NCBI RefSeq assembly: GCF_006517175.1 | Contig: NZ_CP041186.1 | Coordinates: 868,001-932,000 of the forward strand | Direction: 5' to 3' | Origin: Persicimonas caeni | GTDB taxonomy: Bacteria; Myxococcota_A; Bradymonadia; Bradymonadales; Bradymonadaceae | DNA length: 64,000 nucleotides | Shown: positions 1-64,000 of the stretch, piece by piece | How the letters are laid out: each line of letters begins with the position of its first letter | How positions within the stretch are numbered: the stretch's first letter is position 1 | Notes under the pieces: model-generated | Database searches by the model: none | Told to the model about the DNA's origin: nothing | Seen by the model: only the letters and a program-made list of their open reading frames with translations | Translations under genes and position numbers: made by a program

Positions 1-1440
1 CGCGACCTCTTCGACCAGATCGATCGGCCGCGTCAGGTCGGGTCGGTACGTCGGGATCGTGCACGCCCAAGCGCTATCCTGCTCGACGAGCGCGATGCCC
101 AGCGCCGTCAGGTGCTCTTCGACCGCCTGCTCGGTGAGGTTCGCCCCCAGAACACGCTCGCTCAGCCCCTTGGCGAGCACGGTCGTCGCCGGCTCGGTGA
201 CGCCTTCGCTTGTGGCTTCGGCGATCCCTGCGCGCACCTTCGGCTCGGCGCCGAGGTGCTCCTGGGCCTTCACCATCAAGCGCACGGCACGCGCCAAGGC
301 CTTCGGAAGCCCGGCAGGGTCGATGCCGCGCTCGAAGCGATGGCTCGAGTCGGTGTGCAGCGAGTGGCGCTTGGCGCTCTTTCGCACGGTCGTCGGGTCG
401 AAGTAGGCGCATTCGATGAGGATGCGGGTGGTCTCGTCGCCCACCTCGGTCTCCTCGCCTCCCATCACGCCGGCGATCGCCACGGGGCGTTCGCTGTCGG
501 CGATCACGAGATCGGCCGGATCGAGCTCGTACTCGTTATGGTCGATGCCGACCATCGTCTCGCCCTTTCCTGCCCGCCGCACGCGAATTTCGGGCCCCGA
601 CAGCTCGTCGAGGTCGAAGGCGTGCAGGGGCTGGTTGAGTTCCATGAGCACGTAGTTGGTCACGTCGACGATATTGTTGACGCTGCGAAGCCCCACTGCG
701 GCCAGTCGCGCCTTGAGCCAGGCTGGGCTCGGGCCGACTTTGACATCTTCCATCACCGCGAACAGGTAGCGCGGGCAGCCATCGGCGTCCTCGACCGTCA
801 GCGGGGCGGCGTCGGTAGCCTGGTCGCCCTCGCCTTCCCACGGTGCAGCGCCGCCGAAGGATTCCGGCGTCTTCAATTCGCGGCCGTACAGCGCGGCGAG
901 TTCGCGGGCCACGCCCATATGGCCGAGGCAGTCGGGGCGATTGGGCGTCAGGTCGATCTCGATGACCACTTCCTTGAGGTCGAGGGCCTCGAACACCGGC
1001 CGTCCCAACTCGAGCGTCTTGGGCAAGAGCAAGAGCCCGTCGGACTCCTCCTCCAGATCGAGCTCGTCGGCGCTGCACAGCATGCCGCTCGACATCTCCC
1101 CGCGCACCTTGCGCGAGACGATCTCGAAGTCGACGCCGGGAGGGCTACTGCCCGGAAGCGCCAAGGGCACATAGTCGCCCTCGCCCATATTCTTCGCCCC
1201 GCAGACGACCTGCGTGAACTCATCGGCGCCGTAGTCGACGTCGCACAACACGAGTTTGTCGGCGTTCGGGTGCTCGCGAATCTGATCGATACGGGCCACG
1301 ACGATATCATCGGCGCCCTCGCCCAATCGCTCGACGCCGTCGACCTCCAGGCCGGCCATCGTCAGACGATGGACGACCTCATCGACAGCGAGTCCGTCGA
1401 GATCCACCCACTCTTGGAGCCAGTTCCAGCTTACTTTCAT
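1..1440 (-). CDS. pheT: Phenylalanyl-tRNA synthetase beta subunit (3' part outside window)
   Basis: Reading leftwards from ATG at 1440, the frame stays open to base 1, giving 480 codons of a protein usually near 800 residues; the C-terminal part lies beyond the window. The start (MKVSWNWLQEWV) is the standard PheT N-terminus. It is followed by the tRNA-binding EMAP/OB-like domain, the region containing LTPNRPDCLGHMGVARE, and the B3/B4 editing domain (ILIECAYFDPTTVRKSAKR). The cut falls in B5 at RPIDLVEEVA. PheT pairs with PheS as an (alpha-beta)2 enzyme charging tRNA-Phe in the cytoplasm; the beta subunit also edits Tyr-tRNA-Phe. It follows pheS by 51 bases and is surely co-transcribed. Confidence 0.97.
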   Translation of the reverse strand, partial: MKVSWNWLQEWVDLDGLAVDEVVHRLTMAGLEVDGVERLGEGADDIVVARIDQIREHPNADKLVLCDVDYGADEFTQVVCGAKNMGEGDYVPLALPGSSPPGVDFEIVSRKVRGEMSSGMLCSADELDLEEESDGLLLLPKTLELGRPVFEALDLKEVVIEIDLTPNRPDCLGHMGVARELAALYGRELKTPESFGGAAPWEGEGDQATDAAPLTVEDADGCPRYLFAVMEDVKVGPSPAWLKARLAAVGLRSVNNIVDVTNYVLMELNQPLHAFDLDELSGPEIRVRRAGKGETMVGIDHNEYELDPADLVIADSERPVAIAGVMGGEETEVGDETTRILIECAYFDPTTVRKSAKRHSLHTDSSHRFERGIDPAGLPKALARAVRLMVKAQEHLGAEPKVRAGIAEATSEGVTEPATTVLAKGLSERVLGANLTEQAVEEHLTALGIALVEQDSAWACTIPTYRPDLTRPIDLVEEVA

Positions 1441-1491
1441 TGTAGTTCTCTTGAGTCTTGAGTCTTGAAGTCTCGAGGTTTCGGCTCATGG

Positions 1492-2523
1492 CTAGAACTG
1501 CCTCAAGAACCTCAGATCGTTCTCGAAGAACGTGCGGATATCGTTGATCCCCAGCTTGAGCATGGCGATACGCTCGACGCCCATGCCGAAGGCAAACCCG
1601 GTGTACTTGTCCGAATCGACGCCCACGGCCTCGAAGACGTTCGGATCGACCATGCCGGCGCCCAGAATCTCGAGCCAACCGGTGTGGCTGCACACACGAC
1701 AGCCTTCGCCTTCGCAGAAGATGCAGCCCACGTCGACTTCGGCGCTCGGCTCGGTGAACGGGAAGTAGCTCGGCCGGAACCGAACGGGGGTTCCCGGCCC
1801 GAAGACGCGCTCGGCGAAATGATGCAGCGTGCCCTTCAGATCGGCGAAGGTGACGTCCTCGTCGACCAGAAGCCCCTCGACCTGGTGGAAGACGGGGCTG
1901 TGAGTCACGTCGGCGTCGCAGCGGTAGACCCGCCCCGGTGAAATGACGCGCACGGGCGGCTCGTAGGCGAGCATCGTGCGCACCTGCACCGGCGAGGTGT
2001 GGGTGCGCAGGAGGCGGCCATCTTCGAGCACGAAGGTGTCCTGCATATCGCGCGCCGGGTGGTCCGGCGGGAAGTTGAGCGCCTCGAAGTTGTAGAAATC
2101 CTCTTCGACTTCGGGCCCTTTGGCCACGTCGAAGCCCATGTCGGCGAAGACCGAGATAAGCTCCTGCTCGACCTCGGCCAGCGGATGTCCGCCGCGCACG
2201 GCGGGCGTGCGCGCCGGCAGGGTCACGTCGATCCGCTCACTCTGCAGCCGACGCTCCAGCTCGGCCTTCTCCAACGCGTCGACGCGCGCCTCGAAAGCCT
2301 GCTGGATGGTGCCCTTGGCTCGGTTAGAGGCCTGGCCGGCGGCCGGCTTCTCCTCGTTGGGAAGCTCACGAATCAACTTCATGAGCTCCTGGACTCCACC
2401 TTTGCGGCCCAGGTAACGGTTTTTGATCTGGATGGCGTCTTCTTTGCGCTCGGCGCCCTCCAACTCTCCGACGGCTTCGTCGGCGAGCTGTTCCAATTTG
2501 GTTTCGAGTTCCGACACGTTCAT
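1492..2523 (-). CDS. pheS: Phenylalanyl-tRNA synthetase alpha subunit
   Basis: This 343-residue protein has the usual PheS length. It has an N-terminal coiled-coil that grips tRNA (about residues 1-90) and then the class II aminoacylation core. Visible core motifs are HPARDMQDTF, the motif-2 region with FRPSYFPFTEPSAEVDV, and motif 3 near the end (FGMGVERIAMLKLGI). A Cys cluster (CIFCEGEGCRVC) in the catalytic domain is common in PheS of many phyla. It catalyses ATP-dependent attachment of Phe to tRNA-Phe as partner of PheT. It lies in the order rpmI-rplT-pheS-pheT, 133 bases after rplT across a hairpin, so its expression may be partly uncoupled from the ribosomal genes. Confidence 0.97.
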   Translation of the reverse strand: MNVSELETKLEQLADEAVGELEGAERKEDAIQIKNRYLGRKGGVQELMKLIRELPNEEKPAAGQASNRAKGTIQQAFEARVDALEKAELERRLQSERIDVTLPARTPAVRGGHPLAEVEQELISVFADMGFDVAKGPEVEEDFYNFEALNFPPDHPARDMQDTFVLEDGRLLRTHTSPVQVRTMLAYEPPVRVISPGRVYRCDADVTHSPVFHQVEGLLVDEDVTFADLKGTLHHFAERVFGPGTPVRFRPSYFPFTEPSAEVDVGCIFCEGEGCRVCSHTGWLEILGAGMVDPNVFEAVGVDSDKYTGFAFGMGVERIAMLKLGINDIRTFFENDLRFLRQF

Positions 2524-2580
2524 CGAGTGCCTCGGTTTGGTACGGTTCGAATGCGAATCGCGGTTTACAAGAAACGACGA

Positions 2581-2611
2581 CGCCCCGCAACGAGATTACC
2601 GGTGCGGGGCG
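2581..2611 (-). terminator. GC-rich hairpin between rplT and pheS, possible attenuator
   Basis: Bases 2581-2588 (CGCCCCGC) pair perfectly with 2604-2611 (GCGGGGCG) across a 15-base loop. On the minus strand the stem comes after the rplT stop and is followed by an interrupted T-rich stretch (TCGTCGTTTCTT), weaker than a classic U-tract. It could reduce read-through from rpmI-rplT into pheST. I found no Phe-rich leader peptide beside it, so a pheM-like attenuator is not supported. Confidence 0.45.
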
Positions 2612-2656
2612 ACGCGAACTTTCGATGCAGGCTGAACAGCTCAGCCCGATGTAGGC

Positions 2657-3013
2657 TTAGCCCAGAGCTTCTCGCGCCGTCTCCACGACCTTGGTAAAGC
2701 CCTTGGGGTCAAAGACGGCCATGTCGGCCAGAACCTTGCGGTCCAGCTCGACGCCGGCTTTGTTCAGCCCACCCATCAGCTTGCTGTAGCTCATGCCGTT
2801 CTGGCGTGCGGCCGCGTTGATACGCGTGATCCACAGGCGACGGAACTGGCGCTTGCGCTGACGGCGGTCACGGTAAGCGTAGGCCCACGCACGGTGGACG
2901 GTCTCTTTGGCGTTTTTGTACAGACGACGCCGACCACCGTAGTAGCCTTTAGCGGCCTTCAAGATCTTCTTGCGGCGGCGGCGTGCTTTGGTTCCTCGTT
3001 TGACGCGCGGCAT
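2657..3013 (-). CDS. rplT: 50S ribosomal protein L20
   Basis: This 118-residue basic protein begins [18 protein letters not shown], the classic L20 N-terminal tail that threads into 23S rRNA. The body carries [20 protein letters not shown] and the C-terminal globular part ends in ETAREALG. Length and sequence match the family end to end. L20 is an early assembly protein of the large subunit and in several bacteria represses its own operon. It lies 18 bases downstream of rpmI in the same operon. No infC is present upstream, although infC-rpmI-rplT is the usual order. Confidence 0.98.
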
Positions 3014-3031
3014 TAGGGCACCTCGTTAAAA

Positions 3032-3229
3032 TTACTTGTAGGGCAGCAGTTGCTTGATGCGCTTGGCGTCGGCCTTGGTCAGGTAGCCGTCTTTGCGCAG
3101 GTGGCGCTTACGCTTGCTGCTCTTGTGGGTCAGAATGTGGTTGCGAAAGCCTTTGCGATACTTGACCTTTCCACTCTTGGTCACTTTGAATCGCTTAGCG
3201 GCGCCGCGATGTGTCTTCATTTTCGGCAT
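3032..3229 (-). CDS. rpmI: 50S ribosomal protein L35
   Basis: This 65-residue, strongly basic protein starts [17 protein letters not shown] and contains [10 protein letters not shown], the family signature. A good Shine-Dalgarno (AGAGAGGAAGC just before the ATG at 3229) supports the start. L35 is a small component of the 50S subunit. It is the first gene of the rpmI-rplT-pheS-pheT run here; translation initiation factor infC, normally directly upstream, is replaced by a desaturase gene facing the same way, so rpmI needs its own promoter. Confidence 0.98.
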
Positions 3230-3340
3230 AGCTTCCTCTCTTTGCTGGGCGACCGGAGCCGCCCATCTATCTCAATCTCATGCGACTAACGAGCGTCGTA
3301 GCACAATCGTTCCCGGACCGGGACCGAAAACGGGTGAGAG

Positions 3341-3369
3341 TGACTACCGGATTGACTCGAAAATATCAA
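3341..3369 (-). promoter_or_regulatory. Candidate promoter for rpmI-rplT-pheST
   Basis: On the minus strand TTGATA (3369-3364) is separated by 17 bases from TAGTCA (3346-3341), inside a locally AT-rich patch (about 3355-3385) in otherwise GC-rich DNA. Transcription starting just downstream would give a leader of about 105 bases before rpmI. The leader contains a short TCCCGG/CCGGGA hairpin. The -10 element is a weak match, so this is a suggestion only. Confidence 0.35.
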
Positions 3370-3404
3370 ATGCTTTTTTATTTGTGCCTCTCCAGCCCCC
3401 GACA

Positions 3405-4496
3405 CTACCCGTTTGGCCGGCCAAAGCGCTTGAGCGTGCGGTAGTGGGAACGCACCGCCTCCGAGAAGGTCTCGTGGACATTGTAGGGGACGTCGAACTC
3501 GCGCGCCGTGCGCTCGACGATGGGTGCGATCGCCGGGTAGTGCACGCTGCAGACGCGCGGAAACAGATGGTGCTCGATCTGGAAGTTCAACCCGCCGATA
3601 TACCAGTTCAGGAACTTGTTATCGCGCGCGAAGTTCGCGGTGGTGCGCATCTGGTGGATCAGCCAATGCTCTGCGATCTCGTCGTCCGCGTTCGGCTCGG
3701 GGTGCTCGGTCTCCTCGACGACATGGGCGAGTTGGAAGATCACGCCCAAGATCAGCCCTGCAGTGAGGTGTACGGTCAGAAAACCGATCAAGAATTGCCA
3801 CCAGGCCAAGTCGAGGACCAGCAGCGGCACCGCGATGGTGTAGCCGTAGTAGACGAGTTTGGTGACCACCAAAATCACCCACTCGCTCGCCGGATGGCTC
3901 TTGTCTTTATACGGCCCCAGGTCGCGCTGCAGGAAGTACTTGTAATCCTTGACGAAGACCCAAAAGAAGGTGGCCAGGCTGTAGGCGGCGAAGGCCAACA
4001 CGTGTTGGACGCGGTGGATCCAGTGATGGTCGGTGTGCGGTGACAAACGAATGAACGGAGCGACCTCCAGATCTTCGTCGTGACCGTGAATATTGGTGTA
4101 GGTGTGGTGGATCACATTGTGAGTGATCTTCCAGATATAGCCGTTCGCCCCGAGCAGATCGAAGCTCAAGCCGAGCCATCGATTGACGGCCTTGTTCGAC
4201 GAATAGGCCCCGTGCAACGCGTCATGGGAGATCGAAAAGCCGATGCCCGCCATCCCCACGCCCATCACGAAGCACATCGCCCACATCGCCCACAGCGGAA
4301 GTAGGCCACTGATAATTAAGCCGTAGGAACCAAAGTAGAGCCCGAACAGCACAAGCGTCTTCACGATCATCGCGCCATTGGCATGTTTCGACATGCCCCG
4401 CTCCTTAAAATAGGTGTCGACGCGTGTTTTGACCGCCGTGGCGAAGTCGCGATTGTCTCGATTGTCGAAGGTGACCTTCTGTGAGCTGGAGCTCAT
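3405..4496 (-). CDS. Membrane fatty-acid (acyl-lipid/acyl-CoA) desaturase
   Basis: This 363-residue integral membrane protein has the three histidine boxes of the non-heme di-iron desaturases: HDALH (91-95), HNVIHH (126-131) and QIEHHLFP (near 308). Hydrophobic segments lie at about 45-90 and 195-245. The QIEHH third box, where Q replaces the first His, is typical of front-end and linoleoyl-CoA-type desaturases. It inserts a double bond into membrane acyl chains using O2 and an electron donor; no cytochrome b5 domain is fused. Substrate and regiospecificity cannot be read from sequence. It is monocistronic, with a palindrome-rich upstream region. Confidence 0.9.
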   Translation of the reverse strand: MSSSSQKVTFDNRDNRDFATAVKTRVDTYFKERGMSKHANGAMIVKTLVLFGLYFGSYGLIISGLLPLWAMWAMCFVMGVGMAGIGFSISHDALHGAYSSNKAVNRWLGLSFDLLGANGYIWKITHNVIHHTYTNIHGHDEDLEVAPFIRLSPHTDHHWIHRVQHVLAFAAYSLATFFWVFVKDYKYFLQRDLGPYKDKSHPASEWVILVVTKLVYYGYTIAVPLLVLDLAWWQFLIGFLTVHLTAGLILGVIFQLAHVVEETEHPEPNADDEIAEHWLIHQMRTTANFARDNKFLNWYIGGLNFQIEHHLFPRVCSVHYPAIAPIVERTAREFDVPYNVHETFSEAVRSHYRTLKRFGRPNG

Positions 4497-4732
4497 TACT
4501 GCCTTTTAGCGAGAGGAGACCTAGATAAGTGGTAGGAAGAAAAGCGCCCCCAATAACGCGTCTCGAAACTACCGAGACAGGCGATCATCTCGCCCGTGTA
4601 CACGATAGAACACTCGGGAGGATATATAATGTCACTTTTATTTGACAGTGGAGTGCTCCGGGCAAGGCGATGACCTTGCAGCAAGCGAGTTGAGCGGTAT
4701 GCTGGGGCCGACCTCGAATCAGGACCAGCCTT
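4497..4732. promoter_or_regulatory. Divergent, palindrome-rich control region between desaturase and DUF721 gene
   Basis: No gene is visible here. An AT-rich core (GATATATAATG, 4621-4631) could hold -10 elements for either direction. It abuts an inverted repeat TGTCA-N8-TGACA (4630-4634 and 4643-4647). Upstream lie a perfect palindrome CGTGTACACG (4595-4604), a small hairpin GTCTCG/CGAGAC (4560-4565, 4573-4578) and GCAAGG/CCTTGC (4662-4667, 4674-4679). The arrangement suggests operator sites, plausibly for regulation of the desaturase; the regulator is unknown. Confidence 0.45.
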
Positions 4733-5170
4733 ATGCTCTCCAAAGTCTTTCGCACCATCCTCGAGACGAGCGCCGAAGCTTCGGCGGCCAACGGACCGTC
4801 CTTGAACCTGTTGCGCGAGGTTTGGCCCACGCTGTTGGGCGAGCCGCTGTGTCATCGCACACAACCAACGGGCTGGGACAACGGCGTGCTGACGGTGGGC
4901 GTGGCCAGCGAGCACTGGCTCCACGAAGTGCGCCGCAACCACCGACGCATCCACGGCAAGATTCAACGATTGCTGCCCTGGCCGGTCGACGAATTGAAAT
5001 TTGTCGTCGAGTCGCTCCCCCCGGCGCCGAAGGCAGCGCGCGCTGCGTCGCAAGACGCGCCGCAGAGCAGCGAGGTCGACGAGAGTGTGCGCCAGGATCT
5101 CGATCGCCTCGACGCCTCCACCCGCGAGATCATGCTGCGCATCCGCGGCCACCTCGAGCGCGACGACTGA
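4733..5170 (+). CDS. DciA/DUF721 family protein (helicase-loader-like)
   Basis: This 145-residue protein contains the DUF721 core in its first 95 residues: LREVWPTLLGEPLCHRTQP, then a hydrophobic strand (GVLTVGVASEHWLHEV) and an Arg/Lys-rich helix. The W-P-LLG-P-L pattern and the SEHWLHEV-type segment are family hallmarks. DUF721 proteins include DciA, which loads the replicative helicase DnaB in bacteria that lack DnaC/DnaI. The C-terminal 50 residues are acidic and probably flexible. It starts a plus-strand run that continues into a YlxR-like ORF and a DEAD-box helicase. The family assignment is good; the function here is inferred. Confidence 0.8.
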   Translation: MLSKVFRTILETSAEASAANGPSLNLLREVWPTLLGEPLCHRTQPTGWDNGVLTVGVASEHWLHEVRRNHRRIHGKIQRLLPWPVDELKFVVESLPPAPKAARAASQDAPQSSEVDESVRQDLDRLDASTREIMLRIRGHLERDD

Positions 5171-5237
5171 GCCATTGTCGACGGGGTTTGTTCGCCGACC
5201 CGACTTGCGCCATCTTCTTAGTTCCTATATTGAATGC

Positions 5238-5444
5238 GTGACGCTGCCGGCCTGTGCACCTACGCCGGTCCGGCAGGTCGTTCGCAAATGTATCGCCTGC
5301 CGGGTCCTGACCCACAAAACGAAACTCTGGCGCATTCGCCTCCAACGTCCGCAGCGTGCGGGCGTCGGGCCTCGTCAAGTCGATATTTGCGACCGGCCAC
5401 ACGTAAACAAGCAAGCCTCTATCGCACACGTGAGAGCATGGTAG
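5238..5444 (+). CDS. YlxR-like (DUF448) small RNA-binding protein, divergent
   Basis: The frame from GTG at 5238 encodes 68 residues: VVRKCIACRVLTHKTKLWR near the front, then GVGPRQVDICD and a basic tail ending HVRAW. The RKCIACR...K-L-R...G-R...IC spacing matches YlxR/DUF448 proteins, which bind RNA and normally lie between nusA and infB. The ORF overlaps the start of the downstream helicase by 7 bases, as coupled genes do, and follows the DUF721 gene by 67 bases. YlxR is usually about 90 residues with a GRGAY-C motif; here that motif is degraded to GPRQVDIC, so this is a diverged paralogue or a decaying copy. The start codon is uncertain. Confidence 0.6.
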   Translation: MTLPACAPTPVRQVVRKCIACRVLTHKTKLWRIRLQRPQRAGVGPRQVDICDRPHVNKQASIAHVRAW

Positions 5445-7657
5445 AAACCACCTCTGAGAAGTCCTTTGACGATTTTTACTTGAGCGACGAAATGCTCAAG
5501 GCCCTGCGCACCGTCGGCTACAAGCGCCCCACTCCGGTCCAGGCTGAGTCTATTCCTCTCATCCTGGCGGGTATCGACCTGATCGTGCAGTCTCAGACGG
5601 GTTCGGGAAAGACCGCGGCGTTTGCCATTCCGACGATCGAGATGCTCGAGCCCAAGCCGGGCCGCATCGACGTGCTGGTACTCGCCCCCACTCGCGAGTT
5701 GGCCAAGCAGGTCTGCAAAGAGTTCGAACGATTGGGGCAGTACAAAGACCTGTCGGCCACGGCCATCTACGGCGGCGCCTCGTACGAAAAGCAGTACAAG
5801 GCGCTCGAGACCGCCCAGATCGTCTCGGCGACCCCCGGTCGCTTGCTCGACTTGGCCAAGCGCGGATCGATCGATCTGAGCAACCTGCGCATCCTGTGCC
5901 TCGACGAGGCCGACGAGATGCTGTCGATGGGCTTCCGCGAAGAGCTCAACGCCATCGTCGACTTTCTGCCCGAGGAGCGCCAGTCGCTGCTCTTCTCGGC
6001 CACGGTCAACGAAGATATCAAAGCGCTGGCCAAGGGGATGCTCTACTATCCGGAGTACATCTCGCTGTCGGGCGATCAGGTCGCCGCCGAGGCGGTCGAG
6101 CACGTCTACTTCCGCTGCCGCGGAGTCGGCCGCGAGCGCGATCTGCTCAAGGTGATCGAATACGAGAAGCCTGAAAGCGCGATCATCTTCGCCAACACCC
6201 GCGACGATACGTTCACCGTCACCAAGTTCTTGCAGCGCCACGGCTACCGCGCCAAAGTGCTCAACGGTGATCTGCCCCAAAAGCAGCGTGAGAAGACCCT
6301 CGGCGAGATGCGCGAGGGCAAGGTCGACTTCATTGTCGCCACCGACGTTGCCGCACGTGGCATCGACATCACCGACCTTACCCACGTCATCAACTACACG
6401 CTGCCCCAGTCTGCCGAAGTCTACGTGCACCGCACCGGTCGAACCGGGCGCGCCGGCAAATCTGGCCGCGCGGTCAGCCTGGTCTCCCCGGCGGAGATGG
6501 CCACTCACTTCGATATCATGTCGCTGTACGACATCGACATCACCCATCGCGAGTTGCCGACCGCCGACGAGATCGTCGAGGCCCAGGAACGAGGCCGCCT
6601 CGGAGAGTTGACCAGCCAGATCATGGAGCTGTCGCGCATCCCCTACGGCGGCAAGCTCGGCATGGCTCGCCAACTGCTCGAGACGACCAACGGCGAGGAT
6701 AACGACGAGCGTGTTCAGATGCTCGCGCGCCTCCTGTCGCTGGGTGAAGCCGTCGTGCGTGACCCGAAGAAACGCGACGCCGTCACCGGACGCGCCTTCC
6801 TGAAGTCGGCGTCCCCGCTGGCGCCCACTCCGGAAGCCGGCCGTCCCGAAACGACCAAGCAGGAGCCGACCAAAAAGGAAGCGCCCAAGCAGCCCGAGCC
6901 GAAGAAGAAAGAAGAGGAAGCCAAGGCCGCCGAAGCAAAGGCCGCCAAAGAGGAGAAGGCGCCCAGAAAGGAGCGTACGCGCAAGCGTGAGCGCTCCGTC
7001 GAGAAACAGCCGGCCGAGCAAGCCGTGGCCGTCGAGGCCGAAGCGGCTCCGGCTCCGGAAGAGACCGAGCGGCCCAAGCGGCGTCGTCGGCGCTCGCGCG
7101 GCGCTCAAAAGCGCGGCGAGACGAAGACCGAGGAAAAACCGACGACCGAGGGTAAGAGCGGCGCCAAGCGACGACGATCGCGCGGCAGCAAGTCACGCTC
7201 GCGTAGCAGCAAAGGTCGTAAGAGCCGCAGCAGCAAAGGTCGCAAGAGCCGCAGCAGCAAAGGCCGCAAGAGCCGCAGCAGCAAAGGCCGCAAGAGCCGC
7301 GGCAGCAAAGGCCGCAAGAGCCGCAGCAGCAATGGTCGCAAGAGCCGCAGCAGCGAGTCGCGCCAGACCAAGCAGTCCCAATCGAAGTCGACCGAGTCGA
7401 AGCCGCAAACTCCGAGCTTCCCGGTCTCCAAGATGTACATGAACGTCGGACGCGACCACTTCGACGACGAAAAGGAGCTTCTCGACATGATCTGCTACAT
7501 GTCGGGATTTGCCCCCGAAGACTTCGGCGATGTCTCCGTGCAGAGCAGCTATAGTTTTGTGCAGGTGCGCGAAGACTATTTTTATGACATCATCAAGGCG
7601 ATGAACAATCAGGAATGGAAAGGCGTTAGCCTTACCGCCGAGCCTGCACGCAAGTAG
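5438..7657 (+). CDS. DEAD-box ATP-dependent RNA helicase with DbpA-type RNA-binding domain
   Basis: From ATG 5438 (739 residues) the order is: Q motif (about 10-35, FDDFYLSDEML...RPTPVQ), Walker A TGSGKT (54-59), PTRELA, DEAD in CLDEADEM, SAT in LFSATV, then a helicase C domain with HRTGRTGRAGKSGR. A low-complexity charged linker follows, containing about six copies of an SRSSKGRK unit. The last 75 residues (FPVSKMYMNVGR...SYSFVQVRE) form the DbpA/CsdA C-terminal RRM-like domain. Such proteins remodel rRNA during ribosome assembly or cold adaptation. The open frame extends upstream, but ATG 5438 is preferred because the Q motif begins immediately after it. Confidence 0.95.
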   Translation: MVETTSEKSFDDFYLSDEMLKALRTVGYKRPTPVQAESIPLILAGIDLIVQSQTGSGKTAAFAIPTIEMLEPKPGRIDVLVLAPTRELAKQVCKEFERLGQYKDLSATAIYGGASYEKQYKALETAQIVSATPGRLLDLAKRGSIDLSNLRILCLDEADEMLSMGFREELNAIVDFLPEERQSLLFSATVNEDIKALAKGMLYYPEYISLSGDQVAAEAVEHVYFRCRGVGRERDLLKVIEYEKPESAIIFANTRDDTFTVTKFLQRHGYRAKVLNGDLPQKQREKTLGEMREGKVDFIVATDVAARGIDITDLTHVINYTLPQSAEVYVHRTGRTGRAGKSGRAVSLVSPAEMATHFDIMSLYDIDITHRELPTADEIVEAQERGRLGELTSQIMELSRIPYGGKLGMARQLLETTNGEDNDERVQMLARLLSLGEAVVRDPKKRDAVTGRAFLKSASPLAPTPEAGRPETTKQEPTKKEAPKQPEPKKKEEEAKAAEAKAAKEEKAPRKERTRKRERSVEKQPAEQAVAVEAEAAPAPEETERPKRRRRRSRGAQKRGETKTEEKPTTEGKSGAKRRRSRGSKSRSRSSKGRKSRSSKGRKSRSSKGRKSRSSKGRKSRGSKGRKSRSSNGRKSRSSESRQTKQSQSKSTESKPQTPSFPVSKMYMNVGRDHFDDEKELLDMICYMSGFAPEDFGDVSVQSSYSFVQVREDYFYDIIKAMNNQEWKGVSLTAEPARK
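7205..7348 (+). repeat. 24-bp coding tandem repeat, six copies
   Basis: Six adjacent 24-base units start at 7205, 7229, 7253, 7277, 7301 and 7325, each encoding a variant of SSKGRKSR within the helicase linker. The units differ by only a few bases (T/C at third positions, one G, one AAT), so copy number has probably changed recently. The encoded Arg/Ser/Lys stretch resembles RS/RGG-type RNA-binding tails. Confidence 0.9.
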
Positions 7658-7700
7658 ACGTGCCGGCCGGCGACGGTTCTCGAACCACGGAGACTGGTTT

Positions 7701-8255
7701 ATGGGTTTTGGCAAATCGTGCGGTCGCGCAGCAACTCTCATCGCCCTGATGCTGGCCGTAAGCTTGGCGTTTGCCTGCGAAGAGTCCGAGACGAAGAAGG
7801 ACGAGCAGGCGACCGACCCGAATATGCCCCCGGCACAGGTCGACCTGCCTTCGCCTCCGCCGGCCTCGGCGTTCAATATCCCCGAGAAGAACGACGACGG
7901 CACGCTTCGCGTCGAGGGGATCATTCAATACAAAGACAAGCACCTGGAGAATCGGGTGCGCGTCAAAGGGGTCGTCACCCAGATTCTGGGTGACTGCGAC
8001 CCCAAGAAGGCCAAGAAGACCGGCGAGCCTTGCCCGCAACCTCACTACATCATCCAAGATGAAGAGGGAGCGGAAAAGGAGCTCATGGTCGTCGGTTTCG
8101 ACCGCGAGTTCTTCGAGAAGGCGAAGACCAAAGTCGGCGAGACGCATACCTTCGAGGGCACTTACAAACAGATGGCCCAGCAGTTCGTAAACTCCGAGAA
8201 CGGACTCTTGCTGCTCGACAAGATCGGCGAGGTCAGCGTGCTTGAAGAGAAGTAA
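7701..8255 (+). CDS. Putative lipoprotein with a small beta-barrel-like domain
   Basis: This 184-residue protein has a lipoprotein signal: a positive N-terminus, a hydrophobic stretch (ATLIALMLAVSL) and lipobox AFAC with Cys near 26. After a Pro-rich spacer (about 27-60) comes a domain with alternating strands (RVEGIIQY...RVRVKGVVTQIL...HYIIQDEEG...MVVGFD). This pattern resembles OB-fold domains found in bacterial lipoproteins. I do not recognise a named family. It lies 43 bases after the helicase and ends just before a strong bidirectional terminator. The signal type is well supported; the function is unknown. Confidence 0.75.
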   Translation: MGFGKSCGRAATLIALMLAVSLAFACEESETKKDEQATDPNMPPAQVDLPSPPPASAFNIPEKNDDGTLRVEGIIQYKDKHLENRVRVKGVVTQILGDCDPKKAKKTGEPCPQPHYIIQDEEGAEKELMVVGFDREFFEKAKTKVGETHTFEGTYKQMAQQFVNSENGLLLLDKIGEVSVLEEK

Positions 8256-8490
8256 GAGAGCGAAAGAGCGAAAGAGCAAAGAAGCTAAAGAGCAAAGAAG
8301 CGAAAGAGCAAAGAAGCTAAAGAGCAAAAAAGAGGAGCGGGCGCCCAGCTGGGTCGCCCGCTTCTCTTTTACTTCTTTACTCTTTTACTTTTTCGCTCTT
8401 TTACTTCTTTACTCTTTTACTTCTTCGCTCTTTTACTTCTTCACTCTTTTACTTTTTCGCTCTTTTATTTCTTCACTGTTACTCTCCCGC
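8256..8490. repeat. Purine/pyrimidine quasi-palindrome of short repeats
   Basis: The left half (8256-8331) repeats variants of AAAGAGCAAAGAAGC on the plus strand. The right half (8364-8480) repeats TTTTACTTCTTTACTC and TTTTTCGCTC, roughly the reverse complement, around a central GC-rich hairpin. The whole forms a long imperfect inverted repeat between two convergent genes. Similar TTTACTTCTTTACTC units recur at about 52480-52520. Confidence 0.8.
8332..8366. terminator. Bidirectional rho-independent terminator
   Basis: GAGGAGCGGGCG (8332-8343) pairs with CGCCCGCTTCTC (8355-8366), a 12-bp stem with one G-T pair and an 11-base loop that can itself pair (CCCAG/CTGGG). TTTT follows on the plus strand and TTTTTT on the minus strand. 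It serves the lipoprotein gene from the left and the methyltransferase gene from the right. Confidence 0.9.
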
Positions 8491-10482
8491 CTATTTGCGC
8501 CCTTTGGGCGGACGTTTCTGTGCCTGCAAGATGATCCGCGAACTCGCCGGGCCCAGGAATTGACCGCGGTGGTGGAGCTCTCCGCTGACCTCGCGCACGG
8601 CGAAGCCGGCCGCTCGCAGCAGTTGAACGAGCTCGTGCAGCGAATAAATCCGAATGAACGTGTTCTGCTCGAGCGGAGGCGAGCCGTCTTCGTAGATAAA
8701 CGATCGCTTGGTGTGCAGCACGCTCGTGCGGTGGTCGAGTTCGACCTCTTCGAGGAAGACGCAGTCGACGCCCTCCCACCATAGGCGGTGAGGCATCTTG
8801 GTGACGATGTGGTCGCGATTGAGCACATCGATGAGCAGACGCCCACCCGGACGAAGCGCGCGGTGAATCCCGCGCAGCACGCGGAAGTTGGTCTGGTCGT
8901 CGAAGTAACCGAACGAGGTCTGCCAGATGAAGCAGGCGCTAAAGATCCCCTCGAAGGAGAGCTCGCGCATGTCGCCGTGGATGAACTTGATCGATAGCGA
9001 CTGCTTTTGAGCCTCGTTGAGCGCCTTCTGCAACAGCGGCATCGACAGGTCGAGGCCGGCGACCTCGAAGCCGCGCCGAGTCAACTCGATGGAGTGGCGG
9101 CCGAAGCCACACGCCAGGTCGAGAACGCGGTCGTTTTCACCAAGGTCGAAACTCTCCTCGATAAAATCGACTTCGCGCTTGGTCTGCCGGTGGATGTCTT
9201 TGGGCAGCGTGCGCAGGTACTCTTCGGTGAAAACCTTCTGGAACCAAGTGTCGCGAGGGGAACGTGGCTTTTGAGGCTTCTTTTTCTTCTTCTGCTCACG
9301 CGCCTGCTTGCTCTCGTCGAGCAACTCTTGAACCAGCCCGCTCAGCTCGGCGTCCTCCTCTTGGGCGGGGCCGGGCTTGGCTGCGCCTTGGCGCGGTGGC
9401 TGCTTCTTGGCCGGTTGTGCCTTGCCTTGTTGCTGAGGGCCTTGCTGCTGAGGGCCTTGCTGGGGCGGACGCGCCTCACGGTTCTGAGGCGGCGGCGTCG
9501 GCCGCGGCGGCGGCTTGACTTCGTTGGCGTCTTCGATCGCTTCGCTGTCGAGTTCGAGTTCGACCGCTTCAGGTTCGATCTCGGGAAGATCGTCATCGAC
9601 TTCGGCGGTGTCGGCCTCGTCGTCGACCACGGCTTCATCGCTCAGCTCGACGACATCACTCTCTTCTTGTTCGAGTGCCGGCTCGTCAGCCGTGGCAGCC
9701 TCTTCGCCCTCATCGACCGGGACTGCTTCGACTTCCGCTTCACCATCCTGAGAGGGAAGCTCGACCTTACCTGCACGAAGCAGTGGTCCCCCCTCTTTCC
9801 ATCGGGTCGTCAAAACACGCGGAGGAAAGACCAACACATCCGGTGAATGGCTGTGGTCGAGAAGCAGCTCCGACTCGTCGAATTCTTCGGCTTGGACCTG
9901 ACGCTCGAATTCGCGCCGATCGATCGCGGTCATCTGGATGGTCTTGACCATCTCTTGGCGGTCGTAGCCGACCTCCTCGTCGGCAGGCGGCTGCTGAGCA
10001 CCGGCCTGATCCGCAGGCTCGTCGCCGTCTTCAGGCGAGGGGCGTGCTTCGGCGTCCATGACCACTGTCGAGGTGAGTTCCTCGTCGCGCTCATTGGCCT
10101 GAGGTGCCACTCGCTCACCCGATTGAGCCTCGTCGGCGTCGGGTGGGTCAGACTGAGCAGTCTCGGTGTGGGCTTTGCGACTCGACTTGCGCCCGGACAG
10201 GATCGCCGCCGAGGGAACTCCCTCGCCGCCCTGGTCTTCGGCGGCCGAATTGGCAGACCCACTCTGGTTGGGCACGCGAAATTCGGGCATCTCACGAGTC
10301 AGCGCGTCGAGTTCGTCTTCCGCCTGTTGGTCCGGCGATTCTTTGGACTTGGATTCGCCGGGGGGGATCTCCTCGGTAAGCTCGATCACGTCGCTATCTT
10401 CGTGGAGATTGTCCCCTCGTCCCGCGGTTTCATCAGCAGACTTCGGCACAGATTCAGGCTCCTCGTGCGGTGACTCGATCAA
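8491..10482 (-). CDS. Class I SAM-dependent methyltransferase with long acidic N-terminal region
   Basis: This 663-residue protein has two halves. The first 430 or so residues are low-complexity: rich in Glu/Asp with Pro/Gln tracts, including three QQGP-type repeats. Residues about 440-660 form a class I methyltransferase, with motif I VLDLACGFGRHSIEL, motif II acidic position in VAGLDLS, and IHGDMRELSF. The C-terminal part has RPGGRLLIDVLNRD and a jelly-like extension with HHRGQFLGP. The substrate is unknown. The TTG start at 10482 is only one possibility; an internal start within the acidic region is conceivable. It is a separate gene from psd, 163 bases away. Confidence 0.8.
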   Translation of the reverse strand: MIESPHEEPESVPKSADETAGRGDNLHEDSDVIELTEEIPPGESKSKESPDQQAEDELDALTREMPEFRVPNQSGSANSAAEDQGGEGVPSAAILSGRKSSRKAHTETAQSDPPDADEAQSGERVAPQANERDEELTSTVVMDAEARPSPEDGDEPADQAGAQQPPADEEVGYDRQEMVKTIQMTAIDRREFERQVQAEEFDESELLLDHSHSPDVLVFPPRVLTTRWKEGGPLLRAGKVELPSQDGEAEVEAVPVDEGEEAATADEPALEQEESDVVELSDEAVVDDEADTAEVDDDLPEIEPEAVELELDSEAIEDANEVKPPPRPTPPPQNREARPPQQGPQQQGPQQQGKAQPAKKQPPRQGAAKPGPAQEEDAELSGLVQELLDESKQAREQKKKKKPQKPRSPRDTWFQKVFTEEYLRTLPKDIHRQTKREVDFIEESFDLGENDRVLDLACGFGRHSIELTRRGFEVAGLDLSMPLLQKALNEAQKQSLSIKFIHGDMRELSFEGIFSACFIWQTSFGYFDDQTNFRVLRGIHRALRPGGRLLIDVLNRDHIVTKMPHRLWWEGVDCVFLEEVELDHRTSVLHTKRSFIYEDGSPPLEQNTFIRIYSLHELVQLLRAAGFAVREVSGELHHRGQFLGPASSRIILQAQKRPPKGRK

Positions 10483-10645
10483 GTTCGATCAAGGGTCTCG
10501 CCTGCTGTCACGCACAAGCTCGGCACAGACCGAGCCCGCGCGGGGGCGGGCGATACAAAAACACGGATCGAATGCCCCAGAAGTGTAGCGCACCCCTTGC
10601 GGTCTCACAAGTCTTTGGGTCCGCGAAAATTGCGCATTGCCCGCG

Positions 10646-11512
10646 CTACTCCACGCCCCCGAGGAATTGACCCATCTTGAGATGCTGGCCGGTGGCGAGT
10701 GTCGGGTCGAAAGCAAAGTCGGGGTGTTCGATGAGCACGATGACCGTCGAGCCCAGATTGAAGAGTCCCAGCTCGTCGCCGTGGTCGATGGCCACCGGCT
10801 CCTCGAGTTCGAGTTCGCGCCGACGCCGAAAGCGGTGGTTGGTCTCGATGTCGTGAAACGACACGCCGATGCGGCCCACGCAGGTTGCGCCGACTTTGCA
10901 CACGCCCACTTTGCCCAGCTTGGGGTTGTCGATATACGAAATCAGGCGTTCGTTGACGGCGAACAGCTCGTCGATATTGCGCACCGCGAACGAGTTGACC
11001 GGGAAGAGGTGTCCCGGGATATAGCTGACGTTGGAGATATCGCCGCTCACCGGAGCGTGGATCCGATGGTAGTCGCGCGGAGACAGATAGATCGTGGCGT
11101 AGTGTCCGCCCTCGAAGACGTGGCGGTATTTGCCGCTGTCCACCAGATCGACCAGACGGTAGTCGCGCCCTTTGGCCTGAATGAGGGTATTTTCGACGAT
11201 CGGGCCGAAGTTGCTCAACACCCCGTCGACCGGCGAGACGGCCTGAGCAGCGTCTCGAGTCGCGACCGGACGCGCATCCCCGCGCAGTTTGCGGGTAAAG
11301 AAGGCGTTGAGGCTCGGATACGCGTCGGGCTCCTGCTCCGATTCGGTCAAATCGACCCCGGCAAAATCGGCAAACACGCGGTTGACCGTGCCCTGGAGCG
11401 CAGGAGGAAGCTCGACCTCGGAGACCGAGCCGAAGGCGCGGCTGACGAGGTTTTTGGGGAGCAATTTCAGCGCCTGGACGGCGATACGTTCCATGACCAT
11501 ATCGTGACTCAC
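10646..11512 (-). CDS. psd: Phosphatidylserine decarboxylase proenzyme
   Basis: The 288-residue protein matches bacterial Psd throughout. It has the N-terminal FFTRKLR motif, SPVDGVLSNFG, the HYATIYLSPRDYHRIHAPVSG block, and near the C-terminus the FNLGSTVI motif. In that motif the Gly-Ser bond (LGST) is cleaved by serinolysis to make the pyruvoyl prosthetic group and the alpha/beta chains. It converts phosphatidylserine to phosphatidylethanolamine at the inner membrane. No pssA is nearby. Upstream (on its 5' side) lies an array of 21-bp direct repeats that may be regulatory. Confidence 0.97.
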   Translation of the reverse strand: MSHDMVMERIAVQALKLLPKNLVSRAFGSVSEVELPPALQGTVNRVFADFAGVDLTESEQEPDAYPSLNAFFTRKLRGDARPVATRDAAQAVSPVDGVLSNFGPIVENTLIQAKGRDYRLVDLVDSGKYRHVFEGGHYATIYLSPRDYHRIHAPVSGDISNVSYIPGHLFPVNSFAVRNIDELFAVNERLISYIDNPKLGKVGVCKVGATCVGRIGVSFHDIETNHRFRRRRELELEEPVAIDHGDELGLFNLGSTVIVLIEHPDFAFDPTLATGQHLKMGQFLGGVE

Positions 11513-11593
11513 TTCTTCGACGGTGATGGCTTGGGGCGAGGCGATTCGTGCGCGTGCCGCTCAATCGCGGCGACCTTGCATCGACACGGCCGC

Positions 11594-11656
11594 CTTGTCA
11601 ATTCGCCAGCAAGGCTTGTCATTTCGCCAGCCCAGCCTGTCGATTCGCCGGCAAAG
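11594..11656. repeat. Three 21-bp direct repeats upstream of psd
   Basis: Units start at 11594, 11615 and 11636, with consensus CTTGTCATTTCGCCAGCAAGG (allowing a few changes each). The period of 21 bases is two helical turns, so each copy presents the same DNA face. They lie in the 253-base divergent region between psd (start 11512, minus) and a small plus-strand gene (start 11766). A protein-binding iteron array is a reasonable reading. Confidence 0.75.
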
Positions 11657-11765
11657 CAGGCGTTCGACGCTTGACGCGACCGGGCTGGGACTGACAATGC
11701 GTATGTGGAGGGGACTCGTGCATTCACCGGGCCCCGACCGTTTTATCCCTGAACAGGGAGGATGT

Positions 11766-11954
11766 ATGAGACGCACCGAGTTGACCAAACAGACAGCCCG
11801 CCAGAAGGGCTACGCCGCCATGGGCTCGGCTTCGCTGACCGTGTTGTTCGTCTTCATGGTTTCACCGTGGTTTCTGCTCGCCGGTGGCCCGGCGACGGCC
11901 TGGCTGACTTACCGTTGGCTTCAGTATCGTGCCGAATGGGGCCTACGGTTTTGA
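11766..11954 (+). CDS. Small membrane protein of unknown function
   Basis: ATG 11766 is preceded by GGGAGG at the right distance, fixing a 62-residue product. It has a basic N-terminus (MRRTELTKQTARQKG), one hydrophobic segment of about 35 residues interrupted by Gly/Pro (LTVLFVFMVSPWFLLAGGPA), and a Trp/Arg-rich end (YRWLQYRAEWGLRF). This fits a one- or two-pass inner-membrane peptide. I recognise no family. It stands alone, divergent from psd. Confidence 0.65.
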   Translation: MRRTELTKQTARQKGYAAMGSASLTVLFVFMVSPWFLLAGGPATAWLTYRWLQYRAEWGLRF

Positions 11955-12163
11955 CTTGATCGCACGGGCCCATTCTCCTCGGCCCGTCGTCCCCCTGCCC
12001 CACACCCTCTTCTTGCGACGGGTTGCTCGCTCACATTGCGCGACTGCACACCTTCTGCCTATAATCGCGGCGGAACTGAATCTGACAGAATGATTGCCAA
12101 GTCCGTGCGCCTACCCGACTTGTCTGCGATGAGTCTCGCGCGCGCGCCGCGACCTTGAGGCCG

Positions 12164-13807
12164 ATGAACCGATATTTTGGAACGCATACGCTCGACGGCG
12201 AATGGCACGCCCTTCTCCCACGCTACCTTCTTCTTGGTGACCGCATCCGCGGCAGCCGCGTGCTCGACATCGGTTGTGGAACCGGGATCGGCTCGTCGCT
12301 GCTGCTCGAGTTGGGCGCCGAGTCGGTCAAGGGCGTCGACCACCGCCCCGAGATCGTCCAACTCGCCAAGGTCAAACACGACAAGCAGGGCCTAGATTTC
12401 CACGTCATGTTCTGGGAGGAGCTCGACTTCCCCGACGACAGTTTCGATGTGGTCGTCTGCCTCGACCCCGCCTCGCCGATCACCGATCCGAACCTCCTCA
12501 TGGAGGTGCGTCGGGTCCTGCGTGACGGCGGCGAGTATATCTGCGCGCTCGAGCGCACGAAGGTCGCCGGCATCGAAGGCTTGCTGCCTCGCTATGGCTA
12601 CACTAGCGCGGCCGACCAGGTGTCGATTGGTCAGTCGAACAACCGGGTGCCGCAGATTGGCGAATTGTCGACCTACTTCAAGACGGTCGTGAGCTTGGTC
12701 CAACGCCCCCATGTTAGCTACGTGTTCGAGCCCGAGAGCCCGCAAGGCGGCGGAGAGATTCCCGACAGCGAACAGATGCGCCGCGTGCCCGATGACGGTG
12801 CCGAAGGCGGGATTTGGCGCTCCGAGCAGAAGCCAGGCGCGGACTCCGGCCCACGCCGAGCCGGCCAGTGGGTCCCCGTCGACAGCCATTTGAGCTCGGA
12901 CGACGCCGAAGTGGCCGCCGTCGAGATCTTCTTTTGCGGTGACGACCATCTTCCGCCGCCCCCGCTTCGCGAGATTCGACTGCCGTATTACAACATCGTC
13001 GAGCGCCTCGAGCAGGTCATCGGTGATCTGCAAGTCCGCCAGCGCCTGGGCGGCGAGCCGTCGTCCTTCGACGAGGTGCTCGACGAGCCGGCGCCGCCGA
13101 TCGACGAGGACAGCCGGACCACGGACGAGTTCGAGGTCGATGGCGATTGGGACGATATGCCCACGGGTGTGCGCAAGCGCCCGACCCGGCCGCCCAGCGC
13201 CGAGCCGGCGCGCGTGGTCGAGCTCGAGTCTCAGCTCAACCATTTGACCGAGCTGTATCAACAGGTTCGCCGCGACTTCGACCAGATTTTGCATCAGACC
13301 AAAGCCGCGATCACCGAGCGCGACGAGTATATCGATCACCTCGTCCAGAAGGTCCACGAATGGGAGGATCGCCTCGACGAGGATCTCGTGCCGGAGGACG
13401 CGACGAGCGAAACCGGCACCAACGAATTCTCTGAGACAGCTACGACCAACGTCTTCAAGGTCTCCGAACTGCGAAACGAGGACGACCAGCCGTTGCTCGA
13501 TGAGCTAGGATCCTCGGAGTCGGACGGCCTCGACGAGGATTCATCGGAAGCCGAAGGCCTCGACGAAGACTCCTCCGAAGCCGAAGGGTTGGACGAGGAC
13601 TCATCGGAAGCCGAAGGTCTCGACGAAGATTCCTCCGAAGCCGAGAGCGACGAGACCGACGAGACCGACGAAAGCGACGAGAGTGACGAGAGTGACGAGA
13701 GTGACGAGAGCGACGCGGCCGAAGAGAGCGACGGCGACGCCGACTCGGATGAGGAAAGCTCCGACTCGGACGATTCCGAAGAGAAAGTCGAAGAAACCAC
13801 CGAATAA
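12164..13807 (+). CDS. SAM-dependent methyltransferase with acidic repeat tail
   Basis: About 547 residues. The N-terminal domain is a class I methyltransferase preceded by a conserved-looking segment (RYFGTHTLDGEWHALLPRY). Motif I is VLDIGCGTGIGSSLL, an acidic residue lies in VKGVDHR, and the post-I region has FPDDSFDVVVCLD. Residues about 190-400 contain a second, unassigned part and a coiled coil (VVELESQLNHLTELYQQV). The last 120 residues are almost pure Asp/Glu/Ser, including four GLDEDSSEAE repeats. ATG 12164 is chosen over an in-frame TTG nine bases upstream; neither has a good ribosome site. The substrate is unknown. Confidence 0.75.
   Translation: MNRYFGTHTLDGEWHALLPRYLLLGDRIRGSRVLDIGCGTGIGSSLLLELGAESVKGVDHRPEIVQLAKVKHDKQGLDFHVMFWEELDFPDDSFDVVVCLDPASPITDPNLLMEVRRVLRDGGEYICALERTKVAGIEGLLPRYGYTSAADQVSIGQSNNRVPQIGELSTYFKTVVSLVQRPHVSYVFEPESPQGGGEIPDSEQMRRVPDDGAEGGIWRSEQKPGADSGPRRAGQWVPVDSHLSSDDAEVAAVEIFFCGDDHLPPPPLREIRLPYYNIVERLEQVIGDLQVRQRLGGEPSSFDEVLDEPAPPIDEDSRTTDEFEVDGDWDDMPTGVRKRPTRPPSAEPARVVELESQLNHLTELYQQVRRDFDQILHQTKAAITERDEYIDHLVQKVHEWEDRLDEDLVPEDATSETGTNEFSETATTNVFKVSELRNEDDQPLLDELGSSESDGLDEDSSEAEGLDEDSSEAEGLDEDSSEAEGLDEDSSEAESDETDETDESDESDESDESDESDAAEESDGDADSDEESSDSDDSEEKVEETTE
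13526..13645 (+). repeat. 30-bp coding tandem repeat, four copies
   Basis: Units start at 13526, 13556, 13586 and 13616, each encoding GLDEDSSEAE. Third-position changes alternate between copies (odd and even units resemble each other), suggesting duplication of a 60-bp pair. An imperfect Asp-Glu-Ser run follows to about 13740. Confidence 0.9.
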
Positions 13808-13813
13808 TCAGGC

Positions 13814-15277
13814 GTGCACGTGAAAGACGTATCCGAGTTGTTCCCACATTCTCTTCGAAAGGCCCGTCAGACGGTATTGGTATTGGCGTCAGCTGCGATG
13901 GTCCTGTCCACGAGCACTGCGGCCTTCGCTGCAGGATTCGAAGTTCCGGAAAATACCACCAAGTCGGTGGGCCGCGGCGGCACCGGTGCGGTCAACAAGC
14001 GTGACCCGAGCGCGCTCTATTTCAACCCCGCGCTGCTCGAACGCGCTCGGGGTGCTCAGGTGCTTCTCAACGTCAACCTGCTCAACCTGAACCTCGAGTT
14101 TCAACGCGATCCGTTGGTCAACGAGGAGAACCGGCGAAATCCCAAGCTCGAGTACGATGCGATCCGCAATCAAAGCGGGTTCTTCCCGGCGCCCTTTTTG
14201 ACCGCGAGCTGGGATCTGGGAATCGAGAATCTGACCATCGGCGCGGGTCTCTTCGGACCCAGCGGCTACGGGCAGCGCTGCTACGGCAAGCTTACCGACA
14301 GCGGCTGCGATGTCGACGAGGACAACGGCGGGCGCTACATGATGGTGGGCACCACCCTCATCGAGGCCTTCGCCTCCCTAGGGGCAGGCTACCGAATCGA
14401 GCTTCCCTACGGCGATCTGAGCGTCGGCGCCAGCGCTGCGGCGACCTACCTCGACAGCGACTTCACCCTGGTCATCCATGGTGGCACGGATCGCGAGAAC
14501 TGGGAGGATCCCGAAAACGATGCGGTCTTTCGCGGCAACGGGCTCAGCGATTGGGCGTTGTCGGGCACCTTCGGGCTGGCTTATGACATTCAGGGGTTTC
14601 GTCTGGCTGCATCCTACCGTCCGCCGATCTCCTGGGAGGCCGAGGGCACCGCGGAGTTGACGCCTGCGCCCTCGAATAATCTGGGCGAGTTGACCGACGA
14701 CGGTGTGACCCTTCGCACCGAGCAAGCCGGAGTGCTTCGCATGGGCTTCGGCCTCGAAGCCGGCGAGCACCCGGGTGACGCCACCCGGCCGCGCTATGAC
14801 TTCGAGTTCAATATGGTCTGGGAAGACTGGTCGCGCGTCGATCGATTCGAGATCACTCCTCATGGCAAGCTCAAAGTGCTCAACGCCGAGACCGACCTCG
14901 GCACGCTCTATCAGGTCAAGGGCTACGAGGACACCTTCAGCTTCCGCCTGGGCGGCAGCTACGCGTTTAACGACTGGTTGACCGGCCACGCCGGCGGCTA
15001 CTACGAAACGGGCGCACAAGCCGAAGAGTACACCAACCTCGACTTCGTCAGCTGGAACCGCTACGCCGGTGGACTCGGCGCGACGTTCAACGTCGTCGAC
15101 GGGTTCGACTTCGATGTCGCCTACATGCACGTGTACTCTCCGGAGCGCCACGTCGACGAAGGTGAGATTTACAAGCAGAGCCTCTCGGAGACCGAGGGTG
15201 GCACGGCGCAGAACACCGGCACGTGGAACTCGAGCTTCCAGTTGGCCAGCTTCGGCGTCACGTATCGCTACGACTGA
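13814..15277 (+). CDS. FadL/OmpP1/TodX-type outer-membrane transport protein
   Basis: This 487-residue protein has a signal peptide (VLVLASAAMVLSTSTAAFA) with cleavage near AFA-AG. The mature N-terminus is GFEVPENTTKSVGRGGTGAV, then ALYFNPALL, the FadL-family hatch pattern (G...A...A..D.sa.y.NPA). The rest has alternating amphipathic strands and ends in a typical barrel C-terminus (FGVTYRYD). FadL proteins carry long-chain fatty acids or other hydrophobic molecules across the outer membrane. The start is GTG at 13814 or GTG at 13820. It begins six bases after the preceding stop and may be co-transcribed. Confidence 0.88.
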   Translation: MHVKDVSELFPHSLRKARQTVLVLASAAMVLSTSTAAFAAGFEVPENTTKSVGRGGTGAVNKRDPSALYFNPALLERARGAQVLLNVNLLNLNLEFQRDPLVNEENRRNPKLEYDAIRNQSGFFPAPFLTASWDLGIENLTIGAGLFGPSGYGQRCYGKLTDSGCDVDEDNGGRYMMVGTTLIEAFASLGAGYRIELPYGDLSVGASAAATYLDSDFTLVIHGGTDRENWEDPENDAVFRGNGLSDWALSGTFGLAYDIQGFRLAASYRPPISWEAEGTAELTPAPSNNLGELTDDGVTLRTEQAGVLRMGFGLEAGEHPGDATRPRYDFEFNMVWEDWSRVDRFEITPHGKLKVLNAETDLGTLYQVKGYEDTFSFRLGGSYAFNDWLTGHAGGYYETGAQAEEYTNLDFVSWNRYAGGLGATFNVVDGFDFDVAYMHVYSPERHVDEGEIYKQSLSETEGGTAQNTGTWNSSFQLASFGVTYRYD

Positions 15278-15300
15278 GTTCCTACGACAGATCCAAGACG

Positions 15301-16332
15301 TTGACTTCAAAACCGCGAAATCCATTTCCCGGCGGCCTATTGGTCCTCGGGCCCGACGGTCGAATCATCGAAGCGCCAAGCTTCTTTTTCGACCTGCTCG
15401 AGATCGACAACCGAGCGGCGACCTCGATCTATCACCTCTTCGACCCGGATGACCCGCCCTACATGAGCTTTTCGAGGGTGGTGCGCCGGGGCAACGGGGT
15501 CATCGAGTACCACGTGGCGGTCAACGGCAGCCTGGGCGGCAGCAAAGGCTTTCGCTACTGGAGCCTGCCGGCGGTCGAAGGCAACAAGCAGGGGCGCGCC
15601 TCGACGTTCTATATCACCGACGAGAGCGCGGTCATCCAGAGCTTCGAATGGGAGCGTCGGCGCGTGCGCCGCGAGATCTTGCGCGACGTCCAGACCGTCG
15701 TCGCCGATTTCCTCAACCAGAAGCTCTCCGGAGTACGTGCGCTCGCCGAAGTGCTACGCGACGTCCCCGAGGCCGCCGAAGAGACCGGCGTGCGCATCGT
15801 CGGCGCGCTCGACGAGTTGCGCGCGGCCGTCGCCGAAATGGGCCGCACCTCGATGGTCAACCTCTTTGGCACCGCCAGCGATCAGCCGCTTCGCGTGCTC
15901 GAATTGGCCGACGTCTTCTCGGCGTGGAGCCGTGGAAAAACGCCCGTGCAGTGCCGTGTCAAAGAGGCCGACGAAGAAGCATTGATTTCGGCGGGTTTGC
16001 TCGAGGGAGTCCTCTTGCCGATCGTGAGCAACGCCATCGAAGCCAGCCACGGCAACGAACCGGTCAACATCTTCGTCGAGCAGATCGACGAGGCGATTGT
16101 CGAGTTTCGTATCCGCGACAAAGGCACGGGCATGCCCAGAAGCGCGCGCGAGCGCTGCGAAGACCCGTTCTTTACTACCAAGGCCGGACACCTCGGCTTG
16201 GGCCTTACCAACGCGAGCGAGTTTCTACAGCGAGTGGGCGGCGAATGGTCGTTCGAATCCACGTCGAGGGGAACGACGGTGAAAGTGCGTTTGCCGTTAT
16301 CGTCGGGCGACGAGTTCCTGCGAACAGCTTAG
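15301..16332 (+). CDS. Sensor-kinase-like protein with PAS-like and HATPase domains, no clear phospho-His
   Basis: About 343 residues. The first 110 resemble a PAS sensor (GGLLVLGPDGRIIEAPSFFF). A helical segment at about 125-190 sits where the dimerisation/phosphotransfer helix should be, but reads FLNQKLSGVRALAEVL, without the usual H-E/N-x-N-P His. The C-terminal HATPase domain is complete: N box IVSNAIEAS, G1 DKGTGMP, F box DPFFTTK, G2 HLGLGLTNA. It may be an ATPase-only regulator or use an unusual phospho-acceptor. The start is a TTG; the frame stays open into the preceding gene, so the N-terminus is uncertain. Confidence 0.75.
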   Translation: MTSKPRNPFPGGLLVLGPDGRIIEAPSFFFDLLEIDNRAATSIYHLFDPDDPPYMSFSRVVRRGNGVIEYHVAVNGSLGGSKGFRYWSLPAVEGNKQGRASTFYITDESAVIQSFEWERRRVRREILRDVQTVVADFLNQKLSGVRALAEVLRDVPEAAEETGVRIVGALDELRAAVAEMGRTSMVNLFGTASDQPLRVLELADVFSAWSRGKTPVQCRVKEADEEALISAGLLEGVLLPIVSNAIEASHGNEPVNIFVEQIDEAIVEFRIRDKGTGMPRSARERCEDPFFTTKAGHLGLGLTNASEFLQRVGGEWSFESTSRGTTVKVRLPLSSGDEFLRTA

Positions 16333-16410
16333 GGGAAGGATTGAGGGAGTGACGGACCGCGGGCTCGAGAAGCGACGCGAACGCCGCTCTCTGATTCAAT
16401 TCCGCACCGA

Positions 16411-16794
16411 TCAGTCCCCCACCAACGCGTGGACACTGTCGGCGATCCGGGTGCGATACTTGCGCATGATCGCCTGGGTGAACCCGAGCGTGGTGCTGCC
16501 GTCGGTAGCGACGTGCCAGAAGTAGCCGGTGTTCCCCACCGGCTCGGAGACAAACGTCGTGTCGCTCGACTCCAGCACGACGGACTCCAGTGGACCGTCG
16601 CAGTCGAGCGTGGGCACGAGTTCTTCGAGGTGTCGGAAAAGCTCGCTCTGGAAGGCGTCTGCGCCTGCAGCGCCGGCAGCATCCTCCGCCGTCACACATG
16701 CCAACTGCATGCCCGATTCGAGTTCGACGATACTCGCCAACTTACAGCCGGGAAGCTTAGCGGAGAGGTCTTCGAGTACGGTGAAGAGGTCCAT
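16411..16794 (-). CDS. Roadblock/LC7-like small protein (tentative)
   Basis: A 127-residue soluble protein with an alpha-beta pattern compatible with Roadblock/LC7: an N-terminal helix (FTVLEDLSAKLPG), strands (KLASIVELESGMQLACV), a long middle helix (FQSELFRHLEELV), then ESVVLESSDTTFVSEP and a C-terminal helix (QAIMRKYRTRIADSV). Roadblock proteins such as MglB act as scaffolds or GAPs for small Ras-like GTPases. It is followed on the same strand's upstream side by a REC-DUF4388 protein whose C-terminus looks similar, suggesting a shared pathway. The fold call is by eye only. Confidence 0.55.
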   Translation of the reverse strand: MDLFTVLEDLSAKLPGCKLASIVELESGMQLACVTAEDAAGAAGADAFQSELFRHLEELVPTLDCDGPLESVVLESSDTTFVSEPVGNTGYFWHVATDGSTTLGFTQAIMRKYRTRIADSVHALVGD

Positions 16795-16847
16795 GGATGG
16801 GGGCTCGTGGTCTCGGGTCTCGAAACTGCTTGACTGAGTTGAGTCGG

Positions 16848-18581
16848 TTAGGCGTCACGCGATTGGAGAGCCTCGCCGAGGCGCTCGGAAAACTGACGCA
16901 TGAGCACCAAGACGACGCCGAGGCTCGCATCGCGACCGACGACGGCGAAATGATACTGCTCGGTGCCGGCGATGCGACGCACCACCACGTAGGCATCTGC
17001 GAGCGTAAGCTGCATCTCCTCGGCATGGGCACCACGATCGAGAGCGGAGGCGATTCGCTGCGCGCAACTGACCGTGCTTAGCAGCTTCTCGCTGACGGCG
17101 TGCGGGTCGTGCTTGCCTGCCTGAGAGGTCTCCACGAAGCTCGCCTCGGCATCTTCGCCCGGCCCGGTTAGACCGGTGACCCGTAGCTTGGCGCACTCGT
17201 CGACAAAATCCTCCAGCGCGGCGATCAACGATGTCTTGGGTGTCTGCACCGGAGACGCCAGATTCGACGCGACATCCTCGAGCACTTCCGGCCCGCTCGC
17301 CTCGTCGCCCAGAGACTGACCACCGTCGGCCGCCACCGAGGCTTCGTCGAAGCCAAGGCTCTCATCACCTGACACTTCAGACTCGGACACTTCAGACTCG
17401 GACACTTCAGACTCGGACACTTCAGACTCGGACACTTCAGACTCGGACACTGCAACGAGCTGTGGCTCGCTTTGCTCCTCGACTTCGGAGACCGAGCTCT
17501 CTTCGAGCGCCTCACTGATGGAACTCTCATCCAAGCCCAACGGCTCGGGCTCGGAGATCGGTTCGTCTGCCTCCGGCTCTTCGAGCTGGCTGTCAGCCTC
17601 GAACACATCCGCACTTTCGAGCGCCTCCGAGCTCGCCATGCCGATCTCTTCGAGCTCCTCCTCGGTGAAAAACGAGTCCCCGGTGAGGCGATCGGTGTTG
17701 TCGTCGCCGGTCGAGTCGGGATCGACTTCAGCGCTCTCTTCGTCCTCGTCTTCGGAGACCTTCTTGAGATCGATCTCGGCGGACTCGCTGGGACGAAAGC
17801 TCGAAAACGGCGTGCCGTCGTTCTCGCTCGACTCCTCTTCGTCGGCGCTGCTCGCCTCGGCCAGGCGCATCTCGTCGGCGCGTTTGACCGCTTCGAGCAA
17901 CAGATCCTGCCAGCCGACATGGATCGTGGGCTCGTCGTAGTCGACGTCCGACTCCATGAAGATGTCGCCCTGGCGAAGCGCCAGCATCCGGTAAACCGCC
18001 TCGGGCCCGTCCTCACCGTCGAACTCGGCGTGGACGAGATCACCGCGGTCGAACACGATCTTGCCGCGATGCTCTTTGTGCTTGAGGTGCAGCAAGGTGG
18101 TGCGCTTGGCCAGACACAGCATCTGGATGATGTCGGTCAGCTCGAGATCGGAGAGCATCCCTTGGAAGCCCTCCTTTTCGTCGAGCAGATCGAGCGCCAT
18201 GTCGCGCAGCTCGCTGATGTTGAACGGCTTCTCGATGTAGTGGGTGATCCCCATGCGATCGGCAAAGCTCTCCACGCGACCCGAGCCAAAGGAGGTCATG
18301 ATCACCACCCGGGCGTCCGGGGCGATCTCCTTGGCGCGCAGGATCAGCTGGAAGCCGTCGACTTTGCCGGGCATTTTAATGTCCGACACGAGCAAATCGA
18401 CGTTGCCGCCTTTGAGGATTTCCATGCCCTCTTCACCCGAGGGCGCCGTGATGACCAAAAGGTCATCGCGCTCCGGAAAGAGGTTCTTTTCGAGAGCCCA
18501 GAGTAGGTGCTCGTCTTCGTCGACTATCAGAATGCGATGCATGTGCTCGTCGGCGTCGGATCGGGGCAATAAGCTTGACAT
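16848..18581 (-). CDS. Response-regulator/DUF4388 protein with acidic linker and Roadblock-like end
   Basis: About 577 residues. A REC domain comes first: RILIVDEDEHLLWAL, phospho-acceptor Asp in LLVSDIKMPG, Thr in VIMTSFG and Lys in HYIEKPFN. Next is a DUF4388 (PatA-N-like) domain: FQGMLSDLELTDIIQML...LVHAEFDGEDGPEAVYRML. Then come about 250 residues of Glu/Ser/Asp linker with five EVSES units. The last 130 residues resemble Roadblock/LC7 (YVVVRRIAGTEQYHFAVVG). Such proteins are common in myxobacteria and work in signalling without a DNA-binding output. The start at 18581 is preferred over Met at 18542; neither has a strong ribosome site. Confidence 0.85.
   Translation of the reverse strand: MSSLLPRSDADEHMHRILIVDEDEHLLWALEKNLFPERDDLLVITAPSGEEGMEILKGGNVDLLVSDIKMPGKVDGFQLILRAKEIAPDARVVIMTSFGSGRVESFADRMGITHYIEKPFNISELRDMALDLLDEKEGFQGMLSDLELTDIIQMLCLAKRTTLLHLKHKEHRGKIVFDRGDLVHAEFDGEDGPEAVYRMLALRQGDIFMESDVDYDEPTIHVGWQDLLLEAVKRADEMRLAEASSADEEESSENDGTPFSSFRPSESAEIDLKKVSEDEDEESAEVDPDSTGDDNTDRLTGDSFFTEEELEEIGMASSEALESADVFEADSQLEEPEADEPISEPEPLGLDESSISEALEESSVSEVEEQSEPQLVAVSESEVSESEVSESEVSESEVSESEVSGDESLGFDEASVAADGGQSLGDEASGPEVLEDVASNLASPVQTPKTSLIAALEDFVDECAKLRVTGLTGPGEDAEASFVETSQAGKHDPHAVSEKLLSTVSCAQRIASALDRGAHAEEMQLTLADAYVVVRRIAGTEQYHFAVVGRDASLGVVLVLMRQFSERLGEALQSRDA
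17371..17445 (-). repeat. 15-bp coding tandem repeat, five exact copies
   Basis: GACACTTCAGACTCG is repeated without change at 17371, 17386, 17401, 17416 and 17431, with a degenerate sixth unit after it. On the coding (minus) strand each unit gives SEVSE-type residues in the linker of the REC-DUF4388 protein. Perfect identity implies recent expansion, so length may vary between strains. Confidence 0.92.
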
Positions 18582-18644
18582 TCTTGTGTGTTTCGACGGT
18601 TTATATAACCACGGTTCTGCGAGAGGAACAAGCTTGCATTCCGA

Positions 18645-20303
18645 ATGAGAACGCGTCGCTTCAAGGCAGCTTTCCGACCCCCGACGGCCCGACGACTTAT
18701 GCACTTCCCCCGATCGCGGCACAGCATGTGCGCCCCGGCAGGCTTCGGACTGCTGGTGCTCATGGTGGTGCTATGCGGGTGTCAGGGGGGGCAGAAGGTG
18801 GCCGACGAGTCCACCTTCGAGCGGATGGTGGGTTCGGCGCCCGGCTCTCCCGAGGCCGCCCCTGAGAGGCGTCGCGGGGCGTTGTGGTATCAGATCGAGG
18901 CGAACTCGACCCGCTTGGAGGTGCACGTTCGCCTGCTCGATCCCCCCGATCGCGCCTCGTTCTTCCTGCCCGGCCCGTGGGCCGGCCGCACCGACTTCGC
19001 CGACAATATCAGCATCCAGGGAGCCAGTTCGAACGACGGGCCCGTCCCCTTTACCATCAGCCGCAGCGACGGGCGTATCGACGTCGAGTCCGACGACGCC
19101 GAATGGATCCAGCTCGATTACGCCGTCGCCCTTCGCCACCAGTCCGACGAACGTGCGCGTTTCCACCCTCGCTTTGCCGATGGTGTTGCCTTTGCCTATG
19201 GCCCTGCGTTCATCGTTCTGCCGAGCGAACAGATCTCGCGCCAAGTGAGCGATATCCCCATCGAAGTGCGCGCGCCGAGTGATTGGCGTCTGCTGGCGAC
19301 CTGGCAGCATATTCGAAGCGCCCAATCACAAGCAGTCGAAGGCTCGTCGGTGCACGGGTTCATGGCACCGACTCCCGGCGCCCTGCGAGACGCGTTCGTC
19401 GCGGCCGGAGCCGACATCGAGCTGTACCGACCCGAGAGTGTCTCGGGCGACTCGCAGCTCACGGTTGGATTTGCGCCGGCGATGGAGGTCGACCGTCAGG
19501 AGTATGGCGAGCGCATCGCTCAGCTCGTGCGCGCCTACCGCCAACGCTTCGGCGATCTAGGTCCGGCGACCGCCTTTGTGCGCCCGCTCGAGGAAGCCAA
19601 CCCCAGCCGAAGACGCGGCGTGGGCCGCCGAGGCGGCTTCGTCGTCGAAGTCTCCGAGACCCAGCCCCTCGATTCAAAGACCCTGCTGCTGCTGGCTCAC
19701 GAGGCGTTCCACCTGTGGAACGGTCATCACCTCACCCCGGAGCCGAGCGCCGAGCAAGCCACGCGCTGGTTCAAAGAGGGTGTGACGCACTATCTTGCGC
19801 TCAAGACGCTCGCCGAATTGGGGCTCTTGTCGCGCGAAGAGGTCTTGCGTGAACTCTCGCGCGCGGGCAGCTACTACCAGCGCAACCCGGCCGCCCGACG
19901 TCGCAAGTCTTCGACGGCCGATCGCGCGCGGCTTCCCTACGACAAAGGCGTATTGCTCGCCGTCGCCCTCGACGCCACGCTGCTAGCCGACAGCGAGGGA
20001 CGCGTGGGCCTCGACGACTGGGTCCGCCATCTGATCGAGCAAATGGGCGATGCAGGCAACGCCTACGACGCCGAGGATTTGCGCTCGACGCTCGTCGAGG
20101 TCGCCGGCACGTCGAGTTCTCGGGCCGCCAAGCTGTGGGACGAGCATGTCGCCGGAGCCAAGCCCCTCGAGCCCGCGCGCGTCTTCGAACGCGCCGGACT
20201 GCACTGGCTCGAGAGCTCCGAGCAGTCCAAAGCGCGACTCCTGCCGGTCAAGCGTGACAAGAGCCCTTTCGGGCACATGTTCCCGGCAGACACTTCTCAA
20301 TGA
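18645..20303 (+). CDS. Lipoprotein M61-like metallopeptidase
   Basis: About 552 residues. A long N-terminus leads to a hydrophobic stretch and lipobox VVLCGC (Cys 46), so the protein is probably lipid-anchored. Residues 75-290 form an all-beta N-terminal region as in M61 glycyl aminopeptidases. The zinc site is HEAFH (352-356) with a third-ligand Glu in WFKEGVTHY (E378), followed by a helical domain containing PYDKGVLLAVALD. That order is the M61 arrangement. The true start may be one of the internal ATGs closer to the signal. It is divergent from the REC-DUF4388 gene and 13 bases from the next gene. Confidence 0.82.
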   Translation: MRTRRFKAAFRPPTARRLMHFPRSRHSMCAPAGFGLLVLMVVLCGCQGGQKVADESTFERMVGSAPGSPEAAPERRRGALWYQIEANSTRLEVHVRLLDPPDRASFFLPGPWAGRTDFADNISIQGASSNDGPVPFTISRSDGRIDVESDDAEWIQLDYAVALRHQSDERARFHPRFADGVAFAYGPAFIVLPSEQISRQVSDIPIEVRAPSDWRLLATWQHIRSAQSQAVEGSSVHGFMAPTPGALRDAFVAAGADIELYRPESVSGDSQLTVGFAPAMEVDRQEYGERIAQLVRAYRQRFGDLGPATAFVRPLEEANPSRRRGVGRRGGFVVEVSETQPLDSKTLLLLAHEAFHLWNGHHLTPEPSAEQATRWFKEGVTHYLALKTLAELGLLSREEVLRELSRAGSYYQRNPAARRRKSSTADRARLPYDKGVLLAVALDATLLADSEGRVGLDDWVRHLIEQMGDAGNAYDAEDLRSTLVEVAGTSSSRAAKLWDEHVAGAKPLEPARVFERAGLHWLESSEQSKARLLPVKRDKSPFGHMFPADTSQ

Positions 20304-20316
20304 CCCCTCAAAGACT

Positions 20317-21048
20317 ATGGACGACACCACCATCGACCCGCAGACACCTCACAACTCCAAGCAGCCGCGCCGCTCGATCGAGGATAATTACCCGGAGTAC
20401 CTCGAGCATGAATACGGCTATGCCTACGAGGTGGCCGATGTGATGTCGCAGGCGGAGATCATGCGGCACGAGGAACTATTGCACGCCGACACCGCCACGC
20501 TCGAGGGGCTCGAACTCGACAGCCTCGATGACTTCCAGAAATGGGCGGTAGCCCGTGCCTGGCGCCGGCTCGGCGATCACGAACGCTTCCTCGACGTCAG
20601 CAAGCAGTTGCTCGACTCCCAGAAAGAACACCCGGTCGTCATCTACTCGGAGATCTCACGGTGGGTCGCCCAAGAACTCGCCGGAGCAGACAAGCTCGAG
20701 GACGCCAAAGACCTACTCACGAAGCACCTCGCGCGCTGGGACTCCGACGTGCAAGCCCGTGAGCTGATGGGGATCGTCGAGTTCCTCACAGCCGAGGGCG
20801 ACGACTCGACGCTACGACAACTCGCGGACGAGTATCCCGCCGACGCCGAGCTTCGCTACGAAATTGCCGAGGACCTCTGGCGGTTTGGAAAGCACCGCGC
20901 CGCCGAGCGGTGGCTCGATGAGGCTCGACAGGCGGCCGAGCAGTCGGGCGATGAGGCCGCGTTGGTCGATATCGAGCTGCTCGCCACGCGCATCGCCAAC
21001 GCCCCGCTGGCCAGCAGCCAGCCCGAGGAGCATTCCGAAACGCAGTAG
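20317..21048 (+). CDS. Helical-repeat (TPR-like) protein of unknown function
   Basis: About 243 residues from ATG 20317, acidic, with no signal peptide. After a disordered first 30 residues, it is all helical, with paired helices of the TPR style: WAVARAWRRLGDHERFLDVSK, VVIYSEISRWVAQ, EDAKDLLTKHLARW, ELRYEIAEDLWRFGKHRAAERWLDEA. I do not recognise a specific family. It lies between the M61-like protease gene (13-base gap) and regB (39-base gap) and is probably in the same transcript. Confidence 0.7.
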   Translation: MDDTTIDPQTPHNSKQPRRSIEDNYPEYLEHEYGYAYEVADVMSQAEIMRHEELLHADTATLEGLELDSLDDFQKWAVARAWRRLGDHERFLDVSKQLLDSQKEHPVVIYSEISRWVAQELAGADKLEDAKDLLTKHLARWDSDVQARELMGIVEFLTAEGDDSTLRQLADEYPADAELRYEIAEDLWRFGKHRAAERWLDEARQAAEQSGDEAALVDIELLATRIANAPLASSQPEEHSETQ

Positions 21049-21087
21049 ACGGGGTCCGCCCACCAGGGCCCCCGCCGGTTTCAAGTT

Positions 21088-22398
21088 ATGCAGCCACAGT
21101 CTCAGATCACAGCGCGCGGATTGATCCGGTTGCGCTGGTTTGCCATCGCCGGGCAAATTCTCACCATTGCGCTCTCCCGGCTGGTGCTGTCGTTGCCGGT
21201 GCCGCTCGTCGAACTGGGCGGGGTGATCGCCTGCGAAGTTGGCGTCAACCTGCTCGCGATTTATCTCAACGGGCGCAAACCCGAGCAGAGCTCGCTGCAA
21301 CTCGGCCTCTTTCTAGGCATCGATTTGCTCATCCTCACCGCCCTGCTCTACCTGACCGGCGGCCCGCTCAACCCGTTTAATTTTTTGTACGTCGTCCACA
21401 TCGCCCTCGCCGCAGTGACCCTCGAGCCCAAGTGGACCTGGAGCTTGGGCCTGCTGTCGATGGGACTGTTCGGACTGCTCTTCGTCGACCACCGCCCTTT
21501 TCCCATGGCGTCGGGCCCGATGACCACGGGTGCCATGGAGCACGGCCACGCTCACGGCACGCTCAACTGGCACGTCAAGGGGATGTGGTTCGCCTTTGTC
21601 GTCGCTGCAGCTACCATCACCTTCTTCGTCGGGCGCCTCGCCCGAGAGCTCGAAGCGCGCAACAAGCAACTGGCCGCGGCGCGCGAGAAGTCGCACCGCG
21701 CCGAAAAATTGGCCGCCCTGGCAACCCTGGCGACGGGCGCCGCCCACGAGCTGGGCACTCCACTTTCGACCATCGCGGTGGTCTCCAAAGATCTGGAGTA
21801 CGAAGCCGAGCAAAGGGGCGAAGAGAGCACGCTGGTAGAAGACGCGCGCCTGATTCGCGCTCAAGTCGACCGCTGTCGCCAGATCATCGACCAGCTCGCC
21901 TCCGACACCGGTCAGACTCTTGGAGAATCGGCGCGCGCCGTCCAATTGACGGAGGTAGTCGACGAGGCGATCGGGGAGATCGATGACGTCGACCGGCTCA
22001 CCTTGGACATCCCTCCGCGGCTGGCCGAATCAGTGGTCTACGGTCCGAAGCGCACACTGGTCCACGCGGTGCGCGCGCTGGTCAAGAACGCGCTGCAGGC
22101 CTCCCCGTGCCACACTCAGGTTCGGCTTAGCGTAACCACCCGCGAGGAGAGTTACTGCTTCGAGGTCATCGACCACGGCCCGGGCATTCCGGCCGAGCAC
22201 CGCGCGCGTGTCACTGAGCCGTTTTTTAGCACCAAGGAGACTGGTGAGGGCATGGGACTCGGCCTCTTCTTGGCGCGAAGTGTCGCCGACACGCTCGGCG
22301 GCGATCTTCGCTTCGAGGACGCCCCCTCCGGGGGAACCCGAGCCGTGCTCGAGCTTCCCCTCGAGAAGGTCTCCCGCCCCCAAGGAGCACGCGTATGA
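21088..22398 (+). CDS. regB: Redox-type sensor histidine kinase, RegB/PrrB family
   Basis: 436 residues. Six hydrophobic segments occupy about 15-185, with the RegB signature GGPLNPF at 91-97, the membrane motif linked to quinone sensing in RegB. The H box is GAAHELGTPLSTIAVV with phospho-His 220, nearly identical to RegB's. The HATPase has N box VKNALQAS, DHGPGIP, EPFFSTKETGEGMGLGL. A His-rich loop (MEHGHAHGTLNWH, about 150-162) in the membrane domain is unusual and could bind metal. The protein senses redox state and phosphorylates RegA. It overlaps regA by 4 bases (ATGA). Confidence 0.93.
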   Translation: MQPQSQITARGLIRLRWFAIAGQILTIALSRLVLSLPVPLVELGGVIACEVGVNLLAIYLNGRKPEQSSLQLGLFLGIDLLILTALLYLTGGPLNPFNFLYVVHIALAAVTLEPKWTWSLGLLSMGLFGLLFVDHRPFPMASGPMTTGAMEHGHAHGTLNWHVKGMWFAFVVAAATITFFVGRLARELEARNKQLAAAREKSHRAEKLAALATLATGAAHELGTPLSTIAVVSKDLEYEAEQRGEESTLVEDARLIRAQVDRCRQIIDQLASDTGQTLGESARAVQLTEVVDEAIGEIDDVDRLTLDIPPRLAESVVYGPKRTLVHAVRALVKNALQASPCHTQVRLSVTTREESYCFEVIDHGPGIPAEHRARVTEPFFSTKETGEGMGLGLFLARSVADTLGGDLRFEDAPSGGTRAVLELPLEKVSRPQGARV

Positions 22399-22970
22399 AG
22401 GACCCTGTGGACGCCGCTGAAGGTACCGACGAGATTGCCCCGACCATGCTCTTAGTCGACGACGACGACATCTTCCGTCGCCGACTGAGCCGTTCGATGG
22501 AGCGCCGAGGATTCGAGGTCTCCGCGGCAGCCGATTACGACGAGGCCATCAACCTGGCGATGGCGCAACCTCCCGAAATGGCCGTGGTCGACCTGAGGCT
22601 GCCCAGAAAGAATGGCTTGGAGTTGGTCCGAGATCTGCTCGAAATCGAGCCGACCATCCGTGTGGTGATGCTCACCGGTTATGGCAGCATCGACACCGCC
22701 GTCGACGCCACTCGCCTCGGCGCCGTCAATTTCATTCAAAAACCCGCCGATGCCGACGATATCTTGGCGGCCTTCGACCGCGGCGAAAAGCCCCCGCTGT
22801 CGGAGAGTGATATCGACTACGACGCGCCCTCACTGGCCCGCGTCGAATGGGAGCACATCAACCGCGTGCTGGCCGATTGTGGTGGCAACATCTCCGAAGC
22901 CGCTCGCAGGCTGGGCATCCACCGACGCACGCTGCAGCGAAAGCTCAACGCCAAACCGCCCAGCGAATAA
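22395..22970 (+). CDS. regA: Redox response regulator, RegA/PrrA family
   Basis: 191 residues. The receiver domain has the acidic pocket VDDDD (21-25), phospho-acceptor Asp 66 in VVDLRLPRKNG, Thr in VMLTGYGS and Lys in FIQKPA. A short Pro-containing linker leads to the FIS-type helix-turn-helix (about 163-184): GNISEAARRLGIHRRTLQRKL, nearly invariant among RegA/PrrA/ActR. The ERDR-type linker SLARVEWEHINRVL is also typical. RegA controls respiration, carbon and redox genes. It is translationally coupled to regB. An FNR-like palindrome lies just after its stop, in the promoter region of the next operon. Confidence 0.94.
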   Translation: MKDPVDAAEGTDEIAPTMLLVDDDDIFRRRLSRSMERRGFEVSAAADYDEAINLAMAQPPEMAVVDLRLPRKNGLELVRDLLEIEPTIRVVMLTGYGSIDTAVDATRLGAVNFIQKPADADDILAAFDRGEKPPLSESDIDYDAPSLARVEWEHINRVLADCGGNISEAARRLGIHRRTLQRKLNAKPPSE

Positions 22971-22987
22971 CGCGGCGCATAGGGAGA

Positions 22988-22999
22988 TGATCTAGATCA
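22988..22999. promoter_or_regulatory. FNR/CRP-family-like palindromic site
   Basis: TGATCTAGATCA is a perfect 12-bp palindrome with the TGAT-N4-ATCA arrangement of FNR/ANR/DNR boxes (consensus TTGAT-N4-ATCAA, the outermost bases differing here). It lies about 90 bases before the YtkA-like lipoprotein start (23088) and 18 after regA. Its position beside a redox two-component pair makes oxygen or nitric-oxide control of the downstream operon plausible. Confidence 0.55.
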
Positions 23000-23087
23000 G
23001 GGGGGTGCGACAACTTGCCACATTCGATCTGAGGCCACAGTCCATACTCTGGGGGACGTACACAATCCGCCTTCGAGAGGTAGCGAC

Positions 23088-23531
23088 ATGGCCAACAAGA
23101 ACTCCACACTCACCCACCTCCTCTTTGTCTTGCTGGTCGCTGTGACCGCATTCTCCGTGGCATGCGGCGCCAGCGACGACGACGAACGCAACAACGCGGA
23201 CGAAGACGCCGCGCTGGTCTCCCAGTCAGGCCACTTCGAGGCACACCTGAGTCCCACGCCTGCCTCGCCAGTCACCGGTGAGAACACGCTCCACATTCAC
23301 TTGATGGACCCCGAGGGCAACGACCTAACCGGGGCGTCGCTGGCGGTCGAGCCCTGGATGCCGGCTCACGGCCACGGCTCCCCCGAAGAGCCGGTCGTCG
23401 AGGAGGGGAGCGACGGGATGTATACCGTTTCGAACCTCGTCTACAGCATGCCGGGCCACTGGGAAGTACGTATCGATATCACCCACGACGACACGAGCGA
23501 CCGCATCGTCGCCGAGTTTGACGTGCAATAA
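23088..23531 (+). CDS. YtkA-like domain lipoprotein
   Basis: 147 residues. GAGAGG seven bases before ATG 23088 fixes the start. The signal ends in lipobox SVAC (Cys about 26), followed by an acidic spacer. The domain (about 48-147) is an Ig-like YtkA/FixH fold: NTLHIHLMDPEGNDLTGASLAVEPWMPAHGHG...YTVSNLVYSMPGHWEVRIDI. The W-MP-HGHG and MPGHWEV motifs are family hallmarks. Met/His-rich YtkA domains often sit next to copper-handling or cytochrome-oxidase assembly genes. It is first of a two-gene operon with the outer-membrane protein 20 bases on. Metal binding is an inference. Confidence 0.85.
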   Translation: MANKNSTLTHLLFVLLVAVTAFSVACGASDDDERNNADEDAALVSQSGHFEAHLSPTPASPVTGENTLHIHLMDPEGNDLTGASLAVEPWMPAHGHGSPEEPVVEEGSDGMYTVSNLVYSMPGHWEVRIDITHDDTSDRIVAEFDVQ

Positions 23532-23551
23532 CGCACAAGAGGAAGGCTCCC

Positions 23552-24544
23552 ATGACAGACTCTACCCACGCCCGATGCAGACCAGGAGCGCTGCTACTTG
23601 GCTTGCTCGTCGGGCTCACAGCCTTGGCCTCACCGGCGCTCGCTTCCGCACAGGCCTGTTGCACGGCGACCGGCGCCGGTGAGTTTTCGGTCGTCGGCCG
23701 CTGCCAAGATTCCGTACTCGCCACCCAACTCACGTACCAACGTGGCGCGGGAAGCTTCTCCGACGACGGAGACTACCGCAGCCTCGACCACGCTCAGGTC
23801 AACGATTTGATCGTGTCGGTCGGGGGCGGGTTTCGCCCGTTTCACCAGCGCCTGCAGGTTTACGGAAGTGTGCCGTTGCGCCTGCAACACCGCTCCTTCG
23901 AAGCGACTGGAAGCGATCTACGCCTGGGTCCGGGCGACGCAGCCGCGGCAGTTCGGTGGACGGCGCTCCAAGATAGCATGGGTGAGATATCACTCGACGC
24001 GCCAAAGTCACTCGTTCCCTTTCTCGACCTGTACGCCGGCCTGAAAGTCCCCACGGGTCGCGCGCCCGAGGACACGGTCGCGACCACCGGCGCCGACATC
24101 ACCGGCGACGGCGCCTGGCAACTGATGACCGGCGCCAAGGTCTCGAAATTTCTCGACACCAAGCACGTACTCGGCGCCCAGGCGTCCTACAGCCATCGCC
24201 TGGCGCGCACTATCGAGAAACCGGACGGCGGCACCACCGACTTCGCGCCGGCCGGTGAGGTGGACCTGCAAGTCAGCTACTTGCATATCCACGACTTGTT
24301 CTGGTCCTGGGGGCTCAATTCGAGCTTCAAATTTGCCGGCGAGACCGTCGCAGACGGCGAACCGGTGCCCGACAGCGAAACACGTAGGCTTCGCTTCGGC
24401 GGGCATATCACCCACGGCTTCGAATTCCCGTTCTGGGAGGCGACACTGTCAGTATCGGCAGACGCCTGGTGGAATGGGGCGAGCAGCAATGTGCCCTTTG
24501 TAGGGCCGGCGGCATCGCTCACGCTCCGCCGCCAGTTCCTTTAA
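23552..24544 (+). CDS. Outer-membrane beta-barrel protein with Cys-Cys mature N-terminus
   Basis: 330 residues. A signal peptide (LLLGLLVGLTALASPALASA) ends before QACCTATGAGEFSV, placing a Cys pair at the mature N-terminus. The rest consists of alternating hydrophobic strands and Gly/Asp turns, ending LTLRRQFL with a C-terminal aromatic residue-rich strand, as in outer-membrane porins. Similar proteins are often annotated only as 'transporter'. Its pairing with a YtkA-like lipoprotein hints at metal or small-molecule handling. It converges on the GltJ-like gene, whose stop is 18 bases away. Confidence 0.7.
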   Translation: MTDSTHARCRPGALLLGLLVGLTALASPALASAQACCTATGAGEFSVVGRCQDSVLATQLTYQRGAGSFSDDGDYRSLDHAQVNDLIVSVGGGFRPFHQRLQVYGSVPLRLQHRSFEATGSDLRLGPGDAAAAVRWTALQDSMGEISLDAPKSLVPFLDLYAGLKVPTGRAPEDTVATTGADITGDGAWQLMTGAKVSKFLDTKHVLGAQASYSHRLARTIEKPDGGTTDFAPAGEVDLQVSYLHIHDLFWSWGLNSSFKFAGETVADGEPVPDSETRRLRFGGHITHGFEFPFWEATLSVSADAWWNGASSNVPFVGPAASLTLRRQFL

Positions 24545-24562
24545 GAGCAGTCGCGCCGTAGC

Positions 24563-26686
24563 TCACTGCAGCACAAACGGCGCGCGCATTTTCTGGCTCG
24601 AGCCGTCGAACGACGGAAAGCGCCAGCGGCCGCGGTGCGAGTTCATGCACTTTTCGAACTCGGTGTGGCGAATGCGGCTGGGCTCGAGGGTGAAAGCGCT
24701 GATGCGCCCGCTGGGCTCGACGGTGAGCGTCACGTAGATCTTACGGGCGTCGAGGGGCGTGCCGCGCCGTGAATGGCGCTGACGGCAAATCCCGACGCTC
24801 TTGCGCACGGTGCGGATGCCCTGGCTGATCTGCTTCCGGGTCAGCTTCATGCCGCCGCTGCCCGCCGACTTCTTCTGGCGAGCCTTGAGCGTGTCGGTCG
24901 GCCGGTAGATGGGATCGCTTCGCTCCGAAGAGAGCGCGCTGAGCGAGCTGAACGCGTCGCTCTTGCCGGCGAGCGGCGAGTCGAGCTTGGTCTTGGCAAC
25001 CTTTCCGTCGTCGAGGCCCTTGCGAAACGAGTCGTCCGAGGAGCCCTTCTTCTGCGCCGACTTGAACGCATCGTCAAGCGATGGGCCGTCGTCTTTGATC
25101 TTGGGGCCGCGCACGCGCTTCTTCGACGTGCCCGTCTTCTTGTTCGAAGCGACCTTGGTCGGCTCTTTTTTCTGGGGAGCCTCCTCGGCCCCCTCCTCTT
25201 TGCCGACGTTCTGGCTGTCGAGCATCATGATCTTGTTCTGCTCGTCATCCGAGTAGGTGCGGATGACCAGCTCGTCGTCGTCATCTTGGTTCGTCTTCTT
25301 TTTGACGACCTTCTTCTCGGGCTCGACCTGGCTGGCAAAATAGATGGCCGTGCCGGTCAGTCCGCCGACGATCAGGATCGCGGCGGCGACCAGGGCCACC
25401 TTTTTGCCTCGGCCCTCTTTTTGGATGTTGTCGAGCTGAATGAGCAAGCTGCCGGTGATGCCGGACGTCTCCGTCTTGCTCGGCTTGCTGACCTTGCCCG
25501 ACTCGGAGCTAAGCTCGGGAGCGTCGGGGAAAAACGGGATGTGGTCGGAGTCGTCGGGCGCTTCGGCGTCGTCGGCGTCAGCTGGCTGCGCATCGGCCGT
25601 GGCCGCACCGGCGGTACTCGGCCCGTCGAAATCAGCGAACAACCCGCTATTTTCGCCATCGTCCTCCGGCTCGTCGAAGCCCGGGGGCTCGTGCGAATCG
25701 CCCATCGGAAGCGTCGGCCCCAAAGCGTCCGCAGCATCGCTCTCGAAGGGGTCGTCGCCACGGTCAGGCTGTCCGGCCTGGGCCGTCTCGGCTGCATCGG
25801 TGGATTTGGTGGACGAGTCGAGATCCGCCGCTTGTGCCGATCCTCCGTCGGCGGCCAGCGAATCATCGAGCAGCGGCTCATCAGCGGCGATCTCTTCGGA
25901 CGGCTCGGCGGCCTCGTCTTTGGCGTCGCCCTGCGTTTTGAGTCGTGCCCGGAGCTTGGCGAGGCGGTCCTTCTGCGCCTCTTCCTTTTGCTGCTGCGCT
26001 TGCTGAGCCTCTTGTTCTTGCTGCTCCTCTTGCTGAGCCTCCTGCGCGGACGCTCCGCTCGGCTCGTCTTGCTGAGGTGCTTCCTCCTGCTGCAGCGCAT
26101 CCTCTTGCTTCGGCGCCTCCTCCTGCTGCGGCGCCTGCTGCTCCGGCTCTGGTTGGGCCCGCTCTGGCTGGACAGGCTCTGACTCCGCCTGCTTGGCAGC
26201 AGCCTTTTTCTTCTTCTCTTCTTCCAGCCGCTTTTTGAAGTCCTCAGGCTTGACCGCCTGGAGAGCTTGCGACACGCCCAGCGTCTTGCGGCGCGGCTTG
26301 ATTTGTTGGCCTTTACTCAGCGCCGCGCGAAAGGCGTCGACCTGCTTGACCGGCTTCCAATCGGAGAACGAGTCGGTCCATACATAACACTCGTCGCCGA
26401 GTTCGCCCGAGGCAAAACGCTGCTCGAGGACGCCGAAGGCGAACGGGCCAAAACTCTGGCCGTTGACCGAGTAGTGCCATTGAACCTGTCGCGGATCGAA
26501 GGCGGATTTTGCTGGAGAGGGCGGTGGCGCGCTCTGTGCGTCAGAGGCGCGCCGCGAGGGCACCGTCTGCTCACGCACGGTGATTACGTTGCCGCATTTC
26601 TTGCAACGCACCTTTAGGACTTTGCCGCGAACCTTCTCGTCGGCAATGCCATACTTGGTGTTGCAACTATCGCAGTAGAATTTCAT
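24563..26686 (-). CDS. GltJ-like (AgmX/PglI) protein: zinc ribbon, GYF, TM, TonB-like C-terminus
   Basis: 707 residues. The N-terminal zinc ribbon uses C5-x2-C8 and C28-x2-C31 (CDSCNTKY...VRCKKCG). A GYF_2 domain follows at about 66-120 (WHYSVNGQSFGPFAFGVLEQ). Then comes a long Gln/Glu/Ala-rich coiled and acidic region, one transmembrane helix (ALVAAAILIVGGLTGTAIYF), a charged linker, and a final 90-residue TonB-like domain (ICRQRHSRRGTPLDARKIYV). This order is that of Myxococcus GltJ/AgmX, an inner-membrane part of the gliding machinery whose cytoplasmic domains contact MglA. No other glt genes are adjacent, so motility function is an inference. Confidence 0.85.
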   Translation of the reverse strand: MKFYCDSCNTKYGIADEKVRGKVLKVRCKKCGNVITVREQTVPSRRASDAQSAPPPSPAKSAFDPRQVQWHYSVNGQSFGPFAFGVLEQRFASGELGDECYVWTDSFSDWKPVKQVDAFRAALSKGQQIKPRRKTLGVSQALQAVKPEDFKKRLEEEKKKKAAAKQAESEPVQPERAQPEPEQQAPQQEEAPKQEDALQQEEAPQQDEPSGASAQEAQQEEQQEQEAQQAQQQKEEAQKDRLAKLRARLKTQGDAKDEAAEPSEEIAADEPLLDDSLAADGGSAQAADLDSSTKSTDAAETAQAGQPDRGDDPFESDAADALGPTLPMGDSHEPPGFDEPEDDGENSGLFADFDGPSTAGAATADAQPADADDAEAPDDSDHIPFFPDAPELSSESGKVSKPSKTETSGITGSLLIQLDNIQKEGRGKKVALVAAAILIVGGLTGTAIYFASQVEPEKKVVKKKTNQDDDDELVIRTYSDDEQNKIMMLDSQNVGKEEGAEEAPQKKEPTKVASNKKTGTSKKRVRGPKIKDDGPSLDDAFKSAQKKGSSDDSFRKGLDDGKVAKTKLDSPLAGKSDAFSSLSALSSERSDPIYRPTDTLKARQKKSAGSGGMKLTRKQISQGIRTVRKSVGICRQRHSRRGTPLDARKIYVTLTVEPSGRISAFTLEPSRIRHTEFEKCMNSHRGRWRFPSFDGSSQKMRAPFVLQ

Positions 26687-26865
26687 ACGGTGTGGGAGCC
26701 TTCGACAGGCCGTGCGTCAAAACTTGCGCTAGACACTACTTTTTACGCCGCCGTTTGACAAGCGACGGTGCGCATTTCCTCGCAGGACGGGGGCCTCGTG
26801 TGATGCGCCCCTTCGACATCCGTCACTTGCATCGACTGGATTGACGTTCATCTTGTTGACACCAT

Positions 26866-26888
26866 GAAGGTGGAGAAGTTCCACCTTC
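26866..26888. promoter_or_regulatory. Hairpin/operator in divergent promoter region
   Basis: GAAGGTGGA (26866-26874) and TCCACCTTC (26880-26888) form a 9-bp perfect inverted repeat with a 5-base spacer, 32 bases before the lipoprotein start at 26920. Two TTGACG/TTGACA-like -35 candidates lie just upstream (26841, 26856), but no convincing -10. It may be an operator or 5' leader hairpin. Confidence 0.45.
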
Positions 26889-26919
26889 GAAGTTAACCGC
26901 GACCCGAACACACCGAAAG

Positions 26920-27474
26920 ATGATGTACCCATCCATACCGCGCCGAGTCTCGCTGCTCACCGTCTTCGTCGCCACCTTCCTGCTCGCCGCTTGCGGAGAC
27001 GGAGGGTTGGCCTCGTTCACCATCACCGAAAAGAGCCAGGAGGTGACCGTCGAGGGCAGCGCCCTAGGCGGCCTGCCCGTCGAAAACCCGTTTGGCGAAG
27101 CGCTCCAGCTCAACGTCGACCTCGAGCAGGAACTCGAAAGCCGCGACGCCACCGGCGCCAGCGGCGTCTTTCTGCAAGATCTCGACCTCGAGATCACCGA
27201 CGCCGCCATGCCCGAGGGCGACAGCGACGACTTCGACTTCCTCACCAGCCTCGAGATTTACGCCAACGCCGACGGCCTCGACAAAAAGCTCGTGGCGATC
27301 ATCGAGGATGTGCCCGACGGCAAACAGAAGATCTCGCTGGACACCAAGAGCAACGTCAACCTGAAGCCCTATGTCGAAAGGGGCATGAAGCTGCAAGCGA
27401 CCGCGCAGGGAAGCGCGCCCGATGACGATACGTCGCTGCAGGCGATCGCCGTGATCCGGATTGAAGTACTGTAA
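26920..27474 (+). CDS. Putative lipoprotein, function unknown
   Basis: 184 residues. Signal with a basic start, hydrophobic VSLLTVFVATFLL and lipobox LAAC (Cys about 25). The mature part is acidic and predicted beta-rich: repeated strand patterns (FTITEKSQEVTVEG, VFLQDLDLEITDA, FLTSLEIYA, LVAIIEDVPDGKQKISLD) of an Ig- or lipocalin-like sandwich. I recognise no family. It is a single gene transcribed divergently from the GltJ-like gene and converging on the transporter gene, with a hairpin between. Confidence 0.72.
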   Translation: MMYPSIPRRVSLLTVFVATFLLAACGDGGLASFTITEKSQEVTVEGSALGGLPVENPFGEALQLNVDLEQELESRDATGASGVFLQDLDLEITDAAMPEGDSDDFDFLTSLEIYANADGLDKKLVAIIEDVPDGKQKISLDTKSNVNLKPYVERGMKLQATAQGSAPDDDTSLQAIAVIRIEVL

Positions 27475-27488
27475 TTCGCCGAACGCCG

Positions 27489-27523
27489 GGCCTTGTAGGT
27501 ACGTAACCACGACCTGCAAGGCC
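27489..27523. terminator. Hairpin between convergent genes (GCCTTGCAGG family)
   Basis: GGCCTTGTAGGT (27489-27500) pairs with ACCTGCAAGGCC (27512-27523): 12 bp with one G-T pair and an 11-base loop. It lies between the convergent stops at 27474 and 27547 and can fold identically on either strand. The following TCGCTTTCT is a poor U-tract. The stem matches the outer stem of the larger intergenic elements near 44.8, 50.1 and 51.1 kb. Confidence 0.6.
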
Positions 27524-27546
27524 TCGCTTTCTAGAAAAAAGACAAG

Positions 27547-28917
27547 TTAGAAAAGGTACAACAGCAGCATCATCACCGGCCCGGTCACCAGCATCACGAA
27601 GCCGGTGTAGCCGATGATGTCCTTGGCTCTGAGCCCCATGATGCCCAACAGCGGCAAGGCCCAAAACGGCTGGAGCATATTGGTCCAGGCGTCGCCGTAA
27701 GCGAGCGCCATGATCGCTTGTTGCGGGGGCACGCCGAGGGTGTCGACCGCCTGCATGATTACGGGCCCCTGCACCGCCCACTGCCCGCCGCCCGAGGGCA
27801 CGAAGAAGTTGACGATGCCGGCCGACAAGAAGGTGAAGATGGGGAACGTGTCGGCGTTGGAGATATCGACGAAGAACTGGGCGATTTGCTCGATGAGCCC
27901 ACTCGCCTCGAGCAGCCCCAGAATGCCGAAATAGAACGGAAACTGCAGAATGATTCCCGCCGCGCCTTTGACGCCGTCGACGATCGCGTTGACGTAACTC
28001 GACGGCGAGGGGTGCAGCAAAATGCCCAGCGTCAAGAAGAGCAGGTTGATCGAGTCGAGGTTCCAGCCGCCGATGCCCTTCTCGGCGAAATAGTAGACCA
28101 GCACGCCCACGAGCAGCCCGCCAATGACCAGGTTGAGAAGGCGAGTGCGCTCGAGCACCTCGACCGCCGTTTTGGGCGGCGGCAGGTCGGTACTTTCGGC
28201 GTCGGCCTCCTCGAAGCTGTCGAGGGGGTACTGGACCATCTTGTCCGCGTCACGAGGCATCAGGCGCCAGAAGAGAAGCGGAATCAGCACCAGAAGCGTG
28301 CCGATGACGGTGATATTGAGCGTACCCAGCAGGGTCTCGCTGATCGGGATGACGCCGACGGCATCGGCCAAAAAGTGGCCCTCCTCGGCCACCTTGAGCG
28401 GCGCCGAGCCCGAAAAGCCGCCGTGCCACACCAGAAAGCCGGCATAGCCCGCAGCGCCTAGCAGCGGGTAGTGCACCGGCTGGCCGCGCTTGGCGAAGGC
28501 GCGGCCCATCTCGCGGGCCATGAAGGCACCGGCGATCGCGCCCAAGCCCCATTGAATCAGACTCGCCGCGCAGGCCACCAACGACACGACGACCACCGCG
28601 GCCCCAGGCGTCTTCGCCACCCCGGCGAACCTCTCGATGGCCGAGCGCACCGGCTTCGACAGCGCGAGCGCGTGGCCGGTGACCAGCACGATCACCATCT
28701 GCAGGGCGAACTTCATCAATCCGGTGCCGTAAAACGCGCCGAACCACCCATCGGCCAACGCCTCCAGACGCTCCGGAAAGCTCAGCTCGGCGACGGCTTC
28801 GCCGAACACGGCGGCCAGCACCAGGGTCAGCACGGTCAGGAGCACGGCGAGCACGAACGGCTCGGGCACGTAGCGCTCCGACAACTCGCTCAACTTGTCA
28901 CCGAACGCCTGTATCAC
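27547..28917 (-). CDS. Short-chain fatty acid transporter, AtoE family
   Basis: 456 residues from GTG 28917, chosen because it overlaps the xseB stop as GTGA (4 bases), a coupling arrangement. About twelve hydrophobic segments span the protein. Conserved motifs of the family (TIGR00366/PF02667) are visible: QWGLGAIAGAFMARE, YAGFLVWHGGFSGSAPLKVA, and near the C-terminus FFVPSGGGQWAVQGPVIM and YGDAWTNMLQPFWALPLLGI. AtoE-type permeases move acetoacetate and short-chain fatty acids across the inner membrane. No ato catabolic genes are adjacent; the link to the exonuclease genes looks positional only. Confidence 0.92.
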   Translation of the reverse strand: MIQAFGDKLSELSERYVPEPFVLAVLLTVLTLVLAAVFGEAVAELSFPERLEALADGWFGAFYGTGLMKFALQMVIVLVTGHALALSKPVRSAIERFAGVAKTPGAAVVVVSLVACAASLIQWGLGAIAGAFMAREMGRAFAKRGQPVHYPLLGAAGYAGFLVWHGGFSGSAPLKVAEEGHFLADAVGVIPISETLLGTLNITVIGTLLVLIPLLFWRLMPRDADKMVQYPLDSFEEADAESTDLPPPKTAVEVLERTRLLNLVIGGLLVGVLVYYFAEKGIGGWNLDSINLLFLTLGILLHPSPSSYVNAIVDGVKGAAGIILQFPFYFGILGLLEASGLIEQIAQFFVDISNADTFPIFTFLSAGIVNFFVPSGGGQWAVQGPVIMQAVDTLGVPPQQAIMALAYGDAWTNMLQPFWALPLLGIMGLRAKDIIGYTGFVMLVTGPVMMLLLYLF

Positions 28918-29162
28918 CCGTCGTCTCCTTGCGTGCTCTCGAGGCCGTCGATGATCGCTTTGACCTGCATCTCGGTGTTCTCGATCTTGTCGCGGCACAC
29001 CGTGATCAGCTTCGAGGCGCGCTCGACCTTGAGGGCCAGCTCGTCGAGGTCGACTCCGTCGTTGTCGATCTCGTCGAGCAACGACTCGAGCTCCTCCATC
29101 GCCTGGGTGTAGCGAATCTCGTCGGCGTTGGGCTCGCTGGTATTCTTGTCGGCAGTTGTCAT
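28914..29162 (-). CDS. xseB: Exodeoxyribonuclease VII small subunit
   Basis: 82 residues, the normal size. The coiled-coil core is YTQAMEELESLLDEIDND and LDELALKVERASKLITVCRDKI, the XseB hallmark. Several XseB copies wrap the long coiled coil of one XseA to make exonuclease VII, which degrades single-stranded DNA from both ends. It lies 36 bases downstream of xseA and overlaps the transporter gene by 4 bases. Confidence 0.95.
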   Translation of the reverse strand: MTTADKNTSEPNADEIRYTQAMEELESLLDEIDNDGVDLDELALKVERASKLITVCRDKIENTEMQVKAIIDGLESTQGDDG

Positions 29163-29198
29163 GAGCTTCCTCGTGTGGTGCTACAGTCAGTCAGACAG

Positions 29199-30947
29199 TC
29201 ACTGGGATTCGTCAGTATCTTGGTTGTCTTCGGCACGACGCACGGTCACCTGGCCCTCGGCCAGACGCACGTCGAGATCGGTGTCGAAGGGGACGTCTTC
29301 GGGGCGAAGAGCCACACCGTCGGGAGTCTGCAGGATCGCAAAGCCGCGCTCGAGGACGCGCTGCGGGTCGAGCAGGCGCAGCCGGCGGGCATGCTCCTCG
29401 ATACGCCGTTCCTGGTCGGTGAGCGCCTTGCCCGCCGCGCGCTTGAACCGGCGCATCATCCCGTCGAGCTCACGGCTCTCTCGCTGAAAGCGGCGCTCGA
29501 GACGCTCGCGCGACAAGCGCCTTTGGCCGAAGTCGAGCTTCTGGCGCTCGGTCCCCAACCGCGCCAGCGCCGCCGACGGGATCGCACGCTCGAGTCGGTC
29601 GAGCTGGCGCGTCGCCTCGGCGAGGCAATCTTTGACCGCGTAGGTCACGCCCGAGCGCACCCGGTCGAGTCGCTTGGTCTCGATCTTGAGGCATCGCTCC
29701 ACGGCGCGCTCGAGGCGCACCGACGCCTGGCGAAGCCGGAGCATCTCGTCTCCAGCGGAGTCGACCGCCCGCTCGGCGATGCGCGCGAACAGTTCCTCGA
29801 CCCGCTCCATGTAGTCTTGGACACGCGACACACACGCGTTGGCAGCTGCGGTCGGCGTCTTCTGCGAATCGGAGACGAAATCGAGCAAGCACTGGTCGCG
29901 TTGGTGGCCTACGCCGGTGACAATCTTGAGCGGGTGCTCGCACACCGCCTTTCCGATCGCGTCGGTGTCGAAATAGGCGAGATCGGAGCGCGACCCTCCG
30001 CCGCGCACAATCACCACCACATCGAAGTCATCGGCGCGCCCGGCGAAATAATCGAGCGCGCGCAGCACCGAGGGCTCGGTGCGGCTTCCCTGCACATTGG
30101 CGTCGTGCACGGTCACTGCGAAGCCCAGGCCCGAGCGCTCGAGTTCGTGAACAAAATCGTTGTAGGCATCGCTCTCGTAGCTGGTGATCAGTCCGACCCG
30201 CAACGGGCACTTGGGCCAGGGAAGCTTCTGGTTTTTGTCGCGGATGCCCCGCTTTTCGAGCGCCTTGAGGATGCGCTCGCGGTTTTGATGAATCTCACCG
30301 GTGGTATAGGCGGGGTCGATGCCTCGCACGACGAATTGGTACGAACCATGAGGCGCGTACAGATCGACGCGCCCCGACAAGCGCACGGCGAGCCCATCGC
30401 GAAGGCGGATGCTCTCGGGTGCGTTCTGGAGCGCATCGATAATCTTTTGTCGGTCGTCGCCAAACGCCACCGCCCGAATCCGCGCGACCGGATCTTCGTC
30501 GGGGGAGAGCCGCTCGACGAGCTCGAAATAGGCGTGGCCGCCGGGGCGGTTGCGGTCGTAGCTCTGCACCTCGCCGACCAACCACACGTCGTCGGAGAAC
30601 TTGTCGCGAATCGCGCGCCGAGCCTCCTCGTTGAGCTGCGAGATCGAGTAGGTCCCCTCGGGCACCCGAAGCGGACCGCCCTGCCCCGGCCCGTCGGAGA
30701 CGAGTTCGTCGATCGGCTGCAGGTTCTTCTCGCAGTAGCTACGAAGCGCCTGCGAAATCTTGAACTTGTGGTTGGCCAGCTTGCCGATGACATGGTCGGC
30801 ATGCTTCAGCGGCACGTACCAATTCTTGGTGCCCCCGTCGAACCAACGACCGGGCAGCGAGCGCACCACGGGCAGAAGGCTCGCATCGTAGGGGAAAATG
30901 ATGCAGATGCGCTGCGCTTCGGGTTCGATGTCGAGAAGTCGTGACAC
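29199..30947 (-). CDS. xseA: Exodeoxyribonuclease VII large subunit with extra N-terminal HARP-like domain
   Basis: 582 residues, about 120 longer than E. coli XseA. The standard parts are present: N-terminal OB fold (YSISQLNEEARRAIRDKF...WLVGEV), catalytic region (CPLRVGLITSYESDAYNDF, VVIVRGGGSRSDLAYFD, VTGVGHQRDQCLLDFVSD), and the long C-terminal coiled coil. The extra first 75 residues contain FPYDASLLPVVRSLPGR, W35 and W43 in a TK-W-VPL context, the pattern of the HARP-like motif of annealing helicases. GTG 30947 is the likely start, 26 bases after crcB. This makes a single-strand nuclease with a possible fork- or junction-recognition module. Confidence 0.9.
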   Translation of the reverse strand: MSRLLDIEPEAQRICIIFPYDASLLPVVRSLPGRWFDGGTKNWYVPLKHADHVIGKLANHKFKISQALRSYCEKNLQPIDELVSDGPGQGGPLRVPEGTYSISQLNEEARRAIRDKFSDDVWLVGEVQSYDRNRPGGHAYFELVERLSPDEDPVARIRAVAFGDDRQKIIDALQNAPESIRLRDGLAVRLSGRVDLYAPHGSYQFVVRGIDPAYTTGEIHQNRERILKALEKRGIRDKNQKLPWPKCPLRVGLITSYESDAYNDFVHELERSGLGFAVTVHDANVQGSRTEPSVLRALDYFAGRADDFDVVVIVRGGGSRSDLAYFDTDAIGKAVCEHPLKIVTGVGHQRDQCLLDFVSDSQKTPTAAANACVSRVQDYMERVEELFARIAERAVDSAGDEMLRLRQASVRLERAVERCLKIETKRLDRVRSGVTYAVKDCLAEATRQLDRLERAIPSAALARLGTERQKLDFGQRRLSRERLERRFQRESRELDGMMRRFKRAAGKALTDQERRIEEHARRLRLLDPQRVLERGFAILQTPDGVALRPEDVPFDTDLDVRLAEGQVTVRRAEDNQDTDESQ

Positions 30948-30973
30948 GGGTGCGGGGTCTTGGAGGTTCGGAT

Positions 30974-31366
30974 TTAGGCTGCAGCTCTCGCGATGATGTA
31001 CCAGCCGAGGATAAATGCAATCAGCCCGCCGACGACGCTGCCCCCCAGGTAGATGCCGGCGAGGACGCGTTCGCCGGAGCGCCACATCGTCATGGCGTCC
31101 GCCTCGAAGGTCGAAAAGGTCGTAAACGCGCCCAGAAAGCCCGAAAAGGTCAGCGTGCGCAACTCGGGGCTTGCCCAATCGGCCGTCTCCACGCCTGCGC
31201 GGGCCATGCCGATGAGCAAACAGCCCAACAGGTTGACCGTGAGCGTGCCCCAGGCGAAGCCCTCCTCGCCCGTGTGCCCGTAGATCCACTCGGACAGGCC
31301 GGTGCGCGACAACGCCCCGAGCGCGCCGCCCAGTGCGACTAGCCCGATTTTGACCCACAGGTTCAT
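30974..31366 (-). CDS. crcB: Fluoride channel CrcB/FluC
   Basis: 130 residues from ATG 31366, which has a strong ribosome site (GGAGGAGGG). Four hydrophobic helices are present: VALGGALGALSRTGLSEWI, the Fluc motif GTLTVNLLGCLLIGM, the second motif GFLGAFTTFSTFEADAM with the paired Phe-lined pore, and GGSVVGGLIAFILGWYI. Fluc channels work as antiparallel dimers exporting F-. I see no fluoride riboswitch in the upstream lipoprotein gene. It overlaps the lipoprotein stop by 4 bases and leads into xseA. Confidence 0.95.
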   Translation of the reverse strand: MNLWVKIGLVALGGALGALSRTGLSEWIYGHTGEEGFAWGTLTVNLLGCLLIGMARAGVETADWASPELRTLTFSGFLGAFTTFSTFEADAMTMWRSGERVLAGIYLGGSVVGGLIAFILGWYIIARAAA

Positions 31367-31704
31367 CCCTCCTCCGGAATGCAGGCGTTTTGCTCTTCGC
31401 CGAAGCATTTGCCCTCACCGCCGACCGCCCCCCCGATGCACGGAGCGCACGTCTCGGCGGTCGAACACTCGGCGTCGGTCTGACACGTATCGCGGCAGGT
31501 GTACTCGTAGCATACCTGCTCGTCGGGACAACTCACCGTGGCGTTGCACTCGGCAGTCTCCACACAGCCCGACAAAAGTGCGCACAAAAGTGCCAGCACA
31601 CACCACAACAACGCGCTCGTCGATGCCTTCGCCTCGACATCACCTATGGCGCTGTCTACATTGCACGCGATTAGATCATATTTGATGACTGGTGTCTGGA
31701 CCAT
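31363..31704 (-). CDS. Cys-rich putative lipoprotein
   Basis: The coding frame is supported by a 4-base ATGA overlap with crcB. A hydrophobic stretch (LLWCVLALLCALL) ends in lipobox LSGC. The mature part (about 65 residues) has twelve or so Cys in pairs (CNATVSC, CYEYTCRDTC, CAPC), a pattern seen in many myxobacterial secreted proteins with DxxC spacing. The start is doubtful: ATG 31704 gives a 47-residue leader and overlaps the divergent sppA start; TTG 31611 gives an 82-residue protein with a compact signal. Function unknown; first gene of the crcB-xseA-xseB-AtoE run. Confidence 0.6.
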   Translation of the reverse strand: MVQTPVIKYDLIACNVDSAIGDVEAKASTSALLWCVLALLCALLSGCVETAECNATVSCPDEQVCYEYTCRDTCQTDAECSTAETCAPCIGGAVGGEGKCFGEEQNACIPEEG

Positions 31705-33496
31705 GCTACGCGCGCCCATCGTTCTGCTGCTGAATCTGCTCAGGTTACTCGGCTACCTCTGGTCGAGCTTCTGGTTCAAGTTAGGGTACTTCTTTCGGCG
31801 TAAAAAGAAACTCTATCTCGAGCTGAAGCTGGAGAGCAGCTATGCCTTCGGACCGAAGACCGGCTTGGCGGCCCTGTTCCAGCACAAGCCTTCACTGCTC
31901 GAACTTCGCAAATCCATCGAACGCATTCGCGAGGACGACACGGTCGCCGGTGTGGTCATCGTGCCCGAGTCGACGGCGATGGGCCACGGTCAGCTCGCCG
32001 AGCTCAACCGCCTGCTCGACTCGCTTCGTGAGGCCGGAAAGCACGTGGTCGGTCACGCGCAGATGCCGCTGACCCGCGACTACCTGCTGCTGACCGCCGC
32101 CGACGATATCTTGCTCAGCCCCGCCGGGCGCATCTACTCGTTCGGGCCACGCTTCGACCAGAATTTTGCGCGCGAGGCGCTCGACAAGATCGGCGTCATC
32201 CCCCAGTTCATCCATATCGGTGAGTTCAAGACCGCCTCGCATCGATTTATCCACGAGGAGATGACCCAGGCGCAGCGCCTGATGATGCAGTCGCTCTACG
32301 ACAGCTTCAAGCGAGTGCTCCGCGATCGCATCGGTGAGCGACGTGGGCTGTCGCACGAAGAGGTCGAGACCTTCTTCGAGCAGGCGCCGCTGGATACGCG
32401 CCACGCCTGGCGCGCCGGCTTCGTCGACGGCGAGGTTTTTCGAGAAGTCATCGGCGACTGGCTCGACGACCCGCAACACTCTGCCCCCATCGGCTATATC
32501 GAGCGCGCCCACAAGCGTGACGGGCGCGAAGGCGAGGAGGAGATGAAGCGGCACGCCAAGGAGCGAACCAGCATCATGGTGCGCGCCAAAGACCACCTCG
32601 ACGCGCTGCCCAAGCCATACAAATGGCAGCCCCTGCTTCGCCCCAAGCGCCGCTTCGCGGTGCTCGACCTCTCCGGCATGATCGTCATGCCCAACATGAC
32701 CGTGCCGGGCCAAGGTTCGGTGGTCATCGACCCACATGAGGTCGTCCCGGCCCTTCGGCGCATTCGCGAGAACCGTCGCTATGCCGGCGCCATTTTGCAT
32801 ATCAATTCGCCGGGAGGGAGCGCGCTGGCGAGCGACATCATTTGGCACGCCATCGAGCAGCTTCGGCGCACCAAACCCGTGATCGCCCAGTGTTCCGACG
32901 TGGTCGGCAGTGGTGGCTACTATTTGGCGGTAGGCGCCGATCAGATCATCTGCGAGCGTCAGACGATGACCGGCTCGATCGGCGTGGTCACCGGCAAAAT
33001 GTCTGCCCCGGGAACCCCGCAAAAGCTGGGACTCAACGTCGAGTCTATCTACGAGCACGACGCCGATCGTTTCACCAGCCTGACCACCCCGTTGAGCGAC
33101 CAGATGATGGAGCGCATGGACGACGACGCACGCAACTTCTACAGGCGTTTTCTCCAGCGCGTCGGCCAGGCCAGAAAACTACCCCGGCGACGCCTGCATC
33201 GCTACGCACGCGGACGCGTCTACCTCGGGGAGGCGGCGCTCGAGCGTGGTCTGATCGATGAGATTGGAGGGCTCGACACGGCCATCGAGCGATTGGGCGA
33301 GTTGTGCGACCTCGATCCCGACGACACCGAGGTCACGTTCATCGGGCACCGAAAAGAGAGCCTGCGCGGCGCGCTGACCGGCCAGCTGCAAGCCCAAATG
33401 CCGAGCTGGATGGCCGACGTCTTCGAGCCGGCCATGATCGCCGCGCTCCTCAAGCGCGACCCGGTGCTCGCTCTGATGCCGTGGAAGGTGGAGTAG
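31685..33496 (+). CDS. sppA: Signal peptide peptidase SppA, long (67K) type
   Basis: About 603 residues. A membrane anchor at 10-30 (PIVLLLNLLRLLGYLWSSF) is followed by tandem S49 domains. The first carries the general base Lys 182 (GEFKTAS); the second carries the nucleophile Ser 379 (INSPGGSAL). Together they form the Ser-Lys dyad, as in E. coli SppA, and GSIGVVTGKM follows. It degrades leftover signal peptides in the inner membrane, acting from the periplasmic side. Start: ATG 31685 or 31703. It is divergent from the Cys-rich lipoprotein and convergent with the glutaredoxin gene. Confidence 0.93.
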   Translation: MTGVWTMLRAPIVLLLNLLRLLGYLWSSFWFKLGYFFRRKKKLYLELKLESSYAFGPKTGLAALFQHKPSLLELRKSIERIREDDTVAGVVIVPESTAMGHGQLAELNRLLDSLREAGKHVVGHAQMPLTRDYLLLTAADDILLSPAGRIYSFGPRFDQNFAREALDKIGVIPQFIHIGEFKTASHRFIHEEMTQAQRLMMQSLYDSFKRVLRDRIGERRGLSHEEVETFFEQAPLDTRHAWRAGFVDGEVFREVIGDWLDDPQHSAPIGYIERAHKRDGREGEEEMKRHAKERTSIMVRAKDHLDALPKPYKWQPLLRPKRRFAVLDLSGMIVMPNMTVPGQGSVVIDPHEVVPALRRIRENRRYAGAILHINSPGGSALASDIIWHAIEQLRRTKPVIAQCSDVVGSGGYYLAVGADQIICERQTMTGSIGVVTGKMSAPGTPQKLGLNVESIYEHDADRFTSLTTPLSDQMMERMDDDARNFYRRFLQRVGQARKLPRRRLHRYARGRVYLGEAALERGLIDEIGGLDTAIERLGELCDLDPDDTEVTFIGHRKESLRGALTGQLQAQMPSWMADVFEPAMIAALLKRDPVLALMPWKVE

Positions 33497-33546
33497 GTTC
33501 CCACAACAGGCCCGAGCCCGTAGGGCGGTCCCTCCGCCTTTGATAG

Positions 33547-33576
33547 CCCCCTGCGTAGCGCAGCGGAGCTGGGGGG
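33547..33576. terminator. Possible bidirectional hairpin between sppA and glutaredoxin gene
   Basis: CCCCC (33547-33551) can pair with GGGGG (33571-33576), with an inner TGCG/CGCA hairpin (33552-33555, 33559-33562). There is no T-tract, and a second GGGGG follows. It sits between two convergent genes. Weak evidence. Confidence 0.3.
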
Positions 33577-33599
33577 AACTGGGGGACTCAAAACGACAA

Positions 33600-33860
33600 T
33601 CAAGCCTCACCATCGAGCATTTTCTGCAGCTCGCCCGAATCCCGCAACGCTTTGACGTCGGTGAACCCACCCACGGACTGACCGTCGATGAAAATCTGGG
33701 GCACGGTGCGCATCCCCGTCTCCTCGACGAGCTTCATGCGCCGCTCCGGATCGTTGGTCACGTCGATCTCCTCGTACTCGACGCCCATCTCGTCGAACAG
33801 CCGCTCGGCCATGTTGCAGTACGGGCAATACGTCGTCCGATAAATCTCTACCTTCGCCAT
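33600..33860 (-). CDS. grxC: Glutaredoxin (GrxC type)
   Basis: 86 residues from ATG 33860, after the ribosome site GGAGAGG. The dithiol active site is CPYC (residues 12-15 in TTYCPYCNMAERLF), followed by the TVPQIFIDG motif with cis-Pro and GGFTDVKAL, which binds glutathione. It reduces disulfides in the cytoplasm at the expense of GSH. The size and motif fit class I glutaredoxin 3. Confidence 0.95.
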   Translation of the reverse strand: MAKVEIYRTTYCPYCNMAERLFDEMGVEYEEIDVTNDPERRMKLVEETGMRTVPQIFIDGQSVGGFTDVKALRDSGELQKMLDGEA

Positions 33861-34047
33861 GGCTGCCTCTCCTATCTGGTACGTCTGGGCTGGTACGTCT
33901 GGTCTCTTACGGCCACGTGCGCGTCCGCGCTCTAGTGATCCACGTGTAACATAAAAACTAACTAACCAGCGCAAACCCACTTTTCAACCCTCATCCTCCC
34001 TCTTCTTACCCCATCCTCCCCCTTCTTCCCCGCAAGAAACCAAAAAA

Positions 34048-34071
34048 CCGGCGACTCTTCCGAGCCGCCGG
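34048..34071 (-). terminator. Rho-independent terminator of the GltG-like gene
   Basis: CCGGCG (34048-34053) pairs with CGCCGG (34066-34071), and inside it CTC pairs with GAG around a TTCC loop. On the minus strand six T's follow (34047-34042). It lies 29 bases after the GltG-like stop. Confidence 0.88.
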
Positions 34072-34099
34072 CTTTCTAGTTGTTCTCTCTACCCGATGC

Positions 34100-35464
34100 T
34101 TACTCGATACCCGAGAAGACGAACGGATAGTTAATGATGCAGATACCGCCGTCGGGCTTCTCGAAGCGCATGCGCTTGATGACGCGGGTGATGCAGCTCT
34201 CGACCTTGCGGTTGTTCATCGTCGAGCTGGCGATCGAGGAGCTCATGACCGAGCCGTCGAGGCCGACTTTCCACTGAGCGATGATCTTACCCTTGAGGTC
34301 GGGCTTCATCTGAAGCTCGCGCTCGAAGCAGTACTTGATGGCGTTCGACTTGGCGCTGACGACGCGGCGGATGTTGCCCTTGTCGCAGAAGTTACCAATC
34401 TTGGGCGTTCCGCGGCTCAGCTTGGGCTTGACCTTGCGCGCCTTCTTCTTGCCGATCTTGGCGCCGGTACCTTTACCGCCGCCGGTGTCGACTTTACCGA
34501 GGCCGTGGATGCGACCGAAGCCTTCGCCACCGCCACCTTTGCCGACGCCGCGCATGCCCATACCGCCTGCGCCGCGACCGACGACCAACTCACCGCCCTC
34601 GCCGCTCATGGCGACGTTCATCTTGGCGTCGAAGCCTTCCTGGTTGCCGAAGATGTTCTTGAGCGGGCCGGCGCCGAGCATTTTCGAGCCGAGCGCCTTG
34701 TTGACGCCGATATTCTTGACGTCGACCTCGTCGACCATCTCACCGTCGACCTTCGGAATCTTCGACTCCGGAATGTCGGTGTCGGGATCGCCGAACTTGC
34801 CCTCTTCGCCGCCGGCTTTCTTACCGGTGGTGTCTTCTTCGGGCTCTTCGGTCTCCTCTTCCTCGAGCGGATCTTCGACGTCATCGACGGCGAACTCGAC
34901 GAAGCGGTCGGGAATCTCTTGATTCTCGAGCTCCATACCCGGCTTCCAGGTGAGCATCACGCCGACCAAGAATCCGATGTGCAGGATAGCGGCGAGCGCC
35001 ACCAAACCGACGACCGGGCCTTCGAACATCCCGGTGAAGCCGCGTCCGGCGACCTTTTCCTTCTGGTTGACCAGTTGGAAAAAGACGTTGACGCTGCCCA
35101 GCCGAATCATACCCCAGTCGCCTTCGCGCAGGGTAAGCTCGTAGACATCCGCCGAGCCTTCCTCGGTGCTTACCGAGTCGGCGCGAGTGGCCTTCTTCTC
35201 CTCGATAGCCTCATCGAGGTCCCACTCTTCGTCGTCGATCGACAGCGAGCCGTCGACTTTATTGGTAAATCGGACCCGATATCCATCGTCCTGCCTCTCG
35301 AACATTTCGAAGTTCGCGGACAGGCCCGGGGCCGGAACCGAAAAAGCATTATTTTCGTCCTCACCAACCGTGACGACGGGGTCACTCGTCTGGGTATAGG
35401 TCTTCTCTAGAAAGACCGTCCCATTCCAGACGATAGCAACTCTGAGACTATGATCGTTTTTCAC
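34100..35464 (-). CDS. GltG-like (AgmX/PglI) protein: FHA-like front, TM, TonB-like C-terminus
   Basis: About 454 residues from GTG 35464, chosen because AGGGAG lies six bases before it; an ATG 18 bases upstream is possible. Residues 1-135 have an FHA-like beta pattern (DPVVTVGEDENNAFSVPAP...VRFTNKVDGSLSID). One transmembrane helix follows (VVGLVALAAILHIGFLVGVML), then an acidic/Gly-rich periplasmic linker (with GMRGVGKGGGGEGFGRIHG) and a TonB-like AgmX/PglI domain with Cys pair (FCDKGNIRR, KYCFERELQ, CITRVIKRMRF). This is the domain order of Myxococcus GltG. It is monocistronic with its own terminator. Confidence 0.85.
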   Translation of the reverse strand: MKNDHSLRVAIVWNGTVFLEKTYTQTSDPVVTVGEDENNAFSVPAPGLSANFEMFERQDDGYRVRFTNKVDGSLSIDDEEWDLDEAIEEKKATRADSVSTEEGSADVYELTLREGDWGMIRLGSVNVFFQLVNQKEKVAGRGFTGMFEGPVVGLVALAAILHIGFLVGVMLTWKPGMELENQEIPDRFVEFAVDDVEDPLEEEETEEPEEDTTGKKAGGEEGKFGDPDTDIPESKIPKVDGEMVDEVDVKNIGVNKALGSKMLGAGPLKNIFGNQEGFDAKMNVAMSGEGGELVVGRGAGGMGMRGVGKGGGGEGFGRIHGLGKVDTGGGKGTGAKIGKKKARKVKPKLSRGTPKIGNFCDKGNIRRVVSAKSNAIKYCFERELQMKPDLKGKIIAQWKVGLDGSVMSSSIASSTMNNRKVESCITRVIKRMRFEKPDGGICIINYPFVFSGIE

Positions 35465-35813
35465 CAGATGCTCCCTGAGCAAAACCGCTCTCTGGGCGGT
35501 CGCGTCTCACATTTGACCTGCCTCTGCGAAAGTCCCAACTGCGCGCCCATATCGGCACATTTTCAGCAGAACCGCAGAAGTGCAACGCAACATACTTAGT
35601 CGACTGTATAGCGTCAAGCCGCGCGGTTACTTACGACAGGCAACTTACTGAACCGCGCACATTTTCTGAAGTTTTTTAGGCTTCCCACGTCATAATTGCG
35701 GGTTGGGCCGTTATCTCCTACTTTCGTGTATATGGCGACACCCAAATCACAATTGCGTGACATCGGCTCGCCAGCTTCCACATGTTCCGACACCGAGAAC
35801 GGCTTCGAGTTCC

Positions 35814-36809
35814 ATGATTTTTTCAAAAAAAATCAACGCGCCCCATTTAACCACGTTTGGCGACATTGTGCTACATATGGGTTGGGGAATTCTCGTGTTG
35901 TCTCTCCTACTCGTCGGCTCTCCTCGCGCGCACGCGCAAGATGGTAAGGACCGCGGGTGGGTGCGGCAGTTCGATTCGGTCACCGTCGAGAAGGTCAAGC
36001 CCACCGATCTCCCCCAGACGACCAAGCCCGGCGCCGACACGATCATCCGAACCGAGAGCGACGAGCTTCCCAAGCCGGTCACCAAAGAGGGGTTGCGCAA
36101 GATCGTCGAGCACCTCGACAAGCACGTCGTCCAGGTCGTCTCGGTCCAGACGCCTCCCAAGCCGTACAGGCAGGTGCCGATGGTCCACCATGGCCACGCA
36201 CTGTGGGTGACACCGCCCAACGGCGGAGCTCCGGTGCTCGTCTCTCCGCTCAGCTGGCTCAGGGAGGCCGACGAGGTGTTCATCCTGCCTCAGAAGGTCG
36301 CCGGCGAGGTCGACGTCGAGACGAGTTGGAAGAGTCGCAGGCGCTCGTTGGCGTCGGTGACCGCGGGCAACAAAGGCGAGAAGTGGCTCGACAAACACAG
36401 AGACAAGCTCGTGGCGGTCGAACCGCACCGGCCTGACAAGCACCGCAATCTCGTCATCTTGCTCCCGGACGAAGGCCAGATCACTGCGCCCTCGACTGGC
36501 ATCGAGCTCTTCGACTACGAGAACAAGGCGCTGTTTCGCCTTTACGGCTTTAGCCCGTTTTTCGGGAAGTCGCTCACCCAGACGACGATGAAGCCGACTC
36601 ACCCCGAAGATCGCGCCCTCGCCTTCTACTGGCAGACCGCCTACCCGGCGATCTTGGGCGCCCCACTCGTCTCCCAAGACGGCAAGCTCGTGGCGATCAA
36701 CACGTTTCGGCACCCCAAAAAGGAAAAGCTCTTCTTGGCGATCCCCACAGGGGCGATCGCCAGTTATCTGACGCCCGATGAGGAGAGTGAGGATGACAAA
36801 AAGCAGTAA
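35814..36809 (+). CDS. Secreted trypsin-fold-like protein lacking the catalytic Ser (tentative)
   Basis: About 331 residues. A signal peptide (GILVLSLLLVGSPRAHAQ) is preceded by a basic stretch; the start could instead be ATG 35877. The mature protein has a helix (LRKIVEHLDKHVVQVVSV) and a beta-rich body. Near the end, YPAILGAPLVSQDGKLVAI resembles the last strands of trypsin-like proteases, where GxSGGPL...G.vvGI would be expected; the Ser is replaced (ILGAPL). So it may be an inactive protease-fold protein of the periplasm. It overlaps tilS by 17 bases, suggesting co-expression. The fold call is by eye. Confidence 0.55.
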   Translation: MIFSKKINAPHLTTFGDIVLHMGWGILVLSLLLVGSPRAHAQDGKDRGWVRQFDSVTVEKVKPTDLPQTTKPGADTIIRTESDELPKPVTKEGLRKIVEHLDKHVVQVVSVQTPPKPYRQVPMVHHGHALWVTPPNGGAPVLVSPLSWLREADEVFILPQKVAGEVDVETSWKSRRRSLASVTAGNKGEKWLDKHRDKLVAVEPHRPDKHRNLVILLPDEGQITAPSTGIELFDYENKALFRLYGFSPFFGKSLTQTTMKPTHPEDRALAFYWQTAYPAILGAPLVSQDGKLVAINTFRHPKKEKLFLAIPTGAIASYLTPDEESEDDKKQ

Positions 36810-38262
36810 GTTGCTTTTTGGAGCCCACTCCGGCGACTTCGCTTCGCTAAGCCGCCACCTCCCCGACCCGGCGAATGGTCTGCTCGTCGCCCTGAGCGGC
36901 GGACTCGACTCGACCGTGCTCCTCGATCTTCTGCGCCAGTGGGCCGCCAAAACCGGCGCCGAGCTCGCCGCGGTGCACGTCGACCACCAACTGCGCCCCT
37001 CGTCAAAACACGACGCGGCGTTTTGTCGCCGCTTATGTCACCAGTGGGGCATTCCGCTCGTCCTCGAGACCCTCGATATCGCCCGAGACGGCTCCACACA
37101 GGAGAGCGCGCGTGTGCAGCGCTACGCAGCGATCGCCCAGGTCGCTCAGCGCCTGGGCCTCGGGGCCGTCGCCACGGCGCACCATGCCGACGATGCGCTG
37201 GAAACGGCGCTGCTGAATTTTCGCCGCGGCACCTCTTCGGGCGGGTTGGCCGCCCTGCTCTCGAAGACGGAAGCGCCGATCCCCGCCTGGCCCGATCTCG
37301 AGCTCGTCCGCCCGTTGGTCGAGGCACCCAAGGCTCGCATCCACCAATACGCCGAAGCTCGAGGCCTCGAATGGGTGAACGATCCCACCAACCTCGAGGG
37401 GAGCTACGAGCGCAACCGCCTGCGCCACGATGTTCTGCCCGGGCTCACCGACGACGGCGCTCTGCTCGCGCCCATGCTCGCCACCCTCGAAAACCTCGCG
37501 TCCGAGCGCGATGCGCTCGAAAGCATCGCCCGAACGTGCCTCGAAGGGGCACGTCTGGCCTCCCCCGACGCCGAAAGCATCGCGCTCGACTGCGCGCCGC
37601 TTCGCAAAGCACCTCGCGCGGTCGCCATGCTCGTCCTCCAGCGCGCGACCCACGCGCTCCCTGCCGAGGTCGCCCTGACTCGCGAGCATCTGCAGGAGGT
37701 GCTCGACGCCATCGAGTCCGAGACATCTCTCGATCTTGCCGTGCGTGGCGCCCATGTGAGCATCGAGCGCGGCTTTGTCATCGTGGAGGTCGCCCGGGGC
37801 CGCGGCGGAAAGCACCTTTTCACTCGCCAAGCGCATCCCATCCCCATCGCGGCGGCCAATCTCGACGGGACCAGCAATCTCGACGAGACCTCGGCCCGGG
37901 ATGGACAAGTGCCGTGGTTTGGCACCACGCTACGCTGGAAGGCCAACCAATCAGTCGATAGCCTGGTGGTTCGCGGCCCTCGCCCCGGTGATCGACTCGA
38001 CGCGCGCGGCCTCGACGGCCACAAGCGTGTCGTCGACGTCCTCAAGGAGGCGGGCGTGCCTCGATCTTTTCGCTGGCGTTGGCCCTGCCTAGTCCATCAG
38101 CAAAAGGTCGAGTGGATTTGTGGGCTGCGTCAGGCTACAAGAGAGGATGACACACCACCTGATACGCGCACTATCCGCCTATTTTGGGATCTGGAGCCGG
38201 ACTCAGTCTTCAATCGAGTTGTCGGCCAAACGACCAATTGCTTTGACTTGCAGTATTTTTGA
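36793..38262 (+). CDS. tilS: tRNA(Ile)-lysidine synthase
   Basis: 489 residues from ATG 36793 (GGAGAGTGAGG precedes it). The N-type ATP-pyrophosphatase P-loop SGGLDS lies at 35-40. Then come HVDHQLRPSS, the TAHHADDALETALLNFRRG segment that defines TilS, and NDPTNLEGSYERNRLRHDVLP. The C-terminal TilS domain includes GDRLDARGLDGHKRVVDVLKEAGVPRSFR. TilS converts C34 of the CAU-anticodon tRNA-Ile to lysidine, an essential modification. It is followed by ftsH, the same order as in many bacteria. Confidence 0.95.
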   Translation: MTKSSKLLFGAHSGDFASLSRHLPDPANGLLVALSGGLDSTVLLDLLRQWAAKTGAELAAVHVDHQLRPSSKHDAAFCRRLCHQWGIPLVLETLDIARDGSTQESARVQRYAAIAQVAQRLGLGAVATAHHADDALETALLNFRRGTSSGGLAALLSKTEAPIPAWPDLELVRPLVEAPKARIHQYAEARGLEWVNDPTNLEGSYERNRLRHDVLPGLTDDGALLAPMLATLENLASERDALESIARTCLEGARLASPDAESIALDCAPLRKAPRAVAMLVLQRATHALPAEVALTREHLQEVLDAIESETSLDLAVRGAHVSIERGFVIVEVARGRGGKHLFTRQAHPIPIAAANLDGTSNLDETSARDGQVPWFGTTLRWKANQSVDSLVVRGPRPGDRLDARGLDGHKRVVDVLKEAGVPRSFRWRWPCLVHQQKVEWICGLRQATREDDTPPDTRTIRLFWDLEPDSVFNRVVGQTTNCFDLQYF

Positions 38263-38305
38263 AATAATCCGCTGACAGCGTCCATTTAGTCAGCGTGCAA
38301 CATAG

Positions 38306-38335
38306 AGGGCACGGCGCTGCTTGCGGCGGCGCCCT
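38306..38335 (+). terminator. Possible terminator/hairpin between tilS and ftsH
   Basis: AGGGC (38306-38310) pairs with GCCCT (38331-38335), with further imperfect GC pairing inside, and TTTC follows. It lies 44 bases after the tilS stop. The stem is irregular, so confidence is low. Confidence 0.4.
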
Positions 38336-38388
38336 TTCGGGTCGTACACTCCCTCGAGTCCTAAGTTCAGCAGCCGAGGATTTACAAA

Positions 38389-40365
<1,977 letters not shown>

Positions 40366-40378
40366 CGCCTTGCACCGA

Positions 40379-40410
40379 CGAGGCGCGGTCGGCCGACCGC
40401 GCCTCGTTTT
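40379..40410 (+). terminator. Rho-independent terminator after ftsH
   Basis: Bases 40379-40406 are a perfect 28-base palindrome (each arm 14 bases, starting CGAGGCGCGG), followed by TTTT at 40407-40410. It sits 14 bases after the ftsH stop and 23 before folP, so folP probably has its own promoter or relies on read-through. Confidence 0.92.
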
Positions 40411-40432
40411 CTGATCTATCTCTGAATTGCTG

Positions 40433-41305
40433 ATGTCTTTTTACGCCACACCCACATCTCGCCCCGCTCTGCCGTCCGTGAAGGTCGGCGACCGCACGCT
40501 CGCCTTCGGCGGGCGTTTTTACGTGATGGGCGTTCTCAACGTGACGCCCGACTCGTTCTCCGACGGCGGGCAATTCTACGCCGCCGAAGACGCCATCGCC
40601 CGTGGCGTGGCGATGTGGGAGGCGGGCGCCGACATCATCGACGTGGGCGGCGAGTCGACCCGGCCGGGCGCCGACCCGGTGCCGGCCGACGAGGAGCTCG
40701 CGCGGGTGGTGCCTGTCATCGAGGCACTCGCCGAGCGGACCGACGCCGTCTTGTCCATCGACACCTACAAGGCCGCCGTCGCCCGGGCCGCCTGCGAAGC
40801 CGGCGCCGGGATCATCAACGACATCAGCGGCCTCGGCTTCGACGAGGGGATGGCCCAGGCGGTCGCCGACACCGGCACCGCGCTGGTGCTCATGCACACC
40901 CGCGGCACCCCCAAGACGATGCAAAAGGACATCGATTACGACGATGTCGTCGAAGATATCCGTGATTATTTTGCCGAACGCCTCGCGCTGGCGCGACAGG
41001 CCGGCATCGCCGACGACCAGGTCATCCTCGACCCGGGGATCGGCTTTGGCAAAACCGTCGAGCAGAACTACCGGCTCATTCGCGACCTGCATCGCTTCTT
41101 CGACCTCGGCTGCCCACTGCTGTTGGGCACCAGCCGCAAGAGCTTTATCGGCAAAGTCCTCGACAAACCGGCCGACGAGCGTGTCTGGGGGACGGCGGCG
41201 ACGGTGGCCTGCGGGCTGTACGCAGGCGCCGATATCGTGCGCGTCCACGACGTCGCCGAGATGGTCGACGTGGTCCGCATCACCCAGGCGATCGCCGCCG
41301 ACTAG
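40433..41305 (+). CDS. folP: Dihydropteroate synthase
   Basis: 290 residues. The TIM-barrel signatures are all visible: VMGVLNVTPDSFSDGG, GADIIDVGGESTRPGAD, SIDTYKAAVA, INDISGLG, LMHTRGTPKTMQ, ILDPGIGFGKT and the C-terminal TSRKSFIGK and RVHDVAEM. It joins 6-hydroxymethyl-7,8-dihydropterin diphosphate to p-aminobenzoate in folate synthesis and is the sulfonamide target. The ATG at 40433 is preferred to TTG six bases upstream. It leads the cdaA-cdaR-glmM run. Confidence 0.97.
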   Translation: MSFYATPTSRPALPSVKVGDRTLAFGGRFYVMGVLNVTPDSFSDGGQFYAAEDAIARGVAMWEAGADIIDVGGESTRPGADPVPADEELARVVPVIEALAERTDAVLSIDTYKAAVARAACEAGAGIINDISGLGFDEGMAQAVADTGTALVLMHTRGTPKTMQKDIDYDDVVEDIRDYFAERLALARQAGIADDQVILDPGIGFGKTVEQNYRLIRDLHRFFDLGCPLLLGTSRKSFIGKVLDKPADERVWGTAATVACGLYAGADIVRVHDVAEMVDVVRITQAIAAD

Positions 41306-41357
41306 ACCCCCGGCCAAAAATTGGCCTTAACAGTCCAGAAGTTGTATAGATCAGCTC

Positions 41358-42236
41358 ATGGAGCAGCTTCTCGACATATTTCGCGTCGAAGGATGGAAAG
41401 ACGCGCTCCTGCTGTTGCTCGACGCGGCGATCGTCTACTTCGTCATCTACCGCATCCTGCTGCTGATCAAGGGGACCCGAGCCGTCCAGATGCTCTTCGG
41501 GCTCGTGGTCATCATCATGTTCTTCGTGATCAGCCAGGAGCAGTACCTGAACCTGGCGACGACCCACTGGTTCATCGAGCGGTTCATCGCCAACTTCATC
41601 ATCATCGTCGTGATCATCTTCCAGCATGACATCCGCCGCGCCCTGGCCCAATTCGGGCGCACCTCGCTCTTGGCGGGCACGCGCGCCTTCGAGGAGACCC
41701 AGGTCCTCGAGGAGATCATCAAGGCCTCGGTGATGCTGTCGAGCCGCAAGATCGGCGCATTGGTGGCCATCGAGCGCGAGGCTGACCTGAGCCACTACAC
41801 CGAAGAAGGCATCAAGATCGACTCGGTGGTCTCCAAGGACCTCCTCTTCAGCGTGTTCGTGCCCGAGCACCAAAACCCGCTGCACGACGGCGCAGTGGTC
41901 GTCCAGAAGGGACGCGTCACCGCCGCGGGCTGCTTTTTGCCGCTGACCAACAACCCGCGCGTCGAAAAGACGCTGGGTACTCGCCACCGCGCCGGCATCG
42001 GCCTGACCGAGGACACCGACGCGGCGGTCGTCATCGTCAGCGAAGAGACGGGCATCATCTCGATCGCCTACGGCGGCGAGCTGTACCGCGACCTCGACGC
42101 CAACGAGATGCGTGACCTTCTGCAGCGCATCTTCAGCGCCTCGCAGGTCAACCAGCGCGGCTCGGGACTCATCGATAGCTTCCGCGAGCAGCGCGACACC
42201 GACGAGCCCGTCGGCGCCAAGGAGGCCCGCGACTGA
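41358..42236 (+). CDS. cdaA: Diadenylate cyclase CdaA
   Basis: 292 residues. Three N-terminal transmembrane helices (about 15-36, 41-60 and 70-90) precede the DisA_N/DAC domain. Catalytic motifs are DGA (177-179) in LHDGAVVV and RHR (209-211) in GTRHRAGIG. It condenses two ATP into c-di-AMP, a messenger controlling potassium and osmotic balance and wall integrity. It overlaps the CdaR gene by one base (TGATG), with glmM next: the conserved cdaA-cdaR-glmM cluster. A trkA-trkH pair 11 kb downstream is a possible c-di-AMP target. Confidence 0.96.
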   Translation: MEQLLDIFRVEGWKDALLLLLDAAIVYFVIYRILLLIKGTRAVQMLFGLVVIIMFFVISQEQYLNLATTHWFIERFIANFIIIVVIIFQHDIRRALAQFGRTSLLAGTRAFEETQVLEEIIKASVMLSSRKIGALVAIEREADLSHYTEEGIKIDSVVSKDLLFSVFVPEHQNPLHDGAVVVQKGRVTAAGCFLPLTNNPRVEKTLGTRHRAGIGLTEDTDAAVVIVSEETGIISIAYGGELYRDLDANEMRDLLQRIFSASQVNQRGSGLIDSFREQRDTDEPVGAKEARD

Positions 42237-43213
42237 TGCTCGAGACCCTCGACCGCATCATCCGGCAGACCTTCGTGCGCAACCTGCACCTGAAGGTCAT
42301 CGCCCTGCTGCTGACCCTGGCGCTGTACCTGTGGGTCAGCGTCGACCGCGAGGTCGAGCGCACCCGCTATGCGCCGCTTCGCCTCGACGTGCCCTCCTAC
42401 ATGGTCTTGGTCAACGATCCCCCCAACCGCGCCGCCGTGACCGTGCGCGGCAAGTGGTCGGACCTGGCACAACTGGAGTCGGCCGAGCTCGACAGCATCC
42501 GCCTGGAGGTCGACCCGTCGATGGGCCGCAGCGGACGCATCTCGTTGACCCCCGACATGGTCGACCTGCCCCCCGGCCTACGCGCCATCGACATCGAGCC
42601 CAACTTGGTGCAGTTTCGCCTCGAGGAGAAGCAGCGCAAGCGCGTGACCGTCCGCCCCAAGATCGTCGGGCAGCCCGAGGCCGGCTACGATTTCAAGGAG
42701 GCCAGCGTCACCCCCGAGGCCGTCGAGGTCTCCGGGCCGGCCAACTCCTTGGATGAACTCGCCTCGGTGGGGACCGAGCCGATCAGCTTGAGCGGCCAGC
42801 GCAAGTCGTTTACCAAGCAAGTGCGCCCGCGCATCGACGACCCGCTGGTCGATTTCCACCTCGACCGGCCTCTCGAGGTCACCGTGCGCCTCGATGCCCA
42901 GGAGGTCGAGCGCAAATTTGAGGACGTCAAGGTGGTCCCCTCTCACCACGACGGCGCGCTGGTCACCTCCATCGAGCCGACCCACGTCGACATCACCGTG
43001 CGCGGGCCCAAGGCCGTGGTCGACGAGGTCGCCAAAGAGGAGCTGCTCGCATCCGTCGACTTGTCCGACCAGTCCGCCGGCCGCAGCACCACGGTCCTCA
43101 AAGAGGTTCAGATTCACAACGTGCCCAGCGGAGTTCAGATCATTCGAAAGCAGCCCAACACGTTCCGCATCCGCATGCATCCCAAGGAGCCGGCGCAGCA
43201 GGCCAGGGATTGA
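42236..43213 (+). CDS. cdaR: CdaR/YbbR-domain protein, regulator of diadenylate cyclase
   Basis: 325 residues. An N-terminal transmembrane helix (LKVIALLLTLALYLWVSV, about 20-37) is followed by three or so extracytoplasmic YbbR repeats, each an all-beta unit; recognisable segments are NRAAVTVRGKWSDL, RKRVTVRPKIVGQP and EVTVRLDAQEVERKF. CdaR binds CdaA in the membrane and tunes its activity. It overlaps cdaA by one base and precedes glmM by 171 bases; that gap is AT-rich at its end and may hold a promoter for glmM. Confidence 0.9.
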   Translation: MLETLDRIIRQTFVRNLHLKVIALLLTLALYLWVSVDREVERTRYAPLRLDVPSYMVLVNDPPNRAAVTVRGKWSDLAQLESAELDSIRLEVDPSMGRSGRISLTPDMVDLPPGLRAIDIEPNLVQFRLEEKQRKRVTVRPKIVGQPEAGYDFKEASVTPEAVEVSGPANSLDELASVGTEPISLSGQRKSFTKQVRPRIDDPLVDFHLDRPLEVTVRLDAQEVERKFEDVKVVPSHHDGALVTSIEPTHVDITVRGPKAVVDEVAKEELLASVDLSDQSAGRSTTVLKEVQIHNVPSGVQIIRKQPNTFRIRMHPKEPAQQARD

Positions 43214-43384
43214 ACGATCCCGGTCTGTGTCGGCCCGAGCGACATCTCGAGGCTGCTCTACTTGCACCGCACCTCACCGGCGTCGAACTTCAGTAGTAAT
43301 CAAAAGCATTTACCGATAAACGCACACGTATTATCAACGAGCACTGCTTCTGTCGGATGTTTCCGACTGTCATAGGATTGAGTT

Positions 43385-44758
43385 ATGACCGAACGAAAGC
43401 TTTTTGGCACCGATGGTATCCGCGGTGTCGCCAACAAATATCCGATGACGCCTGAAGTCGCCGTCAAGCTCGGCCAGGCGATCGCCCACCACTTCAAGAA
43501 GGCCTCGCAGCGCAACAAGCCGCCGGGCCATCGCACGCGCATCCTCATCGGCAAGGACACCCGCCTGTCGGGCTACATGTTCGAGTCGGGGCTGGCAGCC
43601 GGCATCACCAGCATGGGCGCCGACGTCCAACTCGTCGGCCCGCTGCCCACCCCGGCGATCTCGTTTTTGACCACCGGCATGCGCTCCGACGCCGGCATCG
43701 TCATCTCGGCGAGCCACAACCCATTCCAGGACAACGGCATCAAGATCTTCGGCTCCGACGGCTTCAAGCTGCCCGACGCCGAAGAGGCCAAGATCGAGGA
43801 GATGGTCCTCTCCGACCATCCGCCCGCGGTCGACTCGACCGCCATCGGCAAGGCCACGCGTATCGACGACGCCACCGGCCGCTACATCGTCTTTCTCAAG
43901 AACACGTTCCCCAAAGATCTGACCCTCGAAGGGGTGCGCGTGGTCATCGACTGCGCCAACGGGGCCGCCTACAAGGTCGCCCCGGACGTGCTTCGCGAGC
44001 TTGGCGCCGAGGTCTTCGCCGTGGGCAACACCCCCGACGGCACCAACATCAACCTCGAGTGCGGCAGCACCCACCCGCAGGCGACCATCCAGCGGGTGCG
44101 CGAGACCCGCGCCGACATCGGCATCTGCCTCGACGGCGACGCCGACCGCGTCATTCTGGTCGACGAAAAGGGCAACATCGTCGACGGCGACAGCATCCTG
44201 GCGCTGGCCGCCCTCACCATGAAGCAGCGTGGCCTGCTCGCCAAAAACACGATGGTGGCCACCGTCATGAGTAATATCGGCCTCGAGATCGCGCTCAAGC
44301 GCCGCGACATCAAGGTCGAGCGCACCAAGGTCGGCGACCGCTACGTCGTCGAGAATATGCGCAAAAACGGCTACAACCTGGGCGGCGAGCAGTCCGGCCA
44401 CCTGATCTTTTTGGACCACACCACCACCGGCGACGGCATGCTCGCCGCGCTGCAGGTCCTGGCGATCCTGCAGCGCGAGCAGCGCCCGTTCAGCGAGCTG
44501 AGCAAGGTGATGACGCCCTTCCCGCAGGTGCTGGTCAACGTGAAGGTGCGCGAAAAGCCCCCGCTCGAGACCCTCGAGAGCTTCCAGACCCAGATGGGCA
44601 AGATCGAAGAGGAACTCGGCGACGAGGGCCGCATCGTCGCGCGCTACTCGGGCACCGAGCCCAAAGCCCGCGTCATGGTCGAAGGCCCCGACGAGCCCAC
44701 CGTACGCGGCTACGCCGAGGAGCTCGCCGCGTGCATCAAGCGCGACATCGGCGCTTGA
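43385..44758 (+). CDS. glmM: Phosphoglucosamine mutase
   Basis: 457 residues. The start ([14 protein letters not shown]) is the family standard. The phosphoserine loop is [15 protein letters not shown], with the catalytic Ser at 110. The metal-binding loop is LDGDADRV and the sugar-binding loop is [10 protein letters not shown]. The C-terminal phosphate-binding motif is [15 protein letters not shown]. It converts glucosamine-6-phosphate to glucosamine-1-phosphate for UDP-GlcNAc. In other bacteria GlmM also binds and restrains CdaA, which fits the conserved linkage. Confidence 0.97.
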
Positions 44759-44794
44759 GTTCGAGGGTTGGATTCTTGTAGGCCATGGGTGATG

Positions 44795-44969
44795 GCCTTG
44801 CAGGTGCGCAACGCCTGCTATTAGGGGCGAGGCCTGAACGACTGCCTCGCGTAACTACAATTTGAGGGTCGTTTCAATCACCACAAGAGCCGCATCGAAA
44901 CGACTCCCTAATTGTTGTTCCGCGCGCAGTTCCGCGCCCCTAATAGCTGGCGTCACCCTCCTGCAAGGC
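44795..44969. repeat. Structured intergenic palindromic element A (glmM-pdxJ)
   Basis: Nested inverted repeats: outer GCCTTGCAGG (44795-44804) with CCTGCAAGGC (44960-44969); second GCTATTAGGGGCG (44817-44829) with CGCCCCTAATAGC (44935-44947), 13 bp perfect; inner GTCGTTTC (44868-44875) with GAAACGAC (44897-44904). A side hairpin GCGAGGC/GCCTCGC (44827-44833, 44844-44850) competes with the second stem. The same plan appears in element B near 50.1 kb. It may be a MITE-like element or a structured RNA; no coding capacity. Confidence 0.7.
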
Positions 44970-45001
44970 GCCCAACGAAGCCATCACTCAGGAGCTCTAC
45001 G

Positions 45002-45769
45002 ATGTCCAGCAATCGCCCAAGACTCGGCGTCAACGTCGACCACGTCGCCACCATTCGTCAGGCGCGTGGCACCCACTACCCCGACCCGGTCGCCGCCGCC
45101 TCCATCGCGGAGCTCGCCGGCGCCGACCAGATCACCATTCACCTGCGTGAAGACCGGCGCCACATCCAAGACCGCGACGTCGAGGTGTTGCGCCACACGG
45201 TCGAGACGCGGCTGAACCTCGAGATGGCCGCCACCGAGGAGATGCTCGAGATCGCCTGCCGCATCCGCCCCGACATGGTCACCCTGGTGCCCGAAAAGCG
45301 CGAAGAGCAGACCACCGAAGGTGGCCTGGCCGTCGTCGAAAACCGCGAGCGCCTCGCCGAGTACTGCGAGCGCCTGCGTGAATCCGGCGCCTACCTGAGC
45401 CTGTTCATCGACCCGGACCTCGCCCAGATCGAAGCCAGCGCCGAGCTCGGCGCCGAAATCGTCGAGCTGCACACCGGCGACTACTGCGAAGCCGCCAGCG
45501 AGTTCACCAACAAGCTCACCCCCGCCGAATTCGACCGCGACGCCGAGCTCCAGAAGCTCGTCGACGGCGCCAAACGCGCCGCCGAGCTCGACCTCGTCGT
45601 CGCCGCCGGCCACGGCCTCGACTACAAAAACGTCCTCGACGTCGCCGCCATCCCCGAATTCGAGGAGTTCAACATCGGCCACTCCATCGTCGGCCGCGCC
45701 GTCCTGGTAGGCTTCGAACGCGCCGTCCGTGAAATGATCGACGCGCTCGCTCTGGGCCGAAACGGTTGA
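45002..45769 (+). CDS. pdxJ: Pyridoxine 5'-phosphate synthase
   Basis: 255 residues from ATG 45002 (CAGGAG precedes). Family motifs: [17 protein letters not shown], the [17 protein letters not shown] strand-loop, [25 protein letters not shown] and [11 protein letters not shown], with [12 protein letters not shown] at the end. It forms pyridoxine 5'-phosphate from 1-deoxyxylulose-5-phosphate and 3-amino-2-oxopropyl phosphate in the DXP-dependent B6 pathway. It follows element A. In many Proteobacteria acpS comes next; here a tandem repeat and then nnr do. Confidence 0.97.
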
Positions 45770-45840
45770 GACCAGCGATATGTTCACCACGGAGGACACG
45801 GGGAGCACGGGGAAAGGCCTCTCTTCTTCTTGCTCCTCCG

Positions 45841-46101
45841 TGGCGACCATCACGCATCGAACCCTCACAGCAAAGCACAGCCTTTGCCTTTCTCCGTGCC
45901 CCCCGTGCCCCCTGTGGTGAACCCCTATGGCGACCATCACGCTTAGAACACTCACAGCAAAACACAGCCTTTGCCTTTCTCCGTGCCCCCCGTGCCCCCT
46001 GTGGTGAACCCCTATGGCGACCATCACGCTTAGAACACTCACAGCAAAACACAGCCTTTGCCTTTCTCCGTGCCCCCCGTGCCCCCTGTGGTGAACCCTT
46101 A
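45841..46101. repeat. 87-bp tandem repeat, three copies, between pdxJ and nnr
   Basis: Units start at 45841, 45928 and 46015 (each TGGCGACCATCACGC...). The second and third are nearly identical; the first differs at several bases. Just upstream (45780-45820) lies TTCACCACGGAGGACACGG, the reverse complement of the unit's end (CCGTG...GTGGTGAA), so the array is bounded by inverted sequence. The 345-base gap 45770-46114 holds nothing else except the nnr ribosome site. Because 87 is a multiple of three, the array stays open in several frames and gives spurious ORFs. Confidence 0.92.
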
Positions 46102-46114
46102 CGAGGAGATCCAA

Positions 46115-47674
46115 ATGAAACTCGTCACGCCCGAGCAAATGCGCGAGATGGACCGTCGCACCATCGAAGAGGTCGGCATCCCCGGCATGGTTTTGATGGA
46201 GCGTGCCGCCCTGGGCGCCGTTCAGACGTTGTACGAGCACTTGCCTCAAGGCGCGCTCGGCCAGATTGGCTTTCTGTGCGGGGGCGGCAATAACGGCGGC
46301 GACGGCCTCGCCATGGCGCGCATGGTCGCCAACGACGGGTATGCGCCCGTCGTGGTGATGATGAGCGACCCCGACTCGATGCAGGGCGAAGCCGCCCAGA
46401 ACCTCGAGATCGTGCGCAACCTCAACATCCCGATCGTCGAGCTGGGCGATTGCGAGCCCGACGAGGTGTTCGCCGCGCTCGACGATCTCGGCTACTGCCT
46501 GGCGTGGTGCGACGCGCTGCTGGGTACCGGGCTCGATCGCGACGTCGAGGGCCGTTACGCCGAGGCGATCGAGTTTTTGAACCACCAGCCGTTTGTGTTC
46601 GCCGTCGATATCCCCAGCGGCGTGCACGGGCGCACCGGCCAGAAGATGGGCGTGGCGGTCGCGGCGGACGCCACGGCGACCTTCGGGGCCGTCAAACAGG
46701 GCCAGGCGCTCTACCCGGGCCGCGATCTGTGCGGCGATCTGCACGTGATCGATATCGGCATCCCGCCGTGGGTGATGAGCGAGGTGGGCCGCTCGGCCGA
46801 CCTGCTCGACGAGGCGTGGACCTTTTTGCGCATGGCGGCCCGGCCGGAGGACTACCACAAGGGCAAGAGCGGAAAGCTCCTGATCTTAGCCGGCAGCCAC
46901 GAGAAGACCGGCGCCTCGCTTCTGGCCACCCGCGGTGCGCTGCGCTCGGGCGCCGGTCTGCTCACCGTGGGCACCCACGAGGCGGTGATCCCGCACATCG
47001 CCTCCACGATCAACGAGGCGATGGCCGCCCACATGCTCTCCGACGTGCCCGACGAAAACTGTGAGGAACGCCTGCGCGAGTTTCTGCAGGACATGGACGC
47101 CGTGGGCATGGGCCCGGGCATCGGCACCTCCGACGGCTCGCGCCAGGCCCTGCACGCCGTGCTCGAAAGCGACGTCGACGCCGCCGTCTTCGACGCCGAC
47201 GCCCTCACCCTGCTCGCCAAAGAAGACGACTACGCCAAGCTTCGCGGGTTCGCCCAAGACGCCACCGTCGTCCTGACCCCGCACCCGGGCGAAATGTCCC
47301 GTCTGTGCCGCTGCGAGATCTCCGAGATCTTGGCCGATCCCGTCGGCAAGGCGACCGAACTCGCCGACGAGACCGGCGCCACGATCGTGCTCAAGGGCGC
47401 GGCCACCGTCGTCGCCTCCCCCAACGGCCGCGTGGGCATCAACAGCACCGGCAACCCGGGCATGGCCACCGGCGGCGTGGGCGACGTGCTCACCGGCATC
47501 CTCACCGCACGACTGGCCGAAGGAAGCGAAGCGCCCTTCGACGCCGTGTGCCTGGCGGTGTATGCTCACGGAGCGGCGGGAGACCTCGCCGCCCAGGAAC
47601 TCGGCGAGCGCGGCATGGGCGCGGTCGATCTTGCAGAAGCCCTGCCGCAGGTGTGGAAACAACTCGCCGAATAA
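46115..47674 (+). CDS. nnr: Bifunctional NAD(P)H-hydrate epimerase / dehydratase
   Basis: 519 residues from ATG 46115, with GAGGAGA before it. The N-terminal YjeF epimerase domain has MREMDRRTIEEVGIPGMVLM and the dinucleotide-binding CGGGNNGGDGLAMAR. The C-terminal kinase-fold dehydratase domain has AGSHEKTGASLLATRGALRSGAGL, LTPHPGEMSRL and NSTGNPGMATGGVGDVLTG. Together they repair damaged hydrated NAD(P)H: one half interconverts R and S forms, the other dehydrates the S form using ADP. Full family length, no anomaly. Confidence 0.96.
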   Translation: MKLVTPEQMREMDRRTIEEVGIPGMVLMERAALGAVQTLYEHLPQGALGQIGFLCGGGNNGGDGLAMARMVANDGYAPVVVMMSDPDSMQGEAAQNLEIVRNLNIPIVELGDCEPDEVFAALDDLGYCLAWCDALLGTGLDRDVEGRYAEAIEFLNHQPFVFAVDIPSGVHGRTGQKMGVAVAADATATFGAVKQGQALYPGRDLCGDLHVIDIGIPPWVMSEVGRSADLLDEAWTFLRMAARPEDYHKGKSGKLLILAGSHEKTGASLLATRGALRSGAGLLTVGTHEAVIPHIASTINEAMAAHMLSDVPDENCEERLREFLQDMDAVGMGPGIGTSDGSRQALHAVLESDVDAAVFDADALTLLAKEDDYAKLRGFAQDATVVLTPHPGEMSRLCRCEISEILADPVGKATELADETGATIVLKGAATVVASPNGRVGINSTGNPGMATGGVGDVLTGILTARLAEGSEAPFDAVCLAVYAHGAAGDLAAQELGERGMGAVDLAEALPQVWKQLAE

Positions 47675-47691
47675 TGCCCCTCGAGCGGCTC

Positions 47692-47735
47692 GAGACAGGC
47701 ATGGGTCACCTGCAAAACCTGCCGAGCCTTGTCTC
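47692..47735 (+). terminator. Hairpin downstream of nnr
   Basis: GAGACA and GGC (47692-47700) pair with GCC and TGTCTC (47726-47735), with one bulged T. The loop holds another CCTGC-type repeat (ACCTGCAAAACCTGCC). It lies 18 bases after the nnr stop. A clean T-tract is missing (CTTCAG). The remainder of the gap to 47900 is AT-richer and likely holds the promoter of the next gene. Confidence 0.5.
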
Positions 47736-47900
47736 TTCAGTGATTTTCACGTATCAGCAAGTATATCCAATCGCGACAGTTCGACCCCGACAACGCGTTC
47801 TGCGAGAGATCACCTCGATCTCGAGGCGACCGTTCGAAAGCCGAATTTTTGACCGATTGGTCTTCATTAAGTCTGAGTACTGAACCTGAGGAGTCTCGAG

Positions 47901-48689
47901 ATGAATTCGAAGTTGATCACGTTGTTGCTCGTCGCTTTTGTCGCGTTCCCCCTGGCCGGATGTGATAAAAAGGCCGAAGAAGGCGGTGAGAAAGCCGGCG
48001 AAGAGCAGGCCGCTGCTGAGGAAGCCGGCGACGAAGAAGCCAAAGGTGAAGAGGAGGCCAAAGAAGAAGAGGCCGCCCTCACCGCCGAGCAGTTCGCCAC
48101 GAAGCTGACTCCGACCGCCTGCGAGGCGATCGACCAGTGCAAGAACGAGAAGATCAAGTCCGCCACCAGCACCATGGTGATGTTCGCCGGCGGCATGATG
48201 GCCATGAAGGACAAAGAGCTCGCCAAGAAGCTCGAGCCGATTGGCAAGAAGCTCAAAGAAGAGAAGCGCTACTACCTCAACGAAGGTGAGTGCAACACCG
48301 TCTTCGGTGCCTTCACCCAGGGCTCGGGCTTCGACCCGAAGGCCCTGACCGCCAAGGTCGGCAAGACCATCGAATTCGACGCCGCCAAAGCGCAAGAGTG
48401 TCTCGACAACATGAAGTCGATCGACGCGTGCGAAAAAGAGGTCAAGCTCGAAAAAGAGCTGAAGATGCCCGAGATCGACAAGGTCATGAAAGAGGCCAAC
48501 CTCGAGCAGAGCCTGGCCGCGTGTGAAGCCGCCATCGTCGGTAAAGTCGCCGAAGGTGAAGCGTGCGAAGAGGCCTACGAGTGTGCCGGCGAAGACATGA
48601 AGTGCTCGGCCGCCAAAGACGCCGAGCCCAAGGAAGGCGAAGAACCCAAGAAGACCTGCCAAGCCAAGATGGCCAAAGCCGCCAAATAA
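47901..48689 (+). CDS. Acidic, Cys-containing lipoprotein of unknown function
   Basis: 262 residues. The signal (LITLLLVAFVAFPLAGC) has lipobox LAGC with Cys 21. A 40-residue Glu/Ala/Lys spacer follows, then a helical domain with about nine Cys (CEAIDQC, NEGECNTVF, QECLDNMKSIDACEK, SLAACEAAIV, CEEAYECAGEDMKC). The AVGEACEEAYEC-like end resembles Cys motifs in many myxobacterial lipoproteins (G..C..d..C......C). I know no named family. Good ribosome site (GAGGAG is just upstream in CTGAGGAGTCTCGAG). Single gene. Confidence 0.75.
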   Translation: MNSKLITLLLVAFVAFPLAGCDKKAEEGGEKAGEEQAAAEEAGDEEAKGEEEAKEEEAALTAEQFATKLTPTACEAIDQCKNEKIKSATSTMVMFAGGMMAMKDKELAKKLEPIGKKLKEEKRYYLNEGECNTVFGAFTQGSGFDPKALTAKVGKTIEFDAAKAQECLDNMKSIDACEKEVKLEKELKMPEIDKVMKEANLEQSLAACEAAIVGKVAEGEACEEAYECAGEDMKCSAAKDAEPKEGEEPKKTCQAKMAKAAK

Positions 48690-48742
48690 TTGGCTTTTGA
48701 CCAGCCCCACGTAGGTCTTCGCAGCCCGATGCCATCGTCAGG

Positions 48743-50020
48743 ATGAGCCGTAACGTAGTAGTAAAGCGCGTCATGAACTGGATGAGCATCGGGCTGCTTT
48801 TTGCCCTTGTGGCAGCCTGCTCCGATCCCTACGAGGAGACAGGCCCCGCCGACCTGATCGAGGTCGGCCAACTCTGCACGCCGTCGACCGACGGCTGCCC
48901 CGACACCACCCGCCTCGAGCGCACCAGCGCCCTGGGCGCCAACCGCCTCGACTTCAAATTATCCAACGAAGGCGACGCGGTCGCCGAGATCTCCGTGGCG
49001 GCGCTTCCGCCCGCCTCCGCCCCCGCCTCCGACGTCGGCGACGCCGGCGACACCGGCCCGAACTTGCCCGCCGTCGAACTCGTCTCTCGAAGCTACACCC
49101 TCGAACCGGGCGAATGGATCGCCGATCGCTTCGTGCAGGAGGCTCTCTTCACCCGCGCCGCCTTCGACATCGAACTGCGCTGCGACGGCTGCACTGCCCG
49201 CCTCGACTACGCCCTGGGCTCCGAGCCCCTCGAATGCCGCGCCGACGACGACTGCAGCGGCGGCTGGCTCTGCCGCGAATCCGTCGGACGCTGCGTCGAA
49301 TGCCTCGACGACAACGACTGCGCCGAAACCCAGACCTGCTCGCTGACGACCTACCGCTGCGGTCCCGACGAAGCCAGCGGCTGCGCCCAAGCAAGCCCCG
49401 GCGCCCCCCTCGACGCCCCGGTTCCGCTCGCTCTGGGCGCGCTGCTTTTATGCGCACTCCTCCTTCGCCACCGCCGCCACGCCCCCCACCTCCTCGCCCT
49501 GCTCGCCGCCGGCGGCATTTTCGCCACAGCCTCGACCGCCCGCGCCGAGCCCCCCCGCGCCGCCTTCAACCTGGGCGTCGGCTCACGCTTCCTGACCGGC
49601 GAGCTCGGCGCGCAGACCGAGCGCGGCATCGGCATCAGCGTCTCCCAGGAGCTACGCACCACCTACTTCGGCGGCCGCGTCGAGCTCGGCGCCAGCTACT
49701 TTTTGACCACCCAGGACGCCCCGCCGCTCTCCCACGAACTCGAGATGTACTCGGTCGCCATCGGCCCGCAGGCCTATATCCCCGCCGGACCTTTCCAGCT
49801 CGTCGTCGGCCTCGACTACCGCCACGTCGGCCTCGTCTCCAACAGCCTCGTGCGCTTCACCGGCCCCGACGTCAACTACGGCGCCGCCGGCGGCTCGGTC
49901 GAAGTCCGCTACCGCCTCGCGCCGCTGGAGCTCATGCTGCGCGGCGGCTACCACCCGGTCTTCGGGCTCGACAGCGCGCTCTTCTCGATCGATCTGGCGG
50001 TGGGATTGGCGGCTGAATAG
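48743..50020 (+). CDS. Fused lipoprotein plus outer-membrane barrel with internal CTERM-like and signal segments
   Basis: 425 residues in one frame, with four parts. (1) Lipoprotein signal with lipobox VAAC (Cys 26). (2) A beta/Cys-rich region ending in two C..D.DC-type motifs (CRADDDCSGGWLCRES, CVECLDDNDC), about residues 150-215. (3) A hydrophobic helix plus Arg cluster (PLALGALLLCALLLRHRRH), like the C-terminal MYXO-CTERM/GlyGly-CTERM sorting tail. (4) At once a second signal-like stretch (LLALLAAGGIFATASTARA) and a C-terminal beta-barrel of about 150 residues. This looks like two secreted-protein genes joined in frame. A separate internal start cannot be excluded. Confidence 0.7.
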   Translation: MSRNVVVKRVMNWMSIGLLFALVAACSDPYEETGPADLIEVGQLCTPSTDGCPDTTRLERTSALGANRLDFKLSNEGDAVAEISVAALPPASAPASDVGDAGDTGPNLPAVELVSRSYTLEPGEWIADRFVQEALFTRAAFDIELRCDGCTARLDYALGSEPLECRADDDCSGGWLCRESVGRCVECLDDNDCAETQTCSLTTYRCGPDEASGCAQASPGAPLDAPVPLALGALLLCALLLRHRRHAPHLLALLAAGGIFATASTARAEPPRAAFNLGVGSRFLTGELGAQTERGIGISVSQELRTTYFGGRVELGASYFLTTQDAPPLSHELEMYSVAIGPQAYIPAGPFQLVVGLDYRHVGLVSNSLVRFTGPDVNYGAAGGSVEVRYRLAPLELMLRGGYHPVFGLDSALFSIDLAVGLAAE

Positions 50021-50046
50021 CTGCCTTCGGTTCGTCCCCGCCCCCA

Positions 50047-50277
50047 GCTTGTGTGGTCGTCCACCGATGGCCTTGCCGAAAAGTAGCGCCATCTAAATGG
50101 GGCGCGCTGGACAACGCGCGATAAGGACATGAGGGCTGCGAATTGCGGCGCCCAGCTTGTTGTGAGCAGCGCCACTCAGGCCACGGCGACCCGAACTCGC
50201 GAACATGCAACCCCTATGTCCTTAACGCCCGCTGTTCAGGGCGCCCCATCTAGCGGGCGTTGCTTCTCTGCAAGGCC
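50047..50277. repeat. Structured intergenic palindromic element B
   Basis: Outer stem GGCCTTGC (50069-50076) with GCAAGGCC (50270-50277). Second stem around ATGGGGCGC (50097-50105) with GCGCCCCAT (50241-50249), extending to CTA/TAG with one mismatch. Inner stem TAAGGACAT (50122-50130) with ATGTCCTTA (50216-50224). The plan matches element A. The 5' flank GCTTGTGTGGTCGTC (50047-50061) recurs exactly in element C. It fills most of the gap between the fused lipoprotein/barrel gene and the membrane protein at 50304. Confidence 0.75.
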
Positions 50278-50303
50278 TCCAGTGTTGCCCGACCGCGGTC
50301 CTC

Positions 50304-50747
50304 TCACGCGTCTGCCCGATCTGCCTCGCTGCCCTCCCCTTCAATCGAACTCACTTCCAGCTCACGCACTGCCAGCGCCCAATCGGTGATGGCCACGAAG
50401 AAGCCCGTGACAGCCATAACCGGAAGGTCGAAAAAGAACGTGCCAAGCCACGCGGTTTCTGAACTCCCACTGCGACTCGCCCCGAAGAGCTCGATGGCGT
50501 AAGCGAACTTCAAGACCGCAAAGGGACCCAAAATGCGCAAGAGGCCAACCACGACGGCCTTTTTCGTTTCTCCGTGGTGGAAATGGAGAGAGGGAGCCCC
50601 CAAACCGAAGAGGCCGAGCCCCAGAAAAAACAGTGGCTCGGAGGCATAGCCGGTCACCAGCAACGCCAAAGCCGCGCAGTCAGCTAAGAACAGCTGCCAA
50701 CCGTACCAGCTGACTTTGCGCTCCGAATACTGCGTATCGGTGTTCAT
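50304..50747 (-). CDS. Integral membrane protein of unknown function
   Basis: 147 residues with four hydrophobic segments: FLADCAALALLVTG, PLFFLGLGLFGLGAPSL, AVVVGLLRILGPFAVL and FFFDLPVMAVTGFFVAITDWAL. A HFHHGETKK loop lies between helices two and three. The C-terminus is acidic and cytosolic-looking. No recognised family. It is a lone minus-strand gene flanked by elements B and C; its base composition is less GC-rich than its neighbours, which together with the repeats hints at an acquired or rearranged spot. Confidence 0.6.
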   Translation of the reverse strand: MNTDTQYSERKVSWYGWQLFLADCAALALLVTGYASEPLFFLGLGLFGLGAPSLHFHHGETKKAVVVGLLRILGPFAVLKFAYAIELFGASRSGSSETAWLGTFFFDLPVMAVTGFFVAITDWALAVRELEVSSIEGEGSEADRADA

Positions 50748-51039
50748 GTGTGCCCCTCATCAGTTCATAGGGTCCGCTCGGCATGCGATCGTGCTGTGGT
50801 TCGTCTTATAATTGCAACTAATCGGCTCAACACGGACAAGGCGTATATTTATTCGAATGCGGTTGCACGATTGACCGCTCGTCAAGACGTCGTACGTCGA
50901 CCACGCGGGGTCGATAAAAATAATCCACGTGAAGCAATTGCCTTAGCAACAGCCACATCTCACGCCCCTCATTGTTCCACGTGGATCATGCAGCCCACGA
51001 CGCTTGCGCACGAGGACAAGATGTTCTCGCACCGAAAAA
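50748..51039. other. Gene-free region with CACGTG palindromes
   Basis: No convincing ORF. The stretch is AT-richer than average (for example TATATTTATTCG near 50842-50853). It contains CCACGTG (50925-50931) and the perfect palindrome TCCACGTGGA (50976-50985), 51 bases apart. It would hold the promoter of the membrane-protein gene at 50747. Together with the terminator and element C it makes up the 393-base gap to 51140. Confidence 0.5.
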
Positions 51040-51057
51040 GGGGCCGACCGAGGCCCC
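51040..51057 (-). terminator. Rho-independent terminator of the outer-membrane protein gene
   Basis: GGGGCC (51040-51045) and GGCCCC (51052-51057) form a 6-bp stem with a 6-base loop. On the minus strand TTTTT follows (51039-51035). It lies about 83 bases past the stop at 51141, beyond element C. Confidence 0.8.
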
Positions 51058-51058
51058 C

Positions 51059-51133
51059 GCTTGTGTGGTCGTCTAGCGACAGCCTTGCAGGACAGTAGCG
51101 CCACCTAAATGGGGCGCTACTCCTCGGCAAGGC
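51059..51133. repeat. Palindromic element C (short form)
   Basis: Outer GCCTTGC (51082-51088) with GCAAGGC (51127-51133); inner AGTAGCGCC (51094-51102) with GGCGCTACT (51113-51121). Its 5' flank GCTTGTGTGGTCGTC (51059-51073) and the core AGTAGCGCC-A-CTAAATGGGGCGC are shared with element B, so C looks like B with its centre deleted. It sits just after the stop of the outer-membrane protein gene (minus strand). Confidence 0.75.
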
Positions 51134-51140
51134 CTCTCGC

Positions 51141-52358
51141 CTACTGCTCCTCCGTCGTCTCCTTCGTCTCCCCCTCTTTCGTCTCCCCCTCTTTCGTCTC
51201 CCCCTCCAACGTCTCCTCCAACGCGTCGGCCTTCTGGCGCAGCTCTTTGGCCTTCGCCTCGGCCTCGGCGGCCTCCTTGCGCATCTTTTGGAGCTTTTCA
51301 GCCGGCGTGGGCTCGGGGGCTTTGTCGGGCTCGATGAGGGTGTACTTGAAGGTCAAAAGCAGGTTGTTCTGGATTTGGGTGGCGTCCAACAGCTGCGGAT
51401 CTTTGAGCACGTTGAGCTTGTAGTTGACGCCCAGCCACTCGACGACGGCCATCTCGAGGCCGGCGTGCAGGCCCCAGCGCATCAGCTCGAGGGCGTCGCG
51501 GTCCTGGTCGTCGTTGTTCAAGAAGGGAATCAGCGCGCTGGCGCCGGCGCGGTAGGTGAATTTGCCCGAGCCGAGCTTGCCTTCGACGCCGGTGAATCCT
51601 TCGAGGCCGCCCTGGTAGACGTTGTCGAGCTCGACGAGTTCGATGACGTCGGTGGCGTCGTCGTCCTTGTTGGCGATGACCCCTCTCGCGAAGGTCTCGC
51701 GGGCGCCGGCGCCCAGGCGGATCTTCCAGGTGATCTTGTCACCACGCACCGGCTCGGCGAACACGCCGACCGACTCGTTGAGCGTGAGCGGCTCGAAAGA
51801 CTCGGACAGCTCCACCTCGGTGACGCCGGTCAGCGTCTGGGTGGTCCCGTCGAGCCTGGCGATCGCGTAGTCTTTGGGCTCGGCGGTCACGATCGTGGTG
51901 TCGAACAGGCTCGACTCGAGGTTGAACCGAGCGAAGGGGCCGAGCCAGTCGAGGGCGAAGTAGTTGTAGAGGCTCTCGTAGTCGATCTGGTCGTTGCTCT
52001 TGACGAAGCGCTCCAACGACGGAGTGCGCGCCCAGCTCTCGTTGACCGTGAGCGTGTTCTGCCACAGGTTCCGCCCGTGGATATACTCCAGGCCGCCGGT
52101 GACCCCGAGGCTGAACAGCGTCGAGAAGCCGTCGATCTCGCCGACGACGTCCTCGTTCTGGGTCACGCTGACGCTCGCCGCGGTCGACAACGTGGCGTCG
52201 AGATTCTCTTTGTCCTTCTTATTTTTGACCTGCTCGGAGGTCACGTACTGGGTGACGTCCTCCGATTTGACCTGCGCCTGCGCCGTCGCTCCGGCGAACA
52301 GCCCCCCGACAATAACTCCCGCAAAAAGGGCCCTGCGGCCCGCCATCGTACTTCTCAT
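51141..52358 (-). CDS. Outer-membrane protein, DUF3078-like, with coiled-coil tail
   Basis: 405 residues. A signal peptide (ALFAGVIVGGLFAGATAQA) precedes a mature domain of alternating amphipathic strands (LSTAASVSVTQNEDVVG, SLGVTGGLEYIHGRNLWQNTL, YNYFALDWLGPFARFNLESSLF) ending LLLTFKYTLIE. That pattern fits a beta-barrel and resembles DUF3078 proteins of Bacteroidetes. A 75-residue tail follows, first a coiled coil (EKLQKMRKEAAEAEAKAKEL), then GETKE repeats. The tail would lie in the periplasm. Function unknown. Confidence 0.68.
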   Translation of the reverse strand: MRSTMAGRRALFAGVIVGGLFAGATAQAQVKSEDVTQYVTSEQVKNKKDKENLDATLSTAASVSVTQNEDVVGEIDGFSTLFSLGVTGGLEYIHGRNLWQNTLTVNESWARTPSLERFVKSNDQIDYESLYNYFALDWLGPFARFNLESSLFDTTIVTAEPKDYAIARLDGTTQTLTGVTEVELSESFEPLTLNESVGVFAEPVRGDKITWKIRLGAGARETFARGVIANKDDDATDVIELVELDNVYQGGLEGFTGVEGKLGSGKFTYRAGASALIPFLNNDDQDRDALELMRWGLHAGLEMAVVEWLGVNYKLNVLKDPQLLDATQIQNNLLLTFKYTLIEPDKAPEPTPAEKLQKMRKEAAEAEAKAKELRQKADALEETLEGETKEGETKEGETKETTEEQ

Positions 52359-52416
52359 CTCGATGCCTCAATGTTGAACTAAGATTTGTCGCGGGCGCGA
52401 CCCTAGGCAAAAGAAA

Positions 52417-52452
52417 AGGAGCAGACAACCGAAACCCTCGGCCGCCGCTCCT
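52417..52452 (-). terminator. Terminator between acidic-protein gene and outer-membrane protein gene
   Basis: AGGAGC (52417-52422) pairs with GCTCCT (52447-52452), with further GC-rich pairing possible inside. On the minus strand TTTTCTTTT follows. It is downstream of the minus-strand gene ending at 52529. Confidence 0.65.
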
Positions 52453-52464
52453 CAACGCTGTCGC

Positions 52465-52525
52465 ACTCTTTTTCTCTCTTACTCTCTCACTTCTTTACTT
52501 TTTTACTTCTTTACTCTTTTGCTCG
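52465..52525. repeat. Pyrimidine-rich short repeats
   Basis: Runs such as CTCTTACTCTCTCACTTCTTTACTTTTTTACTTC repeat units of TTTACTTC / TTTACTC. They match the right arm of the quasi-palindrome at 8256-8490, 44 kb away, here in the same orientation but without the purine arm. Confidence 0.65.
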
Positions 52526-52528
52526 CTC

Positions 52529-53296
52529 TCAGCTCTTGTCGCGCAACGCCCGCAGCCGCTTTTTGAGCTCGCGTTTGCTGATGACGCGCGCCTCGACGAG
52601 CAGCTCGCTGACGACCTGGATGACCTCTTTTTGGTAGGCGACGCGCCTCTCGAGGCGGCGAAGCTGCTTTTCGTGGGCGCTCACGATCTCTTGGAGGGTG
52701 CGCTCGCGCGGCTCCTCACCCTCCTCTTCGTCGAACAGGTCGAACTCGTCGGAGTCGCTCTCGCCGGTCTCCTCTTCGTAGCGGCTGAACACGCCGCTGA
52801 CCTGCGGCTGGTCGAAGCCCCAGGCGCCGCCGCCTCCGGACGAGAGGTTGGGGTCCGAGCTGACCAGCTCCGGCCCCGACGTCGGCGAGGCCGGCGAGGC
52901 CAGGTCGTCCTGGTCGTCGGCGCCGTCGAGAAACGAGTCGAAGTCGTCTAGCGCGCGCGTAATCGGCCCGCCGTGGCTGTCGGTCATCGAGTTCGACTTC
53001 GTGCTGGCCTTATTGTTGTTGGCCTTCTTCTTGGTGATCCCAGCCATCGGCGCGTCGGCCCCCGCCGGCGCCTCGGGCTCGTTCGAGGCCTCCGAAGCTT
53101 CACTCTCGTCGTCGAGATCGATGTAGTCGAACTCGGCGGTGACGGCGACGTCGCTCAAGAGGACCTCGTCGTCCTCACCGCCTTTGTTGGCCGCTTTTTT
53201 GGATTCTTCAAGCACGTCAGCTTCCAATGTATCGTAGATGGACTCGGAGTTGCCGTCGCCCCGGGCGCGGGGTTCGTTTTCGCTCTGCTCGTCCAT
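52529..53296 (-). CDS. Acidic protein with C-terminal coiled coil, function unknown
   Basis: 255 residues, no signal peptide. Residues 1-200 are low-complexity, Glu/Asp/Ser-rich, with segments such as TAEFDYIDLDDESEASEAS. Residues about 200-255 form a basic/acidic coiled coil: LQEIVSAHEKQLRRLERRVAYQKEV and VSELLVEARVISKRELKKRLRAL. The architecture resembles other acidic proteins in this window. No family recognised. The gene is divergent from trkA across 317 bases. Confidence 0.6.
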   Translation of the reverse strand: MDEQSENEPRARGDGNSESIYDTLEADVLEESKKAANKGGEDDEVLLSDVAVTAEFDYIDLDDESEASEASNEPEAPAGADAPMAGITKKKANNNKASTKSNSMTDSHGGPITRALDDFDSFLDGADDQDDLASPASPTSGPELVSSDPNLSSGGGGAWGFDQPQVSGVFSRYEEETGESDSDEFDLFDEEEGEEPRERTLQEIVSAHEKQLRRLERRVAYQKEVIQVVSELLVEARVISKRELKKRLRALRDKS

Positions 53297-53613
53297 AGAG
53301 TCGTGTCACCGTGGGCGGATTAGGCAAGTTGAGGTTCCGCGAGCTGCAGCGTACTCCAGCGCTCTAATACCGCGATGACGTCGGCCCGCGTCCCCCGTAA
53401 TAGGACTCGTCTGACGTCATTCTGGAGTACCAAAGATTTCACACATCGATGTTAAAATCAACGCGATTGCTGTTGTTTCAACCCGCCGAGCATTGTTGAG
53501 AAAAGAGCCACGAAGAATACAGTCGCAGGCATTGGCGAAGTTGCCAGCGGTGCTGATTGTGATACACCAGCGTTTGGTACGACACTCAGCAGTGCAGCGG
53601 TCAGGACGGCTTT
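53297..53613. promoter_or_regulatory. Divergent intergenic region upstream of trkA
   Basis: 317 bases without a supported gene. It holds two GACGTC-containing sites (TGACGTCGG at 53369-53377 and TGACGTCAT at 53412-53420), 43 bases apart, and an AT-richer stretch (TGTTAAAATCAACGCG, about 53450). Open frames extending here from trkA's opposite strand are shadows. Promoters for trkA and the acidic-protein gene are expected; I cannot place them firmly. Confidence 0.4.
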
Positions 53614-54972
53614 ATGAATATCGTCATCGTAGGCATGGGAGAGGTCGGGCGCCACATCTCGGGCGTCCTGGTCGGCGAGAATCACAACGTGGTCATCGTC
53701 GATCTCAACGAGCAGGCGTTGTCGGCGGCCGAGGAGACGATCGACGCGATGGTCCTCAAGGGCCACGGCGCCAACCTCGACACCCTGCGCGAGGCGAACG
53801 CCGGCACCGCCGATCTGTTCGTGGCCGTCAGCGACAACAGCGAGGCGAATATGCTCGCGGCGATTCGAGCCAAGAAGCTCGGGGCGACCAAGACGATCGC
53901 GCGCGTGAGCGACCCCGCCTACTTCGAGTCCCACCGGGGCATCGTCGCCGGCATGATGGGCATCGACCTGGTGATCAACCCCCAGGCGCTCATCGCCCTC
54001 GAGATGCACAAGATCGTGCGCAGCATCAACGCGGTCGCCGTCGAGGACTTCGCCGACAACCGCATCGAGATGATCCAGTTGCCCGTCGAAGACGTCACCC
54101 TGGCGATCAACCGCCCGCTGCGCGACGTCAAGTTGCCGTCGAATACACTTATTGCCGCGCTCATTCGCAACCACGAGCTGCTCGTGCCCGGTGGCGACGA
54201 CGCCATCTTGCCCGGCGACGAAATCCTGGCCGTGGGCCGCATCGACCAGATTCCGCAGGTCGAAAAGCTCTTCAAGCGCGAGCGGCGCAAGTTCACCAAA
54301 CGCGTGGTCATCGTCGGCGGCAGCCTCGTGGGCAAGAACCTGGCTGCTGCGCTCGCCGAAGACGGCATCGAAGTGCTGCTCATCGACAAGGACCGCGACC
54401 GCTGCGTCGAGCTGAGCCACCAGCTGCAGGACGTGGTCATCCTGCACGGCGACGGCACCGACGTGCACCTGCTCGAAGAGGAGCGCATGGACCACATCGA
54501 CGCGTTCGTGGCCGTCAGCGGCGAGGACGAGGTCAACTTGATGGCCAGCCTCCTGGCCAAAGACCTGGGCGCCGACCGCGTCGTCGCCATGGTCCACAAG
54601 CCCGACTACGGCCCGATCATCGAGCGGCTGGGCATCGACTCGTTCTTGAGCCCGCGCCTCGAAGTCGCCAAGCAGGTCCTCAAGTACGTGCGCGCCGGCG
54701 AAGTCGTCGGCATCACGCCCATCCTCGAGGGCCAAGGCGAGTTCTTGGAGTTTATCGCCCCCACCGACGCGCGTATCGTGGGCAAGCCGCTCAAAGACGT
54801 CGACTTTCCCAAGGGCGCCAATATCTGCGCGGTGGTCAGCCAGCGCGGCGCGCTCGTCCCCAGCGGTGAATACGTCATCGAGCCGGGCGACCGCGTCGTG
54901 GTCTTCACCATCCCGAAGAACCGACGCGCCGTCGAAAAGGCATTCCAGAAGCCCCGCTTCGGCATTCTGTAG
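53614..54972 (+). CDS. trkA: Trk potassium uptake regulatory protein TrkA
   Basis: 452 residues made of two RCK units. Each has a Rossmann-type nucleotide fold: MNIVIVGMGEVGRHISGVL at residue 1 and RVVIVGGSLVGKNLAAALA at about 229. Each is followed by a TrkA-C domain (DVTLAINRPLRDVKLP and GQGEFLEFIAPTDARIVGKPLKD, ending with GEYVIEPGDRVVVF). TrkA binds NAD(H)/ATP and gates the TrkH channel. TrkA-C domains bind c-di-AMP in some proteins. It precedes trkH by six bases. Confidence 0.95.
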   Translation: MNIVIVGMGEVGRHISGVLVGENHNVVIVDLNEQALSAAEETIDAMVLKGHGANLDTLREANAGTADLFVAVSDNSEANMLAAIRAKKLGATKTIARVSDPAYFESHRGIVAGMMGIDLVINPQALIALEMHKIVRSINAVAVEDFADNRIEMIQLPVEDVTLAINRPLRDVKLPSNTLIAALIRNHELLVPGGDDAILPGDEILAVGRIDQIPQVEKLFKRERRKFTKRVVIVGGSLVGKNLAAALAEDGIEVLLIDKDRDRCVELSHQLQDVVILHGDGTDVHLLEEERMDHIDAFVAVSGEDEVNLMASLLAKDLGADRVVAMVHKPDYGPIIERLGIDSFLSPRLEVAKQVLKYVRAGEVVGITPILEGQGEFLEFIAPTDARIVGKPLKDVDFPKGANICAVVSQRGALVPSGEYVIEPGDRVVVFTIPKNRRAVEKAFQKPRFGIL

Positions 54973-54978
54973 GTCGTT

Positions 54979-56427
54979 ATGAATTATCAACGCATATCGC
55001 GCCTCATCGGCATCCTGCTGGTCGTCCTGGCCGGCTGCATGCTCACGAGCGTGCCGTGGTCATGGTACTACAACGAGCCGTCGACCATCTGGGCGTTCGT
55101 CTACAGCGCCGGGATCACCGCCGCCATCGGCGGTGGCGCCTGGTGGTACGGCCACCACGACAAGGGCACCATCTTTCGGGCCGAGGCGATCGTCGTCGTC
55201 GGGCTCAGTTGGCTGCTCTTGGGCGTCTTCGGCGGGCTCCCCTACATGTTCGACGGGGCGTTCACCAACCCGGCTGACGCCTACTTCGAGGCCATCTCCG
55301 GGTTTACCACCACCGGCTCGACGGTGCTCACCGACATCGCCGGGCAGTCCTACGGGCTACATTGGTGGCGCACGCTGACCCACTGGCTGGGCGGCATGGG
55401 CATCATCGTTCTGTTCGTGGCGATCTTTCCGCAGCTGGGCGTCGGCGGCAAATTTCTCTTCAAGTCCGAGGTCCCCGGCCCCATCACCGAGGGGCTCAAG
55501 CCCAAGATCAAATCGACCGCCTCGATGCTGTGGTGGATCTATGTGGGCTTTACCGTCACCGAGGCGCTCATCTTGAAGGGCTGGGGCATGACCTGGCACG
55601 ACGCCTTCACCCACTCGTTCGCCACCATGGCCACCGGCGGCTTCTCGACCAAAAACGGCAGCGTCGGCGAGTTCGACTCGGCCTTCGTCGACTACACCAT
55701 CACCCTGTTCATGATCTTCGCGGGCATCAACTTCGGGCTGTATTACGAGTTGTTTCGCGGCAAGGCCAAGTCTTTGCTGCGCGACCGCGAATTCTGGACC
55801 TACCTGGGGCTCGTGGGCGTGGCCACGCTGATGGTGACGATCAACATCTACGACGCCGTCCACGACACGATCGCCGACAGCTTCCGCTACGCCATCTTCC
55901 AGGTCGTCGGAGTGGTGACCACCACCGGCTTTGGCACCGACAATTTCGACGTCTACCCGCCCCTGTCACGCCTCCTGCTCGTCCTGTTGATGTTCGTGGG
56001 CGGCATGGCCGGCAGCACCGCCGGCGGCATGAAGATCATTCGCTTTATGGTCGTGGTCAAAGCGATCTACGGCGAGGTCTACAAGACCTTCCGGCCGCAA
56101 TCGGTCATGGCCGTGCGGGTGGGACGCTCGGTCATTCCGCAGCGCACGGTGATGGCGATCTTGGGCTTTTTTGCGGTGGGGATGCTCGTGTTCGGCCTGT
56201 CCAGCCTCTACATGGCTGCGATGGGCCTCGACATCGTCACGGCGACCACGTCGGTCGCCGCCACGCTGTTCAATATCGGCCCCGGACTCGCCAGGGTGGG
56301 TTCGGTGGAGAACTTCGCGTTCATTCGCACCGACGGCAAAATCCTACTCAGCCTCTGCATGATCTTTGGACGCCTCGAGTTCATGACTCTCCTCGTCCTG
56401 TTGCTTCCTGAGTTCTGGAAGCGTTAG
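54979..56427 (+). CDS. trkH: Trk potassium uptake channel TrkH
   Basis: 482 residues with about ten membrane helices arranged as four M1-P-M2 repeats. The selectivity-filter loops show as SGFTTTGSTVL (repeat 1), ATGGFSTKNGSVG (repeat 2), TTTGFGTDNFDV (repeat 3) and NIGPGLARVGSVENF (repeat 4), the TrkH pattern. It forms the potassium-conducting dimer controlled by the TrkA ring. The last 84 bases overlap the end of the minus-strand gene that follows. Confidence 0.95.
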   Translation: MNYQRISRLIGILLVVLAGCMLTSVPWSWYYNEPSTIWAFVYSAGITAAIGGGAWWYGHHDKGTIFRAEAIVVVGLSWLLLGVFGGLPYMFDGAFTNPADAYFEAISGFTTTGSTVLTDIAGQSYGLHWWRTLTHWLGGMGIIVLFVAIFPQLGVGGKFLFKSEVPGPITEGLKPKIKSTASMLWWIYVGFTVTEALILKGWGMTWHDAFTHSFATMATGGFSTKNGSVGEFDSAFVDYTITLFMIFAGINFGLYYELFRGKAKSLLRDREFWTYLGLVGVATLMVTINIYDAVHDTIADSFRYAIFQVVGVVTTTGFGTDNFDVYPPLSRLLLVLLMFVGGMAGSTAGGMKIIRFMVVVKAIYGEVYKTFRPQSVMAVRVGRSVIPQRTVMAILGFFAVGMLVFGLSSLYMAAMGLDIVTATTSVAATLFNIGPGLARVGSVENFAFIRTDGKILLSLCMIFGRLEFMTLLVLLLPEFWKR

Positions 56428-57447
56428 CCCCCCTTCGGGGCGCAGGCCCAAAAAGATCTCGCTGGTGTAGACGACCGGCTCGTCGCCGGCGTCGACGGTG
56501 AGCTTGCGCTCCAGGTCGATGTCGGCAGCCAGCGTCTTGCCTTCGCCGATGGCCACCAGCACCACACCGGCGCCCTCTCCTTCGAGCGAAAAGTCAGCTT
56601 TGGCCTCATCGGCGTCGAGCTTGCCCTCGGCCGAGGCGCGCAGCGTCTGACGAACTACGCCGATGCGGCGCTCGCCATCTTCGATGACACCCACGAAGCG
56701 ATTGTCGATGGTGACCTCCCCTTCGGCGCTGACACCGGCTTTGGGCTCCTCGACCATCATCGGCCGCTTGTACGACCATGTATCGCCGGGGTTGACGTCC
56801 CCGTTGAAAAAGCGCGGGGTCAAAAACGTCTGGGCGTCGCGCACCAGGTAGAGCATGCGACGCGCCTGCGGGTTGGGGACCTCTCGCCATTCGAAGTCGA
56901 CCGGCTCGCCGTGTTTGGTCACAAACATGCGCGTGACCGAGCCACGAAGCAGCTCTTCGACCTGCGAGGTGATCCCGGTGCCGATCGTCTGGCCGTCGCC
57001 GGCGGTCACTTCAGCCTGCGCGCGGTCGTAGCTGCGATCGATGGCGAGGACGCCTTTTTGGTCGAAGCGCCCTTCTTCGGCCGCGTCGACCTCTTCATGA
57101 AGCCCCAGCTCGATCACCGTCTGCATCACGCCCGTATCGTCGCCGGCGCCCTCGCGCCGACTCTTCTGGCGAAGGGTCAGCTCGACGGGACGCGACTCGA
57201 ACGGAGCGAGCACGAGTTCGACCGGCGCCACTTCGGCGTCGACAGCCTCGTCGGCAATCTCCAAGGGACGCATATCGGACAGGACGGGTCGCTCGCCGCC
57301 GGCCACGTCGACATCGTCTTGAGGCTCGAGCGCCAGGTAAAAACCGACGCCCATCAGGGCGAGAGCGATCACAAAGAGGGGAAGCAAGCGCTGGTGCTTG
57401 CCTTTGGACTCGCCACCGTCAGTGGAAAGATTGGACTGCTCAGTCAA
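56344..57447 (-). CDS. Membrane-anchored periplasmic protein of unknown function
   Basis: 367 residues from TTG 57447. One transmembrane helix near the N-terminus (LLPLFVIALALMGVGFYLAL, about 22-41) acts as an anchor. A long, acidic, beta-rich extracytoplasmic region follows (VELVLAPFESRPVELTLRQ, MFVTKHGEPVDFEWREVP, FLTPRFFNGDVNPGDTW). The repeated pattern of paired strands resembles proteins annotated DUF6263-like, but I cannot assign it. The 3' end overlaps trkH by 84 bases in the opposite direction, a tail of Glu/His/Ser residues that may be an extension. Confidence 0.65.
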   Translation of the reverse strand: MTEQSNLSTDGGESKGKHQRLLPLFVIALALMGVGFYLALEPQDDVDVAGGERPVLSDMRPLEIADEAVDAEVAPVELVLAPFESRPVELTLRQKSRREGAGDDTGVMQTVIELGLHEEVDAAEEGRFDQKGVLAIDRSYDRAQAEVTAGDGQTIGTGITSQVEELLRGSVTRMFVTKHGEPVDFEWREVPNPQARRMLYLVRDAQTFLTPRFFNGDVNPGDTWSYKRPMMVEEPKAGVSAEGEVTIDNRFVGVIEDGERRIGVVRQTLRASAEGKLDADEAKADFSLEGEGAGVVLVAIGEGKTLAADIDLERKLTVDAGDEPVVYTSEIFLGLRPEGGLTLPELRKQQDEESHELEASKDHAEAE

Positions 57448-57525
57448 GGTGTTACCGCCGGTCTACGTAAGTCAGATTTGCGACCCGTTGTGTAATACTC
57501 CGTATCGCGTGCGTCAATCTGACCG

Positions 57526-57630
57526 TTACTGCCAAAGCTCCCACCCCAGCCACAATGCGGCCCCGAGGAGGCACAGCATCACTAGGATGTACGTGCCATC
57601 AAAAGCGGCGAATCCGTCTACGAATTCCAT
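57526..57630 (-). CDS. Candidate 34-residue membrane peptide
   Basis: ATG 57630 to TAA 57526 encodes 34 residues: an acidic start (MEFVDGFAAFDG), a hydrophobic helix (TYILVMLCLLGAALWLGW) and a short end (ELWQ). It begins seven bases after the stop of the CxxCC protein and ends 78 before the anchored-protein gene, same strand. One helix of about 18 residues with Trp at its edges is typical of bacterial small membrane proteins. The ribosome site is weak (GTGGATGA). Coding potential rests on position and hydrophobicity alone. Confidence 0.4.
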   Translation of the reverse strand: MEFVDGFAAFDGTYILVMLCLLGAALWLGWELWQ

Positions 57631-57637
57631 TCATCCA

Positions 57638-58471
57638 CTACAGATCGACGGCTCGGGCGAATGCCTCGACCCGCGCGCGAACAAGGGAACGTGCTTCGAG
57701 CAAGGCTTCCTGTGAATCGACACTCGTGCCCAGGCAGGTGAGCACGGCCTCGTAGCGATCGGGCTCGACGCCCAGCTCGGCCGACGGACCTTTGCGACGG
57801 CTCGTCTCGAGCCCCTCGCCGGGCTGGACCTGCCCGAAGATCCCGTCGTCGTCGGCGTAAGGCCAGTCGCGCTTGAGCTCGAAATAGTCGGCCGCGGCTT
57901 CGATGGCCTCGGGGCGCTGCAGGCATCTGGCCGGCGGGTCCATCCCGTTTTCGTCTGCGGCGAGCGCGAAGAGCTCCCACACGAAACGCACGTCGGTGAT
58001 GACGAGCCCGTACAGGTAGCTATCGGAGACGGCTTGCAGCACCAGAAGCTTCTCGCGCGCGCCCAACAAATTATGGGTGGCGCACAGATAGTCGTCGCAG
58101 GTCTCCCGGTCGTAGACGCCGCAGTCGCGCCCGTCGAGGCCGTCGTTCTGCAGCGGATGGACGAGGCAGCCGACCTTGAAGGACTCGGGCGGGTCGTCGG
58201 GGCGCTCCTGCAGGCCCAGCAGCCCCAAAAAGGGACAGTTGGGGAGCCCCGATAGGAGTTTTTCTTCGGCGCGCGTCTCCTCCCATTTGGCCCGAAACGC
58301 ACGAAGCGACTGCTCGTCGTCGACCCGCGCCTCGTCGAAGAAGGCGCGGGTGCGGCGTGAGAGTCGCTCGAGCGTGGCCGCGTGGGAGTTGTCGCGGCGG
58401 TTGTACATGCCACAGCACGCTCCGCAGCTCTTCTCGGAGTCGGGGTGGCATAGGATCTTGGGAGGTTTCAC
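57638..58471 (-). CDS. Cys-rich CxxCC protein, possible zinc or iron-sulfur protein
   Basis: 277 residues from GTG 58471 (GAGGA precedes). The N-terminal half carries conserved-looking Cys: C8, CGACC near 16-20, NCPFLG, GCLVHP, DCGVYDRETCDDYLC, about ten in 130 residues. The CGACC plus CPFL...CxVHP order resembles the YkgJ/UPF0153 family of putative zinc/iron chelators. The C-terminal half is helical, with few Cys. It is followed by the candidate small membrane peptide. No metal or function can be proven from sequence. Confidence 0.68.
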   Translation of the reverse strand: MKPPKILCHPDSEKSCGACCGMYNRRDNSHAATLERLSRRTRAFFDEARVDDEQSLRAFRAKWEETRAEEKLLSGLPNCPFLGLLGLQERPDDPPESFKVGCLVHPLQNDGLDGRDCGVYDRETCDDYLCATHNLLGAREKLLVLQAVSDSYLYGLVITDVRFVWELFALAADENGMDPPARCLQRPEAIEAAADYFELKRDWPYADDDGIFGQVQPGEGLETSRRKGPSAELGVEPDRYEAVLTCLGTSVDSQEALLEARSLVRARVEAFARAVDL

Positions 58472-58491
58472 TTCGTCCTCGGTCCCCGAGA

Positions 58492-58511
58492 CCCCGAGGC
58501 GAGCCTCGGGG
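58492..58511. terminator. Hairpin between lolA and the CxxCC gene
   Basis: CCCCGAGGC (58492-58500) pairs perfectly with GCCTCGGGG (58503-58511) across a 2-base loop. A second weaker GC hairpin lies in 58530-58550. The gap of 84 bases after lolA has no T-tract. It could slow transcription from lolA into the CxxCC gene. Confidence 0.45.
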
Positions 58512-58555
58512 CTGCACGGGCGCTGGCTCCGCTGGGGGCGAGCCCCGCTCCACGA

Positions 58556-59407
58556 TTAATCTTCGGAGGTATCGGCGCTTTCGGTCGAGCTCTTGGACGA
58601 ATTGGACGAGGTCGACGCGCACTTTTTCTGCGGGTTGAGCACGCGCGCGCCCTTGGGGACTTTGAAGTTGAACCCGCTGTCGGGCAGGTTCTTGTTGATC
58701 TTCGCCTTGTTGAACTCGATCTGGTTGGTGTTGCCGTACGGGTCGTAGATCGTGGTCTGCTCGACCTGGAACGTCTTGGGATCGAGCTCGAAGACGAGCT
58801 TGGTGTACTTCGAGGTCGGCTCCTTGGGCACCAACTCGAGCACCGGCGCTTTGGCCGTCGAACTGTCGGCGAACGAGACGTTGAACTCTTTGAGCAGGTT
58901 GCCCTGGCCCATCAGGAACTTGAGGCTGGTGGGCAATTGGCTGCTCGCCAGGCACTTCTTGAAGACCTGCTTGAACTCGTACTCGTAGATCCAGAAGCTC
59001 TCGCCATCGCTCACGAGGACCTTTTTGCGGCCTTTGCCGTCGTCCTTGTAGTAGTCCCAGCGCATTTTGCCGGGCTTCTTGAAGTAGACGCGCCCCTGGC
59101 TCTTCTTTTTGGAGCCGGCGGCGACGTCGGTGTAGGTCTGCTGGAAGTGGGCGTGGTAGTCCTTGGTCTTCTTGTAGAACTTCTGCACGCGCTTGGCGAC
59201 GTCCTCGGCCGACATGTCGGCGGGTCCCTCGCCCTTGGTTTCCTTGGCCTGCACCGGCGAGCTGACCGTCACGACGTGCTCGGCGCTGGGGCTGAGGCTG
59301 ACCGCCACGCCCAGGGTGACGACACACGCTCCCATGGCAAACTTGGAGAGACTCTTGCTGCCGAAAATTCGGGCGATGCGTCCGGACTTTTTCGTTGATT
59401 GCTTCAT
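58556..59407 (-). CDS. lolA: Outer-membrane lipoprotein carrier LolA
   Basis: 283 residues, longer than E. coli LolA (about 200) because of a Ser-rich C-terminal tail and an extended N-terminus. A signal-like stretch (FAMGACVVTLGVAVSLSPSA) precedes the fold. Family features: VQKFYKKTKDYHAHFQQTYTD, the SQGRVYFKKPGKMRWDYY segment, VLVSDGESFWIYEYEFKQVF and the late strand GFNFKVPKGARVL. LolA ferries lipoproteins through the periplasm from LolCDE to LolB. It fits a genome rich in lipoproteins. Confidence 0.92.
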   Translation of the reverse strand: MKQSTKKSGRIARIFGSKSLSKFAMGACVVTLGVAVSLSPSAEHVVTVSSPVQAKETKGEGPADMSAEDVAKRVQKFYKKTKDYHAHFQQTYTDVAAGSKKKSQGRVYFKKPGKMRWDYYKDDGKGRKKVLVSDGESFWIYEYEFKQVFKKCLASSQLPTSLKFLMGQGNLLKEFNVSFADSSTAKAPVLELVPKEPTSKYTKLVFELDPKTFQVEQTTIYDPYGNTNQIEFNKAKINKNLPDSGFNFKVPKGARVLNPQKKCASTSSNSSKSSTESADTSED

Positions 59408-59493
59408 CTATCGTCCACAGGTTTCGAAGAACACGATACGAGTGCGTATCCAGTCATTCTGACGCGCGGGATCTCAATTTATGCAAAAGAGGG

Positions 59494-60789
59494 TCAACCG
59501 ACGAGTTCCTCGCGCTCGAGGTCGGCGTCGGAGAGTTGCTCGATGAGCACGGTGATCACGCGCTTGGGATCGGCGTCGAGCACGCGAAAGCGCAGCCCTT
59601 CCCACAGCACTTCGTGGCCCGGCTCGGGCACGCCGCCGGCCTGAGACATCAAGAAGCCGCCCAACGACTCGTAGTCGGGGTGCTCGGGGAGCTCGAGGGT
59701 GAAATACTCCTCGATCTCGTCGATGGGCACGCGGGCGTCGGCGCGCACCGAATGGGCCCCAAGGGGCACCATCTGGGACGGCTCGACGTCGTACTCGTCT
59801 TGGATATCGCCGAAGATCTCCTCGATGATGTCCTCGAGGGTGATCAGACCGGACGTACCGCCGAACTCGTCGACCACGATCGCCATATGCATGCGCTCGG
59901 ACTGAAACTCGCTCAGAAGCTCGGCCACGCGCTTGGTCTCGGGCACGAAATACGGCCGGCGCAGGTAATCGCGCACGTGAAACTTCTCGGTGCGCCCGCT
60001 GGCCATGACCGCCAAGACGTCCTTGGCGTAAAAGAGCCCGACGATCTCGTCGACGTTGCCCTCGTAGACCGGCAGACGGCTGTGGCCGCAAGCGACCAGG
60101 GTCTCGATGATCTCTTGGAGGTTCATGTCCATCGAGATCGACACGATGTCGGTACGCGGCACCATCAGCTCGCGTACCAGCGTGTCCGAAAACTCGAACA
60201 CAGAGCGCAGAAGGCGCTCGCGATCTTCCGAGAAACTTCCCTCGCGCGCGCCCAGATCGATCATGTACTCGATGTCTTCGGCGGTCACGAACGGCTCGGC
60301 CTGCGCGGAGCTCGACCCAAAGACCGAGACCACGCCGCGGGCCATCTTGGTGAAGACGAAGGTGATCGGATAGAGCAGCAGATACGGCAGCAAGAAAGCG
60401 GTCATCAGCGGACGCGCGATCTTGTGGGCGCTGCGCTTGCCCAGCGTTTTGGGCGAGACTTCGCCGATGGTGAGCACCAACAGCATGCTCACCCCGACGG
60501 CCGCAGCAATGATCCACCGGATATCCGCCCCTTCGAGCAGATCCAGCGCGGCGTGCGTCGCCAGCGCGGCGGCGGTCAAGTTGACCAGGGTGTTGGCGAT
60601 CAACAGTGCGGTGAGCACACGAAACGGCCGTCGACGCCAGATGCGAAGCGCGAGCGAGCTCTTCTCTTCGGCGAGCTTGCGCGCTTGGGATTCACTTAAC
60701 GAGGTGAGGGCTGTTTCGGTCGCCGAGAACCACGCTGAGCCAAGTAAGCACAGCAACAGCCCGACGACCTCCGGTAAAACGGATTCCAA
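59494..60789 (-). CDS. CNNM/CorC-type (HlyC/TlyC-like) transporter-associated CBS protein
   Basis: About 431 residues. An N-terminal CNNM domain with four hydrophobic helices (FSATETALTSLSESQARKL is the family motif) precedes a CBS pair (LMVPRTDIVSISMD..., YVVPETKRVAELLSEF), then VVDEFGGTSGLITLEDIIEEIFGD and a CorC_HlyC C-terminal domain. Such proteins are linked to Mg2+/Co2+ efflux and resistance; 'hemolysin' is a legacy name. TTG 60789 is preferred because a perfect TATAAT (60878-60873) would start transcription near 60866, upstream frame codons being then untranscribed. The reading frame itself continues to TTG 60867. Confidence 0.9.
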   Translation of the reverse strand: MESVLPEVVGLLLCLLGSAWFSATETALTSLSESQARKLAEEKSSLALRIWRRRPFRVLTALLIANTLVNLTAAALATHAALDLLEGADIRWIIAAAVGVSMLLVLTIGEVSPKTLGKRSAHKIARPLMTAFLLPYLLLYPITFVFTKMARGVVSVFGSSSAQAEPFVTAEDIEYMIDLGAREGSFSEDRERLLRSVFEFSDTLVRELMVPRTDIVSISMDMNLQEIIETLVACGHSRLPVYEGNVDEIVGLFYAKDVLAVMASGRTEKFHVRDYLRRPYFVPETKRVAELLSEFQSERMHMAIVVDEFGGTSGLITLEDIIEEIFGDIQDEYDVEPSQMVPLGAHSVRADARVPIDEIEEYFTLELPEHPDYESLGGFLMSQAGGVPEPGHEVLWEGLRFRVLDADPKRVITVLIEQLSDADLEREELVG

Positions 60790-60872
60790 AATGGTTCGAC
60801 CACTCGAGTACAATGGCGGGGTCAGCTGGGCTGCGCCCCGGGGGAACCCGACGCGGGTATCCACCAACTCTA

Positions 60873-60878
60873 ATTATA
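60873..60878 (-). promoter_or_regulatory. Candidate -10 element for the CNNM/CorC gene
   Basis: On the minus strand 60878-60873 reads TATAAT, a perfect -10 hexamer. No good -35 lies 16-18 bases upstream (GGAATA at best). The predicted start of transcription (about 60866) lies just inside the longest possible frame and favours the shorter protein. Confidence 0.45.
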
Positions 60879-60990
60879 GGATCACCCCGCCGTGTTATTC
60901 CACATCATCAAGCTAATCAGCAGGGCGACAAAATATCGGTGAGTCAGCCCGCTAATGTCAAGAAAAGTCGCCCGGGAATACTGCGGCGCC

Positions 60991-61019
60991 TTGGCACGCT
61001 GTCGCAGGTGCATTATAGG
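60991..61019 (+). promoter_or_regulatory. Sigma-70-like promoter for the MFS gene
   Basis: TTGGCA (60991-60996) is separated by exactly 17 bases from TATAGG (61014-61019), followed 36 bases later by the ATG at 61055. The -35 matches TTGACA at five of six positions and the -10 matches TATAAT at four of six. Confidence 0.55.
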
Positions 61020-61054
61020 AACCCAGTTCTTCGGTCTTCCGACGATTATCACTC

Positions 61055-62266
61055 ATGTCGAAAAAACGCCCAGTACTCAGACTCTTCCCGGTCCTGCTAC
61101 TCAACTTGATCGGGTTTGCCATCGCCATCCCGGTGCTGCCGGCGCTGGCGAAGGATCTGGGCGGTGATGCCGTCGACATCGGCTTTTTGTACGCGATTCA
61201 GGCCTTCGGCCAATTCGTCATGGCGCCCGTGTGGGGCGCCATCTCCGATCGCTTCGGGCGCAAACGCACGCTGATCGCGACTTTTGTGACCGCCGGCATC
61301 TTCGAGTTTCTGACGGCGCTGACGCCCACCCTCTGGCTGTTGTACGTGCTGCGCCTCTTGGTGGGCATGTGCGCCGGCAACGTCGCGACCGCATCGGCGC
61401 TCATCGCCGATGCGACCGACGCCGAAACACGCAGCAAGGGCATGGCGGTCATCGGGATCAGCTTCGGCGTCGGATTTACCGTCGGCGCCGGCCTGGGCGC
61501 GGGCATCAGCACGCTCGAACAAGCCGGCCCAGGTCTGCTCGGAAGCGGCCTGCCCTTTGCCGTGGCCTCCGGCATCTACCTGCTGACGACCCTGCTGGGC
61601 ATCGTCCTGTTGGTCGAGCCGGCCAAGAGCGCAGACGCTCGGCGCCAGAATCGCGTCCAGGTCGGCTTGCGCGCCATCGCCGACACGCTGCAACGACGCC
61701 CGGTGGCGATCATGTGCACGATCTTCTTTTTCTACACCCTGGCGATCACCATCTTGGAAGGCACCTTTTTTGTGTTCGCCGACGCCGTCTTCGGCTGGGA
61801 AGTCAAAGAGGTCGGCTTCGCCTTTGCCGGGCTGGGTCTGCTGATGGCCCTCGTCCAAGGCGGGATCGGACGCATCTCGGCGAAGATTGGCGACCGCAAC
61901 ATGGCGGGGATCGGGATCTTTCTGCTCGCCGTCGGCCTCGCCATCGCCCCGACCGTCAAGGTCGCTGCCTTTTTGGTTGGCTTTTTGGGCATCGCCACCG
62001 TCGGCCGGGCGCTTGTTCACCCCGCGCTGCTCTCACTCACCTCCGAGTTGAGCGAGCGTTCCGACGAAACCGGCAAGCTGATGGGTGTCTTGCAGTCCTT
62101 TGGCAGTCTGGCGCGCATTATCGGCCCCGGGCTAGGTGGCCTGATCTTCCAATACGTCGCCATCGAGGCGCCGTTTTGGATCGCCGGGTTCCTCCTCTTC
62201 CTCGCCGGCATCTGGTGGTTGGGCGCGACGTCCTCGGAAATGGGCGCCGCCGCCGAGTCGACCTGA
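61055..62266 (+). CDS. Major facilitator superfamily transporter, drug/tetracycline-efflux type
   Basis: 403 residues with twelve hydrophobic helices. MFS motif A appears between helices 2 and 3 as GAISDRFGRKRTLI. Motif C-like glycines follow (GISFGVGFTVGAGLGAGIS in helix 5, typical of antiporter DHA1 drug exporters). The first helix, FPVLLLNLIGFAIAIPVLPAL, is like TetA/MdtG. The sixth-seventh loop is short. It probably exports a small hydrophobic compound with proton antiport; the substrate is unknown. Divergent from the CNNM/CorC gene. Confidence 0.9.
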   Translation: MSKKRPVLRLFPVLLLNLIGFAIAIPVLPALAKDLGGDAVDIGFLYAIQAFGQFVMAPVWGAISDRFGRKRTLIATFVTAGIFEFLTALTPTLWLLYVLRLLVGMCAGNVATASALIADATDAETRSKGMAVIGISFGVGFTVGAGLGAGISTLEQAGPGLLGSGLPFAVASGIYLLTTLLGIVLLVEPAKSADARRQNRVQVGLRAIADTLQRRPVAIMCTIFFFYTLAITILEGTFFVFADAVFGWEVKEVGFAFAGLGLLMALVQGGIGRISAKIGDRNMAGIGIFLLAVGLAIAPTVKVAAFLVGFLGIATVGRALVHPALLSLTSELSERSDETGKLMGVLQSFGSLARIIGPGLGGLIFQYVAIEAPFWIAGFLLFLAGIWWLGATSSEMGAAAEST

Positions 62267-62418
62267 ACGTCCTTTCTGAGAAATTGCGCCCTCACCCCAA
62301 GGGTTTTCTTCCGTGCAGTAAGTGACGTCGACGCGCAGTCGCTATCGAGATATTTGCCAACGACGGCGACCACCACTATCGTCGCGGCCAAGTCGACTCG
62401 ATCATTGGGAGAGTATTC

Positions 62419-64000
<1,582 letters not shown>

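What the first reader, a model, noticed from the sequence alone, without database searches (positions are those of the whole stretch)
29199..30947. HARP-like domain fused to the N-terminus of exonuclease VII large subunit
The XseA homologue is 582 residues against about 455 in E. coli. The extra first 75 residues contain a compact motif: FPYD at 18-21, LPGR at 31-34, W35, a TK-W-VPL stretch (40-47) and a following basic helix. This reads like the HARP motif of SMARCAL1-type annealing helicases, where it binds forked or junction DNA. A single-strand nuclease carrying a fork-recognition module would be an unusual repair or phage-defence arrangement. The rest of XseA is intact.
Basis: partly seen in the sequence, partly recalled or inferred. 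Interest (0 to 1): 0.72.

Follow-up and report, generated by a model that had tools for sequence, protein, structure and literature searches.

The report
Exonuclease VII with HARP-like DNA-recognition domain
A bacterial enzyme that trims single-stranded DNA carries an extra front domain related to the fork-recognising HARP domain of the human repair helicase SMARCAL1; the fusion is kept across many relatives in two phyla, which suggests a version of exonuclease VII that is steered to DNA junctions.

Summary
The minus-strand ORF 30947-29199 encodes an intact 582-aa XseA, with xseB just downstream. Residues 1-75 lie outside the OB fold, which begins near residue 99. A profile of 24 such N-termini picks SMARCAL1 HARP out of the whole PDB at E=3e-7 (next hit 0.35). 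Pfam HARP matches 21 of 24 at E up to 1; the window protein alone scores 21.7 bits against a cut-off of 25. AlphaFold gives a confident small alpha/beta domain (pLDDT 91) whose nearest solved structures include the archaeal XPB damage-recognition domain and SMARCAL1 HARP. The extension is conserved about as strongly as the OB fold, present in nearly every same-family genome, and found in planctomycetes; all HARP-bearing XseAs fall in one well-supported clade of a divergent XseA subfamily, and it is normally the genome's only XseA. Best explanation: a junction-recognising module that tethers exonuclease VII to the duplex side of flaps, gaps or forks. That function is inferred, not shown. There is no support for phage defence. 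It is a new domain architecture of known parts.

The parts
29199..30947 (-). xseA, exonuclease VII large subunit with N-terminal HARP-like domain, 582 aa, GTG start
   Evidence: TIGR00237 xseA 310.7 bits, cut-off 180
30723..30947 (-). HARP-like domain, residues 1-75
30657..30722 (-). poorly conserved, probably flexible linker, residues 76-97
   Evidence: 23% identity; pLDDT under 50 at 85-92
30312..30656 (-). OB-fold ssDNA-binding domain, residues 98-212
29778..30311 (-). nuclease core, residues 213-390, with D264, R315, H348, D351 matching E. coli D155, R205, H238, D241
29202..29777 (-). long coiled coil and C-terminal beta part, residues 391-582
28914..29162 (-). xseB, exonuclease VII small subunit, 82 aa, directly downstream
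   Evidence: PF02609 5e-12; adjacency repeated in most relatives

Best explanation
The protein is a working exonuclease VII large subunit to which a HARP-like DNA-recognition domain was fused, apparently once in evolution. The most likely mechanism: the HARP-like domain binds the duplex or junction side of a structured substrate (flap, gap edge, stalled or reversed fork), the OB fold holds the adjoining single strand, and the nuclease trims that strand towards the junction. ExoVII is thereby steered to single-strand/double-strand junctions instead of acting only on free ssDNA ends. Shown here: sequence homology of the module, its predicted fold, its conservation, the single clade, the intact catalytic residues and the xseB partner. 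Inferred: DNA and junction binding by the module, and the geometry.
For: The profile of the N-termini hits SMARCAL1 HARP (4o66) at 3.2e-7, next hit 0.35; repeated with planctomycete sequences at 4.1e-7. Pfam HARP matches 21 of 24 members (best 7.5e-8) and 23 of 26; one full-length XseA passes the cut-off, 26.3 of 25 bits (L013). The AF2 model of residues 1-84 has pLDDT 91.4; 4o66 rmsd 2.0 A over 49 residues at 24% identity, archaeal XPB DRD Z 6.3. The same module sits at the N-terminus of SNF2 helicases in Solirubrobacterales (hhalign probability 98.6), of a phage SNF2-type helicase and, as XPB_DRD, of XPB-type helicases. Residues 1-75 are conserved like the OB fold, 50% against 53%. The XseA tree has one HARP clade, support 100/97, two label changes in all. 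[quoted passage not shown]
Against: No DNA-binding data. The window protein alone is below Pfam's HARP cut-off. Structure scores are modest: Foldseek E 0.18-0.28, Z 3.9 to 4o66, and unrelated folds score as high. The published DNA-binding residues of HARP could not be read, so they could not be checked. In SMARCAL1 the domain works beside an ATP-driven motor, which ExoVII lacks.
Confidence: 0.62

Rival explanations
1. The domain is a HARP/XPB-DRD homologue but acts only as an unspecific extra DNA grip that raises affinity or processivity, without preference for junctions.
For: Closest solved fold is the XPB damage-recognition domain, and related modules sit on SNF2 helicases, XPB helicases and a tyrosine-recombinase-like fragment, proteins that share DNA binding more than fork binding.
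Against: The best sequence match is SMARCAL1 HARP, not XPB; published work calls HARP junction-specific (PMC4666394).
Confidence: 0.22
2. The domain is a protein-protein docking or assembly module (for example for SSB, the clamp or a helicase partner) and does not bind DNA.
For: It is joined by a variable flexible linker, as docking modules often are; small alpha/beta folds are versatile.
Against: Conserved W43, F62 and the R29/R34 positions shared with HARP proteins; the related modules occur on DNA enzymes.
Confidence: 0.1
3. It is part of a phage-defence arrangement.
For: A nuclease with a sensing module is a common defence layout (general knowledge).
Against: No PADLOC match; neighbours are crcB, xseB, a fatty-acid transporter and an S49 peptidase; sole XseA of the genome and stable through the family.
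Confidence: 0.03
4. Chance resemblance: a lineage-specific N-terminal extension unrelated to HARP.
For: Single-sequence scores are weak and structural Z to HARP is only 3.9.
Against: Profile E-values of 3e-7 and 4e-7 with nothing else near; profile match to SNF2-helicase N-termini in another phylum.
Confidence: 0.03

Closest known systems
E. coli exonuclease VII large subunit XseA (PDB 8txr)
   Same: OB fold, nuclease core with all four catalytic residues, long coiled coil, partner XseB
   Different: E. coli lacks the N-terminal domain; HARP-XseAs belong to a distinct, long-branch XseA subfamily
HARP domain of SMARCAL1 (PF07443, PDB 4o66)
   Same: Sequence motif, order of elements, conserved Trp; profile E 3e-7, 2.0 A over 49 residues
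   Different: In SMARCAL1 it precedes an SNF2 motor; here it precedes a motor-less ssDNA nuclease
XPB damage-recognition domain (PF18458, PDB 2fwr)
   Same: Best structural match, Z 6.3, 2.3 A over 57 residues; 4 of 26 members match the Pfam model weakly
   Different: 12% identity; the sequence profile does not reach XPB chains in the PDB
HARP-like N-terminus of Solirubrobacterales SNF2 helicases (L093-L103)
   Same: Very similar motif FPYD..LV..VR.LPGRRFD....W..P; hhalign probability 98.6
   Different: Attached to an SNF2 helicase; only about 40 residues align

Membership tests
Exonuclease VII large subunit (XseA) | Exonuc_VII_L and OB domains above curated cut-offs | tested here: met
   PF02601 233.7 bits, PF13742 64 bits; TIGR00237 310.7 of 180 bits
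Exonuclease VII large subunit (XseA) | Catalytic residues D155, R205, H238, D241 (E. coli numbering; their role is from my own knowledge) | tested here: met
   D264, R315, H348, D351, invariant in 34 sequences
Exonuclease VII large subunit (XseA) | xseB partner gene | tested here: met
   PF02609 at 28914-29162; adjacent in most relatives
HARP domain (PF07443) | Window protein above Pfam's curated score | tested here: not met
   17.6-22 bits against 25; a relative, L013, reaches 26.3. Hence called HARP-like
HARP domain (PF07443) | Profile homology to a solved HARP domain | tested here: met
   4o66, E 3.2e-7 and 4.1e-7
HARP domain (PF07443) | Fold: five-stranded beta-sheet packed on two helices (PMC4666394) | tested here: inconclusive
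   Model has four strands plus a short bridge at 63-64 and helices 25-29, 47-60, 66-75; 2.0 A to 4o66 over 49 residues but Z only 3.9
HARP domain (PF07443) | Binds forked or ss/ds junction DNA | not testable with these tools
   needs binding assays
SMARCAL1-type annealing helicase | SNF2 ATPase motor after the HARP domain | tested here: not met
   P0001 has no helicase domain
XPB_DRD (PF18458) | Pfam match to XPB_DRD | tested here: not met
   no match for P0001; 4 of 26 relatives match weakly, best 0.0011
Anti-phage defence protein | Match to a PADLOC model or defence neighbourhood | tested here: not met

The most novel reading that the evidence does not exclude
A previously undescribed exonuclease VII subfamily, spread over Bradymonadia and Planctomycetota, that recognises replication forks or other junctions through a HARP domain and replaces ordinary ExoVII in these bacteria, so that a nuclease without a motor is aimed by the same module that aims eukaryotic fork-reversal helicases.
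Probability: 0.5. Interest if true: 0.68.

Novelty: new variant of a known kind. Interest (0 to 1): 0.55.

Why it matters
It would show that the HARP / XPB-DRD module is a portable DNA-structure sensor used outside helicases, and it gives a natural experiment on how exonuclease VII chooses its substrates. It makes a testable prediction: this subfamily should prefer flaps, gaps or forks over free single strands.

Tried and rejected
Scan of genome contigs with the whole protein found nothing; alignment A1 was too diverse for pattern scans, so the closer set A2 was used. A2 found no relative in viral contigs. Of the phage XseAs listed, nearly all match only from about residue 88 on; the one apparent exception, MT836401, is a bacterial xseA-xseB contig without the domain. 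Plasmids gave no match to a HARP consensus. The whole-genome PF07443 search missed the window gene because it is under threshold. The 2014 HARP structure paper and Ghosal 2011 are not held; no paper links exonuclease VII and the HARP domain in the held library (the three papers are unrelated), which lacks most subscription papers. f5 XseAs have a 70-residue N-terminus that may be a much diverged HARP, but hhalign gives probability 18.7 only: left open. That the Bradymonadia HARP-XseAs form one clade is neither shown nor rejected (AU p 0.23), so transfer between the phyla against shared ancestry is undecided. Filing the module as XPB DRD was considered; structure favours that, sequence favours HARP.

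Full report
What is there. On the minus strand, 30947 to 29199, lies a 582-codon gene with a GTG start. It is exonuclease VII large subunit: TIGR00237 310.7 bits against a cut-off of 180, Exonuc_VII_L at 237-569 and the OB domain at 100-210. The small-subunit gene xseB follows at 28914-29162. E. coli ExoVII aligns from residue 99 by sequence and by structure (8txr, Z 21, 99-523 to 9-396), so the first ~98 residues are an addition and not part of the OB fold.

Is the addition real and constrained? In the window's family, 20 of 21 genomes have the profile match; the one without it gave no XseA match either. Relatives start at the same place with MARMIDIE-type sequences. Within the family, mean pairwise identity is 50% for residues 1-75, 23% for the linker 76-97, 53% for the OB fold, 62% for the nuclease core and 30% for the coiled coil. 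So the module is held by selection and the linker is not. W43 and F62 are invariant in 34 full-length proteins, together with the catalytic D264, R315, H348 and D351.

What is it? The window sequence alone gives Pfam HARP 21.7 bits, below the cut-off of 25, and a weak PDB hit to SMARCAL1 HARP, E 1.3. A profile of 24 relatives raises that to 3.2e-7 with the next PDB hit at 0.35; a second mix that includes planctomycetes gives 4.1e-7. One relative passes Pfam's cut-off in full length (L013, 26.3 bits). AlphaFold2 predicts residues 1-84 at pLDDT 91.4, with strands 4-8, 13-17, 35-37, 42-46 and helices 25-29, 47-60, 66-75. Among solved structures the top rows are archaeal XPB damage-recognition domains (Z 6.3, 2.3 A over 57 residues), and SMARCAL1 HARP aligns at 2.0 A over 49 residues with 24% identity but Z only 3.9. 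Unrelated folds score similarly, so the structural evidence supports the sequence evidence but would not stand alone. I call it HARP-like, of the HARP / XPB-DRD group.

Where else is the module? In Solirubrobacterales (Conexibacter and MAGs) the same motif stands at the N-terminus of SNF2 helicases, profile-profile probability 98.6. In another family of the window's phylum it is the DRD of XPB-type helicases. Arthrobacter phage Laroye carries it on an SNF2-type helicase. These contexts are all enzymes that act on DNA.

How far does the fusion reach? In the class, 31 of 57 genomes have the profile match; families f1, f2, f4 and f6 carry it, f3 and f7 carry canonical XseA without it, f5 has an unclear N-terminus. 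In the phylum 34 of 379. In Planctomycetota 25 of 294, and nearly all loci examined are XseA ORFs, the exceptions being a contig-end fragment and one 118-residue solo ORF; 134 of 149 planctomycete genomes have some XseA. In Actinomycetota 5 of 246; the cases examined are SNF2 helicases and one recombinase-like fragment, none XseA. HARP-positive genomes mostly show a single XseA match, the doubles being split contigs or split alignments, so this form probably does the general work of ExoVII.

History. A tree of the XseA core (HARP columns left out) puts all HARP-bearing XseAs in one clade with support 100/97, with one member whose module has decayed (L025). This clade lies within a divergent subfamily set off by 100/100 and a branch of 1.39 changes per site; canonical XseAs are all outside it. 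The label needs two changes, which fits one gain and one loss. Whether the two phyla share it by descent or transfer is open.

How it likely works. ExoVII cuts single-stranded DNA from its ends (general knowledge). [quoted passage not shown] The simplest model is that the HARP-like module grips the junction or duplex, the OB fold the single strand, and the nuclease trims towards the junction. Junction preference is inference. The main rival is a general DNA grip. A protein-docking role is less likely. A defence role has no support.

Novelty. Both parts are known; the combination, its spread and its single origin I did not find described in the held papers, which do not include most subscription journals. 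Domain databases would list some members, since at least one passes Pfam's threshold. New variant of a known kind.

Origin of the window. The genome is one 8.05 Mb contig and groups in one family with a genome whose contig matches Lujinxingia vulgaris NZ_VOSL01000048.1 in length and place, order Bradymonadales. Persicimonas caeni would fit the size, from memory only.

Noticed in passing
L063-L067, first ~75 codons of xseA: XseAs of family f5 have a different 70-residue N-terminus with invariant W, D, W, F and G positions; perhaps a much diverged HARP-like domain (hhalign probability 18.7).
   Followed up: partly
L173:2504-4168: Arthrobacter phage Laroye gp95, an SNF2-type helicase, has a HARP-like N-terminus and lies next to a gene annotated as exonuclease (Cas4 family in the related phage Edmundo).
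   Followed up: partly
L170, 170-aa ORF on the minus strand: A HARP-like N-terminus followed by a tyrosine-recombinase-like C-terminal piece in an actinobacterial genome; suggests the module may also be used by integrases.
   Followed up: no
L114:1378-1731 (G546:C20): A 118-residue ORF holding only the HARP-like module, in a genome that has another HARP hit in a 585-residue ORF elsewhere.
   Followed up: partly
L025 (G022): An XseA of the HARP clade whose N-terminal module has decayed.
   Followed up: partly
MT836401.1 (L062): A record labelled Bacteriophage sp. carries a bacterial xseA-xseB-polyprenyl synthase cluster, so it is probably not phage DNA.
   Followed up: yes

Follow-up and report, generated by a model that had tools for sequence, protein, structure and literature searches.

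A dispersed family of modular palindromes, with Y1 transposase genes among its copies, in Persicimonas caeni

Transposition of the IS200/IS605 elements involves cleavage at a specific target beside a hairpin and a single-stranded circle as intermediate. The Y1 transposases have been laid out in classes, of which class 2, TnpA_REP, carries the motif Y---NP (PMC6006769); RAYTs were defined in PMC2817692; and REP dimers, heterodimers and TIRtrons are described in Di Nocera 2013 (PMC3733652). Our literature search found no report of REPs in Myxococcota, nor of repeats or transposases in Persicimonas. Here we analyse a palindromic element between glmM and pdxJ of Persicimonas caeni, which lies in a 64,000-nucleotide stretch of contig NZ_CP041186.1 (positions 868,001 to 932,000; hereafter the window, from whose first letter positions are counted unless marked as genome positions). 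The family to which it belongs resembles the REPINs, or REP dimers with a RAYT (REPtrons), in that inverted palindrome dimers occur in many intergenic copies, are specific to the genome and have a single-copy Y1 gene among them.

The palindrome between glmM and pdxJ

The element begins 36 bp past the glmM stop codon and ends 32 bp ahead of the pdxJ start codon at 45002; Pfam assigns PGM_PMM domains to the glmM-like protein and also confirms PdxJ. An earlier sequence-only reading had described three nested perfect inverted repeats enclosing a possible competing hairpin, and all of these are present: a 10 bp repeat, GCCTTGCAGG (44795-44804 / 44960-44969); a 13 bp repeat, GCTATTAGGGGCG (44817-44829) with CGCCCCTAATAGC (44935-44947); and an 8 bp repeat, GTCGTTTC (44868-44875) with GAAACGAC (44897-44904). 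When mismatches are allowed, they join into outer arms at 44795-44832 / 44932-44969 (84%) and inner arms at 44848-44878 / 44894-44924 (81%). The competing hairpin, GCGAGGC (44827-44833) with GCCTCGC (44844-44850), and the long stem both make use of the GCG in GGGGCG (44824-44829). Folding energy over the 175 nt is -55.6 kcal/mol for DNA, against -26.4 for shuffled sequences (z -10.1), and -92.6 kcal/mol for RNA (z -9.4), with none of 200 shuffles as good in either case. The modules of this copy, and the two other family members of the window, are given in Table 1.

Table 1. Palindromic elements of the window and modules of the glmM-pdxJ copy
Feature	Position	Strand	Remarks
A-type palindromic element, 175 bp	44795..44969	+	inverted repeats; fold z -10.1; 94 own-genome BLAST matches
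Left foot, GATG	44791..44794	+	G at -4 in 93% of 101 distinct family arms
Left head, consensus GCCTTGCaGnnnAGyarCGCCnnCTA	44795..44820	+	
Left side hairpin, GCGAGGC / GCCTCGC	44827..44850	+	the competing hairpin
Core stem and loop	44851..44924	+	AACTACAATTTGAGGGTCGTT resembles repeats flanking the transposase gene at genome 668084-668494
Right side hairpin	44922..44937	-	in this copy GCGCG / CGCGC
Right head	44944..44969	-	imperfect inverted copy of left head
Right foot	44970..44973	-	GGGC on the minus strand
B-type element, same family, 207 bp	50070..50276	-	96 own-genome BLAST matches
Short 52-bp form	51082..51133	+	two inverted heads, almost no spacer

Repeats of other kinds also occur in the window. 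Between pdxJ and a YjeF-like gene (45782-46100) there are repeated units with GTTCACCACGGAGGACACGGGG and CCGTGCCCCCCGTGCCCCCTGTGGTGAAC, and positions 8248-8472 hold a purine-rich inverted repeat with 85-nt arms that are 81% complementary.

Comparison of 18 pdxJ loci, 17 of them from relatives, bears on the history of this copy. In 14 of the 17, glmM is adjacent to pdxJ at gaps of 3-273 bp (below 100 bp in 11 of the 14), and the remaining three fetched loci are without glmM; the gap in the present genome is about 245 bp. Since the relatives keep the two genes adjacent, mostly with small gaps and without the palindrome, the comparison indicates that the glmM-pdxJ copy is an insertion and no conserved leader. 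If the copy affects transcripts of glmM or pdxJ at all, it would do so secondarily.

A dispersed family built from modules

Family elements are dispersed over the whole 8.05 Mb chromosome. BLAST of 44780-44995 against the own genome gave 94 matches (E up to 10) and of 50062-50284 gave 96, counts that take in both strands of one palindrome, and the matches go well beyond the copy near 50.1 kb; none of 38 relatives had a match. The likeness to the 50.1-kb element on which the earlier reading had remarked holds at both ends, but the core differs. The head pattern has 193 hits in the genome, against 14 for a reversed control, and its exact form occurs three times in 84,980 species genomes (a set from which the own genome's record may be left out), once each in the unrelated taxa Psychrobacter, Pseudomonas and Caballeronia. 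Among the BLAST matches and pattern hits listed, merging leaves at least 120 sites, of which weak pattern-only ones may be chance, and the 116 loci fetched contain 62 paired palindromes, a few of them chance. Arrays occur, with periods near 239, 260 and 267.

Gene context was taken from a codon-usage gene caller made for this analysis, with paired site L078 and sites of about 100 nt or less left out. All but one of the 57 paired sites longer than 100 nt are intergenic (codirectional 42, convergent 8, divergent 6), and the one scored as intragenic is probably a chance pair. Elements between codirectional genes are nearer the upstream 3' end in 28 of 43 cases (medians 44 and 142 bp). Of the A and B elements, 31 in number, 19 have codirectional genes on their two sides; 11 of these point with the genes and 8 against them. 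The A-type elements, in the orientation chosen, stand 14 on the plus and 2 on the minus strand of the chromosome, and no consistent orientation pattern by replichore was seen for the family (dnaA at 3.30 Mb; sparse skew). No pair of empty and occupied sites gave exact ends; five near-identical copies, which share flanks, proved to have been carried by larger duplications. One further copy (locus L045, about 2640-3965) is split into parts some 1.3 kb apart, apparently via an insertion.

Both arms of an element open with the 26-nt head of Table 1, next to a foot of consensus GNNS with T at -3 in 18% of the 101 arms. The bodies that follow the head vary: A (the glmM-pdxJ copy), B (50.1 kb), C (GCAATTAAGGACATAGGGG), D (TATTGAAGG) and E (GGGGCTAAGGCC), and one head is thus combined with several different cores. 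In A and B a side hairpin stands between head and core. Its stems pair in 335 of 349 cells over 70 arms of 35 elements, a value reached by none of 1000 stem shuffles (mean 224, maximum 262), though each of the four stem types is inherited as a group, so that the pairing counts few independent changes. The loop is of a similar TGAAC type in all four side-stem sequences, and the left stem differs from the right one in 33 of the 35 elements.

Transposase genes among the copies and competing explanations

PF01797 has 29 matches in the genome, 26 of them over the cut-off. The full-length Y1 genes number six, and three of these (P0001, P0002 and P0003) are each flanked by the gene's own repeat family. 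Two 207-nt direct repeats, 96% identical, enclose P0001 (genome 4646506-4646991), and each consists of a right arm, a spacer and a left arm. At P0002 (6666507-6666926) a right half-element begins exactly at the stop codon and is followed by a full D-type element, and the upstream side holds, in order, a D-like element, an IS110-type gene and a right head. P0003 (668084-668494) sits between 126-nt palindromes that are 94% alike, whose core recurs in A-type elements (up to 23/23 nt) and has 105 matches in the genome. The remaining three full-length Y1 genes showed no tie to the palindromes, no set of near-identical gene copies of P0001-P0003 was seen, and such palindromes were not found near the closest P0001 relatives in two other genomes (G014, G019).

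The three proteins, of 137-162 aa, match PF01797 or the IS200 model NF033573, on which P0003 scores 62.7, P0001 47.4 and P0002 49.1 bits (equivalog cut-off 55); identity to P0001 is 47% for P0002 and 51% for P0003. The catalytic Y---Q reads YIAHQ in P0001, YVAKQ in P0002 and YVVHQ in P0003; P0001 extends it to Y---Q--HH, and the other two keep one of the two final histidines. The HUH position is NHTH in all three and DHTH in a relative (L162), the hydrophobic middle residue being absent. In addition, P0002 matches four solved transposase sequences, including 2xm3 (TnpA, E 9.4e-5) and the ISHp608 transposase 2a6m.

The genome also contains about twenty more Y1_Tnp genes with long frames (roughly 260-520 aa; for example at 5587048, 323451 and 3855666), which belong to another group. 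One Y1 gene, at genome 1381418 (locus L067, 3241-4340), has an A element close by and was considered as the family's transposase and rejected: its own flanks carry a different repeat, and the adjacency to the A element is therefore taken as chance. This gene lies near CCCATGTGGTTGATGCGGATCAA, after which comes CCCCGGG.

The earlier preference for a mobile or dispersed repeat is thus borne out by the many own-genome copies, the absence from all 38 relatives and the transposase genes among the copies. Our analysis suggests, with a probability of roughly 0.72, that these are non-autonomous mobile palindromes of the broad REPIN or TIR-dimer kind, served by IS200-like Y1 (HUH) transposases. The palindrome would fold in single-stranded DNA, such as the lagging-strand template; a Y1 transposase would recognise the folded arm with its foot, and by cutting and rejoining would copy or move the unit to other intergenic places. 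The element ends given in Table 1 are putative. Counting against this explanation are the ties of three of the six Y1 genes only, the lack of exact ends, the absence of such palindromes near the closest P0001 relatives in other genomes, the lack of covariation in the B elements, and a Y---Q--HH subclass that is published, in the part of PMC6006769 concerned with it, without REPs. A tentative extension, which we hold to be possible but not probable, is a modular hierarchy in which one outer head stands over several core families, each core with its own Y---Q transposase, and the differences between side-hairpin stems give polarity; two or more transposases might then act on a composite element. 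The loop of the A elements lies one way relative to the arms in 7 copies and the other way in 6 (n=13), as if inner and outer modules turned independently.

The sequence-only reading had also raised a cis-regulatory RNA, that is, a switch or attenuator in the pdxJ 5' leader in which B6 synthesis would depend on the partner with which GGGGCG pairs. Such a role would fit the closeness to pdxJ, the strong RNA fold and the competing local hairpin, but the palindrome is missing from relatives with glmM beside pdxJ, its copies lie beside many other genes in mixed orientation, and Rfam gave no match in the whole window nor in four element-rich loci. Its copies have also been compared for compensatory changes. 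An alignment of 22 B copies from chosen loci (about 200-222 nt; copy 474298 without clear orientation) pairs in 86.4% of cells as a four-way structure, against 35-50% when slid, and in 82.9% as a straight palindrome; its covariation score, 0.064, lies below the shuffled 0.075, and 485 of 500 shuffles score as high. High pairing with covariation not above shuffles indicates that the B arms are conserved as sequence, and covariation of the RNA type was not seen in this alignment. For 13 of the 16 A copies (the other three, which have core duplications, were set aside), the RNAalifold covariation term is +1.34, which is positive and so unfavourable, with double changes in 8 of 42 pairs. The local hairpin is a recurrent module of the family; it therefore has the look of a fixed element within a branched fold and is no evidence for two-state switching. 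We consider a regulatory RNA for pdxJ highly improbable. It is somewhat easier to suppose, but still unlikely, that the repeat, whatever first moved it, has since been retained for a function in the chromosome or in transcripts, such as that of a 3' mRNA stabiliser, terminator or protein-binding site. The intergenic placement and the bias towards upstream 3' ends agree with this; however, the junctions occupied resemble all gene junctions in the same loci (tandem 281, convergent 72, divergent 67), no T-run follows the hairpin of the glmM-pdxJ copy, and the heads are joined to several different cores.

Mobility could alternatively have come from another transposase, the palindromes being MITE-like derivatives of, for instance, the IS110-type element found at some of them. 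In two loci (L143, around 4231-4260; L116, genome 4744416-4744466) IS110-type ends do directly adjoin the head, both times at CTATT, as though it served as a target. This looks like IS110 using the palindrome as target, however, and the IS110 ends are unlike the element ends; element halves stand directly at Y1 genes and none at IS110, so that we regard this origin as quite improbable, about on a par with the regulatory RNA. Integron attC sites with gene cassettes would likewise be imperfect palindromes with constant ends, some of them arrayed, but the copies are scattered over the whole chromosome and none of seven integron integrase matches in the genome is over the model cut-off, which rules this identity out for practical purposes.

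Comparison with known systems

Mobile palindromes served by Y1 transposases, our preferred explanation, can be set beside several described systems. The IS200/IS605 TnpA proteins share with P0001-P0003 the Y1 domain, the Y---Q motif and the short length, and the IS200 equivalog cut-off divides the three, with one above it and two below; unlike the IS200/IS605 TnpA proteins, the present ones have NHTH at the HUH position and were not seen as a set of near-identical gene copies. IS200/IS605 elements and their MITE or PATE derivatives, as far as these have been described, have small subterminal hairpins, whereas the palindromes here are long. Subclass 1.2 of TnpA_Y1 (PMC6006769) is similar in the Y---Q--HH of P0001 and in its single and divergent genes; in the passages of that paper that treat it, the subclass is reported without REPs and mostly from Cyanobacteria and Bacteroidetes, and P0002 and P0003 retain one of the two final histidines.

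TIRtrons, with their TIRYT transposases, are alike in having long inverted repeats at the transposase gene that recur elsewhere as dimers and clusters, and heterodimers are known among REP dimers too (both in PMC3733652). The published TIRYTs are mostly of subclass 2.1 with an HTH tail, in the description given by PMC6006769, in contrast to the short Y---Q proteins found here, and many published TIRs share GGGGWSAS (PMC3733652). As in REPINs, two inverted repeats form a unit that is dispersed and intergenic (62 paired sites, a few of them chance; 56 of 57 intergenic). Unlike REPs, the palindromes measure about 130-220 bp and contain nested modules, and the system is not a classical REP/RAYT one because its motif is Y---Q in place of the Y---NP of RAYTs (as given in PMC6006769) and its foot GNNS in place of GT[AG]G.

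The present case would extend REP-like palindrome expansion to IS200-like Y---Q transposases in a Bradymonadales lineage, and its composite palindromes form a natural collection in which to ask which part a Y1 transposase recognises, be it the head, the foot, the side hairpin or the core. The palindrome system would work like a REPIN/REPtron or TIRtron, but it is a variant, in which two defining RAYT features are replaced.
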